Source: Anaerolineaceae bacterium
GTDB lineage: Bacteria; Chloroflexota; Anaerolineae; Anaerolineales; Villigracilaceae
Assembly: GCA_009885445.1 (NCBI GenBank)
Contig: VFKQ01000270.1
Coordinates: 1-36,879, forward strand
Length of the DNA: 36,879 nucleotides
Direction of reading: 5' to 3'
Under the pieces are notes generated by a model. It did not search any database and was not told where the DNA came from. It saw only the letters and a list, made by a program, of their open reading frames with translations. Shown here piece by piece: positions 1-36,879 of this stretch. Within the stretch, counting starts at the first letter, position 1; the number at the start of each line of letters is the position of its first letter. A program made the position numbers and the translations under genes.

Positions 1-2
1 AG

Positions 3-85
3 TGGGCGGTGAAGGATTCGAACCTCCGAAGTCTTATGACAACTGATTTACAGTCAGTCCCCTTTGGCCACTTGGGTAACCGCCC
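3..85 (-). tRNA. tRNA-Tyr (GTA)
   Basis: Read on the minus strand, the 5' GGGCGGT pairs with the 3' ACCGCCC to make a 7-bp acceptor stem. The anticodon loop reads CTGTAAATC, giving anticodon GTA. The T-loop GTTCGAATC is present, and a long variable arm makes it class II, as expected for bacterial tRNA-Tyr. CCA is not encoded: the discriminator A is followed by CT. It lies downstream of tRNA-Thr on the same strand, so the two are probably co-transcribed. Confidence 0.96.
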
Positions 86-155
86 GGGATATTTATTGCC
101 GTTGCCGGCTTCGTGCTCGGGAACACTTCGCCCCAAGAGCCAACCGTCAACGTAG

Positions 156-227
156 AGCCGACGATGAGAATCGAACTCATAACCGCCCGCTTACAAGGCG
201 GGTGCTCTACCGTTGAGCTACGCCGGC
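156..227 (-). tRNA. tRNA-Thr (TGT)
   Basis: On the minus strand the acceptor arms GCCGGCG and CGTCGGC pair with one G-T wobble. The D-arm GTAGCTCAACGGTAGAGC, the anticodon loop CTTGTAA (anticodon TGT) and the T-loop GTTCGATTC are all present. The length is 72 nt without encoded CCA. The 70 nt between this tRNA and tRNA-Tyr hold nothing I recognise. Confidence 0.96.
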
Positions 228-249
228 AAGCCGATTTTTAGGCTGGGAG

Positions 250-278
250 ATTATACCAAAGGCCTATTTCAGTAGCAA
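250..278 (-). promoter_or_regulatory. sigma70-type promoter of the tRNA-Thr/tRNA-Tyr unit
   Basis: On the minus strand a perfect TATAAT (250-255) lies 17 nt downstream of TTGCTA (273-278). It is about 22 nt upstream of the tRNA-Thr 5' end. This is the only promoter-like site in the 141 nt between tRNA-Thr and the response regulator gene, which otherwise hold nothing recognisable. Confidence 0.7.
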
Positions 279-368
279 GTGTTTTTATGGGCAAAATAAG
301 ACGAAATTCCAAAATGACCCTTGGTATCATAGAGCATTGCGCGGAGGACGGACCCACTCGCATCTATT

Positions 369-1172
369 CTACTCGGGGACCAGCCTGTACCCACTGCCAC
401 GCACATTGATGAGGTATTTTGGATTCTGGGGATCGGGTTCAATCGCTTGGCGGATATGATAAACATGCCATTTGACGATCTCCTGCGCCTCGTGCGCTTC
501 CACTTGGTATCCCTGAGCTTCCTTTGCCATCGTCTTATAATCAACCAAGTTCGGAGAATGTTTTGCGAGCACTACAAGATAATCAAAGGCTGTTGGAGAT
601 ATTCCCACAGAATGATTATTAACCGCGATGTTTCGCGTGAGCAAATCCAAAACCAAGTGGCCCAGCTTTATATATCGATCACTTGTAGCTACTGACCGGG
701 TCGCAAAATTTATATTGACCGATTCTTTTGGTACAAGGTTTCTCAACTCCCCCTGCAAAGAATCAATCTGCTTGATGATTTCCCGTTTCCTATGTTCAAT
801 GTTTTGTTCAGCAAAAACGGAATTTGCGCGGTCAACCAGAACATTGGGAAGCAGGGGCTTAATTAAATAATCATGGGCTCCGCCACGAAGCGCCTCAAGA
901 GCTGAATTCAAATCCGGCTGAGCCGTAAAGAGAATCACGGGTAATTCAGGGTATCGCGTATGGATTAATTTTAGCATCTCCAAACCGGTCATATCGGGCA
1001 TGCGAATATCCATATAAACAAGATGGAATTCAAATTGCTCCAGAAGGTCGAGGCCATCTTTGGCGTCCGCCGCCGCACTTACTTCAAAACCGGCGTGTTG
1101 CAAAATGCGCGAAAGTGTTTCACGCAAATGCAATTCATCGTCCACAAGTAAAATTCGCTTTAGGGAACTCAC
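369..1172 (-). CDS. OmpR/PhoB-family response regulator
   Basis: This is the DNA-binding partner of the sensor kinase encoded just upstream. Residues 5-120 are a receiver domain with the acidic pair D11-D12, phospho-acceptor D55 (in YMDIRMPDM), T83 and K105. After a helical linker, residues about 170-267 form a winged-helix trans_reg_C domain ending in RGSGYRLVPE, typical of the OmpR class. Its start ATG overlaps the kinase stop by 4 nt, so the pair is translationally coupled. The about 45-residue linker is longer than in most OmpR regulators. Target genes cannot be told from the sequence. Confidence 0.93.
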   Translation of the reverse strand: MSSLKRILLVDDELHLRETLSRILQHAGFEVSAAADAKDGLDLLEQFEFHLVYMDIRMPDMTGLEMLKLIHTRYPELPVILFTAQPDLNSALEALRGGAHDYLIKPLLPNVLVDRANSVFAEQNIEHRKREIIKQIDSLQGELRNLVPKESVNINFATRSVATSDRYIKLGHLVLDLLTRNIAVNNHSVGISPTAFDYLVVLAKHSPNLVDYKTMAKEAQGYQVEAHEAQEIVKWHVYHIRQAIEPDPQNPKYLINVRGSGYRLVPE

Positions 1173-3775
1173 AAGCCTTCTCCATCACTTGCAGGTAACC
1201 AGATCTTGAAACACGCTCCTGAATCTGGATTATTGATAGCCTCAATCCGCCCTTTATGTCGCATAACGATATCGTAAGTTATGGTCAGGCCCAAGCCAGT
1301 TCCCCTTTCCTTGTTCGTAACAAAAGGATCGAATATATCTGGAAGCATAAGCGGATCAATGCCAATACCCGTATCTAAAACCATCAGCAAAATTTCGCTA
1401 TTAGAAGCCTCAGTGACAACTGTCAGGCAGCCTCCATCAGGCATGGCTTCAACTCCGTTCATCAACAAATTTAACACAACTTGATGAATCTGGTCGGCCA
1501 CTGCCGCTACGGCGGGCAGACCGGGATCGGGGTGAAATTCGAATGCAATTGAGTTTTGTCGAAGGTGAGTTGCCACCAGCGCATAGACTTCTTCAATAAC
1601 ATTGTTGATCTGCACCAGCCGAAAATCCTCCGCGCGTGTTGGGCTGTATGAGGCGCGCAAGCGCCGAATCATTGCCGCCATGCGATCAGTCTCTGAAAGA
1701 ATGATCTGTAGGTCCTGAGTATCCTGCGAGGATATCCTATCGTTCTCCTTCAATAAGTACAGGGCATTTTGAATGGCCTGAAGCGGGTTATTCAGCTCGT
1801 GCGAAACAGAAGCAAGCAACCGTCCCACCAGAGCCAAGCGCTCACTTTGAATCAACTGAAAGCGCATCGCCTGCTCTTGTTTTAGGGAAGCCTGTAGATC
1901 GGAATAGAGTTGGGCTTTTTGCAATGCTACCGCCAATTGCTCTGCTACTGTATTTACCATCTTTAGATCACGCTCAGCAAGTCTGCCCGGAAGGGCTTGT
2001 TGAACATCAATTACACCCATTACGCGGTCATCTACCAAAATCGGTACGGCAAGTTCCGAGTGTGTATCCGGTAATAGTTGGTCCCGTACAAAAAAAATAA
2101 CTTCTTCAACGCTATTGGTAAAGAATGGCTTGCCCGTCTCTAGAACATGGCCAACGATACCCGCCCCTGCGGACACGAGTCTCACTGGCCGCTTTGTTTC
2201 TGCATCCACCAATGGGCTTTCCACTCGAATGATGATTGATCCGCTGTCAGGGTCTATTGTCAGTATCTGCACATGGTAATACTGCAGGCTTTTATATAAC
2301 AGGTTGACCACATCTCTCATTAATTCATCGGTGTTCAGCGATACGGCCAATCCTCTTGAAATTTCATAAAGAGCGCTTGCTTCTTTCAAACCCTGTTGCG
2401 TTGTTTCTAATAAATTGGCGTTTTCAATCGCGATGGCCGCCTGCGTACCGAGTGAAATGAAAAGTTGTTGTTCATCCGATGTGAAGGAATGGGGTAGGCG
2501 GCTTTGAATGCTGATGGTGCCCAGGCGCTCGGAACTACTTTGAATGGGGGAGACCATCAGCGAACGATAATGTGGTTTGCCTGCCTGGCGCAGAAAACGT
2601 GGATCAGTATCAATATCGCCAATATTCACGAGCACCCCCTCTATAATGACCTGACCCGCGACGCCCTCCCCAAGGCGCATCTTCATCGGACCTCGATCTG
2701 GGGTATCAAAGCCCGCGACCGCACGAGGAATCAACGCTTCCTCTTCTTTATCCAATAAATGGATGACAGCCTGCCCTGTGCCAGGGATAAGGTCCCGCGC
2801 AGAATCCACGATTAATTGCAAGACGTGGTCAAGACCCACCCGTTCAGATTCACTCAACGCAAGTCCGATCTGCGCCAGAGCATTGCTCTCTCGCAGGCGG
2901 CGTTGGATCTCAGCATCCTTACGCGCGTTCAACAAGGCCAGGGCCACCTGAATCCCAATCTGGTCGGCGCGATGCAGGTCATCCTGCTTAAATTCCTGGC
3001 GCTCAGTAAATACGATTAACACTACACCAATCTTATTTTCACGGGCGACCAAAGGCATAGCCAACAACGAACCAGTCGTGAATTGCGCGCGGATGTTTGT
3101 GTTCAAGTATGGTGATTTATTCGCATCCTCAATCCCAATTGAATGACCTCCCTCGAATAAGGCCTCAACCAAATTTTCTTCCCCAGGATTCCGCAGTATG
3201 GCGGTGTAATCTGGGCGCGAATCATCCAGTGGATTCTTCCACGCAAGCTGGTCTAAAGTGGTATCCACCATCATGATCTGGCAATCGTCAGCCTTAAAGA
3301 TGGCAGTGATTTTCATTCTTAGATCATGCAAGGCGGGATCAAAAACCTGCATTGACATAAGCCCGCCAACAATCTCATTCAGGCTGACTAGGAATTGCTC
3401 TCGCGCATGCAAGGCATATGCTGTTTGCTCATGCTCGCGTGCCCGTTTGCGCACTAAATTAACAATGACCACCATGACGCACAGCATAAGCGGACGCGGA
3501 ATCAGGCCAAAATAGATTAAGCTGTTCAGATCGAATTTTTCAACAATAACGAAAAAAGCGATATTGAAAGAAACACCCAGCAAGGCCGCAACCAAACCAA
3601 CGGTCAGACCAAAATACCAGGTTATTACACCCACAGGCAAAGCCACCAATACAGTAACAGCCGGGCCGAAAAGAATCTCAAGGCGTGGAAAGATAGCCAA
3701 ATAAGCCAGAGTCAAGACCAGCGAAAGCCTCTTCCCTGTCAGCCACGCGCCGAAATTCCAGCCGAATAGTTCCAT
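1169..3775 (-). CDS. membrane sensor histidine kinase with GAF domains
   Basis: Residues about 12-112 contain four or five hydrophobic segments with very short loops, so sensing is probably intramembrane or cytosolic. Three GAF-like domains follow at about 140-285, 300-455 and 475-625. A coiled coil leads to the HisKA dimerisation helix with phospho-acceptor H659 in SHELNNPLQ, and then the HATPase with N box (NLLMNGVEAM), G1 (DTGIGI), F (FDPFVTNK) and G2 (GTGLGL). It phosphorylates the OmpR-type regulator encoded next. Its start lies 24 nt after the rny stop behind AGAAGG, so it may be read from the recX-rny transcript. The ligand is unknown. Confidence 0.93.
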   Translation of the reverse strand: MELFGWNFGAWLTGKRLSLVLTLAYLAIFPRLEILFGPAVTVLVALPVGVITWYFGLTVGLVAALLGVSFNIAFFVIVEKFDLNSLIYFGLIPRPLMLCVMVVIVNLVRKRAREHEQTAYALHAREQFLVSLNEIVGGLMSMQVFDPALHDLRMKITAIFKADDCQIMMVDTTLDQLAWKNPLDDSRPDYTAILRNPGEENLVEALFEGGHSIGIEDANKSPYLNTNIRAQFTTGSLLAMPLVARENKIGVVLIVFTERQEFKQDDLHRADQIGIQVALALLNARKDAEIQRRLRESNALAQIGLALSESERVGLDHVLQLIVDSARDLIPGTGQAVIHLLDKEEEALIPRAVAGFDTPDRGPMKMRLGEGVAGQVIIEGVLVNIGDIDTDPRFLRQAGKPHYRSLMVSPIQSSSERLGTISIQSRLPHSFTSDEQQLFISLGTQAAIAIENANLLETTQQGLKEASALYEISRGLAVSLNTDELMRDVVNLLYKSLQYYHVQILTIDPDSGSIIIRVESPLVDAETKRPVRLVSAGAGIVGHVLETGKPFFTNSVEEVIFFVRDQLLPDTHSELAVPILVDDRVMGVIDVQQALPGRLAERDLKMVNTVAEQLAVALQKAQLYSDLQASLKQEQAMRFQLIQSERLALVGRLLASVSHELNNPLQAIQNALYLLKENDRISSQDTQDLQIILSETDRMAAMIRRLRASYSPTRAEDFRLVQINNVIEEVYALVATHLRQNSIAFEFHPDPGLPAVAAVADQIHQVVLNLLMNGVEAMPDGGCLTVVTEASNSEILLMVLDTGIGIDPLMLPDIFDPFVTNKERGTGLGLTITYDIVMRHKGRIEAINNPDSGACFKIWLPASDGEGL

Positions 3776-3799
3776 ATTGCCAGACCTTCTGAAGTTAAC

Positions 3800-5326
3800 C
3801 TACTTGGCAAAATCCACAGACCGGGTCTCACGTATCACCGTGACCTTGATTTGACCCGGATACTGCATGGTCTCTTCGATTTTCTTAGCCACGTCCCGCG
3901 CCAGCCGCGCAGACTCGAGATCGTCAATGTCCTCGGGGCGCACGATGATGCGTACTTCGCGTCCTGCCTGAATAGCAAAACTCTGCTGGACGCCCTTAAA
4001 GGAATTCGCCAAATCTTCCAAATTCTTGATGCGCTTGATATAGGCTTCCAGATCTTCGCGGCGCGCACCCGGGCGCGCACCCGAGATGGCATCAGCCGCC
4101 TCGGTAATGACCGCTTCCACAGTTTCCTGCTCCGCCTCATGGTGATGCGACGCCACCGCGTTGACCACTTTGGGATTCACGCCATAACGCTTGCAATACT
4201 CCGCGCCGAGCAAAGCGTGTGTGCCATCCTGATTGTGATCCATCGCCTTGCCAATGTCATGCAAGAAACCGCCCTGTTTGGCCAGGTCCACGTCCGCGCC
4301 AAGTTCGGCGGCGAGGATGCCCGCCAGCTTCGAGACTTCCACCGCATGCGCCAACTGGTTCTGCCCATACGAAGTGCGGAATTTCAAACGCCCGATCATG
4401 CGCAAAATTTCCGGGTGCAGACCCGCCACGTTCGCGTCGAAGGCGGCTTGCTCGCCGGCTTCATTAATAATTTTATCTACAGCCTTGGTTTCATCTTCAA
4501 TGATCTTCTCAATGTGCGCCGGGTGAATGCGACCATCCACCGTCAGGCGCACGAGCGCGCGGCGCGCAATTTCGCGGCGCACAGAGTCGAAGCACGAAAT
4601 CGTCACAGACTCAGGCGTGTCGTCCACGATCACATCCACGCCGGCGGCCTGCTCAAAGGCCTTAATGTTACGTCCATTGCGGCCCACGATGCGGCCCTTC
4701 ATTTCCTCGTTCGGCAGGGTCACGCGCGAACTGGTCACTTCCGCCACATGCTCAGAAGCCACGCGTTGAATGGCGTCTGCGATTAACTTGCGCGCGCGCT
4801 TCTCCCCCTCCTCGCGGGCCTCCGCTTCGATCTGGCGATAAATGCGCGCCATATCTGCGCGCGCTTCTTTCTCAACAGCGGCAAACAATTCCTTGCGCGC
4901 CTCTTCTTGCGTAAGCGAAGAAACCTGCTCCAACTTCACCATCTGCTCTTCAACCAACTTTTCAACATCGCTGGCGCGCTTATCCATCGTAGATTGGCGC
5001 TTATTCAAAACCTGCTCGCGTTGCTCGAGTTTGTCGGCGCGTCCCTCCAGCTCAGAGCGGCGCTTGTCGAGTCGTTCCGCTTCACGGCTATTCTCGGCGC
5101 GGCGCTCTTTCACATCCTGCTCCGAGCTTAGAATCAATTTCTGAGCATTCTCGCGCGCAGTGGCCTCGATCAAACGGGCCTGCTCATTCGCGCCCTTCAA
5201 TATGTTGACGGTGCGCGCCTGCTGATCACGCTGGGCGCGCTCCACCTGCGCGCGGTGAATAAAATAACCAGCGGCCAGGCCAACCAGAAGTGCTACTACT
5301 GCAATAACAAATGCTAAGGCATTCAT
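3800..5326 (-). CDS. rny: ribonuclease Y
   Basis: This is a membrane-anchored endoribonuclease that starts mRNA decay. Residues 2-24 are a single N-terminal transmembrane helix. Residues about 30-195 form a long charged coiled coil. A KH RNA-binding domain follows (GRIVGRNGRNIKAFE, about 205-270), then an HD phosphohydrolase domain with HAVEVSKLAG and the metal-binding HDIGKA motif, and the conserved C-terminal tail ending in TVIRETRSVDFAK. The 508-residue length fits the family. The start ATG has a GAGGAG ribosome site and overlaps the recX stop by 4 nt. Confidence 0.97.
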   Translation of the reverse strand: MNALAFVIAVVALLVGLAAGYFIHRAQVERAQRDQQARTVNILKGANEQARLIEATARENAQKLILSSEQDVKERRAENSREAERLDKRRSELEGRADKLEQREQVLNKRQSTMDKRASDVEKLVEEQMVKLEQVSSLTQEEARKELFAAVEKEARADMARIYRQIEAEAREEGEKRARKLIADAIQRVASEHVAEVTSSRVTLPNEEMKGRIVGRNGRNIKAFEQAAGVDVIVDDTPESVTISCFDSVRREIARRALVRLTVDGRIHPAHIEKIIEDETKAVDKIINEAGEQAAFDANVAGLHPEILRMIGRLKFRTSYGQNQLAHAVEVSKLAGILAAELGADVDLAKQGGFLHDIGKAMDHNQDGTHALLGAEYCKRYGVNPKVVNAVASHHHEAEQETVEAVITEAADAISGARPGARREDLEAYIKRIKNLEDLANSFKGVQQSFAIQAGREVRIIVRPEDIDDLESARLARDVAKKIEETMQYPGQIKVTVIRETRSVDFAK

Positions 5327-5976
5327 GTCTGCTCCTCAAAATTTTCGTTGTCTAAGCTCCCGCCGTGTTCAGACCAAAGTCGCTTCACGGTCGGGGAAAT
5401 AATCTCGTAAGAAAATCCGCGGCGGGCCAGAAAGCCCGAAAGTTTTTCGCGGAACGTGACCCACTCCAGCCCGCTCAAACGGCGGACTTGTTTCTGCGCC
5501 GCCAAATAAGCCAGCGACTCTTCATCCAGCGCCTCGGTCGCCGCGCGGATGGCGGATTCAGCCACCCCTTTGCGCTTCAGCTCGACGGTCAGCGCCCGTC
5601 GGCTACGCGGACGAAACTCGGAACGATTCGCCACCCAAGCCTGCGCGAACTCTTCATCGTTAACCAATTTTTCTTCGCGCAGTCGCTGAATAATTTCATC
5701 CAGCACTTCGGCGGGGAATTCATGTTTCGCAAGGTTCTTGCGAATCTCAGCCTCGGAGCGCGCCCGAAAACTCAAGAAGAGCATTGCCTGCTGATAGGCT
5801 TTTTCAAGCGCCTCGTCGAAGAGCAACTTCTCTACTTTTTGCTCGTCCACGCGCTGACCCACTTTGAGCCACGCGGCGGTGATCTTGGCCAGCCCGAAGG
5901 CAAACTCGTCGTCGAGATAAATGTTCACTCGCCGCGGGTTGTTTTTTTGCACTTCAATGGCGGTGACGGTTTTCAT
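5323..5976 (-). CDS. recX: regulatory protein RecX
   Basis: RecX binds RecA filaments and modulates recombination and the SOS response. The 217 residues contain the three-helix RecX repeats, including ALEKAYQQAMLFLSFRARSE and the signature LNDEEFA-like stretch VNDEEFAQAWVANR. A basic N-terminal extension (about 50 residues) resembles that of Gram-positive-type RecX. The ribosome site GGGGGAG sits at the edge of a palindromic repeat just upstream. The gene is first in an operon with rny. recA is not in this window. Confidence 0.9.
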   Translation of the reverse strand: MKTVTAIEVQKNNPRRVNIYLDDEFAFGLAKITAAWLKVGQRVDEQKVEKLLFDEALEKAYQQAMLFLSFRARSEAEIRKNLAKHEFPAEVLDEIIQRLREEKLVNDEEFAQAWVANRSEFRPRSRRALTVELKRKGVAESAIRAATEALDEESLAYLAAQKQVRRLSGLEWVTFREKLSGFLARRGFSYEIISPTVKRLWSEHGGSLDNENFEEQT

Positions 5977-5982
5977 TATTCT

Positions 5983-6020
5983 CCCCCTCTCCTGTAATCG
6001 GGAGAGGGCTGGGGTGAGGG
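5983..6020. repeat. short palindromic intergenic repeat
   Basis: CCCTCTCC (5985-5992) and GGAGAGGG (6001-6008) form a perfect 8-bp stem around an 8-nt loop, followed by GCTGGGGTGAGGG. The wording is familiar as a dispersed intergenic repeat in many bacterial genomes. Here it abuts recX and supplies its purine-rich ribosome site. Confidence 0.6.
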
Positions 6021-6023
6021 TTT

Positions 6024-6067
6024 AAAAACACACAGCCGAGGTCCGCCAGTGACAGGCCTCGGCTGTG
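6024..6067 (-). terminator. Rho-independent terminator upstream of recX
   Basis: On the minus strand a perfect 11-bp stem (CACAGCCGAGG at 6031-6041 pairing with CCTCGGCTGTG at 6057-6067) with a 15-nt loop is followed by TG and five T residues (6028-6024). It lies 48 nt upstream of recX and points towards it, so it must end a transcript that starts further right rather than one from a protein gene. Confidence 0.75.
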
Positions 6068-6305
6068 CAAAATGCTTGGGTTGGGTACGCCCGCTCCAAG
6101 TCCGGCCTGAGGCGGGGCTTGGGGGAGGAAAACTTACGTTAAACCGGATGACTCATCCAAAGAATAAATCGCGATACAAAGTCCTGTCACAGCGGTCATT
6201 GTTTCCATTGCCCAAAGTTGGGGGCAATTCGTACTCAAATAGTCAAGTAAAGTTTGCAAGCCGGGCCGCGTGTGCGGCGGAGTTTTCAAGGGGGTGTTAC
6301 AGATT
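6024..6305 (-). ncRNA. candidate small RNA or attenuated 5' leader upstream of recX
   Basis: A TATAAT (6311-6316, minus strand) is followed about 280 nt later by the terminator at 6024-6067. The interval holds further hairpins: TTGCCC/GGGCAA near 6212-6231, and an 8-bp stem built from CCAAGTCC and GGGGCTTGG near 6098-6124. CAGGCC in that stem can pair with GGCCTG of the terminator arm, so an antiterminator fold is possible. No convincing ORF fills the region; the longest one is a 108-codon frame without family features. I do not recognise it as 6S RNA, tmRNA, SRP RNA or RNase P RNA. Confidence 0.4.
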
Positions 6306-6310
6306 GGCAA

Positions 6311-6316
6311 ATTATA
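6311..6316 (-). promoter_or_regulatory. -10 box for the recX leader / small RNA
   Basis: A perfect TATAAT on the minus strand, with only a weak TTATGC as a possible -35 (6333-6338, 16-nt spacing). A transcript would begin near 6304. Confidence 0.45.
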
Positions 6317-6453
6317 CATTAAAAACCGGCCGGCATAACTTTTCGCCAGGGCGGGGGTAAGTATTCTCGACTGGGAAAAGGTGGATGGAAGTGACTTCCC
6401 AGCGCCATCAGGCTGGATGATAATGAAACGGCATGAAAAATTTTGGAGGCCGA

Positions 6454-8739
6454 ATGACAAAAATTACCAGGGAAGACGCGCTTGAATATCACCGCTTAAA
6501 AGGAAAGCCGGGCAAGATTGCGGTTGTGCCCACCAAACCCATGGACACGCAACGCGACTTGAGTTTGGCGTATTCGCCCGGCGTGGCCGAGCCGGTGCTA
6601 GAGATCGAAAAGAATCCCGCCGACGTGTATGAGTACACCTCAAAGGGAAATCTCGTCGGCGTCATCACCAATGGCACGGCCATTCTCGGTCTCGGTGACC
6701 GCGGCGCGCTGGCCGCCAAACCGGTGATGGAGGGCAAGGCGGTGCTGTTTAAGAAATTCGCGGATATCGACGTGTTCGACATTGAGATTAATTCGCGCGA
6801 CCCCGAGGAGATCGTGCGCGTCATCGCGGCCATCTCCCCCACTTTTGGCGGAATCAATCTCGAGGACTTTAAAGCCCCCGAATGTTTTTACATCGAGGAA
6901 GAACTTAAGCAGTTGCTGGATATTCCCGTCTTTCATGATGACCAACACGGCACGGCCATCATCTCGTCGGCGGGGCTGGCCAACGCACTGGAAGTGGTGG
7001 GCAAAGAGCACAGCCAGATTCGACTGGTGATTTCGGGCGCGGGCGCATCGGCCGTTTCGTGCGCGGAGCTGGCCATTTCGTGGGGTGTGAAGCGCGAAAA
7101 TATCATGATGGTCGACTCGAAGGGCGTGGTGCATTCGGGCCGCACAGACTTGAACAAATACAAACAACGTTTTGCGCTGGAAACAAAGGCGCGCACACTC
7201 GCCGATGCCATGCGCGACGCGGACGTGTTTTACGGACTCTCGGTGGCGAATGTGCTCACGCCCGAAATGGTGAAGACGATGGCCAAGAATCCGATTGTGT
7301 TTGCCATGGCCAACCCCGACCCCGAGATTCTGCCCGAGCTGGCCAAAGCGGCGCGCAAGGATTTGATCATTGCCACGGGGCGCTCTGATTATCCGAATCA
7401 AGTGAACAATGTGCTGGGCTTCCCGTTTATTTTTCGCGGCGCGTTGGATGTGCGCGCCCGCGCCATCAACGAGGAGATGAAGCTGGCCGCGTCGAAAGCG
7501 CTGGCCGCGCTGACGAAGGAGGACGTGCCCGATTCCGTTTTGCGCGCCTACGGCGTTGACAGCATGAAGTTTGGCCGCGACTATATCATCCCCACGCCGC
7601 TTGATCCGCGCGTGCTTTTATGGGAGGCGCCCGCCGTGGCTGAGGCCGCCATGCAGACCGGCGTGGCGCGCAAGACGATTGACATCGAAGAATATCGTCA
7701 GCAGTTGGCGTATCGGCAGGGCAAGGGCGAGCAGGTGCGACACTTCTTCCAAAACAAGGCCCGCTCAAGCGGCGGGACGAAGCGCGTCGTCTTTGCCGAG
7801 GGCCGCGAAGCGAAGATCATCCGCGCGGCGTATCAGGTGGCGGACGAGGGAATTGCAACGCCGATATTAATTGGCCAGCCCGATGCAATAGCAAAACAAA
7901 TCACAGACCTGGGTTTGGATTATGAGCCGCAAATAGTTGACCCGTCTAATTTTGCGCAAGCTGAAAAATACGCCTCCACTTTTTATGAATTGCGCCAGCG
8001 CAAAGGGCTGACGCGCCACGACGCGGCAATGAGGGTTCGTGAACCAAATGTACTCGGCCCGCTGATGGTTAAAATGGGCGACGCAGACGCGTTCATCTCG
8101 GGGCTGACCTACGACTATCCCGAGGTCCTCCGCCCGGCCCTGCAAGTGCATCACACGCAGACAGGCGCAGTGCGCGCGGCGGGCGTGTACATCATCATTG
8201 TGGAAGACCGCGTCTTCTTGTTCACGGATGCGACCGTCAACATTGACCCGAGCGCCGAAGACCTGGCCGAAATCGCCAGCCTCGCCGCAGACTTTGCCGT
8301 GCGCCTCGAGTTGACGCCGCGCGTGGCCTTCCTGTCGTTCTCCAACTTTGGTTCCACCCCTCACGCGCTGTCGGACAAAGTTCGCCGCGCAGTTGCTTTG
8401 ACCAAGCTACGCCGCCCCGACTTGCAAGTGGACGGCGAGATGCAAGCCGATACCGCCGTTGTGCCCGAGATTGTTGAAGAGCGTTATCCGTTCAGCGCGG
8501 TGAAAGATGCGAATGTGCTGGTCTTCCCTTCGCTTGAGTCAGCGAACATTGCTTATAAACTTTTGGCGCATTTAGGAAACGCAAAAGCCATTGGCCCGAT
8601 TTTGCTGGGCATGGGCGCGCCGATTCACGTTTTGCAAACCGGCGATGACGTGAATGCCATTGTGCAAATCGCCGCGGTCGCCGTGATGGACGCGATGGCG
8701 CGCGAGACCAAGATCGAAGCAAAGGCGAAGAAGAAGTGA
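6454..8739 (+). CDS. maeB: malic enzyme with C-terminal phosphotransacetylase-like domain (MaeB type)
   Basis: It decarboxylates malate to pyruvate with NAD(P) reduction. Residues about 15-160 are the malic enzyme N-terminal domain ([24 protein letters not shown]). The NAD-binding domain at about 160-400 carries SGAGASAV. Residues about 425-755 resemble phosphate acetyltransferase; in this family that part is usually regulatory rather than catalytic. The ATG at 6454 is chosen because GGAGG (6445-6449) precedes it; an in-frame ATG 21 nt upstream has no such site. The gene stands alone, divergent from recX and convergent with jag. I see no convincing promoter for it in the 100 nt upstream. Confidence 0.95.
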
Positions 8740-8780
8740 GACGCGCTACCTGCTGAGTAATTCACCTTACGCAGATTCCC

Positions 8781-8865
8781 GTCATTGCGAGGGCCTACTC
8801 GCGCGAAGCAATCTCAAGGCAAATACAGGGGATTGCTTCGTCGGGAGTACCCTTCTCGCAATGAC
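8781..8865. repeat. 85-bp imperfect palindromic repeat
   Basis: GTCATTGCGAG at the left end pairs with CTCGCAATGAC at the right end, and the inner GCGAAGCAATC pairs with GATTGCTTCG. The arms differ in the middle. It lies between the convergent maeB and jag genes and has no T-tract, so it looks like a dispersed palindromic repeat that could block transcription from both sides. Confidence 0.75.
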
Positions 8866-8892
8866 AGATAGGGTAGAGAAATTTAATTCAAA

Positions 8893-9657
8893 TTATTCTT
8901 TCGGCAAAATGCTCACTTTGCGGCGCGGCTCCTCGCCGACGCTTTCGGTTTTCACCGCTGGATGATTTTCCAATTCCATGTGTACGATGCGGCGCTCAGA
9001 AGCGCTCATCGGTTCGAGCATCACGGCGCGGCCCATCTTCATGGCCTCGTCAGCCATGCGTTGCGCCATCTGACGCAGTTGCTTTTCGCGGCGCGCGCGA
9101 TGGCCCTCAATGTCCACGCTCAATTGCAAAAACTCATTGGCCTGCTTGCCCACCATCAAACTGGCCACATGTTGAAAAGCCTGCAACGTCTCGGCCTGTC
9201 TGCCGATCAACGCGTTCAAGTCGCGTCCGCGCACGTCCACGTGAATGGTGCGATGTCCGTGACGGTCCTGGCCATCGAAATGCGCCGACACCTGCGCCTC
9301 GTAACCCATGTGCTGCATAAGTTTTGAGACGGTGGACTCAGTCAGGTCGAGGACAGGATCGGCCTCGGTGCGAGCAGCAGGCTTGGATGGGCGACCCGCC
9401 GAACGGCTTTGCCCTGAGCCCGTCGAAGGGTCCGCGCCCGAGGCGGGTTTGAGCGACTGATGCATTTCGCCGCCCGGTCCGTTCACGGTGAGTCGCACGC
9501 GCACTTGTCGCCCGCCCAGGCCGAAGAGTCCCTTCGAGCCAGCGTCGAGCACTTCCACAGAAACATCTGCGGCGCTCAGGCCAAGCTGTTCGAGTCCCTG
9601 CGCGAGGGCTTCCTCAACGGTGGGTGCAATGACTTCGAGTGTAGGTCGTTCATACAT
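8893..9657 (-). CDS. jag: RNA-binding protein Jag/KhpB
   Basis: KhpB/Jag proteins bind many RNAs, in other bacteria with KhpA, and affect cell elongation and division. Residues 1-50 are the Jag_N domain (IAPTVEEALAQGLEQLGL ... GSKGLFGLGGR). A KH domain (about 105-175; VRGRDLNALIGRQAETLQAF) and an R3H domain (about 180-250; EPMSASERRIVHMEL) follow. The Jag_N-KH linker has absorbed a dispersed repeat (9407-9433). The ATG at 9657 is chosen because GGAGG at 9664-9668 precedes it by 6 nt; an upstream TTG would overlap this site. It is last in the rpmH operon, after yidC. Confidence 0.93.
   Translation of the reverse strand: MYERPTLEVIAPTVEEALAQGLEQLGLSAADVSVEVLDAGSKGLFGLGGRQVRVRLTVNGPGGEMHQSLKPASGADPSTGSGQSRSAGRPSKPAARTEADPVLDLTESTVSKLMQHMGYEAQVSAHFDGQDRHGHRTIHVDVRGRDLNALIGRQAETLQAFQHVASLMVGKQANEFLQLSVDIEGHRARREKQLRQMAQRMADEAMKMGRAVMLEPMSASERRIVHMELENHPAVKTESVGEEPRRKVSILPKE
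9407..9433 (-). repeat. dispersed repeat inside jag coding sequence
   Basis: On the minus strand it reads CCCTTCGA, CGGG, CTCAGGGCA and is translated in frame as DPSTGSGQ. A second copy, differing mainly in the central four bases, is intergenic at 28073-28093. It lies in the unstructured linker between Jag_N and the KH domain. Confidence 0.75.
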
Positions 9658-9681
9658 GCGGGCCTCCAAAGGAATTACAAA

Positions 9682-10602
9682 TTATTTGCGCGCGGGTTGC
9701 TTGTTGCCGCCGGGGATTAGGTTGCGCCAATTCACTTTGCCCATCATGGCAGATTGCACGATGGCCAGAATATTTCCCATGAGAATGTAGATGGCCACGC
9801 CCGAGGGAAAGCTGAGCGCGAAGAAGCCGAGCATGAGCGGCATGGTCACGCTCATCGAACTGGTCATCGCGGCGGCCTGATCGTTGGGGTCTGGGTTGCT
9901 GGGCTGAGTCAGTTTTGTCTGCACATAAGTGGTCAGCGCCACAATCACCGCCAGCAAAGGAAAGTGGAAGGAGGCGATGGCAACGAACTCGGGGCGGCCC
10001 AAGTCAAACCACAGGAAACTGCTATTGAGCGGAATGATGGTTTCGATGTTCAAGAAATCTGCGGCAGTGCGGCTGAGGTTGAGCATGGCCAGCGGCGTGA
10101 GTGCCAGCGCCGTGCTGACACTTTGATACACAGCAATGAGCACTGGCATTTGAATGAGCAAAGGCAGACAGCCGCCGAGCGGGCTGATGCCGGCTTCGTT
10201 TTGCAGACGCAATTGCTCGGTCTGTTTTTTCTCGGGTTCTTTTTCGTGCTTCTTTTGAATGGCCTTCCATTCTTTGCTGGCTTGCAAATCCTGCAGGGCC
10301 TTCATGCTTTTCATCTGGCGCGCATTGAGCGGCCAGGTGACAATACGAATTAAGATGGTGAAGAGAATGATCGACCAGCCAAATGCGCCGGGCACGTCCG
10401 CCAACAGCGAGTAAATAAACAACAGGATGTTGCCGAAGATGGATACAAAAAAGGCCCACTGCCAGACGATGACAGCGATCAGCACAGCGATGGCCAGAAA
10501 TTTCAGCATGTCGCGTGACATGGAGGCGGATAGTTGCGGGTTCGCTGGCGCTTGTGTGGCCAGTTGCGGGTCGCGTGGTCTTACTGGTTTGGGATTATTC
10601 AT
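9682..10602 (-). CDS. yidC: membrane protein insertase YidC/Oxa1
   Basis: YidC inserts and folds membrane proteins with or without SecYEG. After a proline-rich N-terminus, hydrophobic segments lie at about 33-62, 75-90, 147-167, 207-226 and 250-285. The conserved arginine of the hydrophilic groove is in ILIRIVTWPLNARQ, followed by the charged cytoplasmic loop KAIQKKHEKEPEKKQ and the GCLPLLIQMPVLIAVYQ segment. There is no large periplasmic domain, so it is of the Gram-positive/Oxa1 type. The start has AAGGA nearby. It sits between the PQQ lipoprotein and jag. Confidence 0.95.
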   Translation of the reverse strand: MNNPKPVRPRDPQLATQAPANPQLSASMSRDMLKFLAIAVLIAVIVWQWAFFVSIFGNILLFIYSLLADVPGAFGWSIILFTILIRIVTWPLNARQMKSMKALQDLQASKEWKAIQKKHEKEPEKKQTEQLRLQNEAGISPLGGCLPLLIQMPVLIAVYQSVSTALALTPLAMLNLSRTAADFLNIETIIPLNSSFLWFDLGRPEFVAIASFHFPLLAVIVALTTYVQTKLTQPSNPDPNDQAAAMTSSMSVTMPLMLGFFALSFPSGVAIYILMGNILAIVQSAMMGKVNWRNLIPGGNKQPARK

Positions 10603-10611
10603 TACGATTCC

Positions 10612-11691
10612 TTACTTGGTTACAGCCGGGTATTGCCAAACCTGCTTGCCGTCTACGTCGAGGGCCATGAGCAGGAAATCGCCCTGAAAGGGCGCAACGA
10701 GAATCAGATCGCCAGCCACAACCGGGGTGCTGTAGAGTTTGCCTTTGACGGTTTCAAGAATCTCGGTTTTTCCACTGGCGTCCACAGAAATAACTGTGCC
10801 GCTCTCGGTGACGAGAATCACTTTGCCGTTGAAGAGCACAACCGAAGCAAGGATGGGGCCATCGGGTTTAATGGAAGCAGTAATGGCCGTGCCATCTGCG
10901 GCGTGGACGGTGTAGAAATTTCCGATGGTGTCAGCGAAGTAAAGTGTTTCTCCGTTAAGCGTGGGGCTGCCCCAGATCCATTTTTCGGTCGGCACCGTCC
11001 ATACGACATTGCCATTGGCAGTGTTCAATGCTTCAAAGTTTGCGCCAAACGAGCCGACATACAGCAGGCCATTCGAAACAACAGGCGCGCCGATGTTGGC
11101 GCCGTCCAGTTCAACAACCCAGGCCAGTTTGTGTGTGGCTATGTCTACAGCGTGGACGTGATGGTCGAGCGCGGCGACGTAGACGCGTTCGCCGTCGCTG
11201 ACGGGTTGAGACCAGAGCTTGCCGCCCAAATCAATTTGCCAGACGAGTTTGTCATCGCCAGAGATGGAGAGGTCAAAGACGTAGAGTGTGCCGTCGCTAT
11301 TGGGCGCATATACCATGTCACCCACCACGAGCGGGCTGGCCGCCCAATGATCGCCCGCGTCGCTGAAAGACCAGCTTTCTTTGCCGGTCTGCGCGTCTAC
11401 GAGGAAGAGTCTGTGCTCGGTGCCACTTGAGCCGATCAGAATTTGTCCGTCGGAGGTAAAGACGGGGTTGGCATAAAAAGACCACTTGGCGCTGGGCTTC
11501 TCGGGAAAGCTCCAAAGTTCCTCGCCATCTTTGAGTCGGACGGCAACCATGACAGAGCCATTGGCGAGGTACGCGGTTTCAGAGTCCGCGGCCAGGCCGG
11601 GCCAGGAGGTGGCGGGGGGCGTTCCGCAGGCGCTCAAAGCGAGGGCCAGCACCGTTAGCGAAAAAATAATTGCAAGGCGATTTAATTTCAT
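10612..11691 (-). CDS. PQQ/BamB-like beta-propeller lipoprotein
   Basis: The N-terminus is a lipoprotein signal peptide (hydrophobic residues 8-20, lipobox LSAC with C21). The rest is a series of about seven repeats with the PQQ-propeller signature, for example AYLANGSVMVAVRLKDGEEL and VYVAALDHHVHAVDIATHK. The length of 359 fits one eight-bladed or seven-bladed domain. It should be anchored on the outer face of the membrane. Its place between yidD and yidC suggests a role around membrane-protein assembly, but that is inference; BamB-like folds also occur in unrelated roles. The ribosome site TAGGAG is 11 nt upstream. Confidence 0.85.
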   Translation of the reverse strand: MKLNRLAIIFSLTVLALALSACGTPPATSWPGLAADSETAYLANGSVMVAVRLKDGEELWSFPEKPSAKWSFYANPVFTSDGQILIGSSGTEHRLFLVDAQTGKESWSFSDAGDHWAASPLVVGDMVYAPNSDGTLYVFDLSISGDDKLVWQIDLGGKLWSQPVSDGERVYVAALDHHVHAVDIATHKLAWVVELDGANIGAPVVSNGLLYVGSFGANFEALNTANGNVVWTVPTEKWIWGSPTLNGETLYFADTIGNFYTVHAADGTAITASIKPDGPILASVVLFNGKVILVTESGTVISVDASGKTEILETVKGKLYSTPVVAGDLILVAPFQGDFLLMALDVDGKQVWQYPAVTK

Positions 11692-11705
11692 GGAAAGTGT
11701 TGCTC

Positions 11706-11999
11706 CTAGAGAACGGGGTCGTACCCGCCGGCAGAAAATGGGTTACAACGCACCACGCGCCAGCCAGCCAACAGTGAGCCTTTGAGGGCGCCGTATTTGT
11801 AAATGGCCTGATAGCCATAGTGTGAACAAGTGGGATAAAAGCGACACGTGTCCACGGCGATGACGCGCGAGAAAGTCATTTGATACAAACGAATTAACGA
11901 GAGCACCAGCAGACGCGGCCAATACAACGGCGAACGCGGCAAATCGCGCAAGCGCGGTTCATCGGCGTAATCGTGCGAGTGGTAGTGATCAGTTTGCAT
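11706..11999 (-). CDS. yidD: membrane protein insertion efficiency factor YidD
   Basis: This is a small membrane-associated protein that helps YidC-dependent insertion. The family core is complete: LLVLSLIRLYQMTFSR, then CRFYPTCSHYGYQAIYKYGALKGSLLAGWRVVRCNPFSAGGYDPV, including the conserved cysteines. The N-terminus has an extra His/Asp-rich stretch of about 20 residues. The start overlaps the end of rnpA by 11 nt, the usual arrangement. Confidence 0.96.
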   Translation of the reverse strand: MQTDHYHSHDYADEPRLRDLPRSPLYWPRLLVLSLIRLYQMTFSRVIAVDTCRFYPTCSHYGYQAIYKYGALKGSLLAGWRVVRCNPFSAGGYDPVL

Positions 12000-12339
12000 C
12001 GGGGGGGTTCAGCAGGTGTGCGCGGCGCAAAAGAATGGCGAGGGCGGCGCGAGTCTCGTCGAGGGACGAACCCGCTAACGGCGCGCGTGCAATCAGCAGG
12101 AGGTCAGTGCCCGGCTGAAGGTCCGTCAAGAGCGGTTGCATGGCGGCGCGTAAGATTCGTTTTGCGCGATTCCGTTGCACGGCGTTACCCACCGTCTTGC
12201 CAGCCGTCACGCCCACGCGCACTTTAGGTTGGTCGCTGGGCTGGGCAACTAAGACAACAAGCGGGTGGGCATAGGACTTTCCAAAACGCCGCACCCGCTT
12301 GAAATCTGTAGAGCGGGTCAGGCGAAAATTACGTTGCAA
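11989..12339 (-). CDS. rnpA: ribonuclease P protein component
   Basis: RnpA is the protein subunit of RNase P, which matures tRNA 5' ends. It has the N-terminal FRLTRSTDFKRVRRFGKS and the RNR-type signature VGNAVQRNRAKRILR. The start is TTG at 12339: upstream the frame is open for only 11 codons with no ATG, and the nearest ATG (12352) is out of frame and encodes a 7-codon peptide. The C-terminal NPPDAN tail overlaps yidD. It lies 49 nt after rpmH. Confidence 0.94.
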   Translation of the reverse strand: MQRNFRLTRSTDFKRVRRFGKSYAHPLVVLVAQPSDQPKVRVGVTAGKTVGNAVQRNRAKRILRAAMQPLLTDLQPGTDLLLIARAPLAGSSLDETRAALAILLRRAHLLNPPDAN

Positions 12340-12388
12340 TCGCTTTACCCATTCTGTGTCTGCCGGGGAACATCACCCCGCCACACTC

Positions 12389-12559
12389 TTACCAGCGCAT
12401 CTTCTTGACGTGATTGTTGGAGGTGACGGTTAATTTGTGGCGGCCTTTCAAGCGGCGACGCTTGAGCACGATTCGGCCATCGGCAGTGGACATGCGCTGA
12501 CGAAAGCCATGCACACGCACGCGGCGGCGAATCTTGGGTTGATAGGTTCTCTTTGGCAT
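12389..12559 (-). CDS. rpmH: 50S ribosomal protein L34
   Basis: The minus strand encodes 56 residues beginning [19 protein letters not shown], with the L34 core [21 protein letters not shown]. The usual family C-terminus is extended by about ten residues ([14 protein letters not shown]). The ribosome site is GAGG with 8 nt before the ATG. It is the first gene of the rpmH-rnpA-yidD-PQQ-yidC-jag operon. Confidence 0.97.
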
Positions 12560-12636
12560 CGTACATTCCTCGTTAGAAAATGCAACTCCCCAAGGGAAGC
12601 TGTTGACAGATAAATATCCGCGTTTTCGCGGACAGG
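12560..12636 (-). promoter_or_regulatory. structured 5' leader of rpmH
   Basis: The predicted leader is about 76 nt. It holds CCGCG-AAAA-CGCGG (12618-12631), starting about 5 nt from the predicted transcript 5' end, and a second stem CTTCCC/GGGGAG near 12580-12600. A hairpin so near the 5' end may stabilise the message; this is inference. Confidence 0.4.
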
Positions 12637-12642
12637 GACGGG

Positions 12643-12672
12643 ATTATACCGTAACGAATCTGAATCGGTCAA
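12643..12672 (-). promoter_or_regulatory. sigma70-type promoter of rpmH operon
   Basis: TTGACC (12667-12672) and a perfect TATAAT (12643-12648) are separated by 18 nt on the minus strand. This is the clearest promoter ahead of the rpmH operon. A MITE-like element is inserted only 4 nt beyond its -35 box, counting the duplicated target. Confidence 0.85.
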
Positions 12673-12684
12673 ACCAATTTAGTG

Positions 12685-12826
12685 CTCATTGGGAATCTCC
12701 GTGATTAAATACTTTTGTACACGGATTATGCGGACGGGCACGGAAAAACACGGATTTTTTATTGCTTTTTCCGTGCGCGAAATCCGTGTCATCCGTGTAC
12801 AGAATAACGACAACTCGCAGAGAACT
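12685..12826 (+). mobile_element. MITE-like palindromic element, copy 1
   Basis: A 142-bp element without coding capacity. Its ends are imperfect inverted repeats (CTCATTGGGAATC... and, reverse complemented, AGTTCTCTGCGAGTTG...). The interior is made of inverted CACGGAT-type words. It is flanked by the perfect 9-bp direct repeat AATTTAGTG at 12676-12684 and 12827-12835, a target-site duplication. The right duplicate contains the stop codon of the TrkA gene, which is thus preserved. A related copy in inverted orientation is at 19566-19725. Confidence 0.85.
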
Positions 12827-12829
12827 AAT

Positions 12830-13525
12830 TTAGTGTTTGACTTCGTCGCGCTCAGGGTGACCGGCGGAGGAAAGCAGGTCGGAAAGTTGACGGGCGCTTT
12901 CGGGAGTGGTGATGGCCAGCACTTCGTCCCATTCCTGCAACTTGGTGGAGCCGCGCGGAAGAGTCACCTGACCATCGCGGATGATGGCCGCAATAATACA
13001 CTCGTCCGGCAGGCCGAGTTCCTTGAGCGGAGTGCCGATGGCGCGCGCGCCCTTCTCCACTTTTTCCTCCACGATCGAGTAGCGCCCGCGACGGATCTTG
13101 AGCAAGGTCATCATGTCGCCCAGTGACATTTCCTCTTGAATGAGGTGAGCGAACACGTCGGCCTGATTGAGAGCCACATCTACGTGAAAGTTTTCGTTAA
13201 ACAGCCAGGCATTGCGTGGATTATTGATGCGCGCAATGGTGCGCGGTACGCCAAACATCTTGCGCGACATGAAGCACAGACTCAGATTGGTTTCGTCGCT
13301 GTCTGTGCAGGCGGCCAAAGCGTGCGCCTGCTTAATGCCTGCGGCTTCGAGTACTTCTGGGTCGGTGAGGTTGCCCTGATAAATAGACTCGGTGGGCAGT
13401 TCGAGGTGCAGGCGCGCCAGAATGTCTGGGCGGTTCTCCACCAAACGAACCTTGTAATTTTCAGAAAGCAAAAGCGACGCAAGCTGGGCTCCGGTGCGTC
13501 CGCCGCCGGCAATGAGTACAAACAT
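12830..13525 (-). CDS. TrkA-family potassium channel/transporter regulatory protein
   Basis: A cytosolic RCK protein that gates a K+ transporter. Residues 1-125 are a TrkA-N Rossmann domain with the nucleotide motif GGGRTG (7-12) and acidic E29 ending the second strand. Residues about 145-215 are a TrkA-C domain, a fold that binds c-di-AMP in several characterised proteins. It starts 1 nt after the stop of the other TrkA gene and is third in the KimA-like operon. The C-terminal tail after residue 215 is short and hydrophilic. Its stop codon lies inside the target duplication of the MITE-like element. Confidence 0.9.
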   Translation of the reverse strand: MFVLIAGGGRTGAQLASLLLSENYKVRLVENRPDILARLHLELPTESIYQGNLTDPEVLEAAGIKQAHALAACTDSDETNLSLCFMSRKMFGVPRTIARINNPRNAWLFNENFHVDVALNQADVFAHLIQEEMSLGDMMTLLKIRRGRYSIVEEKVEKGARAIGTPLKELGLPDECIIAAIIRDGQVTLPRGSTKLQEWDEVLAITTPESARQLSDLLSSAGHPERDEVKH

Positions 13526-13526
13526 A

Positions 13527-14189
13527 TCAGGCCTCCATTCCAGAATCGAGACGCGCGCGCAAGGATTTCACACCGTCGAAAGTGGCGCTGACGGTAAGCA
13601 CGTCACTACTTTCAAATTTTGTGTCCAACGCCGGCAGGATGGCGCGGCCCGCGCGGGTGAGGGCCACTGGCAATGCCCCTGCATTGTCTTTGCAAAGATC
13701 ACGCCAGGTGCGCGAAACCCAGGCGTCGGGCACAACCAGCTCATAAATTTCCACTTCACCGTTACCCGCCGAGAAAATAGCGCGCGAGGTGACACTGGTC
13801 AACAATTCTTCGGTGCGTTGCGCGCCCCAGGCGGTGGAGCTGACAATTTGCAAACCAAAGGTCTCAAGCATGCTGCGCAGATTCGGGTCATAGTTTCGGC
13901 AGACCACCATGGGCACTTTATATACCGTGCGCGCGGCGTGCGAGACAACCGCGTTGAGCGTATCAGAGTTTGTCACAGCGGCCAGGCCATCGGCTTCTTT
14001 GATGCCTGCGCGTTCGAGCACTTCTTCGCGCAGGGCCTCGCCAGCCACGGTACGTCCGCGAAATTCGGGATTGATACGATTGAACGAGGCCTCGTTCTGG
14101 TCCACCACCACCACATCATGGCCGCTGGCGAACAGGCGCATGGCCAGCTCAGCGCCCACGCGCCCACAACCTACAACAATAAATTTCAT
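13527..14189 (-). CDS. TrkA-family potassium transport regulatory protein
   Basis: A second RCK protein in the same operon. The Rossmann motif GCGRVG lies at 8-13 and the acidic D30 follows VVVVD. The TrkA-N domain is about 1-120 and the TrkA-C domain about 140-215. Its start ATG overlaps the stop of the transporter gene by 4 nt. Two different TrkA proteins downstream of one APC-type transporter suggest a hetero-oligomeric gating ring, which is inference. No classical TrkH or KtrB membrane subunit is in the window. Confidence 0.9.
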   Translation of the reverse strand: MKFIVVGCGRVGAELAMRLFASGHDVVVVDQNEASFNRINPEFRGRTVAGEALREEVLERAGIKEADGLAAVTNSDTLNAVVSHAARTVYKVPMVVCRNYDPNLRSMLETFGLQIVSSTAWGAQRTEELLTSVTSRAIFSAGNGEVEIYELVVPDAWVSRTWRDLCKDNAGALPVALTRAGRAILPALDTKFESSDVLTVSATFDGVKSLRARLDSGMEA

Positions 14190-16156
14190 TCGTTCTCCTT
14201 CTTATCCGATACCTGATAAGGCACATCGGTGATGACAATGCCCGGCGTGGAAAGTAATTCCTTGCGCAACAAGTCCGCAGTGTTCATGTGCAATGCCATT
14301 TCGAGCGCAGAGCCGGCCACAAATTGCGGCACTACAATGGTGATGATCTCGTTTGGCTGACGCAGTGCAAGGATTTCGTCCACGTAGCCAAGCAGGGGTT
14401 CCACAAAAAGACGGTATGGCGAATCCAAAATAAAGAGGCGCACGCCGTCGCCCCAGGTCGCCCATTTTTTCTGCAATCTCTCGGTTTCGTCCTGATCAAT
14501 CGAAACATGCACAGCGGTCACATCATGTGAGAGCATGCGCGCATAGCGCAAAGCTTCGAGCGTGCCCTGATGCACGCCGCTGACGGGCATGATCACACGA
14601 TGACGTGTGATGTGCGGCGCCGGCTCGGTGTAATTGTCCAGCGACAGGCGGCGGGCGATATCGCGATAATGTCCATTGATTATTTTAAAGAGCCACATCA
14701 TCAGCGGCGTGACGATCAACACCAACCAGGCGCCGTCGTGGAATTTTGTGACCGAGAAGACGAGCATGACCACGCCCGTGCATAATGCGCCAAAGGCATT
14801 CATGCCCATCTTCACACGCCAGTTCGGTTCATAATGCAGAGCTGAGCCGTTCTCAATAATTTCTTCACCGGGCTTCATATGTCCCGTGCGCCACCAGCGG
14901 CGCGACATGCCGATCTGCGCCAGCGTAAATGAAAGGAACACGCCGATGGCATACAACGGAATCAGGCGCGTCACACTGGCTTGAAACACGAAGACCAGCG
15001 CTGCGGCCAGGATGGCCAGCGCGAAAATACCATAGGAGTAGACGAGACGACTTCCGCGATAAGTCAGCTGACGCGGCAGGAACCCGTCCTGGGCGGCCAG
15101 CGCCCCGAGACGCGGAAAGCCAGCGAAGGCCGTGTTCGCGGCGAGCACAAGAATCAGCGCGGTGGAGGCAATTAACATCCCATAAAGAACGCCGCGACCA
15201 TCGAAGATAGTCCGCGCCAATTGCGAGATGACAGTCTCCTGTTCGGAGGGAACGGCCTCAATTTGGGTGGTAATAAATGAAATGGCGGTAAACAGTGAGG
15301 CGAGGATGAAGCCCATCCAAATCAGGGTGATGCCGGCATTCTTACTGCGCGGCTCTTTGAAGGCAGTGATTCCATTCGAGATGGCCTCGATGCCCGTCAA
15401 TGCCGCAGTGCCGCTGGAGAAGGCGTGCAAAATTAAGAAAGGCGTTACCACCGCCAGCGTTTGCGTAATTTCCATTTCGGGAGGATCCACCACCGTGCCC
15501 AGCGACCCGCTCAGGTAGCGGAAGAGGCCGAAGCCCAACGTGGCAAACATCATCAAGATGAAAAAATAATTGGGGATGGCAAACGCCAGTCCTGATTCGC
15601 GTACGCCGCGCAAGTTAATCAGCATCACCAGGAAAATGAGGGCAACGGCCATGTACACGCGCACATCGTAGAGAGCAGGAATAGCAGAAACGATTTGCGC
15701 CACGCCCGATGAAATTGAAACTGCAACTGTGAGAATATAGTCGGTCAGCAATGCGGCCGCAGCCATCAACGAGGCGGTCTCGCCGAGATTGTCCTTGGCA
15801 ACAACATACGCGCCGCCGCCATTGGGATACGAATGGATGATCTGCTCGTATGAAATAGTAACAATAGTCAGCAAGACCACGATGGCAAGTGCAATCGGGA
15901 AAACGTAGCCGAACGCGCCCGTCCCTGCAATGGCCAAGATAACGAGAATCTCCTGGGTGGCGTAGGCATTGGACGAAAGAGCGTCGGAGGCAAAGATCGC
16001 CAACCCAATGGCCTTGCCGACTGTTTCATGTCCCGCGTCGGCGGTGGGCAGGGGCCGCCCGATCAGCCAATGAGTCAACGAGCGCCGCGGCCGATGTTTG
16101 GTGGTGCGGCGCATCATATGGTTTTGTTCGCTGGGTTCTGGTGTTGCTGTGCTCAT
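14186..16156 (-). CDS. kimA: KimA-like APC-family potassium importer
   Basis: Residues about 48-470 hold about twelve transmembrane segments of the APC fold. The stretch LAIFASDALSSNAYATQEI (52-70) keeps the aspartate and tyrosine that in Bacillus KimA line the K+ site (here D58 and Y65). SYPNGGGAYVVAKDNLGE and LTDYILTVAVSISSG also match the KimA family closely. Residues about 480-656 form a cytosolic domain ending in PGIVITDVPYQV. Bacillus KimA is inhibited by c-di-AMP. The two TrkA genes follow with a 4-nt overlap. Many databases call this family simply amino acid permease. The start is uncertain among M1, M14 and M15. Confidence 0.85.
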   Translation of the reverse strand: MSTATPEPSEQNHMMRRTTKHRPRRSLTHWLIGRPLPTADAGHETVGKAIGLAIFASDALSSNAYATQEILVILAIAGTGAFGYVFPIALAIVVLLTIVTISYEQIIHSYPNGGGAYVVAKDNLGETASLMAAAALLTDYILTVAVSISSGVAQIVSAIPALYDVRVYMAVALIFLVMLINLRGVRESGLAFAIPNYFFILMMFATLGFGLFRYLSGSLGTVVDPPEMEITQTLAVVTPFLILHAFSSGTAALTGIEAISNGITAFKEPRSKNAGITLIWMGFILASLFTAISFITTQIEAVPSEQETVISQLARTIFDGRGVLYGMLIASTALILVLAANTAFAGFPRLGALAAQDGFLPRQLTYRGSRLVYSYGIFALAILAAALVFVFQASVTRLIPLYAIGVFLSFTLAQIGMSRRWWRTGHMKPGEEIIENGSALHYEPNWRVKMGMNAFGALCTGVVMLVFSVTKFHDGAWLVLIVTPLMMWLFKIINGHYRDIARRLSLDNYTEPAPHITRHRVIMPVSGVHQGTLEALRYARMLSHDVTAVHVSIDQDETERLQKKWATWGDGVRLFILDSPYRLFVEPLLGYVDEILALRQPNEIITIVVPQFVAGSALEMALHMNTADLLRKELLSTPGIVITDVPYQVSDKKENE

Positions 16157-16216
16157 GTGTGCTCAATTCTTCAACAGGCAAAATTTAAGCCCTCCGCAGT
16201 GCGGGGGCGAGGCGGG

Positions 16217-16222
16217 ATTATA
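16217..16222 (-). promoter_or_regulatory. -10 box of the kimA operon
   Basis: A perfect TATAAT on the minus strand about 60 nt before the kimA start. No good -35 is visible. The leader, about 54 nt, contains a GC-rich stem; it is too short for a ydaO-type c-di-AMP riboswitch. Confidence 0.45.
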
Positions 16223-16237
16223 GTACAAATTAAAAAC

Positions 16238-19200
16238 TTAGGGACGCGCGGCTTGCGGCTGTGTCAACGGCACTTGCAGAAAAAAGGAACTGCCCTTGCC
16301 CAATTCACTGTCCACCCACACTTTTCCGCCATGCCGCTCAGCAATGGAGCGCACAATGGCCAGCCCCAAACCAGTGCCATGTTGTGCGCGCGCCTCGCGC
16401 TGGCTGCCGCGATAAAATTTTTCAAACAGGCGCGGCAGGTCGGCGGGCGCAATGCCAATGCCGTTGTCGCGAATCTCGAAGAGCATGTCGCTGGGCGTGG
16501 CGCGCACGGCCAGGGTTACACGTCCGCCAGCCAGAGTATATTTGATGGCATTCTCCACAAGGTTATACACGCCCTGATGCAAGAGCGCCTGATCGGCTTC
16601 AATGCTGACCGGCAGGTCGGACGCGGCCTCGGCGCTGAGCGTGATATTCTTTTGAGCCGCCTGCAATTGCAGGGCGCCGGCCACGCGCTCCACGATGTCG
16701 CGCACCGAAACATTTTCCACTTGCAGGCCCACGCCGATTTCGATGCGGCCCAGGTCGAGCAGATTATTAATCAGGCGCGACATATTCTCCACGCCCGAAA
16801 TAATTTTGCGCACATAGCCTTGTTGCTGTTCATTAATCTGTCCCACCATTTCTAGCATGGTGGCATAACCGCGCATCAAGGTCAACGGCGAGCGCAGGTC
16901 GTGACTGACCGTGGCCACAAATTCAGACTTCAGAGAGTCCAGCTCTTTGAAGTGGGTCACGTCACGAAGGACGCATACGCGCCCGACGGGTCGTCCCTCG
17001 GCCATCACGGAGGAGGCCGTAACGAGGTAGGTGCGCCCCCCGGGGAAAACGATCTCAACCGACTTGCGCTCGTCCTGCGTTTCTTTGAGCAAATCCAGCA
17101 GAGGTTGTTGTTGAATCAACTTATCCATCGGTTGACCCATGCTCTTCGCAACGTCCATGCCCACTGCTTTGCCGGCGGCCGGGTTGGCCAGCATCAAACG
17201 TCCCTGCGGGTCAAAGACCAGCACCGGGTCGGGCGTGGAGTTTAGAATCGCCTCCAGCTGTTTGCGGCTGGCCTCCACGCTCAGGAACAAATGCGCATTG
17301 ACCGTGGCCAGCGCGGCCTGCCCGGCCAGCGTGGTCACAAAACGGACCTCAGCCTCCGAGAAGGTGCGCGGTTTGTCATACGCCGCCCACATCACACCGT
17401 AATAACGATTCTCATGCCGCATCGGCACAGCCAGCAATGCGGCAGGCTGAGGCAGATTCGCGTCCAATGCAAGGGTGCGTGTGCGCGACAAATTCGAAAG
17501 CACGATGCGCTCCTGCCCCTGCGCCATTTGTAAAATCTGTTCGTCGAGATGCGAAAATTTATCGGCAGAGATGCCCAGGCTGAAACGAGACGGAAGCTCG
17601 ATTGAAGTTTTGGGCATGATGGCTGGAGAAAGCACCACGCGGACGGCGTTCGCGCCCGTGGAGAGCGCCGCCTCCAAAACGGGTTTAACCGCGTCACCCA
17701 TCTCAAGGCTGGAGGCCACACCCTGACTCACTTCGAGCAGACGATTCAACTCGTCCAGCCGACTCTTCAAGCTGGCGCGCATTTGCTCAAACGCGCGCGC
17801 CAGTTGACCAATTTCGTCCTCGGCCTCGCTGACGAGGGCATGATCCAACTTGCCCTGTGTAATCTGATTCGCGTCGCTGGCTAATTGGCGCAGTGAACTC
17901 GTCACCACGCGCAGGGCAAAACGCAACAGCACCAGCGCCACCAGCGCCAAAAGAATAATCACCGCTGAAAGCGGCAGGGCAATTTCCAGGGCCAGTTCCT
18001 GCGCGCGCCAGGCGGGCAAGGTCAGCACCACTGCCCAGTCACGTCCTTGCACAGGTTGGTAATACACAAATTGACGCGTGCCATCCAACGCAGTGTCGGT
18101 ATAAAAAGAGGCCTCCGCGCCGCGCAAACCTTCATAGGGACTGGTCATCACAATGCTGGCATTCGGGTGATAGAGAATATTGCCAGCCTCGTCGAGCAAG
18201 ATACCTGTGCCCTGTTTTTCAGTCATGCTTTGCAAACTATGAATCAAAGGCTGGGTCAGCGGATTGCTGGCAATATTCGTGCGCCCAATTAACACGCGCG
18301 AAACCTGACCAGCCGAGTCTACGACGGCGGCCAGAAAAGACAAACGCGCCGCGCCGTCTTCGGGGCGGGCCGGCGGGATGCTGTAAAACTGTACGCGCAC
18401 GCCAGAAACCGTCAGCGGGAACGCGGCTTGTTCAACAGCGAACAGCTCAAAGTCCGTGAGCGATTCGGCGGGGTAGCCACCCAGCACATTGCCGCTGAAA
18501 GCGTCCAGCAGAACGATCTGATCAAAGTATGGGTTGGCGCGCATCTGCCCGGCGAGGATATTTGCCAGGTCGGCGTCACCCGCTGTGAGCAGGCGCGGAT
18601 CGGCGGCCAGTTGACTGACGATGTTGTGTCCCGATTCAAGGAAGAAGGGCACACTCTGCGCGGCAGTCACCGCTGAGCTGGCCAGGTTTTCCTGCAACTG
18701 CGCGCGCGCCGAGCGGCCCGCCACAATCCAGTCGCCGACCAGAATGGCCGATAAAAATATCAGGATGAAAATTCCCGTGCCGTATAAAAATCGCGTCTCA
18801 AGACTTTGCTCGGTGTGCGACGGTTGATACGGCAAATTGCGCCCCCATGCCGACGGGTAAGCGGAGGCGAGCACCTGAGCCACCAACCCGCCGACGAGGA
18901 CTTCGCTGGCAAATGCCAGCGCGGCCACACCGGCGTTGCTCAGCGCATAATCGAGGCGCACCGCGGCCAGGCCCGGAAATGTGACAAAGGTGCCGACCAC
19001 GTACACAAACGTGTGTATTGGAATCAACAGCGCCGCCGCGATCAACGGCTGACGAAGCCAGCCATAGATTCCGGCGCGATTACGCTGACGAATGTTGACT
19101 GAAAAAATCGCGGCCAGCAAGGCCAGGTCGGGAATGCTGAACAGGCTGTGCGTGTCCCATGCGCCACGCAAGAGGCCAGCCAACGCGCCCAACAGCGCCG

Positions 19201-19534
19201 CCGCCAACGGCCCCAGCGGACCTGCCGCAATCATCCACGGAATCGCGGAGAGCGGCAACAACGCCGGCGGAAGCGGGTCGGCGGGCATCCCGGGCATCGG
19301 CAAAGCCGCACCAGCTGGCAGGCGCAGACCAGCAAAAAGATTGGTGATTGGAACCAGCACGAGCAGAACAAGGAAGAGCGGCCAGATACTCCCCGTAATG
19401 GCCGGGCCAACGATGCGCCAGCGATAAACGTTATAAACTGTTAAGGCAAGGAACAAGAACCACAGCACCCAGCCGACCAGCGAGGGTGCAGGCAGAGAAA
19501 AAAATCCGGCCAGCAAAGTGCTAACAAAGCTCAT
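16238..19534 (-). CDS. large membrane sensor histidine kinase (Cache-like, HAMP, GAF, PAS)
   Basis: Numbered from the ATG at 19534 (1098 residues; a TTG four codons upstream is less likely). Residues about 5-225 hold six to eight hydrophobic segments. A transmembrane helix at about 250-270, an extracytoplasmic Cache-like region (about 272-520) and another helix at about 524-544 follow. Then come HAMP (about 545-595), GAF (about 600-748), PAS (about 760-865), HisKA with H878 in VSHDLRSPLTLMRGY, and HATPase with N box (NLVENAIKYT), DNGIGI and GTGLGL. No response regulator gene adjoins it, so its partner is elsewhere. It ends 81 nt before kimA on the same strand. Confidence 0.92.
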   Translation of the reverse strand: MSFVSTLLAGFFSLPAPSLVGWVLWFLFLALTVYNVYRWRIVGPAITGSIWPLFLVLLVLVPITNLFAGLRLPAGAALPMPGMPADPLPPALLPLSAIPWMIAAGPLGPLAAALLGALAGLLRGAWDTHSLFSIPDLALLAAIFSVNIRQRNRAGIYGWLRQPLIAAALLIPIHTFVYVVGTFVTFPGLAAVRLDYALSNAGVAALAFASEVLVGGLVAQVLASAYPSAWGRNLPYQPSHTEQSLETRFLYGTGIFILIFLSAILVGDWIVAGRSARAQLQENLASSAVTAAQSVPFFLESGHNIVSQLAADPRLLTAGDADLANILAGQMRANPYFDQIVLLDAFSGNVLGGYPAESLTDFELFAVEQAAFPLTVSGVRVQFYSIPPARPEDGAARLSFLAAVVDSAGQVSRVLIGRTNIASNPLTQPLIHSLQSMTEKQGTGILLDEAGNILYHPNASIVMTSPYEGLRGAEASFYTDTALDGTRQFVYYQPVQGRDWAVVLTLPAWRAQELALEIALPLSAVIILLALVALVLLRFALRVVTSSLRQLASDANQITQGKLDHALVSEAEDEIGQLARAFEQMRASLKSRLDELNRLLEVSQGVASSLEMGDAVKPVLEAALSTGANAVRVVLSPAIMPKTSIELPSRFSLGISADKFSHLDEQILQMAQGQERIVLSNLSRTRTLALDANLPQPAALLAVPMRHENRYYGVMWAAYDKPRTFSEAEVRFVTTLAGQAALATVNAHLFLSVEASRKQLEAILNSTPDPVLVFDPQGRLMLANPAAGKAVGMDVAKSMGQPMDKLIQQQPLLDLLKETQDERKSVEIVFPGGRTYLVTASSVMAEGRPVGRVCVLRDVTHFKELDSLKSEFVATVSHDLRSPLTLMRGYATMLEMVGQINEQQQGYVRKIISGVENMSRLINNLLDLGRIEIGVGLQVENVSVRDIVERVAGALQLQAAQKNITLSAEAASDLPVSIEADQALLHQGVYNLVENAIKYTLAGGRVTLAVRATPSDMLFEIRDNGIGIAPADLPRLFEKFYRGSQREARAQHGTGLGLAIVRSIAERHGGKVWVDSELGKGSSFFLQVPLTQPQAARP

Positions 19535-19546
19535 AGTAATCGCCAA

Positions 19547-19552
19547 ATTATA
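19547..19552 (-). promoter_or_regulatory. -10 box of the large histidine kinase gene
   Basis: TATAAT on the minus strand, 12 nt before the ATG, which leaves a leader of about 6 nt. The -35 region expected near 19570-19575 falls inside the inserted MITE-like element and reads CCCAAT, a poor match. Confidence 0.5.
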
Positions 19553-19565
19553 GTCTTGAATTATG

Positions 19566-19725
19566 GTTCATTGGGAGTTGCCGTGATTCTTGATTCTGTA
19601 CACGGATGACACGGATTTCACGGACGCTTCGCGCACGGAAAGAGCAAAAAAAATCCGTGTTTTTCCGTGCCCTTCCGTATAATCCGTGTCCAAAAAATTT
19701 TAATCATGACAATTCCCAGAGAGCC
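19566..19725 (-). mobile_element. MITE-like palindromic element, copy 2
   Basis: A 160-bp non-coding element whose reverse complement aligns over nearly its whole length with the copy at 12685-12826, including the core GGGCACGGAAAAACACGG. Its ends are GTTCATTGGGAGTTG and, reverse complemented, GGCTCTCTGGGAATTG. It is bounded by perfect 9-bp direct repeats TGAATTATG at 19557-19565 and 19726-19734. It is inserted 13 nt upstream of the -10 box of the histidine kinase gene. Confidence 0.88.
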
Positions 19726-19781
19726 TGAATTATGTTCGCGCCCACTTAGGGGAGGTTTGCAATTTGGTTTGAATTTGGAAT

Positions 19782-19824
19782 CGGGCGGCAAGCCGCCCGC
19801 ACCCTCAGGGAGCAAGCTCCCTGA
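19782..19824. repeat. two tandem hairpins with AGCAAGCT-type loops
   Basis: CGGGCGGC-AA-GCCGCCCG (19782-19799) is followed by TCAGGGAGC-AA-GCTCCCTGA (19805-19824). Both stems are perfect. They lie just after the plsC stop and may end its transcript, though no T-tract follows. The second hairpin matches the design of one at 29814-29833. Confidence 0.7.
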
Positions 19825-19831
19825 CGCCATA

Positions 19832-20557
19832 TCACCCCTCGCGATAAATGCCTTGATATTCGGGCGGCAGAAGATTAGCCAGCTCACGCATAATGCGCTG
19901 GGTGCCGTTTTTCAAATCTGCGCGGCGGTCATCTGTTTTTTGAATACGAAAGGGCTGGCCCACCGTCAGCGTGGCCGGGGTGCGTTTCCATTTTTTCATA
20001 TTGGGAAAGACGCGGTTATTTTCTGTGCCCGTCACTGCCACAGGAATAATCGGCACGTCCGCTTTCAGTGCCAGGAAGGCCGCGCCAGAGAGTCCGTCTT
20101 CAAGTCCCTCGTTAAGACTCTCACGTCCCTCCGGCGCAATGGACACAAAGCGACCGCGCGCCAAAGACTCGAGCGCGCAGGTGATTGCGCGGCGATCGGG
20201 GTGGCCACGATGTAAAAAAATAACGCCATACTGCTCAATTATTTTTCCCTGCCAGGGCAGATCATACAAATCGCTGGTGGCCAGCGGGTCCACGCTGAGC
20301 GTGGGCAGGTGCGAAAGAATCAGCGCAATATCCGTGTCGCCGAGATGGTTGAGCGTGATCAAGGCCGGGCCACGGCGCGGAAAATTCTCGAGGCCGCGCA
20401 CCTGTAATTTCAAACTTACACGGATTATCAGCCGAAAAACGCTCCACAATATCAAACGTGCAACGCGCCGCCAGGGCGTGTACTCGGGCAGGCGCGTTAA
20501 ATGCGGGCGCACAACTTGGGCAATGGGTTTGGGAGGCAAAGGTGAGGAGGGTTGCAT
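19832..20557 (-). CDS. plsC: 1-acyl-sn-glycerol-3-phosphate acyltransferase (PlsC family)
   Basis: It transfers an acyl chain to lysophosphatidic acid in phospholipid synthesis at the membrane. The catalytic HX4D motif is NHLGDTD (H71, D76), the acyl-acceptor motif is APEGRES (E143-G-R), and VPIIPVAVTG is block IV. A short hydrophobic stretch at 34-48 may anchor it. It lies 38 nt after cmk on the same strand, a common pairing. The exact acyl acceptor is inferred from the family. Confidence 0.9.
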   Translation of the reverse strand: MQPSSPLPPKPIAQVVRPHLTRLPEYTPWRRVARLILWSVFRLIIRVSLKLQVRGLENFPRRGPALITLNHLGDTDIALILSHLPTLSVDPLATSDLYDLPWQGKIIEQYGVIFLHRGHPDRRAITCALESLARGRFVSIAPEGRESLNEGLEDGLSGAAFLALKADVPIIPVAVTGTENNRVFPNMKKWKRTPATLTVGQPFRIQKTDDRRADLKNGTQRIMRELANLLPPEYQGIYREG

Positions 20558-20595
20558 GTTAAAAATTCATCCGCAGATTGCGCTGATTACGCTGA

Positions 20596-21273
20596 TTATT
20601 TCCCACACAATTCCATCACACGCGCAAAAACTTCATCAGCGCTCAGCGAATCAGAGTCGAGCAAAACTGCATCGTCTGCCGCGCGCAGTGGCGCAACGGC
20701 GCGAGTTGAGTCAATGTGGTCGCGTTCCTGCACCTTCGAAAGAATTTCATCGAGTTGTGTTTCACTGCCGCGCGCGCGCGTCTCGTCGAAGCGACGGCGG
20801 GCGCGCTCCTCGGCGGAGGCGTCTAAATAAATTTTCAAATCGGCTTCGGGCAGAACCACCGTGCCGATGTCGCGCCCGACCATGACCACTTTTCCGCGCT
20901 GACCAATGCGGCGCTGTTGCGCACTCAACGCGCGACGCACGCCCGCATAAGCAGAAACGGCGGAGACGTTTGCCTCTACCTCAGGCAGACGAGTCTCCCA
21001 AGTGATATCGCGCCCTTCTATTATGACGTCACACGCGCGCCCATCCGCGCGTGAGGCGGGCGCCACGTCAATGGGCGTCCCCTCCGCCAAAGCAGTGACC
21101 GCCGACTCGTCGCTGATGGCAACGCCGCGTTGCAACGCAAGCCACGTCACGGCGCGATACATCACACCGGTGTCAAAAAATAAATAGCCGAGCGAATCGG
21201 CCAGTCTACGCCCGAGCGTAGACTTTCCCGACGCGGCCGGGCCGTCTATGGCGATGGTGGAGGGAGTTGTCAT
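20596..21273 (-). CDS. cmk: (d)CMP kinase
   Basis: It phosphorylates CMP and dCMP with ATP. The P-loop is GPAASGKS (11-18), followed by the CMP-binding LFFDTGVMYRAVTW, then the signature VVMVGRDIGTVVLPEADLKIYLDAS and the LID region EERARRRFDE. The length of 225 is typical. Low-complexity repeats fill the region upstream. Confidence 0.97.
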   Translation of the reverse strand: MTTPSTIAIDGPAASGKSTLGRRLADSLGYLFFDTGVMYRAVTWLALQRGVAISDESAVTALAEGTPIDVAPASRADGRACDVIIEGRDITWETRLPEVEANVSAVSAYAGVRRALSAQQRRIGQRGKVVMVGRDIGTVVLPEADLKIYLDASAEERARRRFDETRARGSETQLDEILSKVQERDHIDSTRAVAPLRAADDAVLLDSDSLSADEVFARVMELCGK

Positions 21274-21375
21274 CAGTGGTCAGTTTTCAGTGATCAGTTG
21301 GGTAGTTTGATAGTTTGATAGTTTGATAGTTTGGTAGTTGGGTGAACGTGTATACGTGTCTACTTGTCTACGCAT
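21274..21375. repeat. short tandem repeats (TCAGT-, TAGTTTGA- and GTCTAC-type)
   Basis: The 102 nt between the GT-C gene stop and cmk contain CAGTGGTCAGTTTTCAGTG-type words, then a TAGTTTGA array of about four units (21302-21340), then words of the GTGTCTAC type (21352-21375). Related words recur at 22447-22572, 23168-23215, 28013-28042 and 36822-36864. Confidence 0.75.
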
Positions 21376-23151
21376 TTACCTAGACTGCTGGGTACCAACA
21401 GAAAGATCGCCGCGCGCCCAGAGGACGAGGGTGTCTGTCTGGGTTGGGAGTTCATGATAGGTGAGCCATTGCAAAGTGAAGGCAGAGAATTGGTCCCACA
21501 TGGGGGCTTTGCGCCAGGCGAAATCTTGTCCGCGATAGGAGGCGGCGAGTTGTAGCGACTCTTGCGGAAGGGTGATGACCAGCGCGGGCGCAGATGACTC
21601 GTCGAGGCCGGCCACCCGCTCAACGGGGTGGAATCGAAGCGCCCAAATGAGGGCAGGAGAATCGACCCCGTAGACAATGACTTTTAAGTCGAAGGGGTCG
21701 CCCGTAGCCCATTCCGAAATATCTTTCACGGTTTGGGCGAGCAAGTCTGCCTGCGCAATGGGCGCGTCGGTCATCCACAATTCCACTGACAGCGGGTTGC
21801 GCAAACCAGTGGCGCCCCAGGCCGCGCCGAGCGTGAACGCGCCGAGGACGAGGGCCGCACCCCAGGCCAAGCCAACGCGCGCGATGCGCGGTGACCAACC
21901 ATAGGCAACAAGCGCCGCGCTGACGATGAGCAGAAAAAGCGAGCCGGCGAAAAGCCAAATGCGCAATTTGCCTTGCGCGGTGCTTAAGGGTGTGTACCAA
22001 AGCGCGTTGAAATCGAGCCAGGCGAAAAATAAAAGCAGGACGGTGAAGAAGGCCATGCCGACAGTTTCGAGCACGTCGGTGCGCGGCAATTGCAAGTGAC
22101 GTGAGAGTTCGAGGGCGGCGAGAGTTAATAAAGGAAGCACGGCCCAAATAAGATCGTCCGGCAAATGCGCGGGGTAGAGCAGTGGCACCGCGAAAGCCAC
22201 CAGGGTCCACATGCTGAGACGAATGACACGCCGCGCGGTGGTGATTGCGCCGCGCAGCATCGCCATGACGGCCAGCAAGAGGGCCAGCAATTCATAAGCC
22301 GCAAATACTGTGAACAACATGGGGACTGAAAGGAAAGGTGCGGCGGTTTGTGCTTTGAAAAATTCCGGGATGGAGCCCAGCCACGCGCCCAGCCCTTGAG
22401 GCACAATTAGAAAAAGCGTGGAGGCGAAGAGGATGGTGAGGGCGGAGGCCGTGAGCAGTGACCGGTAGTCAGTGTTCAGTGACCAGTTTTCAGTGTTCCC
22501 CAAAGGGGACGCTGTCAGTGTGTGCTGTTCAGTGTTCAGTAATTCGTCTTCAGTGTTGAGAGACTCACTCATGGATGATTCTTCAGTTTGTTTTTCGCGC
22601 GGGGTGAAGCCGAGCAAAAAGAGACGGGTCAGGAGCAGGCCGATGAGTCCCGTCCACAATGATGGGCCGGAGAGCAATGCCAGGCCGAGGAACAATCCTG
22701 CGGGGCGTTGCTGGGCGCGCATCCAAAAGGCGAGGGCCAGCAGGAAAAACGTCACCGCGAAGATGGGGCTACCCACCTGCCGCGAGAAAGCGACGAGGGC
22801 CGGGTCTATGGCGATGAAACCGGCCAATAGAATCGCGGCGCGCGGCTTGAGTTGTGCGCGGAAAAGATAAGGCACAAAGACGAGGGCCGTGCCAGCCAGC
22901 GCGGGCCAGAAGCGGGCCAGAAAGTTGGTACTGCCAAAAATGAAAAACAAAACAGCCGTGAAGTTGACGTAGGCCACTTGACTCGTCAGCGCGGGATCCG
23001 CGCCTTGCGCAATGCCCAGCGCCTGAAGCGCCAGCGCAGCTTCAGAGTCAGTTAACGCGGGCAGGCCGAGGCTGATGAAGCGCAGTCCGAGGGCGAGCAG
23101 GAGGATTAACAGGTATGCAGTTTTTTCAGAACGGGGGGAGCGGGAATCCAT
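21376..23151 (-). CDS. GT-C-type integral membrane glycosyltransferase-like protein
   Basis: About twelve hydrophobic segments cover residues 10-500. The first extracytoplasmic loop holds LPALTDSEAAL (30-40), where D35 and E37 match the catalytic acidic motif of ArnT/PMT-like GT-C enzymes that use polyprenyl-linked sugars. The C-terminal about 130 residues look extracytoplasmic. Residues about 194-235 are a repeat-derived hydrophilic insert (22447-22572), placed in a loop after a transmembrane segment. It resembles the Agl23/TIGR03663 type, which I name with modest confidence. Substrate is unknown. The ATG is 6 nt after TAAAAT (23158-23163), suggesting a leaderless mRNA. Confidence 0.75.
   Translation of the reverse strand: MDSRSPRSEKTAYLLILLLALGLRFISLGLPALTDSEAALALQALGIAQGADPALTSQVAYVNFTAVLFFIFGSTNFLARFWPALAGTALVFVPYLFRAQLKPRAAILLAGFIAIDPALVAFSRQVGSPIFAVTFFLLALAFWMRAQQRPAGLFLGLALLSGPSLWTGLIGLLLTRLFLLGFTPREKQTEESSMSESLNTEDELLNTEQHTLTASPLGNTENWSLNTDYRSLLTASALTILFASTLFLIVPQGLGAWLGSIPEFFKAQTAAPFLSVPMLFTVFAAYELLALLLAVMAMLRGAITTARRVIRLSMWTLVAFAVPLLYPAHLPDDLIWAVLPLLTLAALELSRHLQLPRTDVLETVGMAFFTVLLLFFAWLDFNALWYTPLSTAQGKLRIWLFAGSLFLLIVSAALVAYGWSPRIARVGLAWGAALVLGAFTLGAAWGATGLRNPLSVELWMTDAPIAQADLLAQTVKDISEWATGDPFDLKVIVYGVDSPALIWALRFHPVERVAGLDESSAPALVITLPQESLQLAASYRGQDFAWRKAPMWDQFSAFTLQWLTYHELPTQTDTLVLWARGDLSVGTQQSR
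22447..22572. repeat. CAGTGTTCAGT-type repeat array inside the GT-C gene
   Basis: About 126 bp dominated by CAGTGTTCAGTGACCAG-like words. On the minus strand it is translated as a run rich in SLNTE and LLNTE units. The same words occur in the intergenic stretches at 21274-21300, 28013-28042 and 28868-28900, so an intergenic repeat has spread into this gene without breaking its frame. Confidence 0.75.
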
Positions 23152-23157
23152 GTGGCA

Positions 23158-23163
23158 ATTTTA
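23158..23163 (-). promoter_or_regulatory. -10 box of the GT-C gene (leaderless)
   Basis: TAAAAT on the minus strand with exactly 6 nt to the ATG at 23151 and no ribosome site. No -35 is apparent; the upstream DNA is the repeat at 23168-23215. Confidence 0.45.
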
Positions 23164-23167
23164 GCAT

Positions 23168-23215
23168 GGAGGGAGGTATACAGGTAGACACGTAGACAGA
23201 TAAACACGTAAATGG
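23168..23215. repeat. GTAGACA-type short repeats
   Basis: The words GTATACAGGTAGACACG and TAGACAGATAAACACG resemble, on the opposite strand, those at 21346-21380 on the other side of the GT-C gene. The gene is thus bracketed by inverted copies of a degenerate repeat. Confidence 0.6.
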
Positions 23216-23275
23216 TACTCAAGAAAAACTTATGGAAGCATGAAAGCCATTCAAGAGAAACGCAATGTTGCCCCA

Positions 23276-23305
23276 TTGACCAATCGCGCCTTCTTCATCT
23301 AAACT
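23276..23305 (+). promoter_or_regulatory. promoter of the SUI1/YciH gene (leaderless)
   Basis: TTGACC (23276-23281), an 18-nt spacer and TAAACT (23300-23305) place the transcript start at about 23312, the first base of the ATG chosen for the gene. Confidence 0.55.
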
Positions 23306-23311
23306 ATGTGC

Positions 23312-23644
23312 ATGACAAACAGCAAAACGGTGTGGTCTTCCAGCCAGGGCGACTTGCGCAAAGACGGCCAGCAAAGCGTCAGCGCGGACTCGCTCCCCGC
23401 GAGTCAACAAACCGCATACCTGCACCGCGAGTCGAGCGGACGCGGCGGCAAGCCGGTGACTCTGGTGAAAAACTTGAAACTCTCGGCGGATGATCTAAAG
23501 TCTCTGGCGAAGAAACTCAAACAGGAATGCGGCACGGGCGGAACTGTCAAAAACGGCGTGATCGAAATTCAAGGGGAGCAACGCGAGAGAATCGCCGAGG
23601 TGTTGAAGGCGTTGGAATATAAGGTCAAGATTGCGGGAGGGTGA
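23312..23644 (+). CDS. yciH: SUI1/YciH-family translation factor (eIF1-like)
   Basis: This bacterial eIF1/SUI1 homologue has 110 residues. The N-terminal half is hydrophilic and variable. The SUI1 fold runs from about residue 48 to the end, with LVKNLKLSADDLKSLAKKLK, CGTGGTVKNGVIEIQG and the closing EVLKALEYKVKIAGG. In E. coli YciH affects fidelity of initiation. The ATG at 23312 is preferred over one two codons upstream because a promoter places +1 there; no ribosome site is present. Confidence 0.9.
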   Translation: MTNSKTVWSSSQGDLRKDGQQSVSADSLPASQQTAYLHRESSGRGGKPVTLVKNLKLSADDLKSLAKKLKQECGTGGTVKNGVIEIQGEQRERIAEVLKALEYKVKIAGG

Positions 23645-23701
23645 GGTTGATGAGCAGGTTTGCGGGCGGGCAGATTAGTAAATAGACAGTTGATGAAAAA
23701 T

Positions 23702-23731
23702 TTCGACGCATCCAGAGACAAGCAGTATAAT
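23702..23731 (+). promoter_or_regulatory. promoter of the toxin-antitoxin pair
   Basis: A perfect TATAAT (23726-23731) lies 18 nt after TTCGAC (23702-23707). AAGGAG at 23748-23753 is the ribosome site of the antitoxin. No clear operator palindrome is visible apart from AATATT next to the -10. Confidence 0.6.
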
Positions 23732-23759
23732 ATTGCAAGATTGTAGAAAGGAGATTGAC

Positions 23760-23978
23760 ATGACTCTCAAAGTTTCTCAAATTACTGTGGATGAATTAAA
23801 AGAGCTGATTGGTGCGGCCGTGGAGCAAAAACTGGTTGAACTATTTGGCGACCCGGACGATGGGCTGGTGATGAACGACGCCTTGCATCAGCGCTTTTTG
23901 CAACAGAAGAAAGAAGTCGGCGAAGGCGAGCGTGGCGAGTTGTTGGATGATGTGATTGCACGGCTCGGCCTGACCTAA
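23760..23978 (+). CDS. antitoxin of a RelE-type toxin-antitoxin pair
   Basis: A 72-residue acidic protein (MTLKVSQITVDELKELIGAAVEQKL...) with no helix-turn-helix or AbrB motif that I can see. Its size and the toxin gene directly after it (2 nt gap) identify it as the antitoxin. Similar proteins appear in databases beside RelE/ParE toxins without a clear family name. The ATG at 23760 is chosen because AAGGAG precedes it; a TTG 27 nt upstream lacks a ribosome site. Confidence 0.75.
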   Translation: MTLKVSQITVDELKELIGAAVEQKLVELFGDPDDGLVMNDALHQRFLQQKKEVGEGERGELLDDVIARLGLT

Positions 23979-23980
23979 AA

Positions 23981-24244
23981 ATGTATACGATTAGACTCTT
24001 GAAAATGGCGGGTAAGGATTTGGAGCGTTTGGACAAGCCAATCACAAAGCGTATCGTGGCACGCATACAATGGCTCGCAGAAAATATCGAGGACACCAGT
24101 CCCATCCCGCTTCAAGGCGATTTGGCGGGCCTGTATAAACTTCGTGAAGGGGATTATCGGATTGTTTACGAAATCATCCACAAAGAAAAAACCATCCTCG
24201 TGCACGGCATTGGTCATCGCCGAGAAGTCTATCGAAGGAAATGA
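23981..24244 (+). CDS. relE: RelE/ParE-superfamily toxin
   Basis: 87 residues of the RelE fold: basic N-terminal helix (AGKDLERLDKPITKRIVARIQW), NPLQGD-like IPLQGDLAGLYKLREGDYRIVYEI, and the C-terminal strand ILVHGIGHRREVYRR. The arginines of REGDYR and the C-terminal GHRREVY are the positions used by RelE toxins to cut ribosome-bound mRNA. The family relation is clear; activity is inferred. Confidence 0.9.
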   Translation: MYTIRLLKMAGKDLERLDKPITKRIVARIQWLAENIEDTSPIPLQGDLAGLYKLREGDYRIVYEIIHKEKTILVHGIGHRREVYRRK

Positions 24245-24363
24245 AATCAGGCCTTCCTCGTTGCTTCTGGGTGGCCATCAGTTAGCGGGCTACGAGATCA
24301 ACAAGCCTTGATGCCTTTCTTGCAAGTTATGCCCGTTCAATATCTTCGCTCAAAGTCGATCAA

Positions 24364-24741
24364 ATGAGTCACAATCCGATGGAAACAATTTCCATGCTCT
24401 TCATACTCGCGGCATATCCGGCGCTCTACTTGTCCATAGGCCGGAATGCATGGCGAGGCCTACACGGCCAGACAACAATGACACACTTCGGGGTCAGGGG
24501 CGGGAGGATTGCTCAAGTCTACGGTGTGTTTTACATCCTTTTCCTCATAGGGATAACAGCAATGATTCCCAGAATCTGGGGGCTTCTGAAAGACCTGACC
24601 CTGCCGGAGCTTGTCAGTGCATTTAAGCTGAGATTCCCCGCAAGTCCTGGGTACGGCTTAATCTTTATTCTGATGGCGTTGGTATTTTTCCCGTTTGTAT
24701 GGTGGGTCTTGAATAAAGCGCAAGCGAGAGATCCAAACTGA
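24364..24741 (+). CDS. hypothetical membrane protein (possibly the N-terminal part of a split gene)
   Basis: 125 residues with three hydrophobic segments at about 8-24, 49-70 and 97-117. No family is recognised. There is no ribosome site before the ATG. After the TGA stop (24739-24741) the same reading frame stays open for 64 more codons to 24936, including another hydrophobic segment, so the gene may have been interrupted by a nonsense mutation. The 119 nt before it hold nothing recognisable. Confidence 0.5.
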   Translation: MSHNPMETISMLFILAAYPALYLSIGRNAWRGLHGQTTMTHFGVRGGRIAQVYGVFYILFLIGITAMIPRIWGLLKDLTLPELVSAFKLRFPASPGYGLIFILMALVFFPFVWWVLNKAQARDPN

Positions 24742-24783
24742 GCAAAGAAAATCCGCTTCAGCCTTTACTCAATCCCCGGCCTT

Positions 24784-24936
24784 ATGACGACAATAGGAAT
24801 ACTCGTCACTGTTGGCGCGCCAATTTCTGTAGAGCTTGGTGTCCTATTAAGTTATCTGTATTTTTTGGTTTGGGCCGAAAAGGATTCACTACTCGGTGAA
24901 AATATTCAAAAGGCGGAAGAGCACACTGTAGTCTGA
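24784..24936 (+). CDS. small membrane protein, or C-terminal remnant of the preceding gene
   Basis: 50 codons from ATG at 24784, in the same frame as the gene ending at 24741. The peptide begins MTTIGILVTVGAPISVELG, continues hydrophobic through LLSYLYFLVWAE, and ends hydrophilic. Either it is translated on its own or it is the distal part of a roughly 190-residue protein cut by the TGA at 24739. No ribosome site is seen. Confidence 0.35.
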   Translation: MTTIGILVTVGAPISVELGVLLSYLYFLVWAEKDSLLGENIQKAEEHTVV

Positions 24937-24999
24937 AAATCGAATTTTGAAATGTTGCCGCTTTAAGCCAAGGTTTTTTCTTCCCCTCCTCATCTCTGG

Positions 25000-25005
25000 T
25001 AAAAT
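25000..25005 (+). promoter_or_regulatory. -10 box of the yqeY-like gene (leaderless)
   Basis: TAAAAT with 7 nt to the ATG at 25013 and no ribosome site (the bases between are CCTCCTC, the opposite of a Shine-Dalgarno). Confidence 0.45.
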
Positions 25006-25012
25006 CCTCCTC

Positions 25013-25456
25013 ATGGACCTCAAAACAAAACTCAACGACTCGCTCAAAGAAGCCATGAAGGCCAACGATGTCATGCGCAAAGACACATTGCGCATGGCCC
25101 TCGCCGCTGTCAAACAAATCGAAGTGGACAAACGCATCAGCCTCGACGACGGCGCAGTAATGGCCCTCCTGCAAAAGGAAATCAAGAATCGCCGCGAGGC
25201 GCTCGAAGAAGCCAAAAAAGCCGAACGCGCTGATCTCGCCTCCGCCAACGAAGCCGAGATTCTCATCCTTGAGGCCTTCCTACCCAAAGCCATGTCTGCG
25301 GACGAACTGCGCGAACTCGTCAACGCCGCCATCGCAGAGACGGGCGCGGCCTCAGTTAAAGACATGGGCAAAGTCATGAAGGTCGTTATCGAAAAAGCCG
25401 CTGGCCGCGCCGCCGGTGACGCCATCAGCGCCGCCGTGCGCGAGATTCTCAAATAA
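25013..25456 (+). CDS. yqeY: GatB/YqeY domain protein
   Basis: 147 residues. The whole family pattern is present: MDLKTKLNDSLKEAMKANDVMRKDTLRMALAAVKQIE, then KEIKNRREALEEAKKAERADL, EILILEAFLPKAMSADEL and VMKVVIEKAAGRADG-like ending. The fold is that of the GatB tail, which in the amidotransferase contacts tRNA; the role of stand-alone YqeY is unproven. pgpH follows at once. The ATG is chosen as the first methionine of the family pattern. Confidence 0.93.
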   Translation: MDLKTKLNDSLKEAMKANDVMRKDTLRMALAAVKQIEVDKRISLDDGAVMALLQKEIKNRREALEEAKKAERADLASANEAEILILEAFLPKAMSADELRELVNAAIAETGAASVKDMGKVMKVVIEKAAGRAAGDAISAAVREILK

Positions 25457-25457
25457 C

Positions 25458-27569
25458 GTGGACAACCCCAGCGCGCCGCGTTTGACCGCGCGCCTTTCCG
25501 CCTTCCGGCTGATACTGCTGACCCTCGTCAGCGCGGCGGCCTTCGCGGCCCTGACATTGCCCGAAGTCCTGCGCTCGGCCCAGTCCCAACTCACCGCGGG
25601 TGACGTGGCCTCCCGCGATTATCGCTCCCCGACCAACATTACATTCGAAAGCGCCGCCCTCACCCAGCAACGCCGCGATGCCGCGGCGTCTGCTGTTCCA
25701 CTCGTCTACTCGCCCCCCGATCCCTCCATCTTACGCGGACAAGTTGAATCCCTGCGCATCGCGCTGAATGTTGTCACACGCATACGCGCAGACTCGTCTG
25801 CCACGCTCGAGCAAAAACGCGCCGAGTTAATCTCGCGCGCCGAATTTCAACTCAGCGACGACTCGCTCACCAAACTGCTGACCATGTCAGGCACGCGCTA
25901 TGACGTAGTGCAAGCCGAATCGCTGGCCCTGCTCGAAGAAACCATGCGCGCACCCATCCGCACCTTTGAAGTGGGCACCGCCCGCGTCAACCTGCCCGCA
26001 CACATCAGCCTCGCGCTGGACGAAACGCAAGCCGCACTCGTCGTCGAGCTGGTGACGCCCTTCGTAACTGCGAACAGCCTCGAAAGTCCGGCATTGACCG
26101 AGGCCGCCCGCGAAGAGGCGCGAAAAAATATCTCGCCAGTCACCCGCTCTTTTCGGGCGAATGAAATCGTCGTGCGCGGCGGCCAAGTCATCGATGAAGT
26201 GGATATCGAAAGCCTGCAAGCGCTCGGCCTCATTCAAAGCGGCCCGCGCAATTTAGACCTCGTCGGCGCGGGCGCGGTGACAATCTTGTGCACAGTTTTT
26301 TCCGGCCTGTATTTTTATCGCCGCAAGAGACTCGGCTTTTTATATGAAGCGCGCAGTCTGCTGGTCATGGCGTTTTTGTTCATCATCTTTCTGCTTGGCG
26401 CGCGCTTCGTGGTGCCGGGCAATGTTTTGCTCCCCTACATTTATCCACTGCCCGCACTCGGACTTTTGCTGGCCGCGCTGTTTGGCATGGAGGCCGGCAT
26501 CATCGTTTCGCTGGTGGTTTGCATTCTGGCCGCCTATGGATTCAGCGCGGACCTTCTGCCCTATTATCTTTTACCCTCGCTGTGTGGAGTTCTCGCCCTC
26601 GGGTCAGGGCGCCGCTTCGGCTCCTTCATTTTAGCGGGTGCCGCCATCTCGGGCGCGGCTCTGGCTGTATTGCTGGCCTACCGCATCCCCGTCGGCGCAC
26701 CCGACTTATTAGGCGCGGCCCAACTCAGCGCCTCCGCCCTGCTCAACGGATTCCTCTCCGCTGGCGTGGCCCTGCTCGGGCAATATTTTGTTTCGCAATC
26801 ACTCGGGCTCGCCACCGCGCTACATCTATTAGACATCTCGCGCCCCGATTACCCCCTGCTCCAACAATTTTTGCGCAACGCGCCCGGCACATATCAACAT
26901 AGTTTGCAGGTTGCGAATCTCGCCGAACAAGCCGCCGAAGCCATCGGCGCAGACGCATTGTTGACTCGCGTCGGCGCGCTTTATCACGACGTGGGCAAAT
27001 CGGCCAAAGCACCGTTCTTCATTGAGAATCAAGCCCCCGGCCAGATGAACACGCACCAAGACATGCTCCCTCAAGATGCCGCCGCCGCCATCATTCAACA
27101 CGTCCACGATGGCATCACGCTCGCGCGCAAACATCGCCTGCCGCGCCGCATTGATGACTTCATCCTCGAACATCACGGAACAATGCTCACGCGCTATCAA
27201 TACAATCAGGCGCTCGAAAAAGCAAACGGCGACGCCACACAAATAGACCTCGCCCTCTTCCGCTACCCAGGCCCGCGTCCGCGCTCACGCGAAACCGCCC
27301 TGCTCATGCTCGCCGACGGCGCCGAGGCCCGCGCCCGCGCCATGACGCCCAAAAACGAAGAAGAGCTTCGCGCCCTCGTGCGCGGCGTCATCGAACGCGC
27401 CCAACAAGAAGGCCAGCTCGACCACACCAGCCTGACCCTCAGCGATCTAAACACCATCATCGAATCGTTCATGTCCACATTGCGCGGCACCTATCACGCG
27501 CGCATCCAATACCCCGCCGCCGAACCCATGCTCGCCACAGAACCCATCGCCACCGCACCCAGAAAATGA
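25458..27569 (+). CDS. pgpH: 7TM HD-domain c-di-AMP phosphodiesterase PgpH
   Basis: It hydrolyses the second messenger c-di-AMP on the cytosolic side of the membrane. From the GTG at 25458 (703 residues): transmembrane helix at about 12-32, extracytoplasmic 7TMR-HDED region to about 265, seven membrane helices to about 455, then the HD domain with H-box YQHSLQVANLAEQAAE and HD motif YHDVGKSAKAPFF (HD at 510-511). ENQAPGQMNTH and LEHHGT are also conserved. A GTG 42 nt upstream, inside yqeY, is an alternative start. It overlaps ybeY by 4 nt. The pgpH-ybeY-dgkA order is also known in Firmicutes. Confidence 0.92.
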   Translation: MDNPSAPRLTARLSAFRLILLTLVSAAAFAALTLPEVLRSAQSQLTAGDVASRDYRSPTNITFESAALTQQRRDAAASAVPLVYSPPDPSILRGQVESLRIALNVVTRIRADSSATLEQKRAELISRAEFQLSDDSLTKLLTMSGTRYDVVQAESLALLEETMRAPIRTFEVGTARVNLPAHISLALDETQAALVVELVTPFVTANSLESPALTEAAREEARKNISPVTRSFRANEIVVRGGQVIDEVDIESLQALGLIQSGPRNLDLVGAGAVTILCTVFSGLYFYRRKRLGFLYEARSLLVMAFLFIIFLLGARFVVPGNVLLPYIYPLPALGLLLAALFGMEAGIIVSLVVCILAAYGFSADLLPYYLLPSLCGVLALGSGRRFGSFILAGAAISGAALAVLLAYRIPVGAPDLLGAAQLSASALLNGFLSAGVALLGQYFVSQSLGLATALHLLDISRPDYPLLQQFLRNAPGTYQHSLQVANLAEQAAEAIGADALLTRVGALYHDVGKSAKAPFFIENQAPGQMNTHQDMLPQDAAAAIIQHVHDGITLARKHRLPRRIDDFILEHHGTMLTRYQYNQALEKANGDATQIDLALFRYPGPRPRSRETALLMLADGAEARARAMTPKNEEELRALVRGVIERAQQEGQLDHTSLTLSDLNTIIESFMSTLRGTYHARIQYPAAEPMLATEPIATAPRK

Positions 27570-28012
27570 TTCACATCGAAACCACACTGCCTCTGCCCTT
27601 CGACGAGTCCCTGCTCGAACGCGCCGCCCTCGCCGCCCTCGCCCATCAATCAGCCCACGGCGACTTAACCCTCGTGCTGACCGACGACGCACAACTGCGC
27701 CAATTAAATAAAGACTACCGTGGACTCGACGCCCCCACCGACGTGCTCTCATTCCCCGCTTCAGAAACCGACCCCGAAACGGGTTCGCCCTACCTCGGCG
27801 ACATCCTCCTTTCGATCCCCCGCGCCGACGAACAAGCCCGCGCCATCGGCCACCCCCTCGCCGACGAAGCCCAACTGCTCATCGTCCACGGCGTTTTACA
27901 TTTGCTCGGTCACGACCACGCAGAAGCGCAAGAAAAAGATAAAATGTGGACTGCCCAGCATGAAATTTTAGAATCATTGGGCCTCGGCGGAATCATCATC
28001 CGTGAAGAATAG
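27566..28012 (+). CDS. ybeY: endoribonuclease YbeY
   Basis: YbeY is a zinc RNase needed for 16S rRNA 3' maturation and ribosome quality control. The metal motif HGVLHLLGHDH gives H108, H112 and H118. The upstream conserved stretch NKDYRGLDAPTDVLSFP is intact. The length of 148 fits the family. Its ATG overlaps the pgpH stop by 4 nt. Confidence 0.96.
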   Translation: MIHIETTLPLPFDESLLERAALAALAHQSAHGDLTLVLTDDAQLRQLNKDYRGLDAPTDVLSFPASETDPETGSPYLGDILLSIPRADEQARAIGHPLADEAQLLIVHGVLHLLGHDHAEAQEKDKMWTAQHEILESLGLGGIIIREE

Positions 28013-28162
28013 CCAGTGTTCAGTGACCAGTAATCAGTCTCTGGTCTCGGTACGCCGCAAAGTGCGCGGCTACCCTTCGATAAACTCAGGACACCGCTCG
28101 ACCACCAAGTCTCCAGTCTCTAATCACTTAATTCTCGCATCCTCACTTACCAATTACCAATT
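28013..28162. repeat. cluster of short intergenic repeats
   Basis: The 150 nt between ybeY and dgkA are made of CAGTGTTCAGTGACCAGTA-type words (28013-28042), a CCCTTCGATAAACTCAGGACA unit (28073-28093; second copy inside jag) and CTTACCAATTACCAATTA words (28144-28162). No promoter is obvious. Confidence 0.7.
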
Positions 28163-28867
28163 ATGTCCTCCTTCCTCCCCTCCCGCCTCACCTCCCTCCG
28201 CCACGCCCTGCGCGGACTGTGGCACGCCCTGCGCACCCAGCGCAACGCGTGGATTCACAGCGCCGTCAGCCTCGTGGTCGTCGGCCTCGGTATTTGGCTG
28301 ACCCTCCCCGCGCGTGACTGGGCCGTGCTGATTCTCACCATCGCCATGGTCTTCACCGCTGAATTCATCAACACCGCCATCGAAGCCGTGGTAGATTTGG
28401 CGACATCCGAACATCACCCGCTCGCCAAAGTCAGCAAGGACGTGGGCGCGGCCGCGGTGCTCGTGCCCGCCGTCGCCGCGGTGTTGATCGGGCTGTTGAT
28501 TCTCGGTCCGCCGTTGCTGGCGAAAATTTCCAGCTTGAGTCAGCCGCAAGCGCAGTCGAATCAATTGGCCTTCAAAGGCATGGAATTATATTCATGGCAA
28601 AATTCTGCGGGCGAGTGGCAATACATTTTGCTCCCGGGCACCAATCGCGGAAAAACATTTGAAGAAATTCAAGTCTCGCCGCTTGATTTGGACGGCATCA
28701 AAACCGCCCTCGCCGCGCTACCCGAAGGCGAATCCGTTTTTTGGACGAACAATGTTTTCGACACCGCATCCAATCAAACAATCAGCCTGCCCTTCCCGTC
28801 GCAAGCAATTGTCAACGAAATCAAAGACCTTGCCGGCTTACACAACATAAATTTATCCCTGCCCTAA
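28163..28867 (+). CDS. dgkA: DgkA-type lipid kinase fused to a C-terminal domain of unknown function
   Basis: Residues 10-122 are a prokaryotic diacylglycerol/undecaprenol kinase: amphipathic HALRGLWHALRTQRNAWIH, three membrane helices and the catalytic EFINTAIEAVVD (E67, E74). Gram-positive relatives phosphorylate undecaprenol. The usual protein ends at about 120-130. Here about 110 extra residues follow, with ELYSWQNSAGEWQYILLPGTN and SQAIVNEIKDLAGLHNINLSL; this part has no membrane segment and no family I recognise. By topology it should sit on one face of the membrane next to the kinase core. Confidence 0.88.
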   Translation: MSSFLPSRLTSLRHALRGLWHALRTQRNAWIHSAVSLVVVGLGIWLTLPARDWAVLILTIAMVFTAEFINTAIEAVVDLATSEHHPLAKVSKDVGAAAVLVPAVAAVLIGLLILGPPLLAKISSLSQPQAQSNQLAFKGMELYSWQNSAGEWQYILLPGTNRGKTFEEIQVSPLDLDGIKTALAALPEGESVFWTNNVFDTASNQTISLPFPSQAIVNEIKDLAGLHNINLSLP

Positions 28868-28905
28868 CAATTACCAATTACTGATCACTGATTACTGGAG
28901 TTCCC
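28868..28905. repeat. short intergenic repeat words
   Basis: CAATTACCAATTACTGATC and ACTGATTACTGG fill the gap between dgkA and the next gene and match the words at 28013-28042 and 28144-28162. The last unit leaves GGAG just before the next ATG. Confidence 0.55.
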
Positions 28906-29757
28906 ATGACTCTCTCATTCAAATTCGGCACCGTCGGTTCGCCCACAGGCACGCCAAAAAAACCCGGTGGCTCTGTCGGCGCGATTGAATTTAGCAAATC
29001 TATTGGCCTCGACGCGCTCGAACTCGGCTGGGTGCAATCGGTGCGCGTCGGTGAGGACACTTGCGCGCTAATCAAGGCACAGGCCGCCGAGCACGGAGTT
29101 TCTCTGAGCGTGCACGCGCCCTACTACATTAACCTGAACGCAGACGCGGACGAATGGCCCAAGTCGCGCAAACGTCTCATGGACGCGGCCCACTACGGCA
29201 ATCTCGCCGGCGCGACCGACATCATCTTTCATCCCGGGTCTTACTTCGAACAACCTGCCGCCGAAGTGCTCAAGCTCGCCCTGCCGCGCCTGCAAGGGTG
29301 CGTGGACGAATTAAAGAAAGCTGGCAACCCGGTCAACTTGCGACCCGAGACGATGGGCAAAAGCGCCATGCTCGGCTCGTTTGAAGACACACTCGAAATG
29401 GCCAAGGCCATGAAGCAAGTGATTCCGTGCATAGACTTCGCCCACCTGCACGCCCGCCCAGGCGACGGGACGATGAACTCGCTCGCAGAGTGGAAAAAGA
29501 TTCTCGGCGTGTATCAGTCCGCGCTGGGCAAGGATGCGCTCAAGCACCTGCACATCCATCTTTCGGGAATCGAGTACGGCCCCAAGGGCGAGAAGAATCA
29601 CCTCACGCTGGCCGATTCAGATTTGAAGTTGAATCAACTCTTCGAAGCGCTGACAGAATTTGCCTGCGCCGGACGCATCCTATGCGAAAGCCCCATCATG
29701 GAAGAGGATGCGCTAAAGATGAAGAAAGCCTGGATGAAAGTGAGCGGGGAGAAATAA
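28906..29757 (+). CDS. endonuclease IV-like AP endonuclease (TIM barrel)
   Basis: 283 residues, close to E. coli Nfo. The tri-metal ligands of endonuclease IV can be placed: H70 (VHAPYY), H109 (FHPGSY), E148 (RPETMG), D177 and H180 (CIDFAHLHA), H218 (HIHLSG), H232 (KNHLTL) and E261 (CESP). It should cut DNA at abasic sites and trim blocked 3' ends. The aspartate usually found three residues before H232's position is not evident, so it may also be a sugar isomerase-like barrel. The ribosome site is GGAG. Confidence 0.85.
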   Translation: MTLSFKFGTVGSPTGTPKKPGGSVGAIEFSKSIGLDALELGWVQSVRVGEDTCALIKAQAAEHGVSLSVHAPYYINLNADADEWPKSRKRLMDAAHYGNLAGATDIIFHPGSYFEQPAAEVLKLALPRLQGCVDELKKAGNPVNLRPETMGKSAMLGSFEDTLEMAKAMKQVIPCIDFAHLHARPGDGTMNSLAEWKKILGVYQSALGKDALKHLHIHLSGIEYGPKGEKNHLTLADSDLKLNQLFEALTEFACAGRILCESPIMEEDALKMKKAWMKVSGEK

Positions 29758-29762
29758 TATAA

Positions 29763-29842
29763 CGCGAAACCATGGTTTCGCGATTATGGAATCGGACAGC
29801 TTGCTGTCCGACATGCGGGAGCAAGCTCCCGCACTCCATAAT
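29763..29842. terminator. three-hairpin structure between convergent genes
   Basis: A perfect 20-bp palindrome (29763-29782) is followed by an 8-bp outer stem ATTATGGA/TCCATAAT (29783-29790 with 29835-29842). The outer stem encloses two perfect 9-bp hairpins, TCGGACAGC/GCTGTCCGA (29792-29811) and TGCGGGAGC/GCTCCCGCA (29814-29833). It separates two convergent genes and probably stops transcription from both sides; the AT-rich outer stem gives a T-run of only two or three. Confidence 0.6.
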
Positions 29843-29847
29843 TAATT

Positions 29848-30180
29848 CTAATGCACCGCAGACTTTGAAAATAAATTAATCACCAATATCCCCAGGATGA
29901 TCAACAGAATCCCAAGCCCGCGCGCCCAATCCAGCGTTTCGTGCCAAAAGAGCATGCCTGCGATCACCGTCAACACAATGCCGATGCCGGACCACAGCGC
30001 ATACGCGGTGCCGATGGGCATTACTTTCAAAGTCAGCGCAAGCAGGTAAAACGATATAGCATAGCCAATCACCACGACCACACTGGGAACTAACCTGGTG
30101 AATCCTTCTGAAAATTTTAGCGCGCTGGTGGCAATTACTTCACTCAAGACTGCAAAGAAAAATATCAGGGCGGTTTTCAT
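29848..30180 (-). CDS. small multidrug resistance (SMR, EmrE/QacE-type) transporter
   Basis: 110 residues with four transmembrane helices. The proton/substrate glutamate E14 and the residues Y40, Y60 and W63 fall exactly at EmrE positions, and FSEGFTRLVPS and ALWSGIGIVL match the Qac subtype rather than the Gdx (SugE) subtype. It should export quaternary cations by proton antiport as an antiparallel dimer. A TATAAT on its strand (30198-30203) and GAGG precede the ATG. Confidence 0.95.
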   Translation of the reverse strand: MKTALIFFFAVLSEVIATSALKFSEGFTRLVPSVVVVIGYAISFYLLALTLKVMPIGTAYALWSGIGIVLTVIAGMLFWHETLDWARGLGILLIILGILVINLFSKSAVH

Positions 30181-30197
30181 AATGAATCCTCTGCAGC

Positions 30198-30203
30198 ATT
30201 ATA
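30198..30203 (-). promoter_or_regulatory. -10 box of the SMR transporter gene
   Basis: TATAAT on the minus strand, 17 nt before the ATG; the leader of about 10 nt contains the GAGG ribosome site. No clear -35. Confidence 0.45.
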
Positions 30204-30322
30204 ATCGGCCATAGCCGCTGAGCTGGCGCACAACCCGCAAACGGGGGTTTGACCGCCACGCACGGCGCGGCCTTCGGATATAATTTCGACGCACGTTATT
30301 CAAGTTTAAAAGGACAACACAC

Positions 30323-32719
30323 ATGGGCGCAAAAAATTTGTTCGGATTGGGCAAGAAGGATTCAAACCCCGAGCAGGCCGCGCCAGCGGACCCTGCCGCT
30401 CAGGCCGCGCCCAAAGCGGGTACGCCCGCTTTAGTGGAGGCCGAACACGCGCTGGAGAAAGTAAAGGAAGCTGTCGCGCAGGCAACGGCAATTGTCGCTG
30501 AATCCGCAACAAAGTCCGCGCCGTTGCGGCCTGTCGTCTTGCCGCATGCTTTTGTCATCATGCCCTTCGGAAAAAAGAAAGGCGCAGATGGGCAGGTCTT
30601 CGACTTCAACGCAATCTATAACGATCTGATCAAGCCCTCGCTGATTATGGCGGGCTTTGAACCGTTCCGCGCTGACGAGGAAACCAAAAGCGGCGACATC
30701 CTGACCGACATGTTCCAGGAATTATTGCTGGCCGACCTGGCCCTGGTAGACATGAGCATTGACAACGCCAACGTTTTTTATGAACTCGGCATCCGCCATG
30801 CGTTTCGCAAACGTGGCATCGTCCACATTCAAGCGGGCCGCGCTTACATGCCTTTTGATGTGTTCAACGTGCGCACCATCCCCTACCATATCGCCCCCGA
30901 GGGCGTGCCCGACCCGTTGTTTCTTGGCAAAGATTGCGTGACCATCGCGCGCGTGGCACGCGATACCTGGGCCTCAGACAGCGAGTCTGTGCACAGCCCT
31001 GTGTTCAACTTGCTGACCGGCCTGCAGGAACCTGACCGCAAAACATTGCGCACGCCGCTGGCCACGGGCTTCTGGCGCGAATATAACGATTGGAAAGAAC
31101 GCGTTGCGATTGCCCAGCGCCGCAAACGCATCGGTGATATTTTGTTGCTCACCGAAGAGATTCGCAACCCGCTGATCAAAGAGGAAGCCATCAACGAAGC
31201 CGGCAAGGCCATGGAAAATCTGGGCCTCAACGAACTGGCCCTCGACCAGTTCCGCCGTGGCATCGAACTCAACCCGGGCAATCTCGAATTTCGACGCAAG
31301 GAATCCTTCCACCTCAATCGCCTGGGCCGCGTAGACGAGGCCATCGTCAAACTCGAAAGCCTGCTCACTGACGCGCCAGACGATCAGGAGGCCATGGCTT
31401 ACCTCGGGCGTATCTACAAAGAAATGTGGCTCGACTCATGGAAAGACCTGCCCGATAAAAAATTGCGTTTGAAGACCGCCTTTGAAACTTATCACTGGTT
31501 ACTGAAGAGCGCCACCACCTACCTGCGCGCGTATCGCACAAATTTACATGAGTACTACCCGGGCGTGAACGCGCTGACCCTGGCCACCATCCTGATTCAA
31601 CTGGCGCAGAAATTCGAAAATCCGCAGGATCGTGATCCTGAGATTGCCCGGCTGGTCGAAATCATGGACGAACTGCGCGGCTCGCTGATCTTCGCCCTCG
31701 AAACAAAAGCCGAAGACGACAACGCCGAATACTGGACGCTGGTCTCGCTGGCCGAACTGCGCGTGCTGACCGCCAAAAAAGTGGAGGGCGTGGTGCGCGC
31801 CTACCGCAAAGCGCTGACCGCCTCGCGGCGTAATCAATTCTTCCTGCAATCCTCAATCAAGCAACTCGAGATTTTGCACGGCCTCGATATGCGCACCGAA
31901 TTTGTGACCGCTGGCATGCAAGTGCTAAATGAAGAACTGGCGCGCATTCAAGCAGATGAAAAACAAGTCAAGTCACCCGCCGCCAGCGCCCTTGAATCAC
32001 CGCGCAAGAAAAGACGTTCCTCAAAAAGCCCGGCGGATGTCTTCCTGTTCACCGGCTACATGGTGGACTATGCGGGCAAGGAAATCTCCAACTTCCCCAA
32101 AGAACGCGAAGCCGAAGTGCGCGCCGACATTGCCAAGCGCCTCGACAAACTTAACGCCGGCTCTGAAGACCTGGCTTTCGTGGCTGGTCTCTCCGCCGGA
32201 AGCGAGCTGATCTTCGCCGAGTTGTGCGCTGAGCGCGGCATTCATTTGGAGGTACACCTGCCTCTGCCCGAGGCCGCTTACGTGCCCGAATTCGTCTCGC
32301 CTGGCGGTGAGGAGTGGGTCGAGCGCTTCTACAAGATTCGCTCCAACCCCTTTGTTGAAGAAGTCTATCAGTCCGATACCATCGGTCCACCTGCCGAGGG
32401 CATGGACCCCTATCGGCGCAACAACCGCTGGGCCTTGTACTCCGCGATGTTACGCGGCAAAGACCGCCTGCACCTCATCGCGCTGTGGGACGGTAAAGCC
32501 GGCCGCCCGCGTGACCGCGACGCGCAGTTGGTGCGCAACATGGTCAACCTCGTCCGCGACACCGGCGGAAAAGTGGAACACATCAATTCTGCAAAATTCT
32601 CGCACACAGGTTACGACGCGCTCGAAGACCTGCTCGGTGATTATTCCTCGCTGGTGCGTTCGTCGGCCACGAAAAAACAGACGGTGGCAAAACGCGTCCC
32701 GAAGAGCAACCCGCAATAA
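30323..32719 (+). CDS. deoxyribosyltransferase-like (DRHyd) / TPR / SLOG-like protein
   Basis: 798 residues, soluble. An alanine-rich spacer (1-70) precedes a nucleoside 2-deoxyribosyltransferase/TIR-like domain (about 74-215) with VIMPFG (78-83), FRADEE, DLALVDMS and NVFYELGIRHA (150-160; E154 in the usual catalytic position). Residues about 240-560 are TPR-like helices matching the TRAFs-binding region (DUF4071) also found in animal ASK kinases. Residues about 573-755 look like a SLOG nucleotide-binding fold (AGLSAGSELIFAELCAERGIHLEVHLPLP), then a basic tail. Such domains occur in nucleotide-centred conflict and signalling systems. AAAGGA precedes the ATG. It is alone between its promoter region and a strong terminator. 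Confidence 0.8.
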   Translation: MGAKNLFGLGKKDSNPEQAAPADPAAQAAPKAGTPALVEAEHALEKVKEAVAQATAIVAESATKSAPLRPVVLPHAFVIMPFGKKKGADGQVFDFNAIYNDLIKPSLIMAGFEPFRADEETKSGDILTDMFQELLLADLALVDMSIDNANVFYELGIRHAFRKRGIVHIQAGRAYMPFDVFNVRTIPYHIAPEGVPDPLFLGKDCVTIARVARDTWASDSESVHSPVFNLLTGLQEPDRKTLRTPLATGFWREYNDWKERVAIAQRRKRIGDILLLTEEIRNPLIKEEAINEAGKAMENLGLNELALDQFRRGIELNPGNLEFRRKESFHLNRLGRVDEAIVKLESLLTDAPDDQEAMAYLGRIYKEMWLDSWKDLPDKKLRLKTAFETYHWLLKSATTYLRAYRTNLHEYYPGVNALTLATILIQLAQKFENPQDRDPEIARLVEIMDELRGSLIFALETKAEDDNAEYWTLVSLAELRVLTAKKVEGVVRAYRKALTASRRNQFFLQSSIKQLEILHGLDMRTEFVTAGMQVLNEELARIQADEKQVKSPAASALESPRKKRRSSKSPADVFLFTGYMVDYAGKEISNFPKEREAEVRADIAKRLDKLNAGSEDLAFVAGLSAGSELIFAELCAERGIHLEVHLPLPEAAYVPEFVSPGGEEWVERFYKIRSNPFVEEVYQSDTIGPPAEGMDPYRRNNRWALYSAMLRGKDRLHLIALWDGKAGRPRDRDAQLVRNMVNLVRDTGGKVEHINSAKFSHTGYDALEDLLGDYSSLVRSSATKKQTVAKRVPKSNPQ

Positions 32720-32729
32720 GCGCGACAAT

Positions 32730-32767
32730 GACCCGTTGAAATCTGATTCAGCGGGTCGTTTTTTTTC
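32730..32767 (+). terminator. Rho-independent terminator of the DRHyd/TPR/SLOG gene
   Basis: GACCCGTTGAA (32730-32740) pairs with TTCAGCGGGTC (32747-32757) over 11 bp with one wobble and a 6-nt loop, then G and eight T residues. Confidence 0.92.
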
Positions 32768-32812
32768 TCCAGTAAACTGAACATGCCGCAGATTAGGCGG
32801 CAACCAGTCTGC

Positions 32813-32818
32813 TATAAT
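32813..32818 (+). promoter_or_regulatory. -10 box of the DUF4258 gene (leaderless)
   Basis: A perfect TATAAT with 6 nt to the GTG at 32825. No strong -35 is seen upstream. Confidence 0.5.
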
Positions 32819-32824
32819 GACTCT

Positions 32825-33109
32825 GTGACGTCCACCCGACTCCTTTTCCGCGTCCACGCCATTCAGCGCATGTTTGAGCGGCGCATCACGGAAGAAAACG
32901 TGAAGCGCGTTCTGCAAGCGGGCGAAGTAATCGAGGATTATTCCGACGAGATGCCCAACGCGGGCGGAGTGATGTTGGGCAAACGAGGCAGACGTCCGTT
33001 GCATGTGGTCATGTCGGAAAATTCGCGCGAGAATGAAGTGGTCATCATCACCGTGTACGAGCCTGACCCGGCGCAGTGGAATTCAGATTTCAAGACCAGG
33101 AAACGATGA
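32825..33109 (+). CDS. DUF4258 protein, likely toxin partner
   Basis: 94 residues from GTG (VTSTRLLFRVHAIQRMFERRITEENVKRVL...). HAIQRMFERRIT and EVIEDYSDEMPNAGGVMLG, then the strand PLHVVMSEN and VIITVYEPD, follow the DUF4258 pattern, a small RelE/BrnT-like fold. An ATG 42 nt upstream would place the TATAAT inside the gene and is unlikely. Its stop overlaps the start of the zinc-finger gene, the order seen in MqsRA-like pairs with a YgiT-type partner. Toxicity is inferred. Confidence 0.8.
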   Translation: MTSTRLLFRVHAIQRMFERRITEENVKRVLQAGEVIEDYSDEMPNAGGVMLGKRGRRPLHVVMSENSRENEVVIITVYEPDPAQWNSDFKTRKR

Positions 33110-33381
33110 TATGCCTGATCTGCAACGAAGCAGAGACGCTTGAGGGCCGCACCTCCGTCGTGCTTGAACGAGACGAAGTTGCGCTGACCTTCCATAACGT
33201 GCCGGCGCGCATCTGTCCGCACTGCGGCGAGGCCTACGCAGATGAAGCTGTGACGGCCAACCTGCTCTGGCAAGCCGAGTCACTGGCTCTGGCCGGCGCT
33301 AAATTTGAAACGCTCGAATATACAAGCATCGAAACACAACCCACCTCCCCACCCGAAAGGAACTTACATTGGCAAAAGTAA
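33106..33381 (+). CDS. YgiT-type zinc finger protein, likely antitoxin partner
   Basis: 91 residues. Two CXXC pairs, CLIC (3-6) and CPHC (near 43-46), make the zinc site typical of MqsA/YgiT N-terminal domains. There is no helix-turn-helix, so it is the short form that accompanies DUF4258 proteins. ATG at 33106 overlaps the preceding stop (ATGA); a start 30 nt upstream is inside DUF4258 and would add an unrelated sequence. The C-terminal about 20 residues are variable. Confidence 0.85.
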   Translation: MICLICNEAETLEGRTSVVLERDEVALTFHNVPARICPHCGEAYADEAVTANLLWQAESLALAGAKFETLEYTSIETQPTSPPERNLHWQK

Positions 33382-33542
33382 ACTATCAATACGAAAAACG
33401 TCAAAAAGAAATTCAGAAGAAGCGCAAGAAAGACCAGAAGGAAAAGGAAAAGCAAAACAAGAAAGGCATGCCTGCGCAGGTAACCCCCGCCATGCCCGTA
33501 AAGCCTTCAACGGACGCTCCGGCCAAACTTGTGGAAAATTAG
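33369..33542 (+). CDS. small lysine-rich protein
   Basis: 57 residues from TTG at 33369, preceded by AAGGA with 8-nt spacing. The peptide starts MAKVNYQYEKRQKEIQKK and continues as an almost unbroken Lys/Glu/Gln helix to about residue 34, then a proline-rich tail. It overlaps the zinc-finger gene by 13 nt and is followed by a terminator, so it is third in this unit. No family is named; nucleic-acid or ribosome binding is only a guess from the charge. Confidence 0.65.
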   Translation: MAKVNYQYEKRQKEIQKKRKKDQKEKEKQNKKGMPAQVTPAMPVKPSTDAPAKLVEN

Positions 33543-33551
33543 TTTTGACCC

Positions 33552-33588
33552 AAAAAGAGACCAGCCTACTTACGGCTGGTCTCTTTTT
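33552..33588. terminator. bidirectional Rho-independent terminator
   Basis: GAGACCAGCC (33557-33566) pairs perfectly with GGCTGGTCTC (33574-33583) around TACTTAC, with AAAAA before and TTTTT after. It serves the plus-strand unit ending at 33542 and the convergent hydrolase gene. Confidence 0.93.
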
Positions 33589-33619
33589 GATTTTTTACGA
33601 ATCGGAAAGCCGAGGCGGG

Positions 33620-34423
33620 CTAGCTTTTCACGAAATTTACAACCTGTTCCTGAATCTCTTTTGATTGCAATGCACCTCTGTGACCCAATCCGCTGGTCTC
33701 GATATATTGCGCGCTTTTCCAGGCTTTGGCGATAGCACGGCTATCGTCTACGGGCGTGACGTTATCGGCGGCGTCATGGAACATCAAGGCCGGGATGTTT
33801 ATTTGCGCGGCCATCGTCTCGTTGGCAATTGCGCTCAGCACAGCCGGGTCAAAATTCTCATAGAGCATGGCGCGTAAACCTTCGATCACCACATCCGGTA
33901 AATTAGCAAGCGTCTGAAAGCGCGGCAAAGAATCAAGCAGGCGGTTGAAGGCTCCGAAATAAACAAGCTTTTTCGGCGGGGGAAGTTTCAAACTTACCAG
34001 CGCATAAGATGTAATCAGCGTTCCGAAGGAATGAGCAAGGATGGCGTCAAATTGTCCTTCGCGCTGTGCGATCAAATTCATCGTGGGGGCAATCTCGAGG
34101 ACGCTCGTCGTGGTCCCGTCTGATTCGCCATGCGCGGGCTGGTCGTAGGTCACGGCGCGAAAACCGGCAGAAAGCAAAGGCTCCACAAAGCCGGTCATTT
34201 GGGTGCGCGCGCCGCCCCAGCCATGCATCAACAAAACGGAAGGGGCATTTTGATCGCCCCAAGTGGTGACGGCCAGCTCGCCAGCCAGATAAGGGATGCG
34301 GTAATTCGTCCCACGTGCTACGATGGCCTGATCTTCAGGCTTCGACTCATGTTTGGTGGGGGTAAAGAAAGCGCGGTAAACTTTTTTCACAATGGCCTGG
34401 GTTTGGTTAATCGGTGTTGTCAT
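33620..34423 (-). CDS. alpha/beta hydrolase
   Basis: 267 residues. The oxyanion loop is HGWGG (67-71) and the nucleophile elbow is AHSFG with S132, where the first glycine of GXSXG is replaced by alanine. The acid is D217 or D220 (FHDAADNVTP) and the histidine is H248 (GLGHRG). No signal peptide. The substrate is unknown. The start has AAGGAG. An 18-bp TetR-type operator covers its promoter region, and the tetR gene lies upstream on the same strand. Confidence 0.92.
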   Translation of the reverse strand: MTTPINQTQAIVKKVYRAFFTPTKHESKPEDQAIVARGTNYRIPYLAGELAVTTWGDQNAPSVLLMHGWGGARTQMTGFVEPLLSAGFRAVTYDQPAHGESDGTTTSVLEIAPTMNLIAQREGQFDAILAHSFGTLITSYALVSLKLPPPKKLVYFGAFNRLLDSLPRFQTLANLPDVVIEGLRAMLYENFDPAVLSAIANETMAAQINIPALMFHDAADNVTPVDDSRAIAKAWKSAQYIETSGLGHRGALQSKEIQEQVVNFVKS

Positions 34424-34441
34424 GTATTCTCCTTGTTGATA

Positions 34442-34459
34442 ACTTACTTAGTAGTAAGT
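34442..34459. promoter_or_regulatory. TetR-type operator before the hydrolase gene
   Basis: ACTTACTTAGTAGTAAGT shares the pattern ACTTACT-N4-AGTAAGT with the site at 35065-35082. On the minus strand it lies between TTGCCG (34465-34470) and TAAGTT (34441-34446), plausible -35 and -10 boxes 18 nt apart. Confidence 0.8.
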
Positions 34460-34479
34460 TTGGGCGGCAAAAAAAATTA

Positions 34480-35052
34480 TCAGGCAAGCAAGTCTTGTTT
34501 GTTTTGTTCCACAACAGCATGGAATTTTCTGGTGCCCATGGCCCGCGCCATTTGCAGTGCACCCTGTAAGCTGGACAGAATCAACGCGGCCTTATCGGCT
34601 GGCTCACCATTGAAGCGGAATGCACCTGAGTCTCTGCCTTCGCTCAGCGTGTCGTGAAGCCAGGTCAGTAATTCTCTGGTCAGCGCACGGGTTTGTTCGC
34701 GCAATGCCTCAGGCAGGGATGTAAATTCAGTTTCTAAAGAACCTGCCAGACAGATCTTGCCTTTGTCGGCGCGCATGTTGGTGTAGATGGCGAGGAACCA
34801 ATCCAGCTTTTGCGCTGGCGCGAGGTCTTTTATGCGCGCGTTGTTGATCCACAAATTAAATCGGTCACGGTAGCGTTGGATAATCGCGCAACCCAGGGCA
34901 TCTTTGGTCGAGAAGTGATAATGGACGGCGGCGTTCTTCACGCCCAACTCGCTGGCTATATGTGCATAACTAAAGCCGTTGTAGCCCCGCTCTTGCAAAA
35001 GGGACTCGGCCAAATCGAGAATCACGCGCTGGGTGTTTGTACTTCTCGCCAT
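34480..35052 (-). CDS. TetR-family transcriptional regulator
   Basis: 190 residues. The N-terminal helix-turn-helix is at about 10-55 (ILDLAESLLQERGYNGFSYAHIASELGVKNAAVHYHFSTKDAL). The C-terminal ligand domain resembles TetR_C types with LAGSLETEFTSLPEALREQ. Identical operators in its own promoter and before the downstream hydrolase gene show it controls both, most simply as a repressor released by a hydrolase substrate. The start ATG lies 7 nt after the -10 box. Confidence 0.93.
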   Translation of the reverse strand: MARSTNTQRVILDLAESLLQERGYNGFSYAHIASELGVKNAAVHYHFSTKDALGCAIIQRYRDRFNLWINNARIKDLAPAQKLDWFLAIYTNMRADKGKICLAGSLETEFTSLPEALREQTRALTRELLTWLHDTLSEGRDSGAFRFNGEPADKAALILSSLQGALQMARAMGTRKFHAVVEQNKQDLLA

Positions 35053-35059
35053 CCACCCG

Positions 35060-35088
35060 ATATTACTTACTAGTTAGTAAGTTGTCAA
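35060..35088 (-). promoter_or_regulatory. tetR promoter with operator in the spacer
   Basis: On the minus strand TTGACA (35083-35088), a 17-nt spacer and TAATAT (35060-35065) form the promoter. The operator ACTTACTAGTTAGTAAGT (35065-35082) fills the spacer completely, so a bound repressor would exclude RNA polymerase. The transcript would start at or next to the ATG. Confidence 0.85.
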
Positions 35089-35125
35089 GGTCTTAAAACC
35101 AGGAGCACACCTGCTCCCTACTGCA

Positions 35126-36358
35126 TTATTTTTTATCCCCGTCCATCCACTTGGCAAGCGCGTTGCGCCGCGCGGCAACAGAGTTCATGTCTTCATCGCC
35201 CGCGCTGAGGCGCAACAATGTGCCGCTGTGCTGGCGCAACAAATTGAACAGGCGCGGAATATACAGCCACGACACGCGCCATGAATTTGCGTCAAACTGA
35301 TTAATCTGCGCCAGTTTTTCGCGCGGAATGAAAACAGCTTGAAACAATTTAACGATTTTATTTTTGAGCCCGCGTTCCTGGGCGAAGGCGGAGATATTAT
35401 CGCTGACCGGGTCGTGGCCGGTGGTTTCGGTACTGAAGAGTTGACCGATGGCGACCGCGAGCATCGCGTCTCGGTCGGGGTGGGCGGATAAAGCTGTCAG
35501 CGTTGAGTCAGGCACGTTGGCGCTGACCAGCGTCCGCGCGGTGGCGAGCGCGAGGTAGATGATGCGCGACCAGCCCCAGCGCTGAGTCCGCTCGAGGAGG
35601 GAGTTCCAATTTAATTCCGCTGCATAAAAATCAATGGCCCAGGCGATGTCGCAGATGGCGCGCAGTCCGCCGTAGCCGAAGCGATGCGTGTGCGCGATGT
35701 GTTTGCACAGATAAAGCAGGTTGTCTTCGGCGCTGAGGGCGTGGACATTTGCCTTAACCAGTTTAACGGGGACACTGCGCTCAATCACATCTTGCGGCGT
35801 GTCGTCATCGAGCATGATCGTCCAATGCAATTCAATGATGATGCCCGTGGACGAAACGAGCGGCGCGATGTGTCCGCCTTTGTTGAGGCTCAGCGCTTTC
35901 TCGCCGTGGACGGTGTAGCCGAGTTGGTCAACGAGCAGACGATAGGCTGATTCGATGCGGCCATTGGGAATCAAAATGTCAATGTCACTCATGCGCCGAA
36001 TGCCGATATTTTTATAAACCTTGTCGGCGAGAAACAAACCTTTGAGGGCAATGATTTTTATGTTGTGCGGGCTGAGCGTTTGCGAAATTTTTTCAAGCTC
36101 TGAATACAGCCCCAGATTCGTTACAGAGTTTTGCATGAGTTGCGCTGACCAGCGTTTGGCCTGACGCGGCGGGGCAAATTTAATTAAATCTTTTTTGCGC
36201 AGTTGATGCACGAGCAATGTGTCTACGCGGTGCAACACAGCCAACTTGTACAAGTCTGCCCATTCTTGTGCAGAGGCGGGCAGGTGCTCAATTTTTTCGG
36301 CGCGCATGTTGAGCAATTGCAACAGCAGACTTTGCGTAGCGAGCGTTGCGTTATCCAA
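35126..36358 (-). CDS. nucleotidyltransferase-family protein (PF14907 type)
   Basis: 410 residues. The core is KIIALKGLFLADKVYKNIG then RRMSDIDILIP, where D125 and D127 are the metal aspartates of the nucleotidyltransferase fold; a third acidic residue may be E177-like in IIIELHW. The rest is helical. In lasso-peptide and related clusters this family sits beside B2 proteases, and some members tailor the peptide. It starts with TTG inside the end of the B2-like gene (8-nt overlap); an ATG 17 codons later is possible. Function here is inferred from context. Confidence 0.82.
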   Translation of the reverse strand: MDNATLATQSLLLQLLNMRAEKIEHLPASAQEWADLYKLAVLHRVDTLLVHQLRKKDLIKFAPPRQAKRWSAQLMQNSVTNLGLYSELEKISQTLSPHNIKIIALKGLFLADKVYKNIGIRRMSDIDILIPNGRIESAYRLLVDQLGYTVHGEKALSLNKGGHIAPLVSSTGIIIELHWTIMLDDDTPQDVIERSVPVKLVKANVHALSAEDNLLYLCKHIAHTHRFGYGGLRAICDIAWAIDFYAAELNWNSLLERTQRWGWSRIIYLALATARTLVSANVPDSTLTALSAHPDRDAMLAVAIGQLFSTETTGHDPVSDNISAFAQERGLKNKIVKLFQAVFIPREKLAQINQFDANSWRVSWLYIPRLFNLLRQHSGTLLRLSAGDEDMNSVAARRNALAKWMDGDKK

Positions 36359-36821
36359 AGATAGCCACCACGCCGAAACGACTGCGAATTTTTCCGCCGG
36401 TCACATAGAATGGACCGCAACGGAGCCAGGCGTGCGCTTCCATTTCGTCGCGCTTGTTCACTTTGAAAGCCGCGCCCATGTATAACGTGCTGTGAATGCC
36501 GCGGCGATGCAAGAGATATTTTGCCGAAACGGCCTGCGGATAACAGTTACTCTTCCACGGTGTATAACGACTGGCCGAATCAATTGCCCAGGCCACGCGG
36601 CGCGCCTCGGCAAGATGAGACTCGCTTTCCTGGGCTTGACTCTCAACTCGTGTGGGGCCGAGATAGCGCGCAATGCGCTCGAACGAAACGGTGAGGATGA
36701 TGAAGCGCGACAGGCCCAACAGAATGTAGGCTTTTACAAACAGCCACTTATCGCGCAAAGGCTTGCGCAAAAAATGGCGCAAGCGCACGAGGTGACGTTG
36801 TGTGCGGGGGGAGAGTTTCAT
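36351..36821 (-). CDS. lasso peptide biosynthesis B2-type protease (transglutaminase-like)
   Basis: 156 residues. The N-terminal region (26-55, LFVKAYILLGLSRFIILTVSFERIARYLG) is hydrophobic, as usual in B2 proteins. The catalytic cysteine is C93 in KSNCYPQAVSAKYLLHRRGI and the histidine is H130 in HAWLRCG. The aspartate that normally follows the histidine is not clearly present. B2 proteins remove the leader of lasso-peptide precursors. The B1, cyclase and precursor genes are not in the window; they could lie beyond the right edge. Confidence 0.82.
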   Translation of the reverse strand: MKLSPRTQRHLVRLRHFLRKPLRDKWLFVKAYILLGLSRFIILTVSFERIARYLGPTRVESQAQESESHLAEARRVAWAIDSASRYTPWKSNCYPQAVSAKYLLHRRGIHSTLYMGAAFKVNKRDEMEAHAWLRCGPFYVTGGKIRSRFGVVAIFG

Positions 36822-36864
36822 GAAGTTGGATAGTGAGATAGTTTAATAGTTCGATAGTTGGGCG
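36822..36864. repeat. TAGTTTGA-type tandem repeat
   Basis: Upstream of the B2-like gene the words ATAGTGAGATAGTTTAATAG and TTCGATAGTTGGG repeat an 8-9 nt unit, matching the array at 21302-21340. Confidence 0.6.
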
Positions 36865-36879
36865 CTTACAAATGATGGG

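Follow-up and report, generated by a model that had tools for sequence, protein, structure and literature searches.

The window analysed here, a stretch of 36,879 nucleotides on contig VFKQ01000270.1 of an Anaerolineaceae bacterium (henceforth the source genome), contains a trkA-like gene and the rpmH promoter on the same strand, with a palindromic stretch lying between them (Table 1). The sequence AATTTAGTG was found at positions 12676-12684 and again at 12827-12835, exact on both sides of the palindrome as the initial annotation had described, and the stretch between the duplicates forms a single long hairpin with a DNA folding energy of -39.4 kcal/mol (z = -6.25 relative to dinucleotide-shuffled sequences). 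The chance of an exact 8-mer recurring at one given spacing is about 4e-5 in the window. The element proper, at 12684-12826, is 143 bp long and contains no transposase ORF. Its right duplicate does hold the trkA stop codon, and the gene was kept intact by the insertion, as had been claimed. On the opposite side, the near-consensus rpmH promoter (-35 box TTGACC at 12672-12667, -10 box TATAAT, 18-nt spacer, 11/12 matches) adjoins the left duplicate as noted previously, although the distance from the -35 box is 3 nt rather than the 4 nt first given.

Table 1 Coordinates of the two element copies and of neighbouring features in the window.
Feature	Position	Strand	Remarks
rpmH promoter	12643-12672	-	Kept in congeners; 3 nt from left duplicate
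Copy 1, left target duplication AATTTAGT, 8 bp	12676-12683		G at 12684 is a ninth identical base; single copy in the congeners' empty sites
Copy 1, left ISL3-type terminal inverted repeat GCTCATTGGGAATCTCCGTGATT	12684-12706	+	Shared with a complete ISL3-family IS of G037
Copy 1, core, CACGGAT word palindrome GTACACGG...CCGTGTAC	12717-12800		GxxExxY-associated repeat class
Copy 1, right ISL3-type terminal inverted repeat AGTTCTCTGCGAGTTGTCGTTATT (minus-strand reading)	12803-12826	-	
Copy 1, right target duplication AATTTAGT	12827-12834		Holds the trkA stop codon, 12830-12832, minus strand
trkA-like gene (TrkA_N and TrkA_C), intact	12830-13525	-	Ends within the right duplicate
Copy 2, left target duplication TGAATTAT	19557-19564		
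Copy 2, 161-bp element with the ends of copy 1 and a CACGGAT core at about 19598-19691	19565-19725	+	Absent from the congeners' orthologous intergenic region
Copy 2, right target duplication TGAATTAT	19726-19733		

The trkA-rpmH junction was found without the element in four congeners (G001, G004, G005 and G006). When the window flanks were joined with a single copy of the duplicate, they aligned through the junction of all four genomes, where AATTTAGT is present once, the rpmH promoter is conserved, and the outer ends (the shell) and the core are missing alike. Short, devoid of a transposase gene, flanked by a target duplication with corresponding empty sites, and represented by common-ended copies at unrelated places, the stretch at 12684-12826 is a non-autonomous insertion, i.e. 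a MITE. That it is instead an immobile structure serving the trkA-rpmH region as regulator or terminator, as the strong hairpin adjoining the promoter might suggest, is highly improbable and, as an original function, refuted by the empty sites: four congeners lack the element yet conserve the promoter, a terminator scan placed no site inside the element, and related copies lie at many unrelated places. The element may nonetheless have a secondary regulatory effect. In two further congeners, G007 and G002 (loci L130 and L131), the same junction bears a different insertion composed of CACAAAG, CACGAAG and CGCAAAA words.

The ends of the element, GGYTCWYTGGGARTYGCCGTGAT, are those of a complete ISL3-family IS in a relative, G037 (contig C57, 208-1579). 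This IS is 1,372 bp long, has the same ends facing inward and encodes an ISL3-family transposase (PF01610, E = 6.8e-65) that is 64% identical to the transposase adjoining the same end in G012; ISL3 transposases directly adjoin this end in both G012 and G040. No exact duplication was present at the flanks of the complete IS (ttacaatt/tcggaaaa). A search with the end sequence gave matches in 10 of 41 genomes, and the reversed control pattern gave none. Elements were then counted by pairing inward-facing ends across all DNA retrieved, which yielded 19 distinct elements. Target duplications of 8 bp are exact in 14 of these, contain one mismatch in two and are lacking in two; the window copy, also among the 19, matches at eight bases provided that a single base was lost from one end.

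The duplication postulated in the initial annotation is therefore real, and a transposase with matching ends was found in G037, but the proposed length of 9 bp does not hold for the elements sharing these ends. Since those have 8-bp duplications, the target duplication is most likely the 8-bp AATTTAGT with a ninth base matching by chance. That ninth base is a G in copy 1 and in copy 2, and the elements also begin with G; compared with the GG of the family, the element at 12684-12826 most likely lacks one terminal G. Target duplications of 8 bp are the length known for ISL3 elements. The shared ends, the 8-bp duplications and the complete IS in G037 together identify the window element as a non-autonomous ISL3-type element and, with the four empty sites, bear out its original assignment as a MITE. 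The source genome gave no match to the PF01610 ISL3 transposase (assembly 92% complete, 404 contigs), and the mover was thus deduced from the relatives; judged from sequence, the element was presumably moved by an ISL3 transposase. Copies are only 74-89% identical, and recent movement is consequently not claimed. The same ISL3 shell holds other, unrelated palindromic cores in G010, G012, G006 and on another contig of the source genome (G000:C340).

The CACGGAT palindrome is present as described. It is not the defining part of the MITE, and is also found apart from these ends. Searches with the whole element as query retrieved groups of copies with a common CACGGAT palindrome and differing ends; the core also occurs within a different shell with GAGAGCGTTTCTTAAGT ends and without any shell. 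Copies lacking the expected duplications, which the initial annotation had named as a refutation, do occur; in these the core has other ends or no ends at all. The family with GAGAGCGTTTCTTAAGT ends is a second MITE family with the same CACGGAT core (L006, L007, L008, L010, L011, L012, L196 and L357), and has TAA or TTA at each flank of several copies, in which it resembles IS5-type elements. In congener G005, CACGGATT arms lie to either side of a GxxExxY gene (L145), and a gene-less palindrome in the source genome (L013) is built of the same words, so that the word class of the core is that of the GxxExxY-gene arms in the genus. The CACGGAT palindrome is a module separate from the MITE and belongs to the GxxExxY-associated class of word arrays. 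A viral origin of the core was not supported, with a 20-base core pattern found in no viral contig and GxxExxY relatives in just three. A gene-less core is held by both G002 and G007, a pair compared in the search for an empty site. At L395 (G000:C293:22700-23300) a palindrome-like stretch is chimeric, its left arm consisting of CACGGAT words and its right arm of words of the CACAAAG type.

In elements with both ISL3 ends and a CACGGAT core, the junctions between shell and core are alike, reading GTGATTAAACCTTTT/GTACACGG and CCGTGTAC/AGAATCACGG or close variants. Because such junctions are present in several genera, the joining of shell and core looks old and probably happened once. A competing reading makes the CACGGAT palindrome itself the mobile unit, with GxxExxY or some other nuclease as its mover, and the ISL3-like ends incidental target sequence. 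The occurrence of the core in two unrelated shells and without a shell, and of its word class beside GxxExxY genes, would fit this reading, which we nevertheless consider very unlikely: the duplications of the window copies lie directly outside the ISL3 ends and not outside the core, 8-bp duplications likewise accompany elements that combine these ends with other cores, and shell and core are missing together from the empty site.

GxxExxY genes (TIGR04256/PF13366, PD-(D/E)XK nuclease-like) were examined during the search for a partner gene of the core. For each gene, the 200 bases upstream were compared with the reverse complement of the 200 bases downstream, and arms were scored as present at a local alignment score of at least 34. 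Inverted word arms were detected at 34 of 41 GxxExxY genes in the relatives, as opposed to 0 of 121 control ORFs of the same loci. A sample from named genomes (80 loci, spread over about a dozen or more bacterial phyla plus one archaeon) gave a similar picture, with 62 of 77 testable GxxExxY genes and 1 of 35 control ORFs passing the threshold; the single archaeal locus is without arms. Mixed pairs, in which the upstream and downstream flanks came from different loci, reached the threshold in 16% because the words are partly common between loci. Each arm is an array of short words (CACGGAT, CGCAGAG, CACGAAG and CACGAAT among them), the word varying by locus. Units of gene and arms measure 418-532 bp (n = 23), and no target duplication was recognisable at their ends. 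The predicted fold of GxxExxY (mean pLDDT 87) matches PD-(D/E)XK nucleases weakly; the best match was 4ic1 (SSO0001, a Cas4 nuclease), with a probability of 0.95 but an E value of only 0.09. Conserved D, ExK and QxxxY residues agree with this fold match, and a sequence-profile search with GxxExxY matched no solved structure.

Empty sites were found for whole GxxExxY units as well. One unit separates radA from the following gene in Bacteroides finegoldii, and the two genes are adjacent in Parabacteroides distasonis; another, in Sphingomonas parapaucimobilis (L342), separates fabD from fabG, and these are neighbours in S. paeninsulae. Neither gene of the fabD-fabG operon is apparently damaged by the unit within it. 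On contig C71 of the source genome (L178), a unit with CACGAAG words occupies a position at which G001, G002 and G003 have none. At the orthologous site a gene-less CGCGAAG-type palindrome was found in G006 (L385, C39) and a gene-less CGCAGAG-type palindrome in G004 (L380, C21); a site bearing three differing word types is either an insertion hot spot or one at which both arms changed in concert. Matches to the arms of the C71 unit occur at more than 25 further sites of the source genome, many at over 90% identity. Most of the 14 matches inspected are gene-less palindromes, and one combines a left arm of CACGGAT words with a right arm of the CACAAAG type.

The words were further found to track the protein subfamily. 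GPGLLE-type proteins are accompanied by words ending in AG, and GxGF-type proteins by words ending in AT, the class to which the CACGGAT core of the window belongs. This rule held in 16/16 and 11/12 classifiable loci of the relatives (p = 6e-7); the named loci were collected by a scan for GPGLLE-type proteins, which places the AT class outside their test. On a tree of 69 proteins, word class required 2 changes compared with a shuffled mean of 10.1, and 0 of 500 shuffles were as low. The pattern is a clade-level one with few independent switches and thus demonstrates a long joint descent of arms and gene rather than many separate events.

As regards the core, it could be argued that word-array palindromes and GxxExxY genes are mere neighbours and that the palindromes land anywhere. 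Word palindromes are indeed abundant in these genomes, where they are also dispersed without a gene, and the PF05635 family likewise has inverted arms, of different words. We consider mere proximity unlikely, as matched arm pairs flank most GxxExxY loci and almost never control ORFs, word class follows protein subfamily in both the locus counts and the tree, and entire units of gene and arms have empty sites.

The window feature is best described as a two-layer, non-autonomous ISL3-type MITE with a captured word palindrome, to which we assign a probability of roughly 0.86. The outer layer, about 23 bp per end, would constitute the recognition sequence of an ISL3-family DDE transposase; action of this enzyme would account for the 8-bp target duplication, which is observed together with the ends and the empty sites. 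The inner layer is a CACGGAT word-array palindrome of the kind observed to form the arms of GxxExxY units and the dispersed gene-less palindromes. Most likely this palindrome was captured once between two ISL3 ends, as the conserved shell-core junctions suggest, after which the composite dispersed as a MITE across several genera of the family. The insertion was tolerated because it fell into the gap separating the trkA stop codon from the rpmH promoter, and because the stop codon was restored by the duplication.

Taken as a MITE, the element adds a new, well-documented member to the ISL3 group. The more important part is its interior, which displays modular exchange between two kinds of repeat. 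Judging by the arms and their descent, GxxExxY may mobilise word palindromes. A broader proposal, to which we give somewhat less than even odds, is that the GxxExxY gene and its arms form a compact class of mobile element (~420-530 bp) that crosses phyla, with a PD-(D/E)XK nuclease acting on its own arms and with arm words and protein subfamily changing together; gene-less palindromes, including the core of this MITE, would then be its non-autonomous offspring, of which some have been taken up between the ends of conventional transposons. The observations provide a strong, testable link between the widespread, uncharacterised, nuclease-like GxxExxY family and palindromic word repeats in many phyla. 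If causal, this link would account for a large group of intergenic palindromes that have so far lacked an explanation, and would establish a new means by which a nuclease gene persists and spreads. No link of the GxxExxY gene to repeats was found in the literature searched, which excluded preprints and most subscription journals.

Among known systems, ISL3 insertion sequences and their MITE derivatives share with the window element ends starting GG(C/T)TC, 8-bp duplications and a complete PF01610 relative with the same ends. The window element differs in having no transposase and in its interior CACGGAT palindrome, which is unrelated to the IS and common to other shells. REP/BIME sequences with their RAYT (TnpA-REP) genes resemble the GxxExxY system in combining dispersed gene-less palindromes with a small gene flanked by the same palindromes. 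The partner here, however, is a PD-(D/E)XK GxxExxY protein and not a Y1 HUH transposase, and the arms are arrays of short words, with the word varying by locus. RAYT was itself rejected as the partner of the core, inverted flanks being found at only 3 of 27 Y1_Tnp genes and consisting of unrelated words.

A small gene between inverted arms of short words is also seen in intervening sequences (IVS) with an S23 gene (PF05635), of which the Coxiella IVS is described as a 428-nt selfish element (PMC4990558). In the present data, 22 of 30 PF05635 genes (L199-L228) have inverted arms of heptamer-like words unlike those of GxxExxY; the inverted-arm design is therefore not unique to GxxExxY, and the words go with the gene family. 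These four-helix-bundle IVS/S23 genes number up to 22 per genome in the relatives. The IVS differ from the GxxExxY units in protein and in words, and the known IVS lie in 23S rRNA genes whereas the present elements are dispersed. Short-word arrays in intergenic regions of several phyla have been described for the TAACTGA heptamer repeats of Beggiatoaceae, with their mobility discussed (MacGregor 2015, PMC4679880), in an article in which a term search showed GxxExxY and S23 to be unmentioned. In contrast to the inverted arms reported here, the TAACTGA repeats are mostly direct repeats.
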